DNA from: a bacterium | GTDB taxonomy: Bacteria; UBP6; UBA1177 | Reading direction: 5' to 3' | Assembly (NCBI GenBank): GCA_017645765.1 | Contig: JAGCNV010000077.1 | Span: 1 to 48,555 of the forward strand | Length of the DNA stretch: 48,555 bases | Shown here: in pieces, positions 1 to 48,555 of the stretch | How positions within the stretch are numbered: position 1 is the stretch's first letter | Layout: each line of letters starts with the position of its first letter | Notes under the pieces: generated by a model | Told to the model about the DNA's origin: nothing | Seen by the model: the letters and a program-made list of their open reading frames with translations, nothing else | Database searches by the model: none | Position numbers and translations under genes: made by a program

Positions 1-1847
1 AGTCCGTGAACATCCATAACTTCGATTACGTCGGACTCACTTTTGTATGTGCCGTCTTCCTGTGCAACCATTCTCTGACGGTTGTGGTCGCGGGGGAAGG
101 AGTATTCAAGCATTGCGGTGAATGAATCGCTGAACTGGTATTTGATGTCGGCTTTGACGAAGAAAATGTCGAGTGCGTCTCTGCCGGTCGGAAGCATTTC
201 ACGTGTTCTGTCGAATGCTGTGCTGACTGCGTCGGTCGAAAGTCTTTCGCGGATGACCATCGTGTTTTTGCGGCCGTTTTCGTCTTTAACTGTGTAAGTA
301 GCAGGAATTTTGTAGCCGAAACTTGCGGCAAACCAGAAATTCCATACGAAGTAGTCAGCCGAAACGGTGAACATGTGTTCCGGAGTCTGCTTTGCTTCGC
401 TCGGGATCGTTGTCCACGGGTTTACGCCGGGAGCATCGAAAGTCATGAACGAAAGATCGCGGTAGCTGTAAAGGAACATTGCTCTAAGCCCTTTCCAACG
501 GAAACCGAGATCAACTGCGGCGCCGTGAGCAAAGTAGTCATCGGTTATCGGTTTAGCTTCGCCTTTTGCCGAAGAAAGGTAGTCCGCATTCTGAAGGCGT
601 TCGTTCTGGAAGAGGTATTCGCCGCGGATTCTCCACGAAATGTCAGTTGTGTAATCGGGGCGGATCCATGTTCCGTCTGAATAAGAATTGATGCCGATCG
701 GATCGCCGAAACGCGAGCCGTTGTTGTATTCGAGATAAGCGTCGATACCGTAAGATTTGATGGTGTCGTCGCCAGGTTTTTTAAGCATGTAATCGGAAAT
801 GTTTACGTTGTCGCCTTTGTCAATGTATGCACCCTGAAGGCTCGCCTTGAGTCCAAGTTCTTTATTGTTGTAGGTTAAGCCGCCGAAAAATCCGTAAACA
901 GTCTCTTTAGGAACGATTTCTGTCGAAAGTTTGTCAGTTTTGGACTGCGCGTGCGCCTTGAAACCGAAGTAGAGTGAAAAATCGGAGTAACCGTAAAGAA
1001 CCTGAAATCCTGGAACCGGCGAAGAGTCGCTCTGCGGCCATACCGAAGCATTTCCGCCCCAGCGGAGTCCGCGCAGCGTTCCGATTGCGATGTTGTCTGC
1101 GTTGTAGGGATAAAGCGTGATGTTGAATCTGTGGCTTGTCGGATGACGGAAGTCGATTTCAAGGAAAGAACGGTCTTCTTTGAGCGATGTGATAAGCTTG
1201 TCTGACATTGCGTCTACTGCGTTGTACATTGCGAAAGAAAGTGACATTCTTGCCGTGAGGTATGGAAGAAATCCTTTTTCCTCGTGGAAAAGCGAAAGTT
1301 TGGTCGAGCTTTTCACGTTGTTCGAGTATCCGTAGACTCTGTCTGCAAAATCTTCGTATTCATAACGCGAACCGATGTCCCATTTCGGAGAATACTGCGA
1401 ATTGTCGCGGAGGTTGTCGTCGCCCATGATGAACGCGATGCTGCTTTTGGTGTAGCTTGTCTGGATGAGACCGTTCGTGTCTTCGGTGCCGTGGATCTCT
1501 TTCTTGTCAGCAGCCTTTTCTTCGGTTTTTCCGGCTTCTTCGGGCTTTGCTTCGGCCTGTGCAGTCACTGTCTTTTCACTTTCTTCTTTAGCTTCGGCTT
1601 CTTTCTTTTCAGCCTCTTTTTTTGCCATTTCTTCCGCGACAGCTTCCCTGACGAGTTTTGCAAGCTCTTCCTTCGAGACTGTTATTTTGTCGTCATCAGC
1701 CTTTGCAGGAGCGCTTTCTTCCTGATTCTGAGCGGCTTCAGCGGTTTCCTCTGCAGGAGCTTCGGAATTATTTTCCTCATTCTGTGCTTCCTGAGCGAAA
1801 AGCGAAAAAACAAAAAGAAGAGAAATTAAAAAAATGATTTTTTTCAT
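1..1847 (-). CDS. outer-membrane beta-barrel protein, partial (C-terminus outside window)
   Basis: This frame opens with ATG at 1847 behind GGAG and stays open to the window edge, giving about 615 codons with no stop. The product has a signal peptide (MKKIIFLISLLFVFSLFAQ), then an acidic and charged Ala/Glu/Lys region of about 90 residues that looks helical or coiled-coil. The rest is rich in alternating aromatic and polar residues typical of beta-strands (for example SFLEIDFRHP, FSLYFGFKAHAQ, DISWRIRGEYLFQ). I infer a porin-like outer-membrane protein with a periplasmic N-terminal spacer; no substrate can be named. It lies 15 nt downstream of the OB-fold-like lipoprotein gene on the same strand, so the two are probably co-transcribed from the promoter near 3075-3102. 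Confidence 0.75.
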   Translation of the reverse strand, partial: MKKIIFLISLLFVFSLFAQEAQNEENNSEAPAEETAEAAQNQEESAPAKADDDKITVSKEELAKLVREAVAEEMAKKEAEKKEAEAKEESEKTVTAQAEAKPEEAGKTEEKAADKKEIHGTEDTNGLIQTSYTKSSIAFIMGDDNLRDNSQYSPKWDIGSRYEYEDFADRVYGYSNNVKSSTKLSLFHEEKGFLPYLTARMSLSFAMYNAVDAMSDKLITSLKEDRSFLEIDFRHPTSHRFNITLYPYNADNIAIGTLRGLRWGGNASVWPQSDSSPVPGFQVLYGYSDFSLYFGFKAHAQSKTDKLSTEIVPKETVYGFFGGLTYNNKELGLKASLQGAYIDKGDNVNISDYMLKKPGDDTIKSYGIDAYLEYNNGSRFGDPIGINSYSDGTWIRPDYTTDISWRIRGEYLFQNERLQNADYLSSAKGEAKPITDDYFAHGAAVDLGFRWKGLRAMFLYSYRDLSFMTFDAPGVNPWTTIPSEAKQTPEHMFTVSADYFVWNFWFAASFGYKIPATYTVKDENGRKNTMVIRERLSTDAVSTAFDRTREMLPTGRDALDIFFVKADIKYQFSDSFTAMLEYSFPRDHNRQRMVAQEDGTYKSESDVIEVMDVHG

Positions 1848-1862
1848 AATACTTCTCCGAAA

Positions 1863-3038
1863 TTATTTGTCGTCACAATCCAAACATTCAATGTCATTCA
1901 TGTCGCGCGGAACCAAAATCCATGTCGAAGGTCTCGCACTTGTGTGCTGTTTCAAAATGCCGGTAAAATTATAGTGGTGACCTTTAGTATTTTCATCAAC
2001 AGGTTTTTCGGCAACTGCATTGAAAAGCGGCGCAGTATAAAGCGTTTGTGCCATTATCGGCTTTCCGTCCGAAGTTTCGAGCGGGAACTGAGAGTATTCG
2101 ATATACGACGAATCTTCCTCGTTGAACCATGCAACAGTGACGTTTTCAACCGTAACAAGCGAGGCTTCGTATTTTTCCATTTCATTGTTGCTGGTAAGAA
2201 TGTCGTTTATATTTTTCGGCGCAGGAATGAGCGAAGTGTCTGTTTTTATCTCTTTTTTGCCGTTTTTTTCAACATAGACAGGCTTGAAAGTCGGGAAACT
2301 CATCTCTGTGAAACCGAAAAACTCAAAAACAGAGCCGTTTGCGCTTTCGATCAGTGCGCCGACAGGGAGAAAAGAGTTGTCTTCCCTGTTGTCGTCAACG
2401 TAAGGAGTCGAATAGGTGTACATATAAACCGAAGAATATTCTTCAGCGCCGACTTCGTGAAGGTAGAAACCGCCTTCGATAACGGCTATAACGACCATCT
2501 GTTTGTCTTTCAGCGTCAGATTGCGGTTGTTGAATGCAGAAGAAAGTCCTCTGTCGCCTTTTGTTGTGCCCTGAATTGCCGAAATAGACGCAACATTTGT
2601 GTAAAAAACAGGCGAAACGCCCATTTTGCCGGTTGGAGCGTAGGTTTCTTCGCCATCGTGTTTTTTGACTTCCTGCACTACGACGCGGTCATAGTCAAGG
2701 CAGTATCTCATTTTCACTTCGATATTTTCGGCGTATCCGTTTTCCATCGTTATTCTTGAAACAGCCGCATTTTCACCGTAAAGCAGACCGATTTCGACTT
2801 CTCCGTTGTATTTTGTGTACGGTTTTTTGTCGTAACCTAAAGCGGTGATGTTTATCGTCGTGATGATGCCGCCTTCAGGATTTTCTATCCGGTGTTCCGG
2901 ACTTCCCAAATCAAAATCTTCGGCAAATTCGACAGCAAAACCAGCGAGCCCTTTGTTTTTCGGCTCGACGCCTGTGGTTTCACCGCATGAAACAAACAAA
3001 AAAAGGAAAAATATGAGAGAAACACACACTTTTTTCAT
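1863..3038 (-). CDS. lipoprotein with YhcR/ExeM-type OB-fold-like region
   Basis: The 391-residue product starts at ATG 3038, placed 6 nt after GAGGTG; a GTG nine bases upstream (3047) is inside the spacing region and less likely. The signal peptide ends in a lipobox (LFVSC), so it should be lipid-anchored. The C-terminal part reads like the OB-fold region of YhcR/ExeM-type secreted nucleases: YEASLVTVENVTVAW, then a GILK segment and a closing LVPRDMNDIE. The lipoproteins at 17952-19505 and 19730-20968 carry the same pattern (YESVLVKVT.V, GIL.Y, LAPR). No nuclease domain is attached. Followed after 15 nt by the beta-barrel gene. Function beyond a surface OB-fold protein is unknown. Confidence 0.7.
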   Translation of the reverse strand: MKKVCVSLIFFLFLFVSCGETTGVEPKNKGLAGFAVEFAEDFDLGSPEHRIENPEGGIITTINITALGYDKKPYTKYNGEVEIGLLYGENAAVSRITMENGYAENIEVKMRYCLDYDRVVVQEVKKHDGEETYAPTGKMGVSPVFYTNVASISAIQGTTKGDRGLSSAFNNRNLTLKDKQMVVIAVIEGGFYLHEVGAEEYSSVYMYTYSTPYVDDNREDNSFLPVGALIESANGSVFEFFGFTEMSFPTFKPVYVEKNGKKEIKTDTSLIPAPKNINDILTSNNEMEKYEASLVTVENVTVAWFNEEDSSYIEYSQFPLETSDGKPIMAQTLYTAPLFNAVAEKPVDENTKGHHYNFTGILKQHTSARPSTWILVPRDMNDIECLDCDDK

Positions 3039-3074
3039 AACGAACACCTCTATTCACCAAACAAAAGACGGGCT

Positions 3075-3102
3075 ATTTTATTGTTTATCAAGAAAAATTC
3101 AA
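3075..3102 (-). promoter_or_regulatory. sigma70-type promoter for the OB-fold lipoprotein gene
   Basis: On the minus strand, TTGAAT (3097-3102) and TAAAAT (3075-3080) are separated by 16 bp and lie upstream of the ATG at 3038. The sequence between the preceding DUF192 stop (3146) and this gene is otherwise AT-rich. Pattern-based call only. Confidence 0.45.
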
Positions 3103-3145
3103 TTTAAGAATAGAGATTTTTTGAATTTTTTTCAGGAATTTACTC

Positions 3146-3586
3146 TCACAGCATCTTTATCTTGATTTTATCACCGGGGAGCACCGATTTTCCGGTTTCC
3201 CAGTTCACTTCGAGGACGTATCTCACCGGTTTTACGCTGGGAAGTGTGGTTTTGCTGAGCGGAACACCGCGGCGCACCGAAACGACGTTGAAATCGCGGT
3301 CGATGAAGATGACGGCAAGTTCGATCGTGGTATTTTTCATCCAGAAAAAACGCTGCTGATCATTATCAAAAATAAAGAAAAGTCCTTGATCTTTCTCCAT
3401 TTTTCTGCAATACATCAAACCTTTTTCGTGCTTTTCATCGGTTTCGGCGATGCCTACAGAAAAGAATTTTTTTTCACCTGTGGCCGAAGTCACTTCAACT
3501 GTCGCATCTTTGGGATAACCGCAGATGCTTTCAGCCGAAATGAGAAAAAAGCTTGATAGAATCAGCGTCAACAGCGCTGTTTTCAT
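3146..3586 (-). CDS. DUF192 family secreted protein
   Basis: The 146-residue product has a signal peptide (MKTALLTLILSSFFLISAES) and then the DUF192 pattern: an AETDEKHEKGLMYCRKM segment (family consensus A.T...R..GLM.R..L), a GLFFIFD segment, and FWMKNTTIELAVIFID, the most conserved block of the family. The C-terminal half (VRYVLEVNWETGKSVLPGDKI) also fits. Length is typical. The molecular role of DUF192 proteins is not established. The gene overlaps the 3' end of thiL (stop at 3531), implying translational coupling. ATG 3586 gives the most ordinary signal peptide; an in-frame TTG at 3598 would add four residues, and neither has a strong ribosome binding site. Confidence 0.85.
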   Translation of the reverse strand: MKTALLTLILSSFFLISAESICGYPKDATVEVTSATGEKKFFSVGIAETDEKHEKGLMYCRKMEKDQGLFFIFDNDQQRFFWMKNTTIELAVIFIDRDFNVVSVRRGVPLSKTTLPSVKPVRYVLEVNWETGKSVLPGDKIKIKML

Positions 3587-4436
3587 AAGTAATTTCAAGT
3601 TGCTGTCCCGGTTTGTTAGTTACTCTTCCTATTTTGTAAGCTCCTTCGATCTCTCTATCTGCGCTAAATAGCATGATAAACTCTTCGCCGCTTCCGAAAA
3701 GGAGGTTTAAAAGCGGTATTGAAAAAAGTTTGCTTCCGAGCGCCACTTCTTCGTGAACGGGAATTTTTTCAGCATCTATTTTTATCGAAACATCAGAAAG
3801 CGCACAAAGCAGTCTGAGCTCGCTGAGAAGAGAATCGCTTATATCGATCGCTGCATTCAATTCACTGATTTTATGCGGAATATGGAGAAACGGATCGGGG
3901 TAGAGAAAACGCTCTTTCGATTTCTCAAAACCGTCTAAGCCTTTTTTCAGAGCCTTGTATCCGCAGAGTGAAAGCCCTGTTTCGCTAGCGAGATAGACGA
4001 AATCACCCGGTTTTGCTACACTTCTGAGAAGCGGTTTTTCAGGCTTTTCGCCGAACATAGTGACGCCGAGAGTGAATTTTTCGGCCGCAGTCGTATCTCC
4101 GCCGAGCAGTTCGATACGATATTTTTCCGCAAAATTATGGATTCCTTCAATCATTTTCTTCGCGTTTTCAAAACCGCCGTCTGGAATTGCGATATTCAGA
4201 AGATAGTGAGTCGGCTTGGATCCCATCGAAATAACATCGCTTGCATTTGCCGCCATAAGTCGCCAGCCCACAGCCTCTGCCGGCATGAAAGAAAGGTTAA
4301 AGTGGATATTTTCGCAGAAATGATCGGTAGTTACGACAAGTGATTTTTCATTCCAAACCGCGCAGTCATCGCCGATGAACGCGTTTTTTTCACCTTTCGC
4401 AAAATTTATGAGTTCCCATTCTCTGTTATTCAGCAT
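3531..4436 (-). CDS. thiL: thiamine-monophosphate kinase
   Basis: ThiL phosphorylates thiamine monophosphate to the active cofactor thiamine diphosphate in the cytoplasm. The 301-residue product has the family signatures in order: GDDCAV near residue 20, TTDHFCENIHF, VGWRLMAANASDVISMGSKP, LLGGDTTA, the RSVAKPGDFVYL block, AIDISDSLLSEL, and a GSGEEFIMLF block in place of the usual GGEDYELLF. Length matches the family. ATG 4436 is chosen because GGAGGT precedes it by 5-6 nt; frames extending further upstream have no such site. It is the first gene of a short minus-strand run with the overlapping DUF192 gene. No other thiamine gene is in the window. Confidence 0.9.
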   Translation of the reverse strand: MLNNREWELINFAKGEKNAFIGDDCAVWNEKSLVVTTDHFCENIHFNLSFMPAEAVGWRLMAANASDVISMGSKPTHYLLNIAIPDGGFENAKKMIEGIHNFAEKYRIELLGGDTTAAEKFTLGVTMFGEKPEKPLLRSVAKPGDFVYLASETGLSLCGYKALKKGLDGFEKSKERFLYPDPFLHIPHKISELNAAIDISDSLLSELRLLCALSDVSIKIDAEKIPVHEEVALGSKLFSIPLLNLLFGSGEEFIMLFSADREIEGAYKIGRVTNKPGQQLEITYENSAVDADSIKLFSHFG

Positions 4437-4546
4437 TTTTACCTCCGAAAAACGCCGCTTTTTAGCAAAAACAGACAAAAAAATAAATAAAAATGTAACT
4501 TTTTCATACTTCACAGGTCGTATCAGTGTTGTTTGTTGAGGTCATT

Positions 4547-5158
4547 ATGGAAAAGGAAAAAGAAAATCTCGAAAAAATGCCGGAAGAATACGGCAAGCTC
4601 CTGAAATCATACAAAAAATCTGATGACGAGATCGGAGAAGAATTTCAGAAAAAAATCAACGCGCATCTTGAAGAAATTGCGGCAGGAAAACGGAAACGTT
4701 CAAAGTTTATTGCGTTCTTGAAACCGCTCTCAGCAATCGCAGCAGTTTTTGTGATTGTTTTTGCGGTTTTGTTTTTCTCTCCTGCTGAAACGGAAGAAGG
4801 GGAGAAAATTTCCGAGTCTGTTGTCGCGGCAGGTAATCCTGTGACAATAAATCTTGTCTACGACGCAGCAGAAGATCTTGAAAACGTTAAGTTTTTTATC
4901 AAACTCGGCGACGGAATCTCATTTCTTTCGTCAAACGAAGAGATCAGGAACACCAGAACGCATCAGTGGACCGGAAACCTGAAAAAAGGAAAAAATTCAA
5001 TACCTTTCGTCGTCAAGACCGATCGTGACGGCAGAATGGAGATCAATACTTCAGCAGAATACGGTAATTATTCCCACAAGCACAAAATAGTTCTTGACGC
5101 GGAGAAAAACGATATTAAAGTTTCGATGTTCGTTTTTGCTCCGTCACCTTTGAATTAA
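4547..5158 (+). CDS. single-pass membrane protein, anti-sigma-like architecture
   Basis: The 203-residue product starts at ATG 4547 (GAGG about 7 nt upstream). It has a charged cytoplasmic N-terminus of about 57 residues (MEKEKENLEKMPEEYGKLL...), a basic stretch (KRKRSK), one transmembrane helix (AIAAVFVIVFAVLFF) near residues 63-78, and a periplasmic domain of about 120 residues rich in beta-strands (VTINLVYDAAEDLENVKFFIKL). This is the layout of anti-sigma factors, but there is no Cys/His zinc motif and no sigma-factor gene beside it, so that role is only a guess. The beta-barrel gene begins 6 nt after its stop, so the two form an operon, divergent from thiL. Confidence 0.7.
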   Translation: MEKEKENLEKMPEEYGKLLKSYKKSDDEIGEEFQKKINAHLEEIAAGKRKRSKFIAFLKPLSAIAAVFVIVFAVLFFSPAETEEGEKISESVVAAGNPVTINLVYDAAEDLENVKFFIKLGDGISFLSSNEEIRNTRTHQWTGNLKKGKNSIPFVVKTDRDGRMEINTSAEYGNYSHKHKIVLDAEKNDIKVSMFVFAPSPLN

Positions 5159-5164
5159 GTTGCT

Positions 5165-6067
5165 TTGAAATTTCAAATATTTGTTTTTATTAGCCTTTTT
5201 TTAATTCAAAATATTGTTGCCGAAGAAGGGGAAAAGCCTTTTGAACTTAGTGTCGAGATAAGCGAAGGGGCTAATGCAACTGGTTGGGAAAGCGTAGTTT
5301 TTGCCGATTTTGAGAAAGAAGATAAAAAAGAGGAAAAATTAGCCGAAACAGAAGAAAAAAACGAAGAAAAGAGCGTTGAAAAGAAGAAAACTTCCGAAAC
5401 AACGCATGAAATAAGTGACAAAATAGAGGCTGAGGAAGTCGACACAGAAGTTTTTGAAGCGAAAACAAAGGAAGATGATCCTCAAAAAGAGGAATACAAT
5501 CCCGCTTCTAAAAACTGGGGCGAATACTACGGAACGACGCCGCGATACGATTATCCGATATACGAAAAAGAAGAGAAAAAAGAAGTGAAGAAAGTTGCAA
5601 AAATAGAAAAAGAACCTGAAATCATTAAGGAAGATGATCCGTCATTGCTGTCTGTTGATCTCATTCTGCAAACTCAGCACGACACTGAATTTGATCCTAT
5701 GCTCAGCACAGGCGTCAGGGTAAATTTTGCAAACATTTATTCGACTCTTTCTGTCGGGACTGATTACAGCACATCATCGCAGCGCGCCTATTCTCTGGGA
5801 ATTACTGCCGGCGGATTTTACAGAATAAGCGATTTTTCCCTGAAAGCGGGGCTAGGCTATAAAAAAATCTGGGACAATACCGAAAATTCCAATTTCAACG
5901 ACTGGTCTTTGGGAATAGAAGCTGGCGGAAGTTACAGTATTTTCAGCTGGTTCGCCCTGGGTGCCGGCATCGGAATGAACTATAGCGTTCTCAAAGATTC
6001 TGACTTTACCGACGGAAAGTTCGTGCCGACATTTTTTGCTGATTTTGAATTCAGCCTTATAAAATAA
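5165..6067 (+). CDS. outer-membrane beta-barrel protein with charged periplasmic spacer
   Basis: The 300-residue product begins at a TTG codon, six bases after the upstream stop. This is the only start that gives a signal peptide (MKFQIFVFISLFLIQNIVA), and translation is probably coupled to the previous gene. Residues 20-155 are a Lys/Glu-rich low-complexity spacer. The last 140 residues form short amphipathic strands (VDLILQTQHD, ITAGGFYRISDFSLKAGLGY, WFALGAGIGMNY) of the OmpA/OmpX-like outer-membrane barrel type. It ends in FSLIK rather than the aromatic terminus common for barrels. The upstream inner-membrane protein may work with it; function is unknown. Confidence 0.7.
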   Translation: MKFQIFVFISLFLIQNIVAEEGEKPFELSVEISEGANATGWESVVFADFEKEDKKEEKLAETEEKNEEKSVEKKKTSETTHEISDKIEAEEVDTEVFEAKTKEDDPQKEEYNPASKNWGEYYGTTPRYDYPIYEKEEKKEVKKVAKIEKEPEIIKEDDPSLLSVDLILQTQHDTEFDPMLSTGVRVNFANIYSTLSVGTDYSTSSQRAYSLGITAGGFYRISDFSLKAGLGYKKIWDNTENSNFNDWSLGIEAGGSYSIFSWFALGAGIGMNYSVLKDSDFTDGKFVPTFFADFEFSLIK

Positions 6068-6077
6068 TTGAGATTTT

Positions 6078-6953
6078 TCAGTTTTTAGAGCCTGGGTGCG
6101 CCTTGCGGTAAACTTTTGTGAGCTCTTCAATCGAAAGGTGAGTGTAGATTTCGGTCGTAGAGAGGTTGCTGTGCCCCAAAAGAGCCTGCAAGTATCTGAG
6201 ATTCATACCGTTTTCCAAAAAATGGGTGGCAAAACTGTGCCGCAGCATGTGGGGTGTGATTCTGCGGTAAATTCCGCAGTTTTTCGCCAGAGTATCGATG
6301 ATGTGCTGCACGCCGCGCTCGGTCAGCGGTTCCCCTTTGAGATTGCAGAAAATAATGGAATCTTTTTCTTTTCCGGTCGGACGCTTCATAAGATAATTCT
6401 CAATAGAATCAATAGCCTGGCTCGTTACCGGAAGCAGCCTTTCTTTTTTGCCCTTTCCTAAAACATTGACGGTTTTTCCTTTGAAATCCATATCTTTTAT
6501 TTTGAGCGAAATGAGTTCTCCGACACGGACTCCGCTGCTGTAAAGCATTTCTATTATCGCTCTGTCGCGCAGACCTTTGAGAGAGTGCGGATAGTTGTAT
6601 TCGATGAGTTTTCCCATTTCTTCGCGGGTCAGAGCTCCCGGAAGAACGCCGTCCTTTTTCGGTCCTGTCAGCGTAAGTGCCGGATTATCTTCAATAATTT
6701 TGCGTTTGTGCAGAAGAAGGTAAAACTGCCTTATCGACACGATCTTGCGCCGCAGCGAGGAAGCTTTCACTTCGGAATAAATCGATCCGAGATAGTCTTT
6801 CAGATCGTCTTTATCCAGTTCAGTGAGATCGAGGTCGAGTTCCGCGAAGTAGCGTCTCATAAGTTCGATATCTAGGCAGTATGAATCGGCCGTTTTTATG
6901 GAATAACGTTTCTCGTGAAGTAGAAAATCGTGAAAAAGTTTAATATTATCCAT
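6078..6953 (-). CDS. xerD: tyrosine recombinase, XerC/XerD type
   Basis: The 291-residue protein has the N-terminal SAM-like DNA-binding domain (about residues 1-85) and the catalytic domain of site-specific tyrosine recombinases. The expected residues are visible: Arg143 in SSGVRVGEL, Lys167 in GKGKKER, His235 and Arg238 in HMLRHSFATH, His261 in LGHSNLST and the nucleophile Tyr270 in EIYTHL. Spacing and length match E. coli XerD, which resolves chromosome dimers at dif with XerC. XerC and XerD are hard to separate without alignment. The start ATG shares one base with the TAA stop of the S9 peptidase gene, so it is translated as the second gene of that operon. No phage or integron genes are nearby, favouring a housekeeping role. 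Confidence 0.88.
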   Translation of the reverse strand: MDNIKLFHDFLLHEKRYSIKTADSYCLDIELMRRYFAELDLDLTELDKDDLKDYLGSIYSEVKASSLRRKIVSIRQFYLLLHKRKIIEDNPALTLTGPKKDGVLPGALTREEMGKLIEYNYPHSLKGLRDRAIIEMLYSSGVRVGELISLKIKDMDFKGKTVNVLGKGKKERLLPVTSQAIDSIENYLMKRPTGKEKDSIIFCNLKGEPLTERGVQHIIDTLAKNCGIYRRITPHMLRHSFATHFLENGMNLRYLQALLGHSNLSTTEIYTHLSIEELTKVYRKAHPGSKN

Positions 6954-8812
6954 TAGTTTTCCTTGGCGCAGTTTTCGATGAACTCGGCACTTTTCTGAAA
7001 GTATATATCTCTGTTTTCTTTCTTGCGGTAGCCGTGACCTTCGTCTTCAAAGATATGTTTCTGCACTTTTTTGCCCGCCTTTTTGAGTTTGTCGATAAGA
7101 ATGTAGGCGTCGCTGACCGGAACTCTCGGATCGTTCGCGCCGTGGAAAACAAAAAGTTCTCCGTTTATTTTTTCAGCCATGTTCGTCGGTGAAACCGAAG
7201 CGAGAAACTCTCTGTCGGTAAGCGGACCGTATTCGGCTTCGCGCAGATGACGGCGGTAACTTGAAGTATTTTCAAGGAAGTTGATGAGATCAACGACTCC
7301 GACATTGTCGATTCCGCAGATGTAGTCGTCTGCGAACTGCGCCATCGATGCGACTGTCATGAATCCGCCGTAACTTCCGCCGCTTGCAATGAATCTGTTC
7401 GGTTTGGAAAGACCGTTTTTGACCAAATCTTCAAGTATGGCGCCGCCGTCTTTGACCGCGTTCATGCGGAGTTTGTAGTTGTCGAGATCCATGTATCTTT
7501 TGCCGTAGCCAGATGATCCGCGGACATTCGGAGCCGCAACAGCGATCCCTTTCGAAAGATAGTACTGGAACTGAGTCGCGAATCCCGGTCTGAACTGACC
7601 TTCTGGTCCGCCGTGGAAGTAGACGATCGTCGGATAAGGTGCTTTTCCGGTTTTCGGGATATAGAGAAAGTAGGGGATCTCTTCGCCGTCGAAACTTTTG
7701 ACTTTTCTGAGTTCGGGCGCGGCAAAAAGCGAAACATCGATCCCGTTGTCTTTTGAATATCCGAAAACTTCTGATCTTTTTGTAGTTAAATCAATGACTT
7801 GAAGCTTCGGAAGTTCGCTATCCTTCGAAATTTTGACAACTGCTTTTCCGTTTTTGAAAGCGCTTACCGAAACAAGCGATTTGCCGAAATCAAGCGGTTC
7901 GTTTTTGCCGTCGTGGTAGTAAAAACAGCGGTTGTAACCTTCTTCATTCGTGCAGAAAAGTGCCGATTTGCGGTTTGTTTTATCAACAGCGGTGAGTTCT
8001 ACGCCCCACTTGTCCTCAAAAAGAGTCTTCTTCGAGTTTTCTTTAATAATTTCAAGATATTCCATGTCGTTTTTTTCATTAGTGCGCATCAGGATACCGC
8101 CGTCAAAAAACGCGATCGGAATATATTTTTTGTTTTCGTCGCTCACTTTGATTTTGTGTGCCTTGCCGTCATGGAAATGATATGGAACTGTTTTCATGTT
8201 GCTTTCGTAAGTATAGAAGAGAAAATCATCCTTAGACAAAGCGTCTGTTATGTTGTTGAAACCTTTTTTCTCGACTAAAAGAGTCCGTTTTTTTGCAGCA
8301 ATATCAAAGTGATAGATATAAAAATCTTTGCCGTTTGCCTCATTTGAAGCAAATAAGAATTCATTTTCGTTTATCCAGGTCGGATCTTCATAACGGACAG
8401 CATCGTCAACAAGAAGCGGTTCGTATTTGCCGGTTTTAAAAGAGTAAAGATAAAAGTCGTACTGCTCGTTCCCCCCTTTTGCAGAGATGAAAATGAGCTG
8501 CGATTCATCAGGGCTCACTTTGTAACCGTCGACCGCGTCATTGAGAAAGGTGAGCTGTTTTGTCTCTTTTCCGTCAGCAGACTCAAGATAGAGCTGAGCG
8601 GCATTTTCCTTTCTTGCGAGATAGAGTTTTCTTCCGTCTTTCATCGCAAATCCGGAATGGGAAGTCTCTATTCCGGTGTAATCGAGAATCGTTTTTGTCT
8701 TTTCGGTTGGCTGAGAGGCATCTTTTTTTGCTTCGGCGGCAGTTTTTTCGGTTTTGGAACAGGAAACAATGCAAAACAGAATTGTGAGGGAGATAAAAAT
8801 GATTTTTTTCAT
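6953..8812 (-). CDS. S9 family serine peptidase (prolyl oligopeptidase type), lipoprotein
   Basis: The 619-residue product has a lipobox (FCIVSC, Cys18) and so is probably an anchored periplasmic or surface peptidase. Residues about 45-365 form a TolB-like beta-propeller, including a VSPDESQLIFIS blade. The alpha/beta-hydrolase domain follows (PTIVYFHGGPEGQ, NVRGSSGYG) with a catalytic triad that I place at Ser480 (GGSYGGFM), Asp561 (GANDPRVP) and His593 (DEGHGY). This is the S9 acylaminoacyl-peptidase or dipeptidyl-peptidase-like pattern, which cleaves short peptides; the exact specificity cannot be read. ATG 8812 has GGAG upstream. The xer gene overlaps its stop by one base. Confidence 0.9.
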   Translation of the reverse strand: MKKIIFISLTILFCIVSCSKTEKTAAEAKKDASQPTEKTKTILDYTGIETSHSGFAMKDGRKLYLARKENAAQLYLESADGKETKQLTFLNDAVDGYKVSPDESQLIFISAKGGNEQYDFYLYSFKTGKYEPLLVDDAVRYEDPTWINENEFLFASNEANGKDFYIYHFDIAAKKRTLLVEKKGFNNITDALSKDDFLFYTYESNMKTVPYHFHDGKAHKIKVSDENKKYIPIAFFDGGILMRTNEKNDMEYLEIIKENSKKTLFEDKWGVELTAVDKTNRKSALFCTNEEGYNRCFYYHDGKNEPLDFGKSLVSVSAFKNGKAVVKISKDSELPKLQVIDLTTKRSEVFGYSKDNGIDVSLFAAPELRKVKSFDGEEIPYFLYIPKTGKAPYPTIVYFHGGPEGQFRPGFATQFQYYLSKGIAVAAPNVRGSSGYGKRYMDLDNYKLRMNAVKDGGAILEDLVKNGLSKPNRFIASGGSYGGFMTVASMAQFADDYICGIDNVGVVDLINFLENTSSYRRHLREAEYGPLTDREFLASVSPTNMAEKINGELFVFHGANDPRVPVSDAYILIDKLKKAGKKVQKHIFEDEGHGYRKKENRDIYFQKSAEFIENCAKEN

Positions 8813-8849
8813 AGCAACTCCAAAATTGAGATTATTTTTAAAGGCGGGA

Positions 8850-9770
8850 TCAAAGCTTTCCGACTATTTTATCGCGTCTCAGGAACTCTCTGTGATGACC
8901 CGGATGTTCTTCAAGGATCTTAGTCAGATATTTAAGATTGCTGTCCATTCCCTTGCGGTAAAGGTCTTCGTCGATATCGTATCTTTTCTTAAAATGGAGC
9001 AGAAGATGCTTGTTGACACCGTCAAGGTCATGTTCAAGACGGTTATCCATGATTTTGCAGAAACCTATCGTTTTATTAAGAAGATCTGCTTCAGATGCAT
9101 AAGGAATCTGCCCGATTTCGAATTCGCGATAGAGGAAAAGAAGTTTTTCAAGATAAATTCTGTCGGCCATCTGACCGATAAGGTCTGCTGAAGCGAGGAT
9201 TTTTGCGAATCTTTCTGTCTCGGCATCAATAAAGGTTACTTCTTTGATTTTTACGCTGAGATCGGTAATCAGAATCATCTGCTTGGTTTTTTCGATATCA
9301 TCAACGGAGTATCCTCTTTCCGACATATATTTTTCTGCAAAAACCATGCTGCGTCTGACATGAGTCGAAGTGTAGACAGCGCCGTTTGCAACAGGATCAT
9401 CGATTTCGGGAATGTAGCCGGTATCGTGGAAAACTGCTGCGATTCCTACTAGAAAAACATTGTTTTTATTGAACTTTTCCCCATTAAGCATCAGAGAATC
9501 CGTGATTCTCAGCGATGCCAGAGTTACATCGATTACGTGCCTGAAATCGTGGTATTCGGTGTCGCAGGCCTTGTATCCTTCATATTTCCCTTCATAAAGA
9601 GCTCTGACATCATCGAATATCGTCAGTGCCTTTTGAATATGCTCTTCATCAATGTCGGTAACCTGCATCAAACGGAAAAATACATCTCTGCATTCTGCGA
9701 TATTCCGCGTATCTGCCAGCCTTGCAAGCTGCATAGGAAAAGCTGATTTATTGATCGTAAAATCACTCAT
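8850..9770 (-). CDS. HD-domain phosphohydrolase
   Basis: The 306-residue protein has no signal peptide and is likely cytoplasmic. It carries metal-binding motifs of the HD superfamily: YHDFRHVIDV near residue 73, AAVFHDTGY near residue 112 with the defining His-Asp pair, and downstream histidine and aspartate in STHVRRS and ASADLIGQM. The first motif resembles the YHN..H element of class I cyclic-nucleotide phosphodiesterases more than the HD-GYP element, so a cyclic-nucleotide phosphodiesterase activity is possible but unproven. The C-terminal third is charged and helical. It stands alone, 37 nt upstream of the S9 peptidase start on the same strand. Confidence 0.78.
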   Translation of the reverse strand: MSDFTINKSAFPMQLARLADTRNIAECRDVFFRLMQVTDIDEEHIQKALTIFDDVRALYEGKYEGYKACDTEYHDFRHVIDVTLASLRITDSLMLNGEKFNKNNVFLVGIAAVFHDTGYIPEIDDPVANGAVYTSTHVRRSMVFAEKYMSERGYSVDDIEKTKQMILITDLSVKIKEVTFIDAETERFAKILASADLIGQMADRIYLEKLLFLYREFEIGQIPYASEADLLNKTIGFCKIMDNRLEHDLDGVNKHLLLHFKKRYDIDEDLYRKGMDSNLKYLTKILEEHPGHHREFLRRDKIVGKL

Positions 9771-9826
9771 GGCTTAATATTGTATAAATAATTTGCTGTT
9801 TGTCAAATGATTTTTTACCATTACCT

Positions 9827-11056
9827 TTATTTCAGTATTACAGGATCAGGCGGGAAAATCGTAGCCGCATTCGTAACGATGTAGTTACAGTCGCTTCCTT
9901 CCGGAATTTTGAACTGCTCGATGAAGTTGAAAGGACCGGTAAAGCCAGGCTGTTTCGAGCTGTTCTGCTGCAAATTCTGGGCACCGCTTTTAAGGAGCTG
10001 GTTTACACCTTCAACTACAAGAATTTTCTGCTCGTCCGTCCAGTCAACCAAAGCGTTGATCTGCAGACCGTTTTTAGAAATCAGACCTGTGTGAATTTTG
10101 GAAGATGACTTCTCGATCATGCCCATTGAAGCGTTTCCGCCGAGTGTTCCTTTTGCGATGACGGTAAGTCCGGGCAGACTGTCGTTGTCCCAGTTCTGAA
10201 CACACTGATCATCTTTGTTTTCCGGAAGAGTATATTCTGCCGGATTTTCGCCGTAACATGCAGGATCGATTCCTCGGATTTCCCAGAAAACGTCCTGATT
10301 GAATCCGAAAGTACCGTCGTCATTTTTAACAATGACGGATTCTTTGCCGGCTGTTCCCAAAGCCTCTGCGAATGAATCGGGCATTACAATTGCAAGCAAA
10401 TCGCTTTTGTCGTTGTCGATTTTGATGTTGCAGTATGTAGCCTTGATGTGGACTTTATCCTGTTCCTGTTCCTGAACAATGTGGAAATATGTTCTCGTCC
10501 AGCCTTCAGCGCCGTCTATGCTGTAAAGTTTCGATACCGAAGTGAACCACATTTTCTGTGCGTAAGTTCCGCATACTTTCGGATAATCGCCGGGATCGCA
10601 CAGAATGCATGTTCCTTCAATGTCGGCCCAGCTGCCGTTTTCACATTTCTGATGAAGTTTTCCTTTAGGGTTGTCCGGGCATGCGGTGTCGCCGACTCTG
10701 ACATCACCTTCCTGACATTTGCAGACGTAGCCTGCTTCCGCTGTAGCGTCAGCCATGCAGGTTTCATTTGCTTCGCATGGATTTGCTGCACACGGATCTG
10801 ACGGATCGGTCGGTTCTTCCTGTGTTGGTTCGTTTGTCGGTTCTGTATCTGTGTTTGTGTCGGTATCGGTGTCAGTTGCCGTATCCGGAGTTTCTGCACC
10901 TGTATCACTGTCCGATGTGTCGGTATCGGTGTCAGCCGGTTTTTCATTGTTTGTGTCTGTATCTCCGCTGTCTGCCGGTTCATCGCTGCCGCCGCCGCAT
11001 GAAACAACAAAGAGAGCCATTACGAAAACTGCTAAAATTACTACAAATTTTTTCAT
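9827..11056 (-). CDS. lipoprotein with acidic Thr/Asp tether and EGF-like domain
   Basis: The 409-residue product has a lipobox (LFVVSC) and then about 60 residues made largely of Asp, Thr, Pro and Glu (repeats of DTDTDT). This looks like a surface-exposed flexible tether. An EGF-like module follows (DPCAANPCEANETCMAD, then YVCKCQEGD). The remaining 260 residues contain paired cysteines (KCENGSWADIEGTC, DPGDYPKVCG) and an unrecognised beta-rich domain. It is 9 nt downstream of the FadL-type gene, so they form an operon. Its high Asp codon content produces spurious long frames on the other strand. Function is unknown; surface adhesion or ligand binding is plausible from the architecture. Confidence 0.82.
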   Translation of the reverse strand: MKKFVVILAVFVMALFVVSCGGGSDEPADSGDTDTNNEKPADTDTDTSDSDTGAETPDTATDTDTDTNTDTEPTNEPTQEEPTDPSDPCAANPCEANETCMADATAEAGYVCKCQEGDVRVGDTACPDNPKGKLHQKCENGSWADIEGTCILCDPGDYPKVCGTYAQKMWFTSVSKLYSIDGAEGWTRTYFHIVQEQEQDKVHIKATYCNIKIDNDKSDLLAIVMPDSFAEALGTAGKESVIVKNDDGTFGFNQDVFWEIRGIDPACYGENPAEYTLPENKDDQCVQNWDNDSLPGLTVIAKGTLGGNASMGMIEKSSSKIHTGLISKNGLQINALVDWTDEQKILVVEGVNQLLKSGAQNLQQNSSKQPGFTGPFNFIEQFKIPEGSDCNYIVTNAATIFPPDPVILK

Positions 11057-11065
11057 TTTATCCTC

Positions 11066-12673
11066 CTAAAAGTAAAGTGTAAGCCATAAGCCGCCTGTAA
11101 AAATCTGACCGCTGCTCTTATATCCCGGATAACCGGGGTTGTTTGTCTGAAAACCTTCTGATTCCGCTATAGGAGTGTCTTTAGGACAATTCGTCGGGTC
11201 GAATCCATCGCAAACCGAATCGGGAAACTCATCAACCGTTTTGCCGTCCTTGCCGACCGAATTTGCCTCACCTTCCTCCTTTTTCGTCGTTCTTTCGAGC
11301 ATTATGTGCGTCTGGAAGTTGCCGCCTAGCTCAAGCTGAAAATTTTCAGGAAGATCCCACGTGTAGCTGAAACCTGCCGCAATGCTGAAACGGTCGTTGT
11401 CGACATAGTTCGTTCTTCCGTCCTGTTTCGGCACGGGTGACATGAAGTAGCCTAAATCGAGACCGGTTTTGATCGCGTGGTATTTGAAATTCGTGCCGAG
11501 AGTGAATTCCCAGCTGTCTTTCCATTTGTATTTGTTGACATATTCGGAATTCCAGCCGCCGACACTTTTCACATTGCCGTTTTCGTCCTTTTCAACAATC
11601 GAGCTGTCCCAGTAGACGTTGTATTCGGGGCTTTCGTTGTAGCGGTTTTTATATTTTGACCACTGTCTCCAGATAGCAGTGAAACCTACGCTGAGTTCGA
11701 GATCGTTCTTGAATTTGTAGTCAACGAGCGCGATCGAAGGCGAAAGAGAGAGCGGTCTGAACGCATAGGCGACATGTACCCTGTTTCTGTTGATTTCAGC
11801 TTCAGCTTCGCGGTCGATATACCAGAAAGTAATTTTTGTATCGACATCGATGTCGGTTTTTGCCGGGAGATGAGCCGTGAAACCGAGCTGTATCGGCCCC
11901 CACGGTCTTACGATAAGTCCGAAATGGGGAACAAGTTTCGGTTTGATTTCGGCGAAAGTTCCGATTTTATTCTCGTTTTTGCCTGCATCCGGAGTAAAAA
12001 TCGGAGCCTGGACATTTGCCTCAGCCGTGATGTTTACTCCGACTCCGGCATAAACCCACTTGTAACCTCCGGCCAGAGCGAGCGAAAGGTTGAAAGAGGT
12101 CATTCTGTCATCGTAAAGCTCAAAGTGAAGCGAGTTCGAGAAGTTAGCTTCTCTCTCATCGGCGAAAAACGACTGTTCCTTCATCAGTGAAGTTACCGGG
12201 ATCATGCCGTAAAGACCAAGCGCGATGTAGTCTTTCCAGATCGGCAGGACCAGCCCGACTGCGCCGTAAAGGTTTCCTTCTTTTGAAGAATCGTTGCCTC
12301 TCTCGTCAAGATCGGCCGTGGGACGCGTTTTGTAGGGAAGGTTTGTTTCAAGAGGATCTTTTCCGACCTGATTTGCACCGTAAATTCCGGTTCCGTCGGT
12401 GACGCTGCCTATAATATCAAGCGATTCAGGACGGTCGAAAAGTGTTATGTCAAGATTGCGGTAGCTATAAAAAAAGTTGAGAGTGAAACTTCTTTTCGTT
12501 TTCGGAAGAAGCGCCGGGTTGAAATAAGTCGCCTCGGCACCTCCGGCGAACATTCTCGCACTGAACGGATTGACTGTGCTCGTTGCGCCCAAAGTCTCGG
12601 TTACAGTTGACGCATAAAGCCCGTTTAATGAAAGAAATACTAATAAAAACAATAGTTTATTTTTTAATTTCAT
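11066..12673 (-). CDS. FadL/TodX (OMPP1) family outer-membrane transport protein
   Basis: The 535-residue product starts at ATG 12673 behind TTGGAG; an in-frame start 75 bases upstream would place 25 extra residues before a normal signal peptide and is rejected. Mature residues include FSARMFAGGAEATYFNPALL, matching the N-terminal FadL signature in which an alanine-rich stretch leads to a FNPA motif. The rest alternates barrel strands with loops and ends in LTLYF with a C-terminal aromatic residue. FadL proteins pass long-chain fatty acids or other hydrophobic molecules across the outer membrane; the ligand here is unknown. A Cys-containing acidic loop (about 480-510) is unusual. Co-transcribed with the EGF lipoprotein 9 nt downstream. 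Confidence 0.82.
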   Translation of the reverse strand: MKLKNKLLFLLVFLSLNGLYASTVTETLGATSTVNPFSARMFAGGAEATYFNPALLPKTKRSFTLNFFYSYRNLDITLFDRPESLDIIGSVTDGTGIYGANQVGKDPLETNLPYKTRPTADLDERGNDSSKEGNLYGAVGLVLPIWKDYIALGLYGMIPVTSLMKEQSFFADEREANFSNSLHFELYDDRMTSFNLSLALAGGYKWVYAGVGVNITAEANVQAPIFTPDAGKNENKIGTFAEIKPKLVPHFGLIVRPWGPIQLGFTAHLPAKTDIDVDTKITFWYIDREAEAEINRNRVHVAYAFRPLSLSPSIALVDYKFKNDLELSVGFTAIWRQWSKYKNRYNESPEYNVYWDSSIVEKDENGNVKSVGGWNSEYVNKYKWKDSWEFTLGTNFKYHAIKTGLDLGYFMSPVPKQDGRTNYVDNDRFSIAAGFSYTWDLPENFQLELGGNFQTHIMLERTTKKEEGEANSVGKDGKTVDEFPDSVCDGFDPTNCPKDTPIAESEGFQTNNPGYPGYKSSGQIFTGGLWLTLYF

Positions 12674-12792
12674 ATGTGTACTCCAATTAAATTCACAATA
12701 AACACGGTTCAAACGCGCGAATTTATTAAAAATTTTATTTAAAATCAAGAAATAACTATAATGCCGTGTCGTTTTTTGATGTGGAGGAGAAA

Positions 12793-13065
12793 ATGCGTTT
12801 GTTTCTTATTGCTGTTTCAGCATTTTTTTTGATGTTTCTTTCAGGTTGCGAGGTTGAGCCGAAGCTTCCGGAAAACGCGCTCGTGATTGATCAGGTGATT
12901 TATGTCGATGAAGTTAAGGAAGGTGTTCCGCAGACAGTGCAGATGCCGGACGGTAAAGTTGTCACCTACAAAATGCCGATGAAACTCAAGGACAAGCAGC
13001 TTATAAAAATCGATGCTAAAGGCGACCGGCCTTACTATATCCGTGTCAATCTGAAAGAACGCTGA
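12793..13065 (+). CDS. small lipoprotein, unknown function
   Basis: The 90-residue product starts at ATG 12793 behind a strong GGAGGAG. The signal peptide ends in a clear lipobox (LSGC, Cys19). The mature part is about 70 residues, Lys-rich with beta character (VVTYKMPMKLKDKQLIKID), and has no family I recognise. A -10-like TATAAT lies at 12757-12762 in the same CTATAATGCC context as the coaE promoter, but with no good -35. The gene is divergent from the FadL-type gene and ends exactly where the convergent DUF1566 lipoprotein gene ends. Confidence 0.72.
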   Translation: MRLFLIAVSAFFLMFLSGCEVEPKLPENALVIDQVIYVDEVKEGVPQTVQMPDGKVVTYKMPMKLKDKQLIKIDAKGDRPYYIRVNLKER

Positions 13066-13512
13066 TCACTCGTCTCTCACGCAGCGGACATACATCAAAG
13101 AAACCGCATCTGTTCTCGAGGAAGAACAAAGATTCCCAGGATTATTGAATATGCTGGAGACTCCCTCCAATTCACTGGTCGTAGGCAGCCGCCATCCGTG
13201 ACTGCCTGCCTCGTAAAGGTTGTCGCAGTAGGTGACCGCCTTACTGCAGCGTTTTCTCCAGCCTCCGAGAGACGACCATCTGAGTCCGGTCTCAGGATCT
13301 TTCCAGGTATTGCACTTGCCTGTTTTAAGGTTGCATCCGCGATCGCCGCATTCTTCAAAAAGCATCATTTTTTCAGGGCATATCCCTTCGTCATCCTCGC
13401 AGTAGTAATCACCCATGTGGTAGGAATTCCCGCCACGGCATTCGTACTGCTCGCAGGAAGCAGCGGCAAGAAGGATTAAAAAAAGTGTCGTAAAAGGAAA
13501 AAATCTTTTCAT
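13066..13512 (-). CDS. Cys-rich DUF1566 (Lcl C-terminal-like) lipoprotein
   Basis: The 148-residue product has a lipobox-type signal peptide (LAAASC) and ten or more cysteines in the mature part. The second half reads DPETGLRWSSLGG, then KAVTYCDNLYEAGSHGWRLPTTSEL, and closes with YVRCVRDE. This is the DUF1566 pattern (W......A..YC..L...G...WRLPT..EL), a module found in many secreted proteins of deltaproteobacteria, fibrobacters and Legionella (Lcl). It is probably a surface protein stabilised by disulfides; the ligand is unknown. Convergent with the small lipoprotein gene with no gap. A second DUF1566 lipoprotein is at 35419-35934. Confidence 0.8.
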   Translation of the reverse strand: MKRFFPFTTLFLILLAAASCEQYECRGGNSYHMGDYYCEDDEGICPEKMMLFEECGDRGCNLKTGKCNTWKDPETGLRWSSLGGWRKRCSKAVTYCDNLYEAGSHGWRLPTTSELEGVSSIFNNPGNLCSSSRTDAVSLMYVRCVRDE

Positions 13513-13579
13513 CTGCTTTGAACAATCTCAACAAACGGAAAATTCTAAATAAAGCGGCAAATAATGCAAGAGTTTCGAT

Positions 13580-13607
13580 TTGCTCAAAAAAAATAGCTGC
13601 CTATAAT
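13580..13607 (+). promoter_or_regulatory. sigma70-type promoter for coaE
   Basis: TTGCTC (13580-13585) and a perfect TATAAT (13602-13607) are 16 bp apart, 27 bp upstream of the coaE start. Confidence 0.6.
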
Positions 13608-13634
13608 GCCTGAAGTTTGTTTTGGGAGACCGCT

Positions 13635-14240
13635 ATGAACAAAAGCAGAGTTGTCGCCGCGCTGACAGGTTCGATCGCGACGGGGAAAACCGTTGTTCTC
13701 GACTATTTCCGTGACAATCTCGGTTTTAAAGTCGTTTCAGCCGATTCAGTCGGACATGAAGTTCTGAAAACTCAGGAAATTATCGGAAAAATCGGGCTGA
13801 CATTCGGAAAAGATGTGATAAAAAACGGAGAAATCGACCGCAAGGCTTTGGGAAAAATCGTTTTTTCCGACAAAACTGAACTTGAAAAGCTGAATCAAAT
13901 CACCCATCCTGCGATTTTGTCAAAAACATTTGAGATTATTGATGAATTATCGCAAAAATCGCCGGTAATCCTTGAAGCGGCGATCCTTATTGAAGCGGGC
14001 TGGCACAAATATTTCGATACAGTCATGCTCACATGGTGCAAGCCCGAAATCCAGATGTACCGCCTGATGACGCGCGACAACATAACCGAGGAAGAAGCGA
14101 AGATAAAAATTGCCTCGCAGATGTCTTTTGAAGAGAAAAAACCTTTTGCAACGCATATAATCGACACATCTTACGGAATCGAAGTGACAAGATTTACTCT
14201 CGAAAAAATCGCCCGGGAAATATGTAGAGACGTTTCATGA
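13635..14240 (+). CDS. coaE: dephospho-CoA kinase
   Basis: CoaE performs the last step of coenzyme A synthesis, phosphorylating the 3'-hydroxyl of dephospho-CoA. The 201-residue product has the P-loop GSIATGKT near residue 12, the VVSADSVGHEVL substrate region, the EIDRKALGKIVFSD block, LNQITHPAIL, and PVILEAAILIEAGW leading to the helical lid. ATG 13635 has GGGAG upstream. The length is standard. The last four codons and the TGA stop lie inside a 28-bp palindrome (14224-14251), so the C-terminal RDVS is encoded by a repeat element. It is transcribed alone and is convergent with the SpmAB-type permease. Confidence 0.92.
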   Translation: MNKSRVVAALTGSIATGKTVVLDYFRDNLGFKVVSADSVGHEVLKTQEIIGKIGLTFGKDVIKNGEIDRKALGKIVFSDKTELEKLNQITHPAILSKTFEIIDELSQKSPVILEAAILIEAGWHKYFDTVMLTWCKPEIQMYRLMTRDNITEEEAKIKIASQMSFEEKKPFATHIIDTSYGIEVTRFTLEKIAREICRDVS

Positions 14241-14251
14241 AACATCTCTAC
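14224..14251. repeat. GTAGAGACG-type palindrome overlapping the coaE stop
   Basis: GTAGAGACGTTTC is followed by ATGAAACATCTCTAC; the arms are complementary except for one position (C versus the expected T), giving a 13-bp stem with a tiny loop. The coaE stop codon lies within it. A degenerate relative starting TGTAGAGAC is at 21063-21091. It could act as a bidirectional terminator for the two convergent genes, but no T-tract follows. Confidence 0.6.
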
Positions 14252-14254
14252 TAA

Positions 14255-14314
14255 GGCGGCGGTCGTTATATCGAAATAACGAAATATCGATATTCCGACA
14301 AGATTTGCCGCCGC
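14255..14314. repeat. octamer-periodic repeat bounded by GGCGGC/GCCGCC
   Basis: Between GGCGGC (14255-14260) and GCCGCC (14307-14312) the sequence is built from an 8-bp unit; on the minus strand it reads TCGGAATA, TCGATATT, TCGTTATT, TCGATATA. The GC-rich ends can pair with each other. A second member with the same unit is at 31776-31882. It lies between convergent genes, directly beside the GTAGAGACG palindrome. Confidence 0.6.
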
Positions 14315-14316
14315 AT

Positions 14317-15603
14317 CTACCAGAACAGATGACAGAAAAAGACTGCTGCCATAATTCCAGCAAAATCGGCGCAAAGTGCTGCGGGAAGGGCGTGGCGGCT
14401 GTTTCTGATGCTGACGGCACCGAAGTAAAGCGCTAAAACATAGAAAGTCGTTTCGGTCGAACCCTGCATTACCGAAACTAAGAACGAAAGGAATGAGTCG
14501 GGCTCATTTCCGACGATTTGGCTCATTATTCCGAATGCACCGCTGCCCGAAAGAGGCCGCATCAGTGCCATCGGAAGAGCTTCTGCCGGCATTCCTACCA
14601 GATTGGTGACAGGGTTCAGAAGACGGATCATGATGTCCATCGCACCGCTTGCCTTGAACATTCCGACTGCCGCGAAGATCGCGACCATGAATGGGATTAT
14701 CCTCACTGCGGTGTTAAAGCCTTCTTTCGCGCCGCTGCACAAAGTTTCGTAGATTTTCACGTTTTTCAGATATCCGAAAATGAGGATGGCGACGACTATC
14801 ATCGGAACGAGCCAGTCTGAAACCGCTTTTGTCACACCTGTGAAATTGAGACCGCTGAGGTCTGAAATCGAAATCTGATAGATCGTTCCGGCAAGGATGA
14901 CGAGCATAAATAGCGAAACAACGATTTTTTTGCTGATCGAAGCTTTCTTTTCTTTAACCTCAGGCTCTTTTTCCTCAACTTCTGTCTGATTTTCGCCCGG
15001 CTGACAGTCCGGAGTTCCTCTCTGCATGAGTTTTGTCGCGATTATAGCAACTGTTGTTGAAACGATCGTGGCTAAAAGTGACGGGATCAGTATCGAAGCG
15101 GGTTCTTTTGCTCCTGCTGCCGCGCGGATCGTGATGACTCCGAGCGGAAGAAGCGTCACGCTTGAAGTGTTTATCGCAAGAAACAGGCACATCGCGTTGG
15201 TCGCACGCCCTTTCTCGCCATTGAGTTTGTCAAGTTCCTGCATCGCGTTGATGCCGAAAGGAGTCGCCGCATTTCCCATCCCGAGCATATTTGCCGACAT
15301 GTTCATAACTATCGCGCCGATCGCGGGATGATCTTTCGGGATTTCGGGAAAAAGTTTCGACATTACGGGTCGTACGATTTTCGCGATTATCCTGAGTGCG
15401 CCGGCAGCTTCCAGAACTTTCATCATTCCGAGCCAGAAAGCCATCGAACCGATTAATCCTATAGCCAGCATGACAGCCGCTTTCGATTCTTCGAAAAGGG
15501 CAAGGGTCACTTCGCTCATCTTGCCGAGCCACGCGGCAGAAGCTATAGAAATAAGGATTATCGAAAGCCAGATGATGTTGATTGCGGAAGTTTTTTCTTT
15601 CAT
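14317..15603 (-). CDS. SpmA-SpmB fusion, nucleoside-recognition (Gate) domain membrane protein
   Basis: The 428-residue polytopic membrane protein fuses two normally separate proteins. Residues 1 to about 190 match SpmA (LIGSMAFWLGMMKVLEAAG, HPAIGAIVMNMSANMLGMGN, INTSSVTLLPLGVITIR). After a charged cytoplasmic linker (about 195-225), the rest matches SpmB (GAKEGFNTAVRIIPFMVAIF, ALMRPLSGSGAFGIM, VMQGSTETTFYVLALYFG). Both halves contain the Gate or nucleoside-recognition fold. In spore formers SpmA/B are needed for spore core dehydration, but fused versions in Gram-negatives have no proven substrate. The start overlaps the stop of the 5'-nucleotidase gene by one base, so nucleoside transport is an attractive inference. 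Confidence 0.88.
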   Translation of the reverse strand: MKEKTSAINIIWLSIILISIASAAWLGKMSEVTLALFEESKAAVMLAIGLIGSMAFWLGMMKVLEAAGALRIIAKIVRPVMSKLFPEIPKDHPAIGAIVMNMSANMLGMGNAATPFGINAMQELDKLNGEKGRATNAMCLFLAINTSSVTLLPLGVITIRAAAGAKEPASILIPSLLATIVSTTVAIIATKLMQRGTPDCQPGENQTEVEEKEPEVKEKKASISKKIVVSLFMLVILAGTIYQISISDLSGLNFTGVTKAVSDWLVPMIVVAILIFGYLKNVKIYETLCSGAKEGFNTAVRIIPFMVAIFAAVGMFKASGAMDIMIRLLNPVTNLVGMPAEALPMALMRPLSGSGAFGIMSQIVGNEPDSFLSFLVSVMQGSTETTFYVLALYFGAVSIRNSRHALPAALCADFAGIMAAVFFCHLFW

Positions 15604-17936
15604 CAGTTAAGCATCAAAATGCGTTTGCCTTGCCCGCATTCGTTGGGTTTTGTTTGATTCTGCGAGAAGGATGCCGGGTCGATCTCTCCGATTTGGTCAA
15701 AGAAATCAACAACGGCGTCACGGAGCGAAACCGAGGTGTCAAGTCTCGTCGTGTTTGCTTCGAGCATGTAGAATCCGCTGCCGCCGCGGCCCATGTAGTC
15801 GTTCGTCGCCATCTTGAAAAGCAGGTTCGGAAGAAGAACCTCGTAGTTGTCGATGACGAGGGTGTTGCCAATCTTAAGGCACTTCGTCAGAGCGTAGGAA
15901 TTGTGCTTTTTCTGGAGTTCTTCGTTCGGGCTGCAGTCAAGTTCCACACCGATCCCTGCAACCTGGACCTGTGTCTTGCAGCCTCGTGTAGCCGATTTTC
16001 TTGCAACGAAGTCGAAAAGCGTTTTTAATTCGTTTCCGCTTAGATACATAGTTGTGATCGAGTTCTCGAACGGGAAAACCTCGTAAAGTTTTTCAAGAGT
16101 TATAACACCTGTCGGGATATCGGCTCTGATTCCCATCGAGTTCGTGACGCAGAGCTGCGCTTTTGCAAGTTCGTGGTTCATCATCGCATCGGTTACGATA
16201 TTTCCGAGAGGACTGTCCCCGTTTGCCGGATCGTTTCTCACGATTGTCGAAGTTGCGTATCCGACTTTTTTCTGGAGATACTGCGAATAGTCAAGACCTT
16301 GGATGTAAGGCTTCAGCATATTTGCGAAGTCGCCGTTTTCCTCGATTTTTTCAGTAATTGCGTGAGTCGTATATTTGTGCCATACGATCCGTTTGTTCTG
16401 AACTGCGATTTCGAGTTCGCCGACAGATTTGAGGTTTACGCCGCTGTGAATAACGATAACGTCTCTGCCGTCAGGTCCTTGCAGAACTTTCGGCGGATCG
16501 AGGATGACATGATGGTGACCGCCAAGAATAAGGTCAACTCCCTTGACGTTTTCTGCGATCTTGTAGTCGCCGTCAAGTCCCTGATGCGAAAGAACAACGA
16601 CGATATCGACCAGCGGACGCAGACTTTTGACGTAAGTTTGAGTCGTTTCTATCGGATCGAGGAAATTGAAACCTGTACTCCCGCCTACCTGATAACCTGA
16701 ATTTATCGAGCTGTCGTTTGCAACGCCTACGATACCGACAGTGAGACCGCCTGTCATCACGATGAGGTAAGGCGAGGAAATGTCCATGAGACCTTTGTGA
16801 CCGTCGGGATCGAAAAGGTAGTTCGAAGCGAGAAGCGGGAAACCGCCCGATTTTTTGTAAGCCGAAACGAGTCCGCCCGTTCCGTTATCAAATTCGTGGT
16901 TTCCGATAACCATCGCGTCAACGCCGAGTTTCTGCATCGAAAGCATTTCGACATCGCCTTTGTAGAGGTTAAATTCAGGTGCGCCCTGGAAAGTGTCACC
17001 GCTGTCGAGGAAGAGAACCGGAACATTGTCGCGCTGGTGTTTCGCTCTGATTTCGTCAATCAGAGTTTTGGCACGTGCGATACCGCCTGTATTGATGAGA
17101 CCCGGACGGTAGTCACTGTAGTCGCATTTTCCGTCGCGGTTGATGTCTTCACTCTCTTTTTCGGCTTTTATCATCGCCTGAGTGTAGGAACTGTCGTCCT
17201 TAAAATTCTTGCGGAGAATGAGCTCACCGTTCTCGTCGCGCCATGTTCTTTTCATCGAATCGTAAGGATAATCGCACTTTCTGTTGAAATTACGGTCATA
17301 CACAAGCGCACAGTCGTCGGTATCGCAGCGGTTGTCGAAGTTTATATCTTCCGATCTGTCGCATTCGCCGTTTTTGTTTGAGTCCCAGCAGGTTAGATAC
17401 TCGGTAGAATAAGGATTCCAGCAGTCGCCTGAGCTGCATCCTGGTATATCGTCAATATCTTCTTCCGGGTCGCAGATGTTGTTGTGGTTTTTATCCCAGC
17501 ATCTCTGACAGTCAAGAACATCACATCTGCCGTCTTCGTTGATGTCTTCGATGACCAGCCCTTTTTCGATCGAACCTTCGGCGTAGTAGCCTTTTTCAAT
17601 GAGCTTGTCTTTGGTGTAGTAGACATACTCCCCGCTTTCATAGACTTGATAAAGTCCGGTGGCTTCGTTGTATGTGCCGTTGCAGTAGGAGCCTCCGCCA
17701 CTGTAATCAAGATCCCAGCACGGCGGATTTTTCGACTGAAGTCCCATGTTCCTGTCAAACATATTGGGCTCCATCCAGAACGGAAGATACTTTCCGTGAG
17801 TATCGGTAGTGTGGATAAATACCAGTTTCTGCGGAAGACCTTCGTCTATCGGTGCACCGCCGAAGCTATTGTCAAAGCACGAAGTTAAGAAGAAGCACGA
17901 AAAAAAAAAGGGAACTAAAATTTTGAAAGATTTCAT
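15603..17936 (-). CDS. UshA-like 5'-nucleotidase/cyclic phosphodiesterase lipoprotein with EF-hand-like insert
   Basis: The 777-residue lipoprotein (lipobox FFLTSC, Cys20) has the metallophosphatase motifs HTTDTHGKYLP (42-52), FLDSGDTFQGAPEF, VIGNHEFDNG, VVLSHQG and LGGHHHV, then the C-terminal 5'-nucleotidase domain (TNSMGIRADIPTG, YEVFPFENSITT). Such enzymes remove phosphate from nucleotides outside the cytoplasmic membrane. Unusually, about 230 residues are inserted between the first motif and GGIARAKTLI (284). The insert carries six Asp/Asn/Cys repeats of the EF-hand or dockerin-like form, such as DINEDGRCD and WDKNHNNICD. It sits 15 nt after the OB-fold lipoprotein and overlaps the permease by one base. 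A broken copy of its 5' end is at 19602-19669. Confidence 0.9.
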   Translation of the reverse strand: MKSFKILVPFFFSCFFLTSCFDNSFGGAPIDEGLPQKLVFIHTTDTHGKYLPFWMEPNMFDRNMGLQSKNPPCWDLDYSGGGSYCNGTYNEATGLYQVYESGEYVYYTKDKLIEKGYYAEGSIEKGLVIEDINEDGRCDVLDCQRCWDKNHNNICDPEEDIDDIPGCSSGDCWNPYSTEYLTCWDSNKNGECDRSEDINFDNRCDTDDCALVYDRNFNRKCDYPYDSMKRTWRDENGELILRKNFKDDSSYTQAMIKAEKESEDINRDGKCDYSDYRPGLINTGGIARAKTLIDEIRAKHQRDNVPVLFLDSGDTFQGAPEFNLYKGDVEMLSMQKLGVDAMVIGNHEFDNGTGGLVSAYKKSGGFPLLASNYLFDPDGHKGLMDISSPYLIVMTGGLTVGIVGVANDSSINSGYQVGGSTGFNFLDPIETTQTYVKSLRPLVDIVVVLSHQGLDGDYKIAENVKGVDLILGGHHHVILDPPKVLQGPDGRDVIVIHSGVNLKSVGELEIAVQNKRIVWHKYTTHAITEKIEENGDFANMLKPYIQGLDYSQYLQKKVGYATSTIVRNDPANGDSPLGNIVTDAMMNHELAKAQLCVTNSMGIRADIPTGVITLEKLYEVFPFENSITTMYLSGNELKTLFDFVARKSATRGCKTQVQVAGIGVELDCSPNEELQKKHNSYALTKCLKIGNTLVIDNYEVLLPNLLFKMATNDYMGRGGSGFYMLEANTTRLDTSVSLRDAVVDFFDQIGEIDPASFSQNQTKPNECGQGKRILMLN

Positions 17937-17951
17937 AGAATCTCCGAAAAA

Positions 17952-19505
17952 TTATTTCTTTACGATATCGTTTGCGTTAACGATGATGATGCCTGCAACA
18001 TCGTGTGTTATGTCATAAACGCCGCTGACAGTGCATTTGTCGCCTTCTGCGAGGGTGTACTGGACAGAATTTTTGTTTTTCATGGGTTTGATTATCAAAC
18101 CGTTTGTGAAAGTAACGTTGTTGTAATCATCAACAGATGCAACAGTGAGTTCATCGGTAATTTTGATGAAAGTTCCTTTGTCTGCGTCTTTGAGATCAGC
18201 TGCTTTCTTTTCTACAGCCGCAGGAACTGTTGCCGTTCCGGTTTTTGTGATCGAGCCGGCAGTTTTTGCGTTTTTGATTTCCCACTGTCCTTTGAAAGAA
18301 TCGATCTGACCTTCAATCGTTACTTCGTCGCCTTTTGCCGGAGCTGTTTCGGCTGTAACATTGTAAATGTAAATTCCGCTGTAGTCGCCGGTTGTTCCGT
18401 CGGAAACATAGAAAGAATATCCTGTTCCGCCGTCATCGAAATTCTGAGGAATAGCAGGGCTGATAACGATTGCTTTTTCGATGTTTACGATTTCTCCCGC
18501 TTCTTTTTTACTGCTCTGAATGTCCTTGATAGTGGTGCCTGTAGGTTCGATTATTTTTTCCTTAACGTCGTTTTTATCTCTAGGAGCAAGTCTGAAAGCG
18601 TTTTTATAATACATTAAGATGCCTTGGATTAAATCGAATTGTGTTCCTTTGTTACGATTGTCGTGGAAGTAAAACCAGGGAGAAATTGCAAGGATATTGT
18701 CAACTTCGAAATTGCCGTCGCCTAAATATTTGTTGGTAATTGTGACATCGGTTACTTTTACGAGAACACTTTCGTAAGATTCAGCATCTGTACCGTGGTT
18801 TGCAGTCGGACTATAAACATCATAGCCGTCTTCGTCCTGTCCTGTTTTTTCGAAAGGAGTAGCAATTTTTGCCAGTTCTTTGATTTCAGCCGGAGCCGGA
18901 ACGTCAGCTCTTCCGAGTTTGTTGATTTCAGCTGCTTCGATCTGTGAACTTTCGTAGTATTCCTTGTAAGTTCCTTTTACTTCAAGTTTGTCTCCGATTA
19001 CATAATCGTCAAGAGGTGCCGTATCTTTGATGAAAACATAGATTCCGGTGTAGGGTTTAGCCTGCGGAATAATGTCAGAAACATAAAGACCTTTGATAGC
19101 TACATCTTTGTATGTGTCGTCAGCCTGTTTTTCCGACTTGATATCAACTGCGGTAACAACGCATTCGGTCGTGACTTCGGTTCCTTCAGGTGTTTCGCCT
19201 CTCTGGATCTTGCAGATTACGCTGTCGCAGTCGGTGTCTGTATCGGTGTCCGTATCGGTATCAGTGTCGCCAGTGTCTGGTTGAGTGTCACCTGTGTCGC
19301 CAGTGTCAGGCTGAGTGTCGCCAGTGTCAGGCTGAGTGTCGCCAGTGTCTGGTTGAGTGTCACCTGTGTCAGGCTGAGTGTCGCCAGTGTCAGGCTGGGT
19401 GTCGCACTCTTCTTCATCGGGATTGCACTTATGCGTTGTTGAACCGCATGCGATCGTAAACAGGCATAAAGCCAAAACGATCAATGAAACCAGGAATTTT
19501 TTCAT
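17952..19505 (-). CDS. lipoprotein with two YhcR/ExeM-type OB-fold-like domains
   Basis: The 517-residue product has a lipobox (FTIAC, Cys20), then a repetitive acidic tether of about seven DTQPDTGD units and a DTDTDT run. Domain 1 (about 100-320) shows the OB-fold pattern of YhcR/ExeM/NucH proteins: GTEVTTECVVTAV, KGLYVSD, GDKLEVKGTYKEYYESSQIE, YESVLVKVTDV, GILMYYKNAFRLAPRDKNDV. Domain 2 (about 330-517) repeats it: TTIKDIQSSKKEAGEIVNIE, FYVSDGTTGDYSGIYIYN, GDEVTIEGQIDSFKGQWEI. In known proteins this domain accompanies secreted nucleases and UshA-like enzymes; here it is separate but directly upstream of an UshA-like gene. ATG 19505 follows GGAGAG. The 5' region contains TATAAT followed by CGCGCG. 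Confidence 0.82.
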   Translation of the reverse strand: MKKFLVSLIVLALCLFTIACGSTTHKCNPDEEECDTQPDTGDTQPDTGDTQPDTGDTQPDTGDTQPDTGDTGDTQPDTGDTDTDTDTDTDTDCDSVICKIQRGETPEGTEVTTECVVTAVDIKSEKQADDTYKDVAIKGLYVSDIIPQAKPYTGIYVFIKDTAPLDDYVIGDKLEVKGTYKEYYESSQIEAAEINKLGRADVPAPAEIKELAKIATPFEKTGQDEDGYDVYSPTANHGTDAESYESVLVKVTDVTITNKYLGDGNFEVDNILAISPWFYFHDNRNKGTQFDLIQGILMYYKNAFRLAPRDKNDVKEKIIEPTGTTIKDIQSSKKEAGEIVNIEKAIVISPAIPQNFDDGGTGYSFYVSDGTTGDYSGIYIYNVTAETAPAKGDEVTIEGQIDSFKGQWEIKNAKTAGSITKTGTATVPAAVEKKAADLKDADKGTFIKITDELTVASVDDYNNVTFTNGLIIKPMKNKNSVQYTLAEGDKCTVSGVYDITHDVAGIIIVNANDIVKK

Positions 19506-19601
19506 CTTTCTCTCCGTAAAAAATTATTAAAAGTTCAAAGACTCAAACAGCGAACGCGCGATTATACACAAAATAAAAATTTTTTAAAGAAAAATTTAGT
19601 A

Positions 19602-19669
19602 GCGGTTGTCAAAGCATGAAGTCAGAAGGAAACACGAAAAAATGAAACTAAGATTTTGAAAGATTTCAT
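19602..19669 (-). pseudogene. 5' remnant of a second UshA-like gene
   Basis: Reading the minus strand from ATG 19669 gives MKSFKILVSFF, then a one-base frameshift, then SCFLLTSCFDNR. The intact gene at 17936 begins MKSFKILVPFFFSCFFLTSCFDNS. The similarity also covers the bases just upstream of the start and stops near 19602, where the duplicated leader of the next OB-fold lipoprotein gene begins. This is the scar of a tandem duplication, lacking all catalytic parts. Confidence 0.8.
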
Positions 19670-19729
19670 AAAATCTTCGGTAATTTTTTAACTTTTACTT
19701 AATAAATTCTCTTGTCAATGTCGTTTGTG

Positions 19730-20968
19730 TCAATAATATAGAAGTCCGCTGTAATCGCCTTTGTTTCCGTCTGAAACATAGAAAGTATATCCTGTGGTAC
19801 CGTCATCGAAATTCTTTGAAAGAACCGGGCTGATAATTACTGCATTTTCAATTCTTACAAGGTCTTTCTTTTCTTTTTCTCCGCCCTGGATCTCTTTGAT
19901 AGTTGCGGGTGAAGGCTCTACGATATCGTCATCGGTTACACTATCGTCATCGGTAGCATTATCGTCATCGGTTACATCATCGTTGTCGGTTACATCATCG
20001 TCATCATCGGTTACATCATCGTCGTCGGTTATAGGCGGCTGCTCTCTTTCAACAAAGTCTTCCAGCGCTCTCGGAGCAAGTTTGAACGCATTGTGATCAT
20101 AAATCAGGATTCCCTCGATCGATTCGAATTCTCTGCCCTCTGTTCTCAGGTCTTTCGGATAGTAGTAAAGGGATTTGTCGATTGCGAGGTCACCGGTGAC
20201 TTCGAATGCACCGTGTCCGAGGTTGCTGTTCGTGATCTCGACATTTGTGACTTTTACAAGAACGCTTTCATATGCTTCAGTATCTGCACCGTGGTTTGCA
20301 GTCGGATTCCATTCACTCTCTTCTTCTACGAATACGAAAGGAGTTGCGATTGTTGATGTGTCTGTAATTTCAGCCGGTTCGGGAAGATCAGCCTTTCCGA
20401 GTTTTTTGATCTCGATCATTTCGATCTGCGAGCTTTCGTAGTATTCGGTATATTTTCCGCTTACTTCAAGTTTATCGCCGATAGCATAATCGTCAACAGG
20501 CGCGGTCGCCTTAATGAAAACGTAAATTCCGGTGTAGGGTTTTGCTTCAGGAATAATGTCCGAAACATAAATTCCCTTAATTGCAGCGCGGTTGTGGTTC
20601 TCATCTTCAGTATAGAAAATACCGGTAACAACACATTCACTTACCTTAACTTCGGTTCCTTCAGCGATCAAACCGGTCTGGATTTTGCAGATCACGCTGT
20701 TTTTGTCGCAGTCGCACTTGCCTTCACCGTCGCAGCACTCTACTTCAGGATCGCAGTCCGGTTGAATACAATCATCGCCTTCGCAGGGACAGTCATAGTC
20801 TTCACACGGGCAGTCATAGCCTTCACACGGACAGTCATAGCCTTCACACGGGCAGTTTACACCCTTTCCGTCACAGCATTCTTTTTCAGGATCACAGGGC
20901 TTATTACAGCCTGTTGCCGCAAACAGGCACAAAACCAAAACGATCAATAAAATCAGGATTTTTTTCAT
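19730..20968 (-). CDS. truncated paralogue of the OB-fold lipoprotein, with CPCEGYD and poly-Asp repeats
   Basis: The 412-residue product starts at ATG 20968 (GGAGAG upstream; the GTG-type start 18 bases earlier is weaker). Signal peptide and lipobox (ATGC) are followed by Cys-rich repeats (four units of CPCEGYD type) and one full OB-fold-like domain very similar to domain 1 of the neighbour (IKGIYVSDIIPEAKPYTGIY, ESVLVKVTNVEIT). An Asp-rich DDDDVTD linker comes next. Domain 2 stops abruptly at GDYSGLLYY, where the neighbour continues for about 130 residues. Just after, the +1 frame encodes FYIIDTNDIDKR, matching the neighbour's C-terminal IIIVNANDIVKK. An internal deletion therefore joined the two ends out of frame. 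It may still make a one-domain lipoprotein. Confidence 0.78.
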   Translation of the reverse strand: MKKILILLIVLVLCLFAATGCNKPCDPEKECCDGKGVNCPCEGYDCPCEGYDCPCEDYDCPCEGDDCIQPDCDPEVECCDGEGKCDCDKNSVICKIQTGLIAEGTEVKVSECVVTGIFYTEDENHNRAAIKGIYVSDIIPEAKPYTGIYVFIKATAPVDDYAIGDKLEVSGKYTEYYESSQIEMIEIKKLGKADLPEPAEITDTSTIATPFVFVEEESEWNPTANHGADTEAYESVLVKVTNVEITNSNLGHGAFEVTGDLAIDKSLYYYPKDLRTEGREFESIEGILIYDHNAFKLAPRALEDFVEREQPPITDDDDVTDDDDDVTDNDDVTDDDNATDDDSVTDDDIVEPSPATIKEIQGGEKEKKDLVRIENAVIISPVLSKNFDDGTTGYTFYVSDGNKGDYSGLLYY

Positions 20969-21062
20969 CTTTCTCTCCACAAACAATTATTAAAAGTTCA
21001 AAGACTCAAACAGCAAGCGCGTGATTATATACGAAATAAAGATTTTTCTAAGAAAAATTTAT

Positions 21063-21091
21063 CTGTAGAGACATGACCTGAGACGTCTCAG
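21063..21091. repeat. degenerate GTAGAGAC element with CTGAGACGTCTCAG palindrome
   Basis: TGTAGAGAC (starting near 21064) leads into a perfect 14-bp palindrome with a GACGTC core at 21078-21091. The start resembles the element at 14224-14251. It lies between the VWA lipoprotein stop (21135) and the duplicated leader of the truncated OB-fold lipoprotein. Confidence 0.45.
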
Positions 21092-21134
21092 AAAACAGTA
21101 TATTTTTCTGTGAAATTTAATGGGAGAAATGACG

Positions 21135-23693
21135 TTATCTGCAGTCTGTTGAATAAGTTACATTTGTAGCTGTGCCGTGGAGACCGTTAAACGACGAATC
21201 GTCCGCATTGCCGCTGAAATCCCAGAAAGCGATCGTATCATCGTCTGCACTGAGCACACTAGGAGTGAAGTCTGCCGTATATTTTGCTGTATTTGAAATC
21301 TTGATGGAATCAATAAGTCCTTTGAAATACCTTTCAGCATTAACGGGATTTGCACCGATGGTAAGGAGCTCGTCATTAGTTACAACAGTCGGAGTGTTTT
21401 CAAACTCATTAGATCCTACCAGTGTTCCGTTTACAAAAAGAAGCAGTTTATAAGAAATCTGTTCAAAAATAGCGCCGCTCGTCTCTTCATTCTTAACCAT
21501 AGCTACATGAGTCCAGTCATCAGAGAATGTCACCGTTTGATCCACTCGATTGTTGTCTGTTTTCGTGCTATTCCATTCTCTGTAAGAATACTTCACATAC
21601 GAAGTCATACCGTAGCCATCGCCTGATTGCTGCTTGTAATATCCGCTAAGAACATAAGCCGGATCCGATGTTATTCCTTTGCGGACTATCGGATGTATGA
21701 CATATGTCGGAATGTCATCTTCACCCTGTTTGATCCAAGCTTCTATGGTCCATGTTTCAGAACCGAGATTCAGCAGATCGTTGTGTTCAACTTCGATTTT
21801 GGATTTCTCTCCGTCAAAAACTGCCGAACAGTAAGGTTTTTCACACGCAGAGCCGTTCCACTCATAATCATCCGATGCGCATTTATAGTAGCAATACTGA
21901 TTGCTGCCATTCTCACTGTAGCTTGATGTAGTCGAAGGACTCCACACAGAGCCGTTCCAAGTCTGCGTTATGCTTGAAACGGTGTTCCAGACGGTGTTTG
22001 CAGGTTTAGACGAGCAGTTTTGTGTTCTTGTGCATTTGCCTGTAGAGCTGTTCCAATTTCCGCCGACTGCTGCACATTCTTCTGCAGCGCTGTCAGGTTT
22101 TATGCACTTTGTTCCGTTCCAGTTGTAATCACCGCTGCAACCGCAGACATAACTTGTTCCGCTTACGGTGCAACTGCCAGTTGAATTCGGATCGTTATTG
22201 CACGGATTTGGGTTGCAAGGTGTTGCAGGTTTGACGCACTGAGAGCCGTTCCAGTCAAAGCCTGAGTTGCAGCCGCAGACATAGTTCGAACCGTTCACTG
22301 TGCAGATGTGTGTCGAATTGGCTATAGCTGCACACGGATTGTCATCGCAAGGGCTCGATTCCGTTACGCCGCTTCCGCCGTTCACCAGTATTTCAACAAA
22401 ATTCCTTGCTTCATTCTGCATTTTTGCAAAATCGCTGCCGAGTGATGTCGTCGAGTCAAGAACAAGCATGATCAGTGCGCTGCTCTTGTCTTCGTCTATG
22501 ATCGGAGGAAGTTCCGCCATGTTCATTTCTGTCTCGCCGTCCCATGCTCCGCTGCTTGTCTGCTTCCACAAACGGCTTTTGCTTATAATTTCACTCTGCG
22601 AAACCGGATCTCCGTTCGAGTATTTCAGATCGTTGAACTGGAAGTAAAGTTCATTGTGCGGGCCGGTTGCCGAAGACGAAATCGTCGAAGATCCCGGGAT
22701 AAATCCTTCATATTTTATATTCTCCAGCGTTCTTGAGCTGCCTGAGCGCTTATAGGTCGCCTCGATGTAGAGATTTGAACTTGTTGCTGCCGTTACATTG
22801 TCAAATGTGTAGCGGATGACCTGTCCGGGGTCGTAGCCGCCGGGAATGTAAACGCCGACATTGATCGTGGTCGAAACAGAGTAAAGGCTTGCGGCGATCT
22901 CTGCAAAAAGCTGACCGACCTCGCTCATATCGGTAACCTGGAATACGAATTTTTCATCTCCGTTTTCCTCGGTTGCCAGCATTTCCAGCGTGTTTTTAAA
23001 TTTGGCTTCATCGGTGACGTCCTCACCTTTCAGACCGATCGAGTAGGCTGTGACCGGCTGTCCGTGAATTCCGTCTTCGTCCATGATCATGCTGTGAATG
23101 GCATCGAGATAGTCGGCATGACTGTCGTAGGGGCCGGGATTGAAATCGTCAGACGAAAGCGACTGATTGTCAAGACCGTCGGTAAATGTGACAAGTGCCA
23201 CTTTCTTCAGCTGAAGATCAGGGGAAATTGTGAAGCTCTCCATCATCTCAAGCGCGCTGTAGTCAGCCCAGTAAAGTGCCGTGTAGTTCTTCTGCTGAAG
23301 GCTGCTGATAAAGTTTTTGAATTCATTCTTGTTCGCATCGGTCAGACGCTTGATCGGCTTTTGACCTGAATCCTCAAACGAAATGGTCAAATCATCGTTG
23401 AAACCGATTATTCCGAGATAGATGCCTTCTTCCATCTGCTCTGTCGGATCGGTCGGGTTCGTCGGATCGGTTGTCGGATCATCAGTCGGATCATCAGAAT
23501 CAGAATCGTCAGAAGGTTCCGTGTCATCGCCGCTTGGCTCCGTGTCGGACTGGGAATCGGTATCAATCGCATCTTCATCGGTAACAGTGTCACCAGTGTC
23601 AGGTTTGCCTGTGATTTTTGTTGTTCCTTCTCCGCAGGAAATCATCAAAAACATCGCTGTGAAAATAGCGCAAACCGCAAAGATTTTTTTCAT
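21135..23693 (-). CDS. large lipoprotein: VWA-like domain, EGF-like modules and LamG-like C-terminus
   Basis: The 852-residue product has a lipobox (LMISC, Cys20) and an acidic Asp/Thr/Pro/Ser tether to about residue 85. Residues 90-290 look like a von Willebrand A-type fold (IYLGIIGFNDDLTISF, KVALVTFTDGLDNQS, VTAYSIGLKGEDVTD), and LIMLVLDSTTSLGSDF near 415 is a MIDAS-like DSTTS strand. Two EGF-like modules follow (PCDDNPCAAIANSTHICTV, PCNPNPCNNDPNSTGSC), then a Cys-rich region. The C-terminal 200 residues resemble a LamG/concanavalin-like jelly roll (ETWTIEAWIKQGED, FSDDWTHVAMVKNE, FKGLIDSIKISNTAKY). This is the layout of a surface adhesin or carbohydrate-binding protein. ATG 23693 follows a stop-to-start gap from hisS on the opposite side; it is transcribed downstream of hisS with 9 nt between. 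Confidence 0.83.
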   Translation of the reverse strand: MKKIFAVCAIFTAMFLMISCGEGTTKITGKPDTGDTVTDEDAIDTDSQSDTEPSGDDTEPSDDSDSDDPTDDPTTDPTNPTDPTEQMEEGIYLGIIGFNDDLTISFEDSGQKPIKRLTDANKNEFKNFISSLQQKNYTALYWADYSALEMMESFTISPDLQLKKVALVTFTDGLDNQSLSSDDFNPGPYDSHADYLDAIHSMIMDEDGIHGQPVTAYSIGLKGEDVTDEAKFKNTLEMLATEENGDEKFVFQVTDMSEVGQLFAEIAASLYSVSTTINVGVYIPGGYDPGQVIRYTFDNVTAATSSNLYIEATYKRSGSSRTLENIKYEGFIPGSSTISSSATGPHNELYFQFNDLKYSNGDPVSQSEIISKSRLWKQTSSGAWDGETEMNMAELPPIIDEDKSSALIMLVLDSTTSLGSDFAKMQNEARNFVEILVNGGSGVTESSPCDDNPCAAIANSTHICTVNGSNYVCGCNSGFDWNGSQCVKPATPCNPNPCNNDPNSTGSCTVSGTSYVCGCSGDYNWNGTKCIKPDSAAEECAAVGGNWNSSTGKCTRTQNCSSKPANTVWNTVSSITQTWNGSVWSPSTTSSYSENGSNQYCYYKCASDDYEWNGSACEKPYCSAVFDGEKSKIEVEHNDLLNLGSETWTIEAWIKQGEDDIPTYVIHPIVRKGITSDPAYVLSGYYKQQSGDGYGMTSYVKYSYREWNSTKTDNNRVDQTVTFSDDWTHVAMVKNEETSGAIFEQISYKLLLFVNGTLVGSNEFENTPTVVTNDELLTIGANPVNAERYFKGLIDSIKISNTAKYTADFTPSVLSADDDTIAFWDFSGNADDSSFNGLHGTATNVTYSTDCR

Positions 23694-23702
23694 TTGATTC
23701 TC

Positions 23703-24950
23703 CTATTTTTTTATTGCTGAAATTATTCCCGAAATATCGTCTTTGTCGAAAAGAGTCTGCTCTCTCGTCGCCATGTTTTTCATGAGGATTTTTCCGTTCG
23801 CCGCTTCGTCTTCACCGATCACGAATACGAATGAAGCGTTCGTCTTTTCAGCTTTCTGAAGCGCTTTTTTAAGTTTTTTAGGTTTATAATCTGCAAGGAA
23901 ACGGACATTTTCTTTCGACATTTTTTTAGTGAATTCAACAAGCTGCAGGACTGCTTCGTCGCAGAGCGCATATCCTGCCGAAAGAGGTTCTTCCTTGTAG
24001 AAATCTTCGGGAATTAGATCGAAAAGTCTCTCAAGTCCCATTGCGAAACCGGTTGCCGGAGTGTCGTTTCCGCCGATATCGCTGACAAGGTTGTCGTATC
24101 TGCCGCCGCCTGCGACTGCGTTTTGCGATCCCCCTGTTTTCGCAACGATCTCGAACGCCGTTTTTGTGTAGTAGTCAAGCCCTCTTACGATGAAAGGATC
24201 GAGAACGAACGGCACGCCGAAAGCATGAAGCGCCTTCTGAAGCTCTTCAAAGTGGTTTTTGCAGTCGTCGCACAAGTAATCGGTCATTTTCGGCACGTCT
24301 GTGAAGCGGTTTTTCGGGTCGCACGCCTTGCAGTCAAGAAGACGCAGCGGATTGAGTTCAAGTCTTGTCCGGCAGTCTTCGCAGAGCTCGTCTTTCTTTG
24401 CCGAGAAGTATTCGATCAGTTTTTCGCGGTAAGCGGCACGGCAGTTCTTGCAGCCTATCGAATTGAGGTGGATTTCATAGTCGATCCCGAAGTGTTCGAG
24501 CACGCGCGATGCCGTGAAAATCATTTCAGCATCCATCTGCGGTGTTTCGTCGCCGAAAATCTCGACTCCGAACTGGTGAAACTGGCGGAAACGCCCTTTC
24601 TGGGGACGCTCGTATCTGAAAAACGGCGCAATGTAGAACGCTTTGAAAGGTGCCGGATAGTTGATTCCTATGCCGTGTTCGACGAAAGCTCTGACGACGC
24701 TCGCGGTTCCTTCAGGTCTCATCGCGACATGTCTTCCTTTCTTGTCGAGGAAATCGTACATCTCCTTTTTGACGACGTCCGTGGTCTCTCCGACACCGCG
24801 CTTGAAAAGGGCGATCTCTTCAAGGATCGGCGTTCTGAATTCCCCGAAATTCGCCGCAGCCATCATCTTTTTTATATCTTCTTCCATTTTTCCCCAGCGG
24901 AAAGCCTTTTCGCCGAAGAGGTCGTTCATCCCTTTGATTGCCGAAATCAT
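23703..24950 (-). CDS. hisS: histidyl-tRNA synthetase
   Basis: HisRS charges tRNA-His in the cytoplasm. The 415-residue class II synthetase shows KGMNDLFGEKAFRW at the N-terminus, motif 2 around RPEGTASVVRAF and RYERPQKGRFRQFHQFGVEIFG, and the histidine-specific LDYYTKTAFEI and AGGGRYDNL blocks followed by motif 3 (TGFAMGLERL). Residues about 160-230 hold pairs of cysteines (CKNC, CEDC, CKAC, CDDC), as in many bacterial HisRS with a Zn-ribbon-like insertion. The C-terminal anticodon-binding domain is complete. A promoter is visible at 24985-25012. The cognate tRNA-His is in the array at 37524-37599. Confidence 0.95.
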   Translation of the reverse strand: MISAIKGMNDLFGEKAFRWGKMEEDIKKMMAAANFGEFRTPILEEIALFKRGVGETTDVVKKEMYDFLDKKGRHVAMRPEGTASVVRAFVEHGIGINYPAPFKAFYIAPFFRYERPQKGRFRQFHQFGVEIFGDETPQMDAEMIFTASRVLEHFGIDYEIHLNSIGCKNCRAAYREKLIEYFSAKKDELCEDCRTRLELNPLRLLDCKACDPKNRFTDVPKMTDYLCDDCKNHFEELQKALHAFGVPFVLDPFIVRGLDYYTKTAFEIVAKTGGSQNAVAGGGRYDNLVSDIGGNDTPATGFAMGLERLFDLIPEDFYKEEPLSAGYALCDEAVLQLVEFTKKMSKENVRFLADYKPKKLKKALQKAEKTNASFVFVIGEDEAANGKILMKNMATREQTLFDKDDISGIISAIKK

Positions 24951-24984
24951 TGCGTTTCTCCAATATAAACAACAAAAACGGGCG

Positions 24985-25012
24985 ATGGTAGCACAAAAAC
25001 TTAAATTTTCAA
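24985..25012 (-). promoter_or_regulatory. sigma70-type promoter for hisS with GC-rich discriminator
   Basis: TTGAAA (25007-25012) and TACCAT (24985-24990) are 16 bp apart on the minus strand. The discriminator reads CGCCCG, as at other translation-related promoters in this window. Confidence 0.5.
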
Positions 25013-25016
25013 TCTT

Positions 25017-25078
25017 AAGGTTTAAGGTCTAAGGTCCTTAAGGTCCTTAAGGTCCCTAAGGACTTTAAGAACCCTAAA
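25017..25078. repeat. 9-bp periodic TTAGGGACC-type repeat
   Basis: On the minus strand the sequence after the nucleotidase stop reads TTAGGGTTC, TTAAAGTCC, TTAGGGACC, TTAAGGACC, TTAAGGACC, TTAGACC. The 9-bp period is clear, and CCTTAAGG palindromes allow several hairpin registers. A related but longer array is at 37935-38045. It occupies the whole gap between the nucleotidase stop and the hisS promoter. Confidence 0.6.
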
Positions 25079-25080
25079 CT

Positions 25081-26502
25081 TTACTCTTTAACAAGTTTTT
25101 CCCAGGCCTCTTCCAGAGTAAGTCCTTTTTTCGACGATTCGATGAGATAGTTTTCAAGCGGAGTCCTCCAGCTGACGTTTGTCGTCACGCCCTGCGAATC
25201 GGTGAATCTGTAGCCGTCGCCGCCCTGATAGATGAAATCTGTCGTAATGATTTTGTATGTTTTCGAGTTGCCGATCTCTTTGCCGCCTATAAACCATTTT
25301 CCGTCTTTTTTTATTGCGCCGCAGTAGGCGTTTCCCGATTTTTCAATGTCGAAGATCAGGTCTTCGCCCTGAACTGTTGTGGCCTTGGCTATGAAGTTGT
25401 CGAACGGAAAGACCGAAAGAATGTCGCTTTTTTTGACATCTCCCGCTTTTATAGTGTCGCGGAATCCTCCAGGGTTGCTTATAGCTATGTCGTATCCCGG
25501 AAAAGCTCTGAGCATCGAGCAGGTGAAAAGTTTCTGCAAAGCCGGTGTCTCAAGCGGTTTTTCTGCTGAAATGAGCTTTTGTCCGGCCTTTTTTTCAAGC
25601 TGAGTCAGATATTTGTCGATAGTTTTCTTAACTTCGAGTGAACCGGTTGATTTTAAAGAAATTTCTCTTTTCAAAGGAACGATCTCGGCATTGACGACTT
25701 TTGAATTTTTCCCTTTTTTTTCGATCAGAACCCTTGCGTAACTCGGAAGATAACCTGCATTCTGGATGAAAAGTACGCCGTCTTCTTCTTCAATAGCTTC
25801 TTTGTGGTCGTGTGCCGTGAAGACGACTAAAGGTTTTTTCGCAAGTGCCGGAACCCATTTTTTCGCCTCGTTGTGCGATTCGTGAGCCACTATGATATTG
25901 AGATCGGCGTTTTCTTTGAAAATAGCGCGCAGAACGGTGTTCCCCGGTTTTGCGATCATCGATTCGACGAAAGGTCTTGACATGCTTATCCGTTTTACAT
26001 CCTCGGTTATTGCCGAAGCAAAAAGGATTTTTTCTTTTCCGGCGTAGATAACTGTGCCCGGATCAAAGAGGTTGTTCATATCTTTTGCGACGAGATTCGA
26101 GCATAGATACTGCATTTTTGCAGTGTTGGCGTTGTTTTTCAGTTCCTTTTCCCCGAAATCGAATTCGTGGTTGCCGAGCGCCGAGACTCTGTAGCCTAAA
26201 AGCCCCATGACTTCAGCCATTGAAGCGCCTTTGAAAAAGGTCGAAACGGCAGTTCCCGTGTAATTGTCGCCGCCCGAAAGTCTTATGACGGTGCAGTTTG
26301 TGCAGTTTTTCTCCTCATCCTCCCACATTTCGTAAAGGGCGACCCCTTTGTACCAGCCGTCGTTTTCGTATATGTGGCCGTGCTCGTCGTTTGTGTAGAG
26401 CAGAAGGATAGTCGAAGTTTCATCTTCCTGAAAAAATCCTCCGATCTGCGAGCATCCTGCAAAAACGACGATCAGAAACAGAACCCAGTATTTCTTAAGC
26501 AT
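25081..26502 (-). CDS. second UshA-like 5'-nucleotidase family lipoprotein
   Basis: The 473-residue lipoprotein (lipobox VFAGC, Cys16) has the metallophosphatase motifs LLYTNDEHGHIY, RLSGGDNYTGT and SALGNHEFDFG. The later metal-binding motifs are altered relative to the usual SHLG and GGHSH: here VAHESHN and FTAHDHKEA, still with the needed histidines. The C-terminal 5'-nucleotidase domain is present (AISNPGGFRDTIKAGDV, DILSVFPFDNF, FIYQGGDGYRF). It has no EF-hand-like insert, unlike the enzyme at 15603-17936, and is close to the normal family length. It stands alone between a 9-bp repeat array and the divergent barrel-gene array. Nucleotide or sugar-nucleotide hydrolysis at the cell surface is likely. 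Confidence 0.88.
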   Translation of the reverse strand: MLKKYWVLFLIVVFAGCSQIGGFFQEDETSTILLLYTNDEHGHIYENDGWYKGVALYEMWEDEEKNCTNCTVIRLSGGDNYTGTAVSTFFKGASMAEVMGLLGYRVSALGNHEFDFGEKELKNNANTAKMQYLCSNLVAKDMNNLFDPGTVIYAGKEKILFASAITEDVKRISMSRPFVESMIAKPGNTVLRAIFKENADLNIIVAHESHNEAKKWVPALAKKPLVVFTAHDHKEAIEEEDGVLFIQNAGYLPSYARVLIEKKGKNSKVVNAEIVPLKREISLKSTGSLEVKKTIDKYLTQLEKKAGQKLISAEKPLETPALQKLFTCSMLRAFPGYDIAISNPGGFRDTIKAGDVKKSDILSVFPFDNFIAKATTVQGEDLIFDIEKSGNAYCGAIKKDGKWFIGGKEIGNSKTYKIITTDFIYQGGDGYRFTDSQGVTTNVSWRTPLENYLIESSKKGLTLEEAWEKLVKE

Positions 26503-26571
26503 CGAAAACTCCTGATAAAAGCCAAAAACAGCGGATAATACCCGAAAACGGCAATATGTAAAATCTGCGAC

Positions 26572-26600
26572 TTGATTTTTTCATGCGGTTTGTGTATAAA
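26572..26600 (+). promoter_or_regulatory. sigma70-type promoter for the six-gene barrel array
   Basis: TTGATT (26572-26577) and TATAAA (26595-26600) are 17 bp apart, 52 bp upstream of the first gene. No other convincing promoter is seen in the 9-14 bp gaps between the six genes, so one transcript is likely. Confidence 0.5.
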
Positions 26601-26652
26601 AACTGTGCCGTTGAGATTGTTGGATAAGGAAAATAGAATTCCGGAGGTTGTT

Positions 26653-27507
26653 ATGAAAAAAATCTTTTTGTTTTTCGTAATTTTTATGTTTTTCGGTGTT
26701 CTGACGGCGCAGGAAGCGCAGAACGAGCAGGCTGCCGCGCAGACTGAGGAAAAAGCGGCTGCGGAAGAAGTTAAAGAAGTGACCGAAGCAGCTCCAGCAG
26801 AGGCTCCTGCTGCGGAAAATCAGGAAACCGAAGCGCAGAACGCACCTCAGGAAGAAAAAACTGAACCTGAAGCAGCTGAAAAACAGCCGGAACCTGAGCC
26901 GGAAAAGGCAGAACCCGAAACTCCTGTGCAACCGGCCGCACCTGCGGAACCCGCAAAGACAGAACCCGAACAACCTGAAACAGCAGCGGCGCAATCAGTA
27001 TGCGAACCTGTTCAGCAAGAGGAAAAACCTTCGAAAATGTTCTATCAGCCTTCCATTGGTATCGGAGTCGGCGCTTCGATTTTCAGTCTGAGAATCAACA
27101 ACGACATAGATTTTCTCCTGAAACACACGAAAGACGGTACGAATGTCTATATGGGCCTTGAGATCGACTTCAGATACAGCCCTTACCTTGACGACCACGC
27201 GATTTACGAGATTCCGGTTCAGGTGAACCTTGCTGTCGATTTCCCGGTGGTGCACAGAAATATCAGCCGCCTCGCACTGTGGTTCTCGGCCGGGATCGAT
27301 CTCGCGATAGGATACCTTTTCTATTACGACTACGATGACGACGACTGGGATGACAGCAAAGACAGGGACACGATGTTCAGAGTCATGCCGGCATGGGGCA
27401 TGGGGGTTACGATGCTTTTCAGGAACGATGTTACTCTGAAACTCGGTTTTGACAGTTTCTACGGCAAATATCCGGATATCATCTGTGCGGCGGGCTACCG
27501 TTTTTAA
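26653..27507 (+). CDS. array barrel protein 1, with long Pro/Glu/Ala periplasmic spacer
   Basis: The 284-residue product starts at ATG 26653 after GGAGG. Signal peptide (MKKIFLFFVIFMFFGVLTAQ) is followed by about 105 residues of Pro, Glu, Ala and Gln (PEPEPEKAEPETPVQPAAP-like), reminiscent of the rigid spacer of TonB, but there is no TonB domain. The last 150 residues are a beta-barrel with the array signatures: YQPSIGIGVGASIF, NVYMGLEIDFRYSP, IPVQVNLAVDF, MPAWGMGVTMLF, FYGKYPDI and C-terminal AAGYRF. The terminal Phe is the usual signal for outer-membrane assembly by BamA. Only this first copy has the long spacer. Function unknown. Confidence 0.8.
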   Translation: MKKIFLFFVIFMFFGVLTAQEAQNEQAAAQTEEKAAAEEVKEVTEAAPAEAPAAENQETEAQNAPQEEKTEPEAAEKQPEPEPEKAEPETPVQPAAPAEPAKTEPEQPETAAAQSVCEPVQQEEKPSKMFYQPSIGIGVGASIFSLRINNDIDFLLKHTKDGTNVYMGLEIDFRYSPYLDDHAIYEIPVQVNLAVDFPVVHRNISRLALWFSAGIDLAIGYLFYYDYDDDDWDDSKDRDTMFRVMPAWGMGVTMLFRNDVTLKLGFDSFYGKYPDIICAAGYRF

Positions 27508-27516
27508 GTGCTTTTT

Positions 27517-28137
27517 ATGAAGAAGTTATTTTTCTTTTTCACATTTTTTTTCTTTTTCGCTTTTTTAGTTGCCGAAGATGTGAAAACCGGCACATTGGTT
27601 GAAGAGGGGACGGCGGAGTCCGAAAAAGTTCCCGAAGACGAGCGGGAAGCTGAAACCAAAGATGAGCCGGAATGGTTTTATGTCCAGCCAGCTTTGGGAA
27701 TTGAAACTGGCAACGTGTTTTTCGCGACAGTCATAAATCTGGATATAGATTTTCTTGTAGGCCGGACGAAAAGGAAAAACAACATCTATCTCGGTTTTGA
27801 TTTGGGAATGACAACTACTCCGATTGATCATTTCTATGCCGTTCCTGTTCAGGCTAACATCAGTTTTGATTTCAAACAGAAAGATCCGAACCTGAATTTT
27901 GTGAGCCTGTGGATGTCGCTCGGAATCAATTTAAATTTCTGGTCATATCGGGAACATTCAGGCTGGATGGGGGTTTCTGCCGCATGGAGAACCGGTCTCG
28001 ACATTGTTTTTGCGAAGGATGTCGTGATAAAAGTCGGTCTTGACAAATCTCCGTGGGCTTTGCTGAACAAATATAATAGTGGTAACGTCCGCGGATTGTA
28101 TCTGAGTTTTATGATTGCTTTGGGTTACAGGTTTTAG
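27517..28137 (+). CDS. array barrel protein 2
   Basis: The 206-residue product starts at ATG 27517, nine bases after the preceding stop, with no strong ribosome binding site, so translational coupling is likely; a GTG at 27508 would only add residues before a normal signal peptide. The mature N-terminus is short and acidic. The barrel shows VQPALGIETGNVFF, NNIYLGFDLGMT, VPVQANISFDF, AAWRTGLDIVF and the C-terminal ALGYRF. It differs from its neighbours near the end, where a KYNSGNVRGLYLS segment replaces the FYGKYP element. Confidence 0.78.
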   Translation: MKKLFFFFTFFFFFAFLVAEDVKTGTLVEEGTAESEKVPEDEREAETKDEPEWFYVQPALGIETGNVFFATVINLDIDFLVGRTKRKNNIYLGFDLGMTTTPIDHFYAVPVQANISFDFKQKDPNLNFVSLWMSLGINLNFWSYREHSGWMGVSAAWRTGLDIVFAKDVVIKVGLDKSPWALLNKYNSGNVRGLYLSFMIALGYRF

Positions 28138-28146
28138 GGGAGTGTT

Positions 28147-28740
28147 ATGAAAAAAATCGCGATATGTTTGATAATATTCCTCTTTTCATTTGTCGTTACG
28201 GCGCAAACAGCGGAAAATGAGACGAAAACCGGCGTAAACAGCGGACCAGTCGCATCGGAAGGTGATGTCTCCGAAGCTGAAGAGGCTCCTTCAAAGTTTT
28301 ATGTCCAGCCCGCTTTGGGAGTAGGAACAGGGATGTCCATTTTCCGGACCAATGCGGCTCTGGATATAGATTTTCTCCTGAAACAGTCTAAGGGTGCCCG
28401 CGGTTACATGGGTTTTGATATTGATTTGAGATACATGACTATAGTCTGGGACGGCGATGTTGAGCTTGCTTTGCAGCTGAATACCGTCATCGATATTGAC
28501 GTGAACAACGATCCGCGCATGAAATCGGTTAGTTTCTGGGGTTCGGCGGGACTTCTCCTATATTTCGATAAAAATGACGATGATTATAAAAGCTGGGGAG
28601 GTTATTCTTTGGTTCTGCATCCGGCATGGGGAATCGGAACCGATCTTGTCTTCAGAAACGGAATGATACTTAAAATCGGTATAGACGGATTTCAAGGCAA
28701 ATATCCCGATCTGACTCTTGCGGTAGGTTACCGCTTTTAA
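28147..28740 (+). CDS. array barrel protein 3
   Basis: The 197-residue product starts at ATG 28147 behind GGGGAG. After the signal peptide and about 30 acidic residues come the family motifs: VQPALGVGTGMSIF, LDIDFLLKQSKG, GYMGFDIDLRYM, LHPAWGIGTDLVF, FQGKYPDLTLAVGYRF. It is most like copies 1 and 6 in the last motif. The predicted strands are separated by short turns and one longer Asp-rich loop (KNDDDY). Confidence 0.78.
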   Translation: MKKIAICLIIFLFSFVVTAQTAENETKTGVNSGPVASEGDVSEAEEAPSKFYVQPALGVGTGMSIFRTNAALDIDFLLKQSKGARGYMGFDIDLRYMTIVWDGDVELALQLNTVIDIDVNNDPRMKSVSFWGSAGLLLYFDKNDDDYKSWGGYSLVLHPAWGIGTDLVFRNGMILKIGIDGFQGKYPDLTLAVGYRF

Positions 28741-28749
28741 AGTTATTTT

Positions 28750-29307
28750 ATGAAAAAACTGCTTCTCTTTTTCACATTTTTTCTCTTTTTCGGATTTTTA
28801 AGTGCGGAAGATTCACGTGAAACAATCGAAAAACCGAAGAAATTCTTTTTTCAGGCTGCTGCAGGGGTGCTTACCGGCATCAATTTAAATGTGGCCGCCA
28901 ATTTTGATTTCGGTTTCCTGGTTTTCCACTCTCCGGCAGGAAACAATCTCTATCTCGGTTTTGAAACCGATTTCAGATATGCAATGAAAAACTGGATAGT
29001 TGACGATTACGATGACTACAATATTTTCGAAATTCCTGTTCAGGCGCACCTGACGGTCGATTTTAAAAACAAAAATCCGCTTGTTCCCTATCTTTCGATG
29101 TGGTTTTCGATAGGGAGTGAAATTTTGTTGGAAAGTGAAGCCGACAGTCCGTATGACAAAAAGAGATTCAAAGGCGCGAGAGCGGCAGCGGCATGGGGGA
29201 CAGGGCTAAACCTTGTGCTTAAAGACAGCGTTGTTTTCAAAACGGGAATTGAGGGGTATAAAGGAATGTATCCCGTCCTGCTTTTTGCTTTGGGTTACAG
29301 ATTTTAG
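28750..29307 (+). CDS. array barrel protein 4
   Basis: The 185-residue product, the shortest of the six, starts at ATG 28750 nine bases after the previous stop, with a weak ribosome binding site. The signal peptide (MKKLLLFFTFFLFFGFLSAE) is followed almost at once by the barrel: FFQAAAGVLTGINL, NNLYLGFETDFRYA, IPVQAHLTVDF, AAAWGTGLNLVL, YKGMYPVLLFALGYRF. An Asp/Tyr-rich loop (DDYDDYN) precedes the IPVQ strand. Confidence 0.78.
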   Translation: MKKLLLFFTFFLFFGFLSAEDSRETIEKPKKFFFQAAAGVLTGINLNVAANFDFGFLVFHSPAGNNLYLGFETDFRYAMKNWIVDDYDDYNIFEIPVQAHLTVDFKNKNPLVPYLSMWFSIGSEILLESEADSPYDKKRFKGARAAAAWGTGLNLVLKDSVVFKTGIEGYKGMYPVLLFALGYRF

Positions 29308-29321
29308 AGGGTTCGGAGTTT

Positions 29322-29894
29322 ATGAGAAAAGTTCTCGTTTTTTCAGCTATACTTTTTGTTTTCGGCACTTTTTTCGCGAAAACAGAAACAACTGAGAGCG
29401 GTAGTGCTGAAACTGACCGGTTTTATATCCAGCCTGTTCTGGCGGCCGGCATGATTTTCGGCGGAGAGCGTTATGTTTCAGGCTCATTCAATGCTTCGCT
29501 CAAAACGGAATTTCTCGTTTCACGACCGGGCAGAATCACCGATATCTATGTCGGAGCTGATATCGGCTTCAAGTACAACAACTCACTTTATCAGACTTGG
29601 GATGTGCCGCTACTTTTCAATGTTGCTTTTGACTTCATGACCGATTCTAGGGAGGGAATTCCCGAACATATAGGTTTTTGGCTTGCAATCGGGGTCGCGT
29701 GCGGAAAATATGATGAGGACTCAGTTTTTGATTATGATCCCGGCGATCCGGATCATCCTTATGTTCAGTTTGACTTCGCGTGGGCGTTCGGTCTGGAGGC
29801 GAAATTCAGGAACCGTCTCGTCGTTCAGCTTTCAGCGAGGAGTTTTGCCGCTGGCAAAGTGGTCCCGATGGCCGGTATCGGTTACAGATTTTAG
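29322..29894 (+). CDS. array barrel protein 5, the most divergent copy
   Basis: The 190-residue product starts at ATG 29322 behind GGAG. It keeps the general plan (IQPVLAAGMIFGG, DIYVGADIGFKYN, VPLLFNVAFDF, FAWAFGLEAKF and MAGIGYRF) but has lost the DFLL and FYGKYP elements, and its loop is DYDPGDPDHPY. It has drifted further than the other copies, which suggests an older duplication or a different ligand. Confidence 0.76.
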   Translation: MRKVLVFSAILFVFGTFFAKTETTESGSAETDRFYIQPVLAAGMIFGGERYVSGSFNASLKTEFLVSRPGRITDIYVGADIGFKYNNSLYQTWDVPLLFNVAFDFMTDSREGIPEHIGFWLAIGVACGKYDEDSVFDYDPGDPDHPYVQFDFAWAFGLEAKFRNRLVVQLSARSFAAGKVVPMAGIGYRF

Positions 29895-29906
29895 GCGGAG
29901 AGTTTT

Positions 29907-30479
29907 ATGAAGAAGCTGCTACTCTTTTTTGCGATGATATTTTTCACAGCGGCTCTGAGCGCCGCCGACGGCACGCCTGTTCCGGCGGAAAGCGGGGAAA
30001 AACCTGTAAACCCGGTCTATTTTCAGGGAACTCTCGGTTTTGCGACAGGCTCTTCGCTTTTTTCTCTGAGCACCGATTTCAACCTAGGTTTTCTTGTGGC
30101 GCACACAAAGAGAGAAAACAACATCTACCTCGGGATAGACGCCGATTTCAGATATAATCCTTACAAGGAGCACGAACATTCGATAGAAGCGCCGCTCCAG
30201 CTCAATTTCGCTGTCGATTTCAAGATGAAAAATGTCGGACTTCAGTATTCTGGATTCTGGATCTCAGGCGGAGTCGATCTCACTTACGGAGTCGATTGCG
30301 CGACAGACAGCCACTATCGTACGGTTTCGCCTTCGTGGCAGAAAAAATTCAGACTGAAACCTGCATGGGCTGCCGGCGGCAACTTTGTTTTCAAGTACAA
30401 TATAGTTTTGAGAACAGCGCTTTACGGGTTCTACGGAAAATATCCGAATGTTCTTATTGCCGTCGGTTACCGTTTTTAA
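29907..30479 (+). CDS. array barrel protein 6
   Basis: The 190-residue product starts at ATG 29907 behind GGAGAG. The barrel motifs are FQGTLGFATGSSLF, FNLGFLVAHTKRENNIYLG, ADFRYNPY, APLQLNFAVDF, KPAWAAGGNFVF and FYGKYPNVLIAVGYRF. The HTKR.NNIYLG segment is shared closely with copies 1 and 2. The stop lies one base from the end of the convergent mpg gene, closing the array. Confidence 0.78.
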   Translation: MKKLLLFFAMIFFTAALSAADGTPVPAESGEKPVNPVYFQGTLGFATGSSLFSLSTDFNLGFLVAHTKRENNIYLGIDADFRYNPYKEHEHSIEAPLQLNFAVDFKMKNVGLQYSGFWISGGVDLTYGVDCATDSHYRTVSPSWQKKFRLKPAWAAGGNFVFKYNIVLRTALYGFYGKYPNVLIAVGYRF

Positions 30480-30480
30480 T

Positions 30481-31074
30481 CTAAAATTTGGAGACGAATC
30501 TGTTTCCTTCGATGTATTTGCGCCATGGTTTGTCCTTAAATTCACCGGCGTAGTCGATGTTTATCCGCGGCGCGGAAACTATGTTGAAATCGGGGAGAGC
30601 GGGATTTTTTTCGAGAAAGAGTTCTTTTCCGCTCACGAGGTCGCATCCGTTGAGGCTTTTGTCAAGAAGGAGCGCTTTCGCAAGTTTGCCGGGGCCGTTC
30701 GTGAGATCGGTTTCCTTGACGATCCCTTTGCGGTTCGACCTGATCAGATCGAGTCCTTTGACCGGCTCGACTGCGCGGATAAGGACAGCCTGCGGATCGT
30801 CTTTCGGCGCGGAAACGACATTGAGGCAGAAGTTCATCCCGTAAATCATGTAGATGTAGGCGTGTCCGCCCGGCAGAAACATCGCCTCGGTCCTTTCGGT
30901 GCGCCGTCCTCCGAAAGTGTGACAGCCTTTGTCAAGAACGCCGCAGTAAGCCTCGGTTTCGACGATTTTTGTGACGATTCTGCCGGCAGCGGTCTCTCTC
31001 ACAAGAAAGTGGCCGAGCAGATCTTCCGCGACGCTGAGAGCGCCTCTCATGAAAAAAGAGCGTGGAAAACGCAT
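30481..31074 (-). CDS. mpg: DNA-3-methyladenine glycosylase (AAG/MPG family)
   Basis: The enzyme removes alkylated bases such as 3-methyladenine to start base-excision repair. The 197-residue product has the family order: ARxLLG-like AEDLLGHFLVR, IVETEAYCG with the catalytic glutamate, KGCHTFGGRRTERTEAMF, the YIYMIYGMNFCLNVVS block, VLIRAVEPV, TNGPGKLAKAL and a closing PRINIDYAGEFKDKPWRKYI. Length and domain are complete. It is the only DNA-repair gene in the window, is convergent with the last array barrel gene, and is divergent from adk. Confidence 0.93.
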   Translation of the reverse strand: MRFPRSFFMRGALSVAEDLLGHFLVRETAAGRIVTKIVETEAYCGVLDKGCHTFGGRRTERTEAMFLPGGHAYIYMIYGMNFCLNVVSAPKDDPQAVLIRAVEPVKGLDLIRSNRKGIVKETDLTNGPGKLAKALLLDKSLNGCDLVSGKELFLEKNPALPDFNIVSAPRINIDYAGEFKDKPWRKYIEGNRFVSKF

Positions 31075-31200
31075 GAAAACTCCGTTAAAACAAACCGTTA
31101 AAGACGCCGGAATTTACGGCAAAGCAAAAAAATTTCCTAATTTTTTCTATGTTGTATAGTCGCCCGTTTTAATTTTTTTGTTTTTTTTAAGGAGGAAAAC

Positions 31201-31773
31201 ATGATCAACATCGCTCTTTTCGGAGTTCCGGGAGCAGGAAAAGGAACACAGGCACAGCTTCTCAAAGAACATTTCAACCTTTGCCACATTTCGACAGGAG
31301 AGCTTATCCGTCAGGAGATCCGCGGCGGAACCGAACTCGGCAAAAAGGCGAAAGCTATCATCGACAGAGGCGAACTTCTTGACGACGCAATCATTTCCGA
31401 CATGTTCAAAAGCGAACTCAAAAAGAATATCGGCGGCAACGGATTCCTTTTCGACGGTTATCCGAGAACGCTGAAACAGGCTGAAATTTTCGATAATATG
31501 CTGAGAGAACTCGGTCTTAAGCTTGACTGCATGGTAGAGATCCTTCTTTCGGAAGAGGAATCGACGAAAAGAATTCTCAAGAGAGCAGAGATCGAAGGAA
31601 GATCCGACGACAACCCCGAAACCGTTAAAGCACGTTTCGAAGAATACCGCGGCAAAACAGCTCCGATCGCGGACCACTACAAAAAACTCGGTCTTTACAA
31701 GAGCGTTGACGGCTTCGGAAAGATCGAAGACATCCAGAAAAAGATCGTTGAAATCATAGAAAACATTCATTAA
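31201..31773 (+). CDS. adk: adenylate kinase, short-LID type
   Basis: Adk interconverts ATP, AMP and ADP. The 190-residue product begins after a strong AAGGAGG. It has the P-loop GVPGAGKGTQ at residues 8-17, the AMP-binding HISTGELIRQEI and GFLFDGYPRTLKQAE segments, and then RAEIEGRSDDNPETVKARF, which shows the short LID without the Zn-finger insertion, as in eukaryotic cytosolic and some bacterial enzymes. A possible -10 TATAGT at 31155-31160 is followed by CGCCCG, as at other housekeeping promoters here; the -35 is poor. The gene is followed by an octamer repeat and tRNA-Leu. Confidence 0.95.
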   Translation: MINIALFGVPGAGKGTQAQLLKEHFNLCHISTGELIRQEIRGGTELGKKAKAIIDRGELLDDAIISDMFKSELKKNIGGNGFLFDGYPRTLKQAEIFDNMLRELGLKLDCMVEILLSEEESTKRILKRAEIEGRSDDNPETVKARFEEYRGKTAPIADHYKKLGLYKSVDGFGKIEDIQKKIVEIIENIH

Positions 31774-31775
31774 GC

Positions 31776-31882
31776 TGTCATTTGCCGCCTGTTTTTCTGT
31801 CGATATTTCGAAATTTCGATATTCCGATATATCGAACGGCGGCAATTCGACACGGCGGCATCGAAAAGATTCTTAAATGACA
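31776..31882. repeat. octamer-periodic repeat element with nested inverted ends
   Basis: TGTCATTT (31776-31783) and AAATGACA (31875-31882) form outer inverted ends. Inside are GCCGCC (31784-31789) and two GGCGGC copies, around an 8-bp series: TCGATATT, TCGAAATT, TCGATATT, CCGATATA, TCGAACGG. The same unit and GC-rich ends occur at 14255-14314. The element starts two bases after the adk stop, so it may help end adk transcription. Confidence 0.65.
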
Positions 31883-31890
31883 ATCGAAAT

Positions 31891-31918
31891 TTGACTTTCA
31901 ACCGTTTTTCCGTATTAT
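31891..31918 (+). promoter_or_regulatory. promoter for tRNA-Leu(CAA)
   Basis: TTGACT (31891-31896) and TATTAT (31913-31918) are 16 bp apart and lie 13 bp before the tRNA. The discriminator is ACCGCCCG. Confidence 0.7.
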
Positions 31919-31931
31919 ACCGCCCGATTTT

Positions 31932-32018
31932 GCCGGAGTGGTGAAATAGGTAGACGCACTGGACTCAAAATCCAGCGGGGGCGACCCCATACCGGTTCGA
32001 TTCCGGTCTCCGGCACCA
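31932..32018 (+). tRNA. tRNA-Leu (anticodon CAA)
   Basis: A class II tRNA of 84 nt plus encoded CCA. Acceptor arms GCCGGAG and CTCCGGC pair fully. The anticodon stem CTGGA/TCCAG holds the loop CTCAAAA (anticodon CAA), followed by a long variable arm (GGGGGCGACCCC-like) and the T-arm ACCGG-TTCGATT-CCGGT. It reads UUG leucine codons. Confidence 0.95.
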
Positions 32019-32035
32019 TTTTTTATTTCATGAAA

Positions 32036-34060
32036 TTATTTTTTGAAAACGCAGTTGGAAAATTCCTGAGGCATTTTGTTTTTGTACGGCGAAGGATTCG
32101 TGCCGAGCGGATGGTCGTAGAAAAATTTTACAAGAGCGTCGATGTCGCTCTGGGATGTATGAGGATCGTGACCGCCGCCGTGGTTGCAGAGAATCGCGCT
32201 GTGACCGTTTGCAAGGAGATAATCTCCGTCGTTTTCCCCTGTTTCGTTGAAATCGATCGTGAAATTGATCAGTCCGTCTTCAACGCTCCAAGTGTCGCTT
32301 CCGGCATCGCCGAACATAAACATCTGGGTATATTTGTTGTGGTTTTCTTCAAAATCAGGCCAGGTGAAGAAAGAGCCTATCGAGATCGGGGTTCCTTCGC
32401 TGATTTCTACTGTGCCGAGTGCTTCACGGTTTGCCGGATTCGAGAAGTATGCACCTGAGTAAGTGAGAACGCTCGCAACTTTATCTGATCTCATCAGGGC
32501 GATGCTGTCGGCAGCTATTGCACCGGCTGAAAATCCAGAAATGTGGATGCGCTCTTCGTCAACCATATTTCTTGTCTTGAGGCATTCTAAAATTGCGTCA
32601 AACATATCTGCTTCAGCGTTTCCGTCCGACAGTGTTACGATATCCCAGTCAAGACCTGTCGGCGGTATGCTGAGCTGGAATTTGTCGCCTCTTGCTTCAG
32701 GGATGACAAGGATAAACGGCATTGTTTCATTGTTTACATTTCCTGCAAGAACTGTGTCGATATCGGCTGCTTTAACATTGTATGGATGGTAAAAGAAAAC
32801 AACCGGAAGTTTTTCTTCGGTGTTTGAAGGCATACGAAGATAAAAATTCCTTGCAAGCGTATCGGAGCCTTCGCCGACCATCAGGTTTTTGTTATAACCT
32901 TCCTTGAAATTTTCGCATGTAAGCGGTTCGCCGTCAGGAGTTTCCGGTTCTTCGGGATCTTCTTCTTCAACAATGTCATCTTCCGTGAAGAAATGGCAGA
33001 TTTTTGAGAATTCTTCCGGAAGAGCCTCTTTATAAGGTGACTTGACGGTTCCGAAAGGATGATCTGCAAAAAATTTGATTGCAGCGTTAGCCGATATTCC
33101 TGCAACAGTATGATCCTGACCATGGTTGCAGAGGATCGCGTCGTGACCAAGTTTCGTAAGATAGTTCGCGCCGAGACGTGCCATCTGGTTAAAGTATATA
33201 GTAAACATTCCCGCTTGACCCCAGGAATCATCTTCTTTATCGCCGAAAACAAAAACCTGCGGATATTTCGTGTGTTCTTCCTCAAAATCGGGCCAGCTGA
33301 AGAAGTCGCTGATTTTCATTCCCATAATTGAGCCGAGAGCATCGCGGCTTGCTGCATCCGAGAAGTAAGCACCTGAATATGAGAGGATGCTTGCGATTTT
33401 CTCAGGTTTCTGCACGCCCATGCTGTTCGCAGTGATCGCACCTGCCGAGAAACCGGAAACATGGATGTGTTTCTCGTCGATTTTCCATCTTTTTTCAAGG
33501 CAAGAAAGAATTGCGTCGAACATGTCGCCTTCCGCGCTTCCGTCTGTAAGATTCATCATATCCCACTCGATTCCTGCCGGCGGAATGTTGTTGAAGCCGT
33601 AAACATCGCTTCTTGATTCGGGAGTGACGAGTATGAACGGCATCGTTTCGTTGTCGACATAGCTTGAGAAGAAACTTTCAAAGCTCTTTGCTTTGTCGCC
33701 GTAGCCGTGATAAAGGAAAATTACGGGAACTTTTTCCAATGAATCGACATTTTCAGGCAGTCTAAGGTAGAAACTTCTCGCAAGCTCGTTTTTGCCTTCT
33801 CCTACAATCAGATTTTCATTGAGTCCTTCCGCGAAGTCCTCGCATTTGAGCGGGTCTTTTTCCGGCTCGGCCTCAGTCGGTTCATTGTCGGAATCGTCTG
33901 CTGTCGGTTCTTCGACATCGCCGTCGGTTTCAGCCGGTTCGCTTTCACCGTCGGAAATCTCCTCGGGTTCTTTTTCTTTGTCGCCCTTCTTTGAGTCTCC
34001 GCATGAAACCGCGAAAACAAGCACCAAAGCAAGTGTTAAAAACCACAAAAATTTTTTCAT
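32036..34060 (-). CDS. lipoprotein with two tandem PHB-depolymerase/feruloyl-esterase-like domains
   Basis: The 674-residue product starts at ATG 34060 behind AGGAGAG; the open frame reaches 66 bases further but lacks a signal peptide there. Lipobox FAVSC (Cys20) and an acidic tether lead to two homologous alpha/beta-hydrolase domains. Domain 1 has PVIFLYHGYGD, IHVSGFSAGAITANSM (nucleophile about Ser205) and HGQDHTVAGI; domain 2 has PVVFFYHPYN, IHISGFSAGAIAADS (about Ser511) and HGGGHDPHTS. Both are followed by SP.KE or SPYKN and a short tail. This is the esterase family of LpqC, PHB depolymerases and feruloyl esterases (CE1-like), so hydrolysis of plant-wall or polymer esters at the cell surface is likely. 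The duplication is internal and old. Confidence 0.83.
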   Translation of the reverse strand: MKKFLWFLTLALVLVFAVSCGDSKKGDKEKEPEEISDGESEPAETDGDVEEPTADDSDNEPTEAEPEKDPLKCEDFAEGLNENLIVGEGKNELARSFYLRLPENVDSLEKVPVIFLYHGYGDKAKSFESFFSSYVDNETMPFILVTPESRSDVYGFNNIPPAGIEWDMMNLTDGSAEGDMFDAILSCLEKRWKIDEKHIHVSGFSAGAITANSMGVQKPEKIASILSYSGAYFSDAASRDALGSIMGMKISDFFSWPDFEEEHTKYPQVFVFGDKEDDSWGQAGMFTIYFNQMARLGANYLTKLGHDAILCNHGQDHTVAGISANAAIKFFADHPFGTVKSPYKEALPEEFSKICHFFTEDDIVEEEDPEEPETPDGEPLTCENFKEGYNKNLMVGEGSDTLARNFYLRMPSNTEEKLPVVFFYHPYNVKAADIDTVLAGNVNNETMPFILVIPEARGDKFQLSIPPTGLDWDIVTLSDGNAEADMFDAILECLKTRNMVDEERIHISGFSAGAIAADSIALMRSDKVASVLTYSGAYFSNPANREALGTVEISEGTPISIGSFFTWPDFEENHNKYTQMFMFGDAGSDTWSVEDGLINFTIDFNETGENDGDYLLANGHSAILCNHGGGHDPHTSQSDIDALVKFFYDHPLGTNPSPYKNKMPQEFSNCVFKK

Positions 34061-34163
34061 AATTACTCTCCTTAGTAAATACACTAAAACACGCAAAAAC
34101 TTTAGATTTTCAGTTTGTTTTGTCAAATTTGTGTGGAAAGTGCCGTTTCAGGGCAAAAAAAAA

Positions 34164-34238
34164 TGGCGACCTTTGGGGGACTCGAACCCCCGTTACCGGC
34201 GTGAAAGGCCGATGTCCTAACCACTAGACGAAAAGGTC
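34164..34238 (-). tRNA. tRNA-Glu (anticodon TTC)
   Basis: Acceptor arms GACCTTT and AAAGGTC pair perfectly, with discriminator G and encoded CCA. The D-arm TTCGTCTAGTGGTTAGGACA is typical of tRNA-Glu, and the anticodon loop is CTTTCAC. It is the second tRNA of a two-gene unit with tRNA-Lys, and a run of T follows the CCA. Confidence 0.95.
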
Positions 34239-34259
34239 ACCAAAAAAAGTGAGAGCGAA

Positions 34260-34335
34260 TGGTGGGTCGGGCGGGACTCGGACCCGCGACCCCCTGATTA
34301 AAAGTCAGATGCTCTTCCATCTGAGCTACCGACCC
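34260..34335 (-). tRNA. tRNA-Lys (anticodon TTT)
   Basis: Acceptor GGGTCGG pairs with CCGACCC, discriminator A, encoded CCA. The anticodon arm CTGACTTTTAATCAG gives TTT. It is first in the Lys-Glu unit, directly behind the promoter at 34383-34410. Confidence 0.95.
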
Positions 34336-34382
34336 ATTCAACTCAAGAAATCGTTTCTGTAACGAACCAGAAAAACGGCGGT

Positions 34383-34410
34383 ATAATAGTGAAAAGTCTC
34401 TGAATGTCAA
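34383..34410 (-). promoter_or_regulatory. strong promoter for tRNA-Lys/tRNA-Glu
   Basis: A perfect TTGACA (34405-34410) and TATTAT (34383-34388) are 16 bp apart on the minus strand, followed by discriminator ACCGCCG. The gap to the divergent MalG-type gene (34411-34553) shows only AT-rich sequence and a possible TAAAAT at about 34523. Confidence 0.75.
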
Positions 34411-34553
34411 ACTTTTAAAGGCTTTATTTTGTAATTTGTTGATTTTATTAAATAATTATCGCGAAGTTCTGACTGGGAGCTGTTTTTTTCGGCTGAAATC
34501 TGTCTATTTTTTATTTTTTGAGTAAAATACCGCGTTTGTTTTGGAGGTGTTTC

Positions 34554-35408
34554 ATGGCAAAAAAAGAGGTCAGTACCGGAAAGATGATTTTGATGCATAT
34601 TTCGTTGATTTTGATATGTGCGATCGTTATTTATCCAGTGCTCTGGGTCATAAAAATGGCTCTTTCGAGCGGTCAGGGCTTTTCCCTTTCGGCAAATCCG
34701 ATCCCTACTGAGTTCACTTTGAGCAACTTCAAAGACGTCATTTTTACGACAGATTCAAACGGAAGCTGGCTTTTCGGAAGGCAGTTTTTAAACAGCGTCG
34801 TCATTTCTGCGGCGACTACGCTTCTTGGTATAACCCTGGCAACTACGGCTGGTTACGCATTTTCGCGTTTTGAATTTCCTGGCAAAAATTTTGGTATGAA
34901 AATGTTCCTCGTAAGCCAGATGTTTCCGGGTGTCGTCATGGCGATCCCGCTTTACATCCTGCTTGACAAGCTCGGACTTCTCAACAGTATGGCGGGGCTC
35001 GTTCTGGTTTATTCGACAACGGCGATCCCTTTCTGCGTCTGGATGCTCAAAGGCTACTTCGACACGATCCCGAAGGATCTTGAAGAAGCCGCAATCATGG
35101 ACGGCGCTTCGCAGTGGACAATTTTTATAAAAATCGTCATGCCGCTTGCAAAACCGGCAATTGTTGTAACCGCACTTTTCAGCTTCATGACGGCATGGAA
35201 CGAATTTATCCTCGCGGCAACATTCCTCGGTGACGAAAGGGCTTTCACGCTTCCCGTCACACTTCAGCACTATGTCGGAAGCTATTCGACCGAGTGGGGA
35301 CACTTTGCGGCCGGAGCCATTATTGTTTCGCTTCCCGTTATGATTCTTTTCTTTATTCTCCAGAAAAGCCTTATCGGCGGTCTTACTGCCGGCGGTGTCA
35401 AAGGATAG
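34554..35408 (+). CDS. MalG-type ABC sugar transporter permease, orphan
   Basis: The 284-residue inner-membrane protein has about six transmembrane helices and the binding-protein-dependent permease EAA motif (LEEAAIMDGASQWTIFIKIVMPLAKP region), which docks with the ATPase. N-terminal HISLILICAIVIYPVLWVI, LSNFKDVIF, the TAGYAFSRFEFPGK block and the closing LIGGLTAGGVKG are characteristic of the maltose/maltodextrin MalG subgroup. The start ATG 34554 follows GGAGG. Normally malE, malF and malK lie beside it, but here the neighbours are tRNAs and a convergent lipoprotein, so its partners must be elsewhere. Confidence 0.9.
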   Translation: MAKKEVSTGKMILMHISLILICAIVIYPVLWVIKMALSSGQGFSLSANPIPTEFTLSNFKDVIFTTDSNGSWLFGRQFLNSVVISAATTLLGITLATTAGYAFSRFEFPGKNFGMKMFLVSQMFPGVVMAIPLYILLDKLGLLNSMAGLVLVYSTTAIPFCVWMLKGYFDTIPKDLEEAAIMDGASQWTIFIKIVMPLAKPAIVVTALFSFMTAWNEFILAATFLGDERAFTLPVTLQHYVGSYSTEWGHFAAGAIIVSLPVMILFFILQKSLIGGLTAGGVKG

Positions 35409-35418
35409 TTCTTAGATT

Positions 35419-35934
35419 TTACTCGTCGTCGTTGTCGTCCCAATCCCAATCCAGATCATGAGAGTTGTCTCTGAAGCAGCGGACTTTGGATTTGTGGTCT
35501 TTGTTGTAAGTGCTGATTTCGCCTGTGTCGAAGTTTACGCGGAACGCCACGATTGCGTCTTCCGAACGTACAGAAGATGACCAGTACCAGCCTTTGTCTT
35601 CGTCGTCACCGTAACCCGAGCCATGTGTTTCTCCGTCGTCAGGACACCCCTTGCAGGCTTCTTCGAGGGCACCGAAAGGAAGATTGCCGTTTTCTTCGGA
35701 AACGGAACATGCGCCACCCGGACGTGTCGCTTTGCAGTTTGTAATCCTGTCTCTGAGCTCGTCTATCGTCGGCAGATGCCAGTCGTGATTTCTTTCGGCA
35801 AGTTCGTCACAGTATTTTATTGCTTCGTCCCAAGTCATCGGTTCTGCTGCCTGTTCAGACCAGACAGGATCTTCTCCGCAGGAAACACAGAGAAATACGA
35901 GAAGTAAAAGGGATAAAAACGAGAATTTTTTCAT
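35419..35934 (-). CDS. DUF1566-type lipoprotein
   Basis: The 171-residue product has a lipobox (FLCVSC) and a DUF1566-like core: MTWDEAIKYCDELAERNHDW followed by HLPTIDELRDRI, then WYWSSSVRSEDAIVAFRVNF and KVRCFRD. The C-terminus is nearly all Asp and Trp (DLDWDWDDNDDE). It begins four bases after the trigger-factor stop, so it may be read through from tig, although the ribosome binding site is weak. The other member in the window is at 13066-13512. Confidence 0.82.
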   Translation of the reverse strand: MKKFSFLSLLLLVFLCVSCGEDPVWSEQAAEPMTWDEAIKYCDELAERNHDWHLPTIDELRDRITNCKATRPGGACSVSEENGNLPFGALEEACKGCPDDGETHGSGYGDDEDKGWYWSSSVRSEDAIVAFRVNFDTGEISTYNKDHKSKVRCFRDNSHDLDWDWDDNDDE

Positions 35935-35938
35935 ATCT

Positions 35939-37228
35939 TTATTCAGCTTTCTTTTCTTCAGCTTTTTCAGTGAAAACCATCTTTTCGACCATCTTGTCGA
36001 GAACTTTCTGCTCTTTTATCTCGTATTTCTTAGCGTTGATTCTCTCTTCGCCTGCATATTCGCGGAGTTTGTTCGCAAATTCAGCCGGAAGACCGTACTG
36101 TGCAGCTTCCTGAGCAAAGGCGATGTCAACATCTTTGTCTGTTACGGTGATGTTGAGCTTGTCGGCGAAAGTATTGAGGATGATGTATCTCTTGATTGCG
36201 AATTTCGCATCGTCTTCGATCTTCGCAAGCTCTTCAGCGGGAACTTCTTCGACCTTGTTTTCCTTCTTGTAGTCGTCGATTCTTGCGTTCTTTTCGTTCA
36301 TAAGGAATGACGGCGGAACTTCGAATTCGTATTCTTTGACGTATGTCTCGATCGCGATGTTCTTTTTGCCCTGCATCGAAATGTCGTCAAGGTAGCTTTC
36401 GATGTTCTTTCTGATCTGGTCTTTGAGTTCTGCGACGGTGTTCGGATAGCCTTCCTTTCCTGCGAGGAATTCATCGGTAAGTTCCGGAGCGTTCTCGCAT
36501 TTTTCGACTTTCGTTATATCGATCGTGAACTGAACGGTCTTTCCTGCAAGCTCTGCCGCTCTGTAATCTTCAGGGAACTTGACGTCAGCGGTGAAGGAGT
36601 CGCCCTTCTTGTGGCCGTAAAGAGCCTTTTCGAAATCGGGAACGAATTTTCCGTCGCCGACAATGACAGTAACGTCCTTTCCTGCGGTGTTCTCGACTTC
36701 CTTGCCGTCGATTCTGCCGACGAAAGAAATGACGAGTCTGTCTTTTTCAGCCGTAAGCTCTTCATCGCTCTCTTTGTATTCGATGAATCTTGCCTTGATA
36801 GCTTCAAGTTCGTTCTCAAGCATGGTTTCGTCGTATTTGATCGGGGTGAATTCGCGCTCGAAAGGTTTGAGCTCTGCATCTATTTCCGGGAAAACTTCTG
36901 CGCGGAGTTTGAAGCTGAAAGCAGCCGTTTCGGAAAGTTCGGTCTCGTCGAAAATCTCAGGATTCGTAGCGAGTCTGAGTTTTTCTTTGATAACTGCATC
37001 CTGCATACCTTCGGAAATGAAATGATGTTCGACATCTGCTTTTACGTTCTTGCCGTAGAACTGTTTCAGAACATTGAGAGGAACTTTGCCGGGTCTGAAA
37101 CCTTTGACCGTTACCGTGTGCGAAAGATGTGAATATTCCTGTTTGAACTGAGCCTGAACTTCTTCAGCGGAAAAACTGATTTCGAGCTCTTTTTCTACTG
37201 TGCTGAGATGATTGATTTTGTACTCCAT
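35939..37228 (-). CDS. tig: trigger factor
   Basis: Trigger factor is the ribosome-associated chaperone and peptidyl-prolyl isomerase. The 429-residue product has the N-terminal ribosome-binding domain with the GFRPGKVPLNVLKQFYG signature (G.RPGK.P), a central FKBP-like domain (about 150-245: GKFVPDFEKALYGHKKGD, FPEDYRAAELAGKTVQF) and the helical C-terminal arms ending in a Lys/Glu-rich tail. The length is standard. GGAG precedes ATG 37228. It follows the five-tRNA array on the same strand, an arrangement I recall from deltaproteobacteria; clpP/clpX, which often come next, are absent here and replaced by a lipoprotein gene. Confidence 0.95.
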   Translation of the reverse strand: MEYKINHLSTVEKELEISFSAEEVQAQFKQEYSHLSHTVTVKGFRPGKVPLNVLKQFYGKNVKADVEHHFISEGMQDAVIKEKLRLATNPEIFDETELSETAAFSFKLRAEVFPEIDAELKPFEREFTPIKYDETMLENELEAIKARFIEYKESDEELTAEKDRLVISFVGRIDGKEVENTAGKDVTVIVGDGKFVPDFEKALYGHKKGDSFTADVKFPEDYRAAELAGKTVQFTIDITKVEKCENAPELTDEFLAGKEGYPNTVAELKDQIRKNIESYLDDISMQGKKNIAIETYVKEYEFEVPPSFLMNEKNARIDDYKKENKVEEVPAEELAKIEDDAKFAIKRYIILNTFADKLNITVTDKDVDIAFAQEAAQYGLPAEFANKLREYAGEERINAKKYEIKEQKVLDKMVEKMVFTEKAEEKKAE

Positions 37229-37284
37229 TTTTTTCTCCTTTCAATCTGTTATTGTCAAAAAACCGTCGTTATTACAAGCAAATC

Positions 37285-37367
37285 TGGTGCGAAGGGGGGG
37301 ACTCGAACCCCCACGGTTGCCCGCCAGATCCTAAGTCTGGTGCGTCTGCCAATTCCGCCACTTTCGC
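37285..37367 (-). tRNA. tRNA-Leu (anticodon TAG)
   Basis: A class II tRNA with encoded CCA. Anticodon stem CCAGA/TCTGG with loop CTTAGGA gives TAG. The acceptor arms GCGAAAG and CCTTCGC pair except for one A-C mismatch at the sixth pair; the plus strand there has a run of seven G, so a sequence error is possible. Last tRNA before tig. Confidence 0.92.
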
Positions 37368-37435
37368 AAAATACAACTTTCCTTATTTTTGGAAAGCTAA
37401 AAAAATATGTGAGGTAATCAAAAGTAGAAAAAAGA

Positions 37436-37511
37436 TGGTAGGCCCTAAAGGATTCGAACCTTCGACCCACTGATTAAGAGTCAGTTGCTCTACCAGCTGA
37501 GCTAAGGGCCC
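37436..37511 (-). tRNA. tRNA-Lys (anticodon CTT)
   Basis: Acceptor GGGCCCT pairs with AGGGCCT (one G-T pair at the end), discriminator A, encoded CCA. The anticodon arm CTGACTCTTAATCAG gives CTT. It is the second lysine tRNA in the window and reads AAG. Confidence 0.95.
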
Positions 37512-37523
37512 ACACGTAAGTAG

Positions 37524-37599
37524 TGGGGTGGGAGGTGGGGCTCGAACCCACAACGCCCGGATCCACAATCCGGTGCTCTACCATTGAACTACACCCACC
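37524..37599 (-). tRNA. tRNA-His (anticodon GTG)
   Basis: The anticodon stem CCGGA/TCCGG holds loop TTGTGGA. The hallmark extra G at -1 (37599) faces discriminator C73, as required by HisRS. Acceptor GTGGGTG pairs with CTCCCAC apart from one T-T mismatch. CCA is encoded. Confidence 0.94.
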
Positions 37600-37631
37600 A
37601 CGTATCTTCAAATTAAAAAGAACATCAAAAA

Positions 37632-37708
<77 letters not shown>

Positions 37709-37740
37709 ACACTCAAAGCATCCGGCAGCCAAAGAACTGC

Positions 37741-37819
<79 letters not shown>

Positions 37820-37831
37820 AAAGGCGGACGC

Positions 37832-37859
37832 ATGCTACGAATATTTTTTGAAAAATCAA
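37832..37859 (-). promoter_or_regulatory. promoter for the five-tRNA array
   Basis: TTGATT (37854-37859) and TAGCAT (37832-37837) are 16 bp apart on the minus strand, 12 bp before tRNA-Pro. The discriminator is GCGTCCGCC. Confidence 0.6.
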
Positions 37860-37934
37860 GTTTTTTGTTTGATTTCAGCGGTTTGTCGGCGCAAATTATT
37901 GAAATTATTGCGTTTTGTTGTGGCAATCTTGAAA

Positions 37935-38045
37935 CCCATAGGGAGTCTGGGGAATCTAAGGAATTTAATGAATCTAGGGAACTCAGATCCCTAAACACCC
38001 TAGATACCCTAGACTCCCTAAATTCCCTACTCCCTACAAGCCCTA
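37935..38045. repeat. 9-bp periodic TAGGG-type repeat with partly inverted halves
   Basis: The minus strand reads TAGGGAATT, TAGGGAGTC, TAGGGTATC, TAGGGTGTT, TAGGGATCT, then turns into the complementary form (TAGATTCAT, TAAATTCCT, TAGATTCCC, CAGACTCCC). The two halves can fold on each other imperfectly. The TAG stop codon of argS (38043-38045) is the first TAGGG unit. Related to the array at 25017-25078. Confidence 0.6.
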
Positions 38046-39761
38046 CATCTTTTCCGGTGTTTCGATTCCGAGCAGTTCCAGTCCGGTTTTGATCGTTCTT
38101 GCCACCGCTTCGGCAAGAAGAAGGCGCGACTGCATCTTCTTGGGTTCTGCTTTGAGGATCGGAGTCGAGTTGTAAAATGTTCCGAATTTCTGAACCAAAT
38201 CGAAAATATGGTCTGCGATGAAGTTCGGTTTATAGAGTTCAGCCGCTTTTTCGACGCATTCCGGGAATCTTGCAACACTTGCAGCGATGCTTCTTTCGAT
38301 GTCGCTTTCCAATGAAATTTTGCATTTAAAATCGAGACTTATCCCTTTTTCAGCCGCTTTGCGCTTGATCGATTGTACCCTTGCGTATGAATACTGCAGG
38401 TAAGGAGCGGTGTTGCCGTCGAAACTGAGTGCTTTTTCCCATGAAAAGTCAATGTTGCTTGTTCTGTTCTGCGAAAGATCGGAGTATTTCAGCGCACCGA
38501 TTCCGACAGCTTTTGCGATTTTTCTTTTTTCTTCAGCCGGAAGTTCCGGATTTTTCTCTTCGACCACGCTCAGACCTTTGCTTTCAGCCTCTTTGAAGAG
38601 GTCTGCGAGCTTTATCGTGTTTCCTGCGCGTGTCTTCAGAATTTCACCGTTGAAGGAAAGAACTCCGAACGGAATGTGGACAAATTCCATCTTCCAGCCT
38701 GCACGCTCGGCGATGTTGAAGATCTGCTTGAAATGGACCGCCTGCCTGTCGTCTGTGACGTAGAGCGCCTTGTTCATCTTGTAGATTTCATATTTGTATT
38801 TTATTGTGGCAAGATCGCTCGTCGCATAGAGAAATGCGCCGTCTTTTTTTCTTACGATGCAGGGATGGAGGTTTTCTTTTTCATCAAAAAATACGACGAG
38901 AGCTCCTTCGCTTTCGACTGCGAGCTTTTTGTTGACGAGTTCGCCAATGACTTTAGGCATAAGCGGATGATAAAAGGATTCACCGTAGTAAGTGTCGAAA
39001 TTTATTCCCAGATATTCATAAATCTTCTTGCATTCGGAAAGCGTTATCCCGACAAATTTTTTCCAGAGCGCGAGATTCGCCTCGTTTCCGTCCTGTACTT
39101 TTTTGAGTTCCGCTCTCGCAAGTTCCTCAAGTTCAGGATCCTTTTCCGCTTCGTCGCCGAATTTTATGTAAATTCTTTCGAGTTCCGAAATAGGATTCTT
39201 CTCGAAATTTTCCTTGTCGAGCCAGCGGTTGTAAGCCACGATAAGTTTGCCGAACTGCGTTCCCCAATCTCCCAGATGGTTGTCTGCTATTACATTGTAA
39301 CCCAAAAATTTCATTATTCTTTTTATACTGTCGCCGATGATCGTCGTCCTGAGGTGTCCGACATGCATCGGTTTTGCGATATTGGGTGAAGAGTAATCGA
39401 TGACGACTGCTCCCTTGGTTTTTATGTGCGAAAAATCCCAGTTCTCGGTTAGTGTTTTTTTGACGGTTTCAGCAAGTTTCTTTTTGTTGAGAAAAATGTT
39501 TATAAAGCCGGGTCCTGCTACTTCGACTTTTTCGATGAGTTTCTTTTTTGGGGGGATTGCTGCAATAAGACTCTCGGCAATCATTTTCGGCGGTTGCTTG
39601 AAAATTTTTGAAGCCATCATTGCAAAATTAGTCTGGTAATCGCCGAATTTTTCGTCAGTCGCCGGCTGCAGGACGAGTTTTCCCCAGTCTTCGAAATCGG
39701 GACGGATGTTTTTTATTGCTTCTTTAAAAAGTTTTTCGAGTCTGATTCTCAAAAGTTCCAT
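38043..39761 (-). CDS. argS: arginyl-tRNA synthetase
   Basis: ArgRS charges tRNA-Arg. The 572-residue class I enzyme has the ArgRS-specific N-terminal domain, the HIGH-type motif in SSPNIAKPMHVGHLRTT near residue 130, DNHLGDWGTQFGKLI, the YATSDLATIKYKYEIYKM block and the DALBR anticodon-binding domain (PYLQYSYARVQSIKRKA, LLLAEAVARTIKTGLELLGI). The KMSKS loop is represented only by NGEILKTRAGNTIKLADL, as is normal for many ArgRS. The stop codon lies in a 9-bp repeat array. A promoter is at 39797-39824. The cognate tRNA-Arg(TCT) is 335 bp downstream. Confidence 0.95.
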   Translation of the reverse strand: MELLRIRLEKLFKEAIKNIRPDFEDWGKLVLQPATDEKFGDYQTNFAMMASKIFKQPPKMIAESLIAAIPPKKKLIEKVEVAGPGFINIFLNKKKLAETVKKTLTENWDFSHIKTKGAVVIDYSSPNIAKPMHVGHLRTTIIGDSIKRIMKFLGYNVIADNHLGDWGTQFGKLIVAYNRWLDKENFEKNPISELERIYIKFGDEAEKDPELEELARAELKKVQDGNEANLALWKKFVGITLSECKKIYEYLGINFDTYYGESFYHPLMPKVIGELVNKKLAVESEGALVVFFDEKENLHPCIVRKKDGAFLYATSDLATIKYKYEIYKMNKALYVTDDRQAVHFKQIFNIAERAGWKMEFVHIPFGVLSFNGEILKTRAGNTIKLADLFKEAESKGLSVVEEKNPELPAEEKRKIAKAVGIGALKYSDLSQNRTSNIDFSWEKALSFDGNTAPYLQYSYARVQSIKRKAAEKGISLDFKCKISLESDIERSIAASVARFPECVEKAAELYKPNFIADHIFDLVQKFGTFYNSTPILKAEPKKMQSRLLLAEAVARTIKTGLELLGIETPEKM

Positions 39762-39796
39762 GATTTACTCCCAAAAGAAAGGTCAAAAAACGCGGA

Positions 39797-39824
39797 ATCT
39801 TACATTTTTTGAGCCTGTAGGCAA
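39797..39824 (-). promoter_or_regulatory. sigma70-type promoter for argS
   Basis: TTGCCT (39819-39824) and TAAGAT (39797-39802) are 16 bp apart on the minus strand, followed by TCCGCG. The divergent gene at 39909 has a TATAAT at 39868-39873 without a good -35. Confidence 0.5.
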
Positions 39825-39908
39825 TATTTGTCACTCAATTGTTAGTGGAATTTATAAAAATTGCAGGTATAATAAACGGTTTTGTGTTGCGATTCGGAGG
39901 AAAAAAGA

Positions 39909-41738
39909 ATGAAGTTGATGCTTAAGTTGTTGATTTTAAACGTGCTTTTCGCAGGAGTTCTTCACGCTATACCCATCAGCAACATCCCGACTTTCGAATA
40001 TGAAGGAGCTTACGATTACTTCATTCTGTCGAAGTCGCTTCTTGCTAATACCGGTGCGTATTCGGATTACGAACCTCAGGGCGATACTTCGATAGGTGTC
40101 GAAGGTGCGAGCGATTTCCTGCTTGAGACAGACATTCCGAAAGACGCTGTTATCGAACAGGCCTTTCTTGTCTGGTTCGCTTCGGTGAATGATAACGATT
40201 CGATGATGTTTACCGACAACGAGGTAACGCTGATGACTCCCGATGGCGTTGACCACACCGTTACAGCTTCACTTCAGGGAAATTCGGCTTCTCCGCAGGG
40301 TTTCGAGTTTGAATCATATTATTCGAAAGGTTATTACTATTACGTTTACAGAGTCGATGTTACCAATATTATCGCTGATTTTCAGTATGGCGGTGAAAAC
40401 GGCGAGATACGCTCGCTCGTCGGCGAATACAAAGTTTCCGGTGTTGATGACATTTACGACTGTGCGCAGAGCGGAACAAGCCACAAATACTGCGAAATGG
40501 CGAGCATGATCGGCGGCTGGCAGCTTATTCTGATCTACGGTTCTTCACAGATCGCCCGCAAAAGACTCTATCTTTACAATGGTCTGACCTGGAGTGCCGG
40601 TACCATGATGAATCCGCCGACGATACCTATCGGCAACTTCGAACTTCCCGAAAAGGCAGCTGTTAAAGTTTCGTTTGTAACTGCCGACGGCGATGATTAT
40701 CCCTCGGCTAAAGAATATCTGGAAGTCAGAGGTGGTCTTGCTTCTCAGTCTCTCGTTCTTGGAGATGTTGACGGATCATGCAACCCGCTCGACCAGCCGT
40801 TCAACAGCAAATTCAGAACTGTAAACCACAAAGGTGAGGTTTCCGACTGCCGCGAAGAGCTTTCGTTCGATGTTGATACGTTTTTCCTGCAATACGACGA
40901 AAATGTCCCTGACAGCATAATAAATCCGCATGTCCAGTACGGAACGAATTCGATGGAGTTTTACATTAAAACCGGATCAGACATCGTCCTTACAAACTAT
41001 GTTATCCTTTCGGTCGATACGCGCCTTCCGGCGTTCGACATTCCCGATAAAAACGAAAAATTCCTGCTCACAACTGTCGGCGAGGACGGCAAAGTCTGCA
41101 AAGATACCGCTTTCGGTTATCAGATCGTCGTAGAAAACCACGGTCAGGAGCCGGCTGAGTTCGTCATGGTCAGAGATATTCTGAGAGATGTGCAGACTTA
41201 CATTCCGGGAACTTTCCAGATCGACTACACAGGCACGGGAAAATGCTTCGAAGATTATCACGACAACGGCGATTTTCCGCTTAAATCGGGTCTCATGGTC
41301 GCTGATACGATGGAAATCTGCCAGAATGAGGCGAACTGCGAGAGAGTTCTCCTACGCTTTTTAGTAAAAATGCCGGAAAATTCGCAAAAGAACGCTTCTT
41401 TCAACAACACCGCTCTCATCTGGGATGCAAAAACCGGCGAAGAATCGTCTTACAAGACAAATCAGGGCCTTCCCGTCAGAGCGACTTTGGCTGCTTGGTG
41501 CGAAGCTCTTGACGATGCTGCGGTCAAGGCAAAACTTTACACGAAAGAGAGCATGACCTGTGACGGGACAAAGGAAGTTCCCGATGATCCGGAACCTGCT
41601 TCCGATAAGGACGACACCGACAGCGGTAGTGAGCCGGAAGAAGATGTTTCGGGAGACACTGAAAAAGAGGAGAATCCTGCTGACAGCGCTGACGCTGAAG
41701 AAGAGGATGATTCAGGCTGTTCACTGATACTTATTTAG
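39909..41738 (+). CDS. secreted beta-rich protein with DUF11-like region and DSGC C-terminal tail
   Basis: The 609-residue product starts at ATG 39909 behind GGAGG. It has a cleavable signal peptide (MKLMLKLLILNVLFAGVLHA) rather than a lipobox. A large beta-rich domain (about 25-370) contains the IEQAFLVWFASVNDND, VYRVDVTNIIADF and GWQLILIYGSS strands seen in secreted DUF3344/DUF11-like proteins. A second domain (about 380-540) resembles a DUF11-type Ig fold (FGYQIVVENHGQEPAEFVMV, NASFNNTALIWDAKTGE). Then comes a 60-residue acidic spacer and the terminal sequence DDSGCSLILI. The same kind of tail ends the next gene, so both may share a sorting or anchoring route. Function unknown. Confidence 0.78.
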   Translation: MKLMLKLLILNVLFAGVLHAIPISNIPTFEYEGAYDYFILSKSLLANTGAYSDYEPQGDTSIGVEGASDFLLETDIPKDAVIEQAFLVWFASVNDNDSMMFTDNEVTLMTPDGVDHTVTASLQGNSASPQGFEFESYYSKGYYYYVYRVDVTNIIADFQYGGENGEIRSLVGEYKVSGVDDIYDCAQSGTSHKYCEMASMIGGWQLILIYGSSQIARKRLYLYNGLTWSAGTMMNPPTIPIGNFELPEKAAVKVSFVTADGDDYPSAKEYLEVRGGLASQSLVLGDVDGSCNPLDQPFNSKFRTVNHKGEVSDCREELSFDVDTFFLQYDENVPDSIINPHVQYGTNSMEFYIKTGSDIVLTNYVILSVDTRLPAFDIPDKNEKFLLTTVGEDGKVCKDTAFGYQIVVENHGQEPAEFVMVRDILRDVQTYIPGTFQIDYTGTGKCFEDYHDNGDFPLKSGLMVADTMEICQNEANCERVLLRFLVKMPENSQKNASFNNTALIWDAKTGEESSYKTNQGLPVRATLAAWCEALDDAAVKAKLYTKESMTCDGTKEVPDDPEPASDKDDTDSGSEPEEDVSGDTEKEENPADSADAEEEDDSGCSLILI

Positions 41739-41765
41739 CTTACAAACTTTTTAAGGAGTTCATAA

Positions 41766-43712
41766 ATGAAAAAAATCACGTTGCTTCTGGTTGTTTTGCT
41801 TCCGTTGTTTATGTTTGCGGAAAATCTTTACTACTATTCAAACGGCAAAAAAATCACTCTTTCCGAGACTTCGGGTTTCACTTTCATTGACGGCAGAGTT
41901 ACTAAAAATGCCGGCAATCTCCCGAAAGATCTCAAATTTATGCTCAGACATGAAAACATTTTCCTGTTTGAAAAACTGAGTTCAGAAAACAGAAAAGAAC
42001 TCGGAAAATACGGAAAAATTCTTCCGGCTTACATGAGAAACGGCGGCGAAAAGGTTTATGCCAGCGGTATGATGTTCGTGAAAATCCAGAATGTTTCCGA
42101 TATCGAAAAATGGTGCGAATCCAAGGGTTTGAGTTTTGTGAAAAAGTTCAAATACGCTCCTGACTGGTATCTTGTTTCAACAAGCGGTGATCCGGTAAAA
42201 AAATCGGTCGAACTTGTCGAAAAGAAGATCGCGGCGCAGGCTGAGCCGAGCTTTTTCATGAATTTTGAAAAAAGGACGTACATCCCGAACGACACGTTTT
42301 TTGCAAACCAGTGGCATCTTTACAACGATGGCACGAACCCGAATGTCACCGGTGCCGACAGCACGTATGTTGCCGAAGCATGGGACGTCATGCTCAAACT
42401 CAAAGGCGAACTCGGCGGTTCTACCGTAAAACTTGCGATAATCGATGACGGTTTCGATCTTAACCACGAAGATTTCCAGGGTCGTTTCCTCGCCGGTCAC
42501 GACTTTGCCGACGGAGACGAAATGCCGAATCCGGGAGCTCAGGATATGCACGGAACATCGGTTGCCGGAGTTGCAGGCGGTGCGACGGACAACGGAATCG
42601 GTATCGCCGGTGCGTGCCCGAAATGCCAGATTATCCCGATAAGAATGAGAATGAGCGGAATAACTTCGCTTGATGCTTCGGCAATCGAAGCTTTTGAATG
42701 GGCGGCAAATGCAGGTGCCGACATAATTTCAAACAGCTGGGGGCCTGCCGACAACAGCGGTCAGACGGTCGATATGAATCAGACTTTGAAGGACCTTGTT
42801 GCAAATATCGCGACAACAGGCAGAGACGGGCTCGGAACGATCATCCTTTTTGCGGCAGGAAACGGCGGTGAAAGCATCGAAACTGACGGTTACGCAAGCA
42901 ACCCGAACGTCTTTGCGATAGGTGCTACGAAAGCTGACGGTCTGCGCGCATCCTATTCTGATTTCGGTAACTCGCTCGACTTTATGGCTTCAAGCTGCGA
43001 TACCGATTCTTCTGGCGGTGACGGCTGGGCCGGCGGCAGCTACATTGACGGAATCTGGACGACCGACAACATGGGTGGCGGCGGCTACAATGCAGGCAAC
43101 GTGAACGACGGAGACGCACTCGGCAACTATACCAACAGCTTCGGAGGAACTTCTTCCGCATGCCCGCTTGCAGCCGGTATAACAGGCCTTGTTCTTACGG
43201 CTAATCCGAGCCTTACTAAAGATCAGGTCTACGAAATTTACAAAGAAACATCCGATAAAAACGGTTTGGATGCCTATGATGCAAACGGTTTCAACATGAA
43301 TTACGGCTACGGCAGGATCAACGCGTGCAAAGCTGTTAAGAGAGCTTTTGAACTGGCAGGAACCGATGCCTCGGCTGTTGAATGCGGCGGTGATATCCAT
43401 CAGTCCGATCCGGTTAATCCGGGCTCGTCTGATCCGACCGATAATACAGGTTCTCTCTGCGGAAACGGAAATATCGACAATGGAGAAATCTGTGACGGCA
43501 ACACGATAGAGTGCGCTAATCTTGCGAGTGCTCCCAAAAACGGAACAGCAAAATGCACGGCAGACTGCATGGGCTGGGACAAATCTACCTGCTACAACGA
43601 CGGTGAAGAGCCGCAGGCAGGCGATATTGAAGAAGAGAATAATGATAGTGACAACAGCGGTGCTTCTTCAAAATCCAATGGCGATTCAGGCTGCGCTCTT
43701 ACCTTGATCTAA
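41766..43712 (+). CDS. subtilisin-like serine protease (S8) with Myxo-type disulfide module and DSGC tail
   Basis: The 648-residue product has a signal peptide (MKKITLLLVVLLPLFMFAE), an N-terminal prodomain-like region to about residue 170, and a subtilase domain. The triad is visible as Asp227 (LAIIDDGFD), His262 (DMHGTSVAG) and Ser463 (GGTSSACPLAAG), with the oxyanion Asn366 in AAGNGG. After the protease comes a Cys-rich module (CGNGNIDNGEICDGN, then C..C pairs) of the Myxococcus disulfide-repeat type. An acidic Asn/Ser spacer leads to the terminal sequence GDSGCALTLI, close to that of the preceding protein. It is probably a cell-surface or secreted protease. Starts 27 nt after the previous stop; the UbiA gene follows after 3 nt. 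Confidence 0.9.
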   Translation: MKKITLLLVVLLPLFMFAENLYYYSNGKKITLSETSGFTFIDGRVTKNAGNLPKDLKFMLRHENIFLFEKLSSENRKELGKYGKILPAYMRNGGEKVYASGMMFVKIQNVSDIEKWCESKGLSFVKKFKYAPDWYLVSTSGDPVKKSVELVEKKIAAQAEPSFFMNFEKRTYIPNDTFFANQWHLYNDGTNPNVTGADSTYVAEAWDVMLKLKGELGGSTVKLAIIDDGFDLNHEDFQGRFLAGHDFADGDEMPNPGAQDMHGTSVAGVAGGATDNGIGIAGACPKCQIIPIRMRMSGITSLDASAIEAFEWAANAGADIISNSWGPADNSGQTVDMNQTLKDLVANIATTGRDGLGTIILFAAGNGGESIETDGYASNPNVFAIGATKADGLRASYSDFGNSLDFMASSCDTDSSGGDGWAGGSYIDGIWTTDNMGGGGYNAGNVNDGDALGNYTNSFGGTSSACPLAAGITGLVLTANPSLTKDQVYEIYKETSDKNGLDAYDANGFNMNYGYGRINACKAVKRAFELAGTDASAVECGGDIHQSDPVNPGSSDPTDNTGSLCGNGNIDNGEICDGNTIECANLASAPKNGTAKCTADCMGWDKSTCYNDGEEPQAGDIEEENNDSDNSGASSKSNGDSGCALTLI

Positions 43713-43715
43713 CCT

Positions 43716-44522
43716 ATGTTCCGCAAACTTTCCGCATTTTTCAGACTTTACCGTGCAGATGTCTTTCTTCTCTCGTTTCTTGCTTTTTTTGCGGGAAGAC
43801 TTCTCGGAAAAGATGATTTTTCATGGCTTTTTTTGGTTCAGGCGCTTTTTGTTGCACTTTTTCCCTATAACTTTGTTTACACGCTCAATTCAATAACCGA
43901 TGTTGTCGAAGATTCGGCAAACAAGCCGTGGCGTCCTCTTCCGAGCGGTCTTATATCAAGGCACGATGCGGCTAAATGGCTGATTTTTCTTACTTTCGGC
44001 ACGATAATCGGTTGTGTCATACTTTTTGAAGGGTTGGAAAAAATTCTTGTTTTTACAGTTCTGATTTTCGGAGTTTTCTATTCTCTCCCACCTTTCGTGC
44101 TGAAAAAACGCGGGATTCTGGCGTGTTTCGTAACGGGAACCGGCATGGCTTACCCGATGATTGTGGCTGGCGGGAAAGATTTCCTCCCGTGTTCTCTCAG
44201 TCTTTTGCTGCACATTTTGGGGGTTACCGCTCTGAAAGATCTTTCCGATACAGGAGGAGATATTCTTGCCGGAAGGAAAAATATGCTCAGCCTTGAAAAA
44301 ACTTGTGCACTTTCGGCATTTTTCATGCTTCTTTCTGCTGCGGGATTCCTGCTTAGCCCGCAGAAGACAGCGGTCATTCTGCCTGTTTCTTCACTTGTCC
44401 TTCTTTTCGCAAATTTTTTCTTCGCAAAAAAGAGTTTTAAGGAAAAAATCTACGGAAGGATAATTTTTATCACCGGAATAACAGCGGTCGCTGCCGTTGT
44501 AGTGCTGAAAATGGCCGCCTGA
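43716..44522 (+). CDS. UbiA-family prenyltransferase
   Basis: The 268-residue protein has eight or nine hydrophobic helices and both aspartate-rich motifs of the family: NSITDVVEDSANKPWRPLPSG (about residue 58, NDxxDxxxD type with the following RPLPSG) and DLSDTGGDILAGRKNM (about 175). These bind Mg-prenyl diphosphate in the membrane. Members make quinones, haem O, archaeal-type lipids and decaprenyl-phosphoribose; the substrate here cannot be told. It starts 3 nt after the subtilase stop, an arrangement that suggests coupling, but no quinone gene is nearby. A link to lipid modification of the DSGC-tailed proteins is only a speculation. Confidence 0.87.
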   Translation: MFRKLSAFFRLYRADVFLLSFLAFFAGRLLGKDDFSWLFLVQALFVALFPYNFVYTLNSITDVVEDSANKPWRPLPSGLISRHDAAKWLIFLTFGTIIGCVILFEGLEKILVFTVLIFGVFYSLPPFVLKKRGILACFVTGTGMAYPMIVAGGKDFLPCSLSLLLHILGVTALKDLSDTGGDILAGRKNMLSLEKTCALSAFFMLLSAAGFLLSPQKTAVILPVSSLVLLFANFFFAKKSFKEKIYGRIIFITGITAVAAVVVLKMAA

Positions 44523-44527
44523 CCGGG

Positions 44528-44555
44528 TTGTCACCGAATTGTTTTTGAGTATAAT
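44528..44555 (+). promoter_or_regulatory. sigma70-type promoter for the TSP3/VWA lipoprotein
   Basis: TTGTCA (44528-44533) and a perfect TATAAT (44550-44555) are 16 bp apart, just after the UbiA stop, with the start codon 27 bp downstream. Confidence 0.65.
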
Positions 44556-44581
44556 AATTCGGTTTTTTTGTGGAGGTGCCT

Positions 44582-46579
44582 ATGAAAATAAAATTTTTGA
44601 TTGTTTTTGCATTGCTGGTTTTCATTGTTTCCTGCGGTTCTGGAAGCGATGATCCGTATGGTGAATACGGTGATGAAAGCGACAGTGGACATGCGGTAGT
44701 TGACGGTGATTCAGCTTTGCCAGACGATGTAATATCGGATGATGACGCTGCCGACACGGAAGCGGAAGATGAGCCGGAAGATCCTGAATGGGCGGCAAAG
44801 GATGCCGACGGAGACGGAATCCCGAACGGAGTTGAAGGGAAAGAGGATGCTGACAATGACGGAAAGCCTAATTATCTTGACGATGACAGCGACAACGACG
44901 GAATTCCTGATTCGGTAGAAGCTCCGCGCGGTGTTCCGGTTGATGATGACGGTGACGGAATTCCTAATTATCTTGATTATGAGAGCGACGGCGACGGTAT
45001 TCCTGATGCTTTCGAAGGAACGGGAGATGATGACGGCGACGGTTTGCCGAATTTCCGTGACGACGACAGTGACGGCGACGGTATTTTGGATTCTGAAGAG
45101 TGTTTTTCCGTTCCGTGTATCGACAGTGACGGCGACGGCATTCCTGATTATCTTGACGACGACAGCGACAATGACGGAATTCCTGATATGTTTGAGGGAA
45201 TGGATGACCCCGACAAAGACGGTTTGCCGAATTTTATAGACGATGACAGTGACGGTGACGGTATTCCTGATTCGGTTGAAAATGAAGGAACTGTTCCTCC
45301 GCTTGACAGTGACGGTGACGGCATTCCCGATTTCTGTGATGCAGACAGCGACGGTGACGGTCTTTCAGACAAAATCGAATATGAAGTCGGCACGAATCCG
45401 AGAGAGAAAGATTCTGACGGTGACGGATTCGATGACAACAGCGAATTTATTCTAGGCAGCGATCCGAACGATTCCGCAAGCGTGATTTCGGAAGACTCTT
45501 TTTATGTTATCCTGCCTTACAACGGTGATCCGGTCGTTCAGCATCTTAAATTCAGTACCGATATTCAGAAAGTTGATGTTCTTATTCTTGTTGACCTTTC
45601 CGGTTCAATGGATGGAGAACACGCTAATCTTAAAGAAGGAATCAAGTCAACGATTATTGACGGAGTTCGCAACGAAATTCCCGATTCAGCATTCGGTCTT
45701 GTAAAATTCGGAACCATGGAAAGCCAGACATATTCTCTTGCCCAGCCTATAACCACTGATGCTGATGCCGTCAAAAGCGCGGTTGACGGAATTTCCGACT
45801 GCGGAGGTTCGGAAGAATACCATAATTTAGCTCTCTGGGCGGCTGCGAGCGGCGAATACAGGTATGAAAAAATAAAACTTCCCGGTGGTCTGACAGGAAC
45901 AAATTGTTCATTGTTTACTTCGACCGAAAGCGTCACGATAAATCCGCCTGACTGTTCAGCTTATCCGGGAAATATCGGCGGCGCATGTTTCAGAGACGAA
46001 TCCCTGCCGATATTCATTATGGCGAGTGATGAAAGTTTCGCTGACGACGACTGGTGCAGCTGGGAATCCGGTTCCAGAACGACACGCGATATGGCGATTG
46101 AAAAGATGAACGCGATAAATGCAAAGTTCATCGGTCTTGATTCAGGAAGTTCGACAAGTGATTTCAATTATATTTCAGACGGAACAGGCTCAAACGACGG
46201 TGCAGGAACACGTTTCAATTTCAAGGTCAATGATGACGGAACGGGATTCTCACAGGCAATTGTAGATGCCGTTGTTTCACTTACGAACAATATCCAGATC
46301 GATATCACAACGAAAGTAAAGCATGTCCCGAACGAATTTGATGTTGATGATACGACTCAATTCGTGAAGTTGATAACTCCAAATAGTTTTCCTGATGTAA
46401 AACCTGGTCAGGAAGTTACTTTCGACATAACGTTTGAAAATGATTTCTACAAAAACGACTCTTATGAATCGAAGGTTTTCACTGCGACGATAAGCGTGCT
46501 TGGTGACGGTGCGTTCCTCGATATGAGAGATGTCGTCATTGTTGTTCCGGGCCGTGATTACGCCGGTCAGAACGAGTAG
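44582..46579 (+). CDS. lipoprotein with thrombospondin type 3 repeats and a VWA domain
   Basis: The 665-residue product starts at ATG 44582 behind GGAGG. The lipobox is FIVSC (Cys18). Residues about 60-295 hold some ten TSP3-type calcium-binding repeats (DSDGDGIPD, DADGDGIPN and variants), a stiff stalk when Ca is bound. A von Willebrand A domain follows with an intact MIDAS (VDVLILVDLSGSMDG), a TAT-like central strand (FGLVKFGTMESQTY) and a Cys-containing insert (CGGSEEYHN, CSLFTSTES). The C-terminal 90 residues form an Ig-like or beta-sandwich domain. It is probably an adhesin displayed away from the cell surface. The repeat DNA is highly repetitive and could vary in copy number. Confidence 0.87.
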   Translation: MKIKFLIVFALLVFIVSCGSGSDDPYGEYGDESDSGHAVVDGDSALPDDVISDDDAADTEAEDEPEDPEWAAKDADGDGIPNGVEGKEDADNDGKPNYLDDDSDNDGIPDSVEAPRGVPVDDDGDGIPNYLDYESDGDGIPDAFEGTGDDDGDGLPNFRDDDSDGDGILDSEECFSVPCIDSDGDGIPDYLDDDSDNDGIPDMFEGMDDPDKDGLPNFIDDDSDGDGIPDSVENEGTVPPLDSDGDGIPDFCDADSDGDGLSDKIEYEVGTNPREKDSDGDGFDDNSEFILGSDPNDSASVISEDSFYVILPYNGDPVVQHLKFSTDIQKVDVLILVDLSGSMDGEHANLKEGIKSTIIDGVRNEIPDSAFGLVKFGTMESQTYSLAQPITTDADAVKSAVDGISDCGGSEEYHNLALWAAASGEYRYEKIKLPGGLTGTNCSLFTSTESVTINPPDCSAYPGNIGGACFRDESLPIFIMASDESFADDDWCSWESGSRTTRDMAIEKMNAINAKFIGLDSGSSTSDFNYISDGTGSNDGAGTRFNFKVNDDGTGFSQAIVDAVVSLTNNIQIDITTKVKHVPNEFDVDDTTQFVKLITPNSFPDVKPGQEVTFDITFENDFYKNDSYESKVFTATISVLGDGAFLDMRDVVIVVPGRDYAGQNE

Positions 46580-46822
46580 TTTTTGCCAGATCTAAGATAA
46601 ATTATTCAAAAAAATCATTCTTCCGTAAAATTTAAAATCTCAAATATAACTTTGTATTTGAAATAAAAATTTATTTTTAATTTGAAAAATTGTTGACTTT
46701 TATAAAAATTAAAATATTTATTCGCCTGTTATTTTTGCTTTGTTTTTAGAATTTGTGAATTGATTGTCGGAATAGAACTGATAAGACTTTTTATTGGATT
46801 TAATATAATGTTAGAGGCTGAA

Positions 46823-47146
46823 ATGCACATAACGCGGGAAGCAGGCACTTTCCACTACGGCTGGTTCTGTAATCTCGCCGTTGATTTCAACAAATCGAAG
46901 GAAAGTGTGAAAAATAGCGCTTTGTTTCTTCCGGAATTCAGCAGTTCAGTGCTTTCGGCAAGCGAGATAGGGGAAATAAGGAATCAGATAAATTATATGC
47001 TTGAGGCGGAGGATGATGCCGATGAAGAGTTTTTCAACGATTTTAGTGATCCTTTCGTGGTTGAAACGGGCGATCCGTTTGTTGTCGAGGGCGCCGATCC
47101 GTTTAAAGTCGATTACGGCGATCCTTTTGTTGTTTCTGACGAGTGA
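46823..47146 (+). CDS. small acidic protein with DPF repeats, unknown
   Basis: The 107-residue product starts at ATG 46823 (AGAGG five or so bases upstream); other in-frame starts lie at 46808 and further upstream but without a binding site. There is no signal peptide. The N-terminal part (HITREAGTFHYGWFCNLAVDF) resembles nothing I know, and the end holds four units of the form G.DPFVVE. The last 125 bases overlap the next gene in another frame. No promoter is clear in the AT-rich 46580-46822 gap. It may be real, but coding evidence is the repeat and the ribosome binding site only. Confidence 0.5.
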   Translation: MHITREAGTFHYGWFCNLAVDFNKSKESVKNSALFLPEFSSSVLSASEIGEIRNQINYMLEAEDDADEEFFNDFSDPFVVETGDPFVVEGADPFKVDYGDPFVVSDE

Positions 47147-47771
47147 GCTTTTCTGTGCCGAAGTTTCTCCGCTTGAAGCTCTTGCCGCTTTTCTGAAAGG
47201 ATATGAGGTGACAAGCGAGTCTTTGGAGAATGATTACAGCTGCATCACTCTTGACGGGATGATCGAAAAGGCGTTGCGGAATGTCGCCGATCTTGAAAAG
47301 GCGGTCGTTTCGGCGAGAAAAAATACGCGTGTCGCCGGACTTCTGCCTGAAATCAGTTTTTGGGGAAAGTATAAAAGCGATGAAAAACTCTACCTCTACC
47401 AGCGCAACAACATTGCCGTCGGTAAAGACTATATCACGGTAGGACCTGACGACAACAACACGACTTACGGCGATCTGAAATCCTACGAAGTGGGCGGAAA
47501 AATCAGTTTCGACCTGAAAAAACTGCTTTATAACCCCGATACGATAAGGTTTGGCGAGCAGGAACACAAACTTTACATGATGCGGATCGAGATGATCGAG
47601 CGGTTGAGCAATGTATATTATTTTTCTGCTATGATGAATGCGGCCGAAAGTCTGGAAATCAAAATTCCGGAAGAGCAGATGATAATTTTCAGGATAATCG
47701 ACAGGAAAAACAATGGATGGCTTAGGTCTTATGCGGGTTTCGATATGTATTCATGCGGTAAAAAACAATGA
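47022..47771 (+). CDS. TolC-like outer-membrane protein, short form
   Basis: The 249-residue product starts at ATG 47022 (GGAGG nine bases upstream), which gives an unusually long basic N-terminus before the signal core (LKSITAILLLFLTSELFCA). TTG codons at 47079 or 47082 would give an ordinary signal peptide. The mature part shows the outer-membrane efflux (TolC/OEP) N-terminal pattern: CITLDGMIEKALRNVADLEKAV, RVAGLLPEISFWGKYKS, VGGKISFDLKKLLYN. It then ends at about half the length of a TolC protomer. Its stop overlaps the next start (ATGA), so it is coupled to the Ig-like lipoprotein. It may be a truncated or specialised member of a larger secretion cluster beyond the window. Confidence 0.65.
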   Translation: MKSFSTILVILSWLKRAIRLLSRAPIRLKSITAILLLFLTSELFCAEVSPLEALAAFLKGYEVTSESLENDYSCITLDGMIEKALRNVADLEKAVVSARKNTRVAGLLPEISFWGKYKSDEKLYLYQRNNIAVGKDYITVGPDDNNTTYGDLKSYEVGGKISFDLKKLLYNPDTIRFGEQEHKLYMMRIEMIERLSNVYYFSAMMNAAESLEIKIPEEQMIIFRIIDRKNNGWLRSYAGFDMYSCGKKQ

Positions 47772-48555
47772 AAAAAGTGCTTTTTCTGCTGATTTTTGCA
47801 ATTTTCTGTGTTTCGTGCGGCATAGATGCTCCCGAACCTAATGTTTATGCACCTTTCAAGTGTATTGAAGAACCCGAAAACAGGCTCTATTTCCCAGAAG
47901 AAAAGCTGGTTTTCAAATTCAATTCCGAGGTGAATCCCAATTCAGTTGCAGCCGGCTTTTCGGTTTCGTCTGAAAACTTGGGAAAGCTTGAATCAATCGA
48001 GGTTTCAGGCAATACGGTGACGGTCATGCCGCCGCTTCCCGCAGAAGACAATATTTTTATAACAATGACTTCAGCCCTCAAATCATCCGACAACAGGCCT
48101 CTTATGACGGGAGAGCAGTTTACGGAAAACAAAGAGGTCAGGGAACTTCTCTATGAAACAGGTAAAAAACTGCCAGAAGTTGCCGAAATCATTCCCGACG
48201 ATTCAAAAAGCATGACGGTGGCAGTCCGCTTCGACAGCGAAGTGGAAATTAAATTTTCCGATATTGAGCCGAAACCTGAAGATATGATGAAACTTGATGA
48301 GTGGTATGTTTTTCTCTTTTCAAAAAGTGTCGATTTTTTCACTGTTAAAAAGGTAAAATCGGCAGAACGGGACTACGAACTTGAAAATGTGAAAGTTGAT
48401 CTTCCTTCAAATGAACCAGAAAAATCGGAAGTTTCATTCGATTCAGCCGTGACCGATACGACCTTTACACTCTCGGTAAAAGGAGATTCCGTGATCGCTC
48501 TTGCCCTTGAAAACAGATCTTTTATATGCCGCAAAGGCTGTACGGCTGTTCTTGA
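47768..48555 (+). CDS. lipoprotein with Big_5/SbsA-type Ig-like domain, partial
   Basis: The frame from ATG 47768 is open to the window end (262 codons). The signal peptide ends in a lipobox (IFCVSC, Cys17). Residues 40-105 match a bacterial Ig-like domain of the Big_5/SbsA type: LYFPEEKLVFKFNSEVNPNS, GFSVSSENLGKLESIEV, NTVTVMPPLPAEDN, then FITMTSALKSSDNRPL. A second similar segment follows (ESKSMTVAVRFDSEV-like reading around 160). It is coupled to the TolC-like gene by a 4-base overlap. The pair may form an outer-envelope complex. The C-terminus is missing. Confidence 0.75.
   Translation, partial: MKKVLFLLIFAIFCVSCGIDAPEPNVYAPFKCIEEPENRLYFPEEKLVFKFNSEVNPNSVAAGFSVSSENLGKLESIEVSGNTVTVMPPLPAEDNIFITMTSALKSSDNRPLMTGEQFTENKEVRELLYETGKKLPEVAEIIPDDSKSMTVAVRFDSEVEIKFSDIEPKPEDMMKLDEWYVFLFSKSVDFFTVKKVKSAERDYELENVKVDLPSNEPEKSEVSFDSAVTDTTFTLSVKGDSVIALALENRSFICRKGCTAVL

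Follow-up and report, generated by a model that had tools for sequence, protein, structure and literature searches.

Tandem families of surface-protein genes have been studied best in pathogens, where their variation is read as immune escape. The closest in layout to the locus described here is Ehrlichia p28-omp (OMP-1), in which 22 tandem paralogous genes for outer-membrane β-barrels occupy a single locus (PMC7971322). Host-dependent differential expression is known for p28-omp, and no sequence relation to our array, whose proteins match no Pfam family, was seen. P28 itself has been reported as a diffusion channel, whereas small eight-stranded barrels seldom form wide pores, and we know of no multi-gene modules with a homogenized leader in p28-omp. 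The vpma/vsp genes of Mycoplasma encode lipoproteins that are expressed one at a time via promoter switching. For Vpma, variation relies on site-specific recombination by Xer1 (PMC5634654). Clustering of surface-protein genes and recombination among them are common to vpma/vsp and the array, but the latter encodes barrels, in a single orientation and apparently co-expressed to judge from their layout, is subject to interspecies exchange and has no nearby recombinase that could be recognized. The Opa proteins of Neisseria are eight-stranded surface barrels diversified by recombination, with scattered loci, phase-variable repeats and hypervariable loops, whereas the array is one tandem locus in which no phase-variable repeats were seen and loops are conserved within orthogroups. 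Finally, OmpX, Ail, NspA and OmpA resemble the array proteins in fold, size and C-terminal aromatic signal, but are only 9-15% identical to these proteins, which lie outside their sequence families and add a periplasmic leader, a Pro/Glu spacer and a tandem modular layout.

While its layout is nearest to p28-omp, the array follows the logic of surface-gene families diversified by recombination, such as Vpma. It differs from these two in fold family, in its intact and probably co-expressed copies, in its modules and in interspecies exchange. It comes from a ruminant-gut bacterium of candidate phylum UBP6, an uncultured phylum of gut commensals, and encodes an unnamed barrel family whose variety would arise from the trade between species of intact multi-gene modules at one chromosomal site.

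A tandem array of six barrel genes

The window (the whole stretch of DNA analysed, 48,555 nucleotides) carries at 26653-30479 six plus-strand ORFs separated by 9, 9, 9, 14 and 12 bp (Table 1). Each begins with a Lys and hydrophobic signal peptide and ends in GYRF (6/6 copies), a terminus near-invariant in an alignment of 55 copies. The preliminary description of six tandem barrel paralogues ending in GYRF, with 9-14 bp gaps, is therefore borne out by the ORFs and by full-length alignment. Pairwise identity ranges from 20 to 44% across the array, copy 1 being 27-44% identical to other copies over its full length and copy 5 being the outlier (20-26% to the remaining copies). A six-copy profile finds its own members with E-values of 3e-65 to 3e-81 and the sole full-length paralogue elsewhere in the genome with 5e-14. 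The Pro/Glu/Ala spacer, described from the start as long only in the first gene, does measure 108 residues in copy 1 vs 11-33 in the others. Less accurate was the view that the copies differ mainly in Asp-rich loops because, although loops are 7-31% identical between the six paralogues, strands too are only 23-52% identical. Variation in length is mostly confined to extracellular loops L1-L3, to which copy 2 adds one 13-residue insertion. The ribosome site is strongest at copy 1 (GGAGG). The spacing of 9-14 bp between genes that all have a start and a signal peptide of their own makes it probable that the array is transcribed as one unit and that every copy is produced at the same time.

Table 1. 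Features of the barrel array and its borders in the window (OG, orthogroup).
Feature	Position	Strand	Description
5'-nucleotidase-like lipoprotein gene	25081..26502	-	conserved left border; hisS beyond
Region 5' of copy 1	26572..26652	+	one sigma-70-like match, 26611-26639; frequency of such matches in this region not above chance
Copy 1, OG1	26653..27507	+	module 1 (single gene); signal peptide, 108-residue periplasmic spacer (predicted), 8-stranded barrel
Copy 2, OG2	27517..28137	+	module 2, first gene; leader shortened to 'EDVKTGTLVEEG'
Copy 3, OG3	28147..28740	+	module 2, second gene
Copy 4, OG9	28750..29307	+	module 3, first gene; without leader
Copy 5, OG10	29322..29894	+	module 3, second gene; most divergent; modelled 8-stranded barrel, pLDDT 83.8
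Copy 6, OG11	29907..30479	+	module 3, third gene; modelled 8-stranded barrel, pLDDT 84.5
Methylpurine-DNA glycosylase gene	30481..31074	-	conserved right border; adk beyond, 31201-31773

Fold, family membership and distribution

AlphaFold2 models of copies 5 and 6, for which the input alignment consisted of 55 array proteins, show a closed barrel of eight antiparallel transmembrane strands behind the signal peptide, and the best Foldseek matches in the PDB are OmpA, Ail, NspA, OprF and OmpX (E 3e-5 to 5e-4). Two confident models thus agree on one common fold, not unrelated folds, which strengthens the earlier assignment of the genes to paralogous outer-membrane barrels. As the termini of an eight-stranded barrel face the periplasm, the spacer would be periplasmic, while the C-terminal GYRF fits the BAM recognition signal; the array proteins are predicted to be located in the outer membrane.

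That no family could be named for these proteins still stands, no Pfam or NCBIfam profile reaching its cut-off for any of them. Similarity to the TP0733 family (NF047328) is weak and sub-threshold (best array score 15.5 bits, cut-off 130 bits). The same is true of OMP_b-brl (PF13505), which matches none of the array genes and reaches 24 bits, for a cut-off of 28.7 bits, with a stand-alone paralogue on contig C92. Copy 5 matches the YadA anchor (PF03895) across its final 38 residues at 16.8 bits, for a cut-off of 22.7 bits, and is modelled as a complete barrel within a single chain. There is no TonB-dependent receptor plug match in the array, and the single plug protein of the genome is encoded elsewhere. 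A reading of the leader DVTITLFEE as a TonB box was rejected since the N-terminal region of that plug protein (..NKIVVKGT..) differs.

Profile searches of 290 genomes, 28 of them from the phylum, detected the family in just one family of UBP6. Tandem arrays were seen only in the window's genus, and genomes of two other genera each gave one or two remote matches. The relatives that share the neighbourhood, named from a scan with the flanking 5'-nucleotidase gene, derive mostly from ruminant-gut metagenomes, and one of them is labelled UBP6 (L081). Phage and plasmid records and viral contigs contained no match to the array, and a phage or plasmid origin was rejected on these grounds. Where papers mention UBP6 together with the rumen, which each does once or twice, no such locus was seen described. 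Elsewhere in the window's genome, the same barrel forms the C-terminal part of proteins of ~450-490 residues whose N-terminal part is a distinct periplasmic domain, and the C92 paralogue is its one stand-alone copy. The fused barrels in G000 (C35:1121, C65:77669, C73:3315 and C3:35487; L009, L010, L011 and L013) have a conserved periplasmic N-terminal domain, 'IKLAVMEFEDLSG...ATEYIRVVFASTNRYIIISKDRQ', and the one tested matched no Pfam family above cut-off.

Copy number at the orthologous locus

In relatives, the array is found at the same site, between hisS and the 5'-nucleotidase gene on one side and the DNA glycosylase and adenylate kinase genes on the other. The flank proteins are mostly 85-99% identical (5'-nucleotidase as low as 69%), and the number of barrel genes between them ranges from 1 to 22. 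The set and number of copies vary strongly between related genomes. Arrays closed by the nucleotidase and the glycosylase on one contig hold 3 (G006), 3 (G009), 4 (G011), 6 (window), 18 (G012) and 22 (G014) copies at this site. Arrays split between contigs have at least 20 (G005) and at least 12 (G001) copies, G003 and G007 have a single copy adjoining adk, and OG1 is the sole array copy in L059, L060 and L061. All these genomes are metagenome assemblies; G012, with an estimated contamination of 6%, has its array and flanks on one contig.

Modules of one to three genes

When orthogroups are defined at 60% barrel identity, a threshold on which group boundaries depend, the ~100 copies sort into groups that move as fixed modules of one to three genes: OG1 alone, OG2-OG3, OG9-OG10-OG11, OG14-OG15, OG16-OG17, OG7-OG8, OG6-OG12-OG13, OG20-OG21, and OG5 with OG19 or OG22. 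The window's array is composed of the first three of these, in that order (copies 1, 2-3 and 4-5-6). There are 30 conserved adjacencies, vs a mean of 5.1 and a maximum of 12 in 2000 shuffles. Within modules the follower is constant (9/9 for OG2-OG3, 4/4 for OG7-OG8 and 3/3 each for OG9-OG10-OG11, OG14-15, OG16-17 and OG12-13), OG5 being the only case with two partners. Followers across module ends vary, and genomes differ in how many modules they have and in how these are ordered. What changes place, number and genome is thus the module as a unit.

A possible, though tentative, explanation is that a module's two or three barrels form a joint assembly and that selection for matched partners preserves their linkage. 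Module membership is fixed although module order varies, the first genes of one set of modules fall into one clade and their partners into a second (OG5-OG19/22, OG14-OG15, OG23-G006_3/G004_2 and the broken G014_15-16/17), and both partners in several of these parallel-clade modules have a Cys-x-Cys before the barrel, all of which is consistent with hetero-oligomers. However, recombination restricted to seams would by itself give fixed modules, OG5 has two different partners, and a general co-divergence of partners was rejected because it fails to reach significance when near-orthologous modules are excluded (r 0.20, p 0.10). Of the hetero-oligomer idea in the preliminary description, the part that survives is that neighbours stay together as fixed pairs or triplets, a pattern that requires no contact between their products.

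Some modules are separated by an AT-rich element of 244 bp that contains ~32-bp repeats (CTCGCTCATTTTTTTGTGAATTTT) and is promoter-like at one end (L054:9393-9636, L052:8990-9232 and L056:5739-5982), which is found mainly in relatives' arrays. In the 22-copy array (L051:15254-16777), a gene that by eye resembles a DUF4143-like AAA ATPase lies behind these same repeats, between modules.

Exchange between species and probable recombination seams

Module DNA is 87-100% identical between species and, in the clearest pairs, exceeds the flanking genes in identity. G012 and G014 have modules in common at 93-100% DNA identity (OG16 100%, OG17 99%, OG8 98%), for flanks at 82.5% (nuc5), 84.4% (mpg) and 92.8% (adk), while G012 and G013 have OG5-OG19 in common at 95-96%, with adk at 82%. 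Sliding identity along 11 module pairs is mostly 85-100% inside and drops outside to ~25-70%, the level of paralogues. The drops lie at the first gene's leader and immediately beyond the last gene, the exceptions being edges that adjoin a further orthologous gene. Most module-first genes carry a leader, GEY..D[IV]T[IV]TLFEE, and have near-identical start DNA comprising the end of the preceding stop codon, the ribosome site, the signal peptide and the leader, with exact matches of up to 111 bp between leader pairs; some modules (OG7-8, OG4) begin without the motif. Leaders of different orthogroups in the same genome are 84.7% identical in DNA, those of the same orthogroup in different genomes only 78.4%, whereas barrels follow the reverse trend (58.2 and 80.9%, respectively). 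Leader DNA is thus homogenized inside each genome and would form a recombination seam.

In the window, copy 6 is 94% and 92% identical, as aligned, to its orthologues in two other species, and OG2-OG3 is 93-94% identical to G014, for 78% in the adjoining OG1 and 82% in mpg. Its modules are only 87-95% identical to those of relatives, not always above its flanks. Because its leaders are shortened (copy 2) or lost (copy 4, whose orthologues G014_10 and G005_4 retain it), the window's seams would be fossil and have to be read from relatives.

The exchange pattern is plain, and the explanation that we consider likely is a modular repertoire of small surface barrels that owes its diversity to the swapping of ready-made modules at repeated seams and not to mutation in loops. 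Each gene product would consist of a signal peptide, a Pro/Glu-rich periplasmic tail of variable length and an eight-stranded OmpX/OmpA-like barrel, the evolutionary unit being a module of one to three consecutive genes. Homologous recombination at the repeats of first genes, within the genome and with DNA of related species, may add, remove or replace modules, leading to a species-specific mosaic of surface barrels. A mobile element or recombinase as driver was rejected, since none was recognized among the scanned genes nearest the array and the 244-bp element is absent from the window's genome. The likely benefit would be changed recognition by phages, protozoa, other bacteria or the host, or changed cell binding. 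The locus records which surface combinations persist in nature and could help to establish whether rumen phages or protozoa drive the variation; it also provides a new family of small barrels that come in natural sets of partners.

A more ambitious proposal, which we regard as rather improbable, is that of an interspecies cassette system in which each module is a cognate hetero-oligomeric surface device and the homogenized leader serves as both recombination seam and common docking tail. If true, the cell surface could be rebuilt in one crossover with partner matches unbroken.

Selection on strands and loops

Within orthogroups, dN/dS is 0.19 for strands, 0.29 for extracellular loops and 0.30 for turns. 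Selection is purifying, on loops as well, so that orthologues are retained and diversifying selection is not a general feature of loops. Given this low loop dN/dS, variety would come from whole modules being gained, lost and exchanged. These values also weigh on neutral turnover, by which unequal crossing-over between repeats would generate variety without benefit. Repeated seams would by themselves drive changes in copy number, and some genomes keep a single copy; however, a dN/dS of 0.19-0.30 indicates that most copies are maintained, and copies that were recently transferred between species and then kept reflect more than duplication, which makes this explanation unlikely.

Expression-site antigenic variation, in which most copies would be silent donors recombined into one expressed locus, is very unlikely. 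Tandem copies with common 5' sequence, frequent recombination and the promoter-like 244-bp element between some modules are what it would predict, but nearly every copy has a start, a signal peptide, a stop and a short gap, few of the ~100 are disrupted, neither a single expression locus nor a partial cassette came to light, and the flanking genes that were scanned included no recognizable recombinase. Equally hard to sustain is classical loop diversification, as initially proposed for this array, because although loops are the most length-variable parts between paralogues and positive selection on exposed loops is suggested by a dN/dS > 1 in three small orthogroups (OG16, OG21 and OG22), the overall loop value is 0.29 and loops of OG10, OG11 and OG13, whose barrels share at least 86% identity between species, are at 0.07-0.12.

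A Cys-x-Cys lies just before the barrel in both partners in L051 (G014_8/G014_9), L056 (G001_4/G001_5), L064 (G006_2/G006_3) and L065 (G004_1/G004_2), and these motifs are possible disulfide or metal sites. To the right of adk, at 32036-34126 of the window and conserved in relatives, there is a lipoprotein gene encoding two similar esterase/polyhydroxyalkanoate-depolymerase-like domains and an Asp/Glu/Pro linker.
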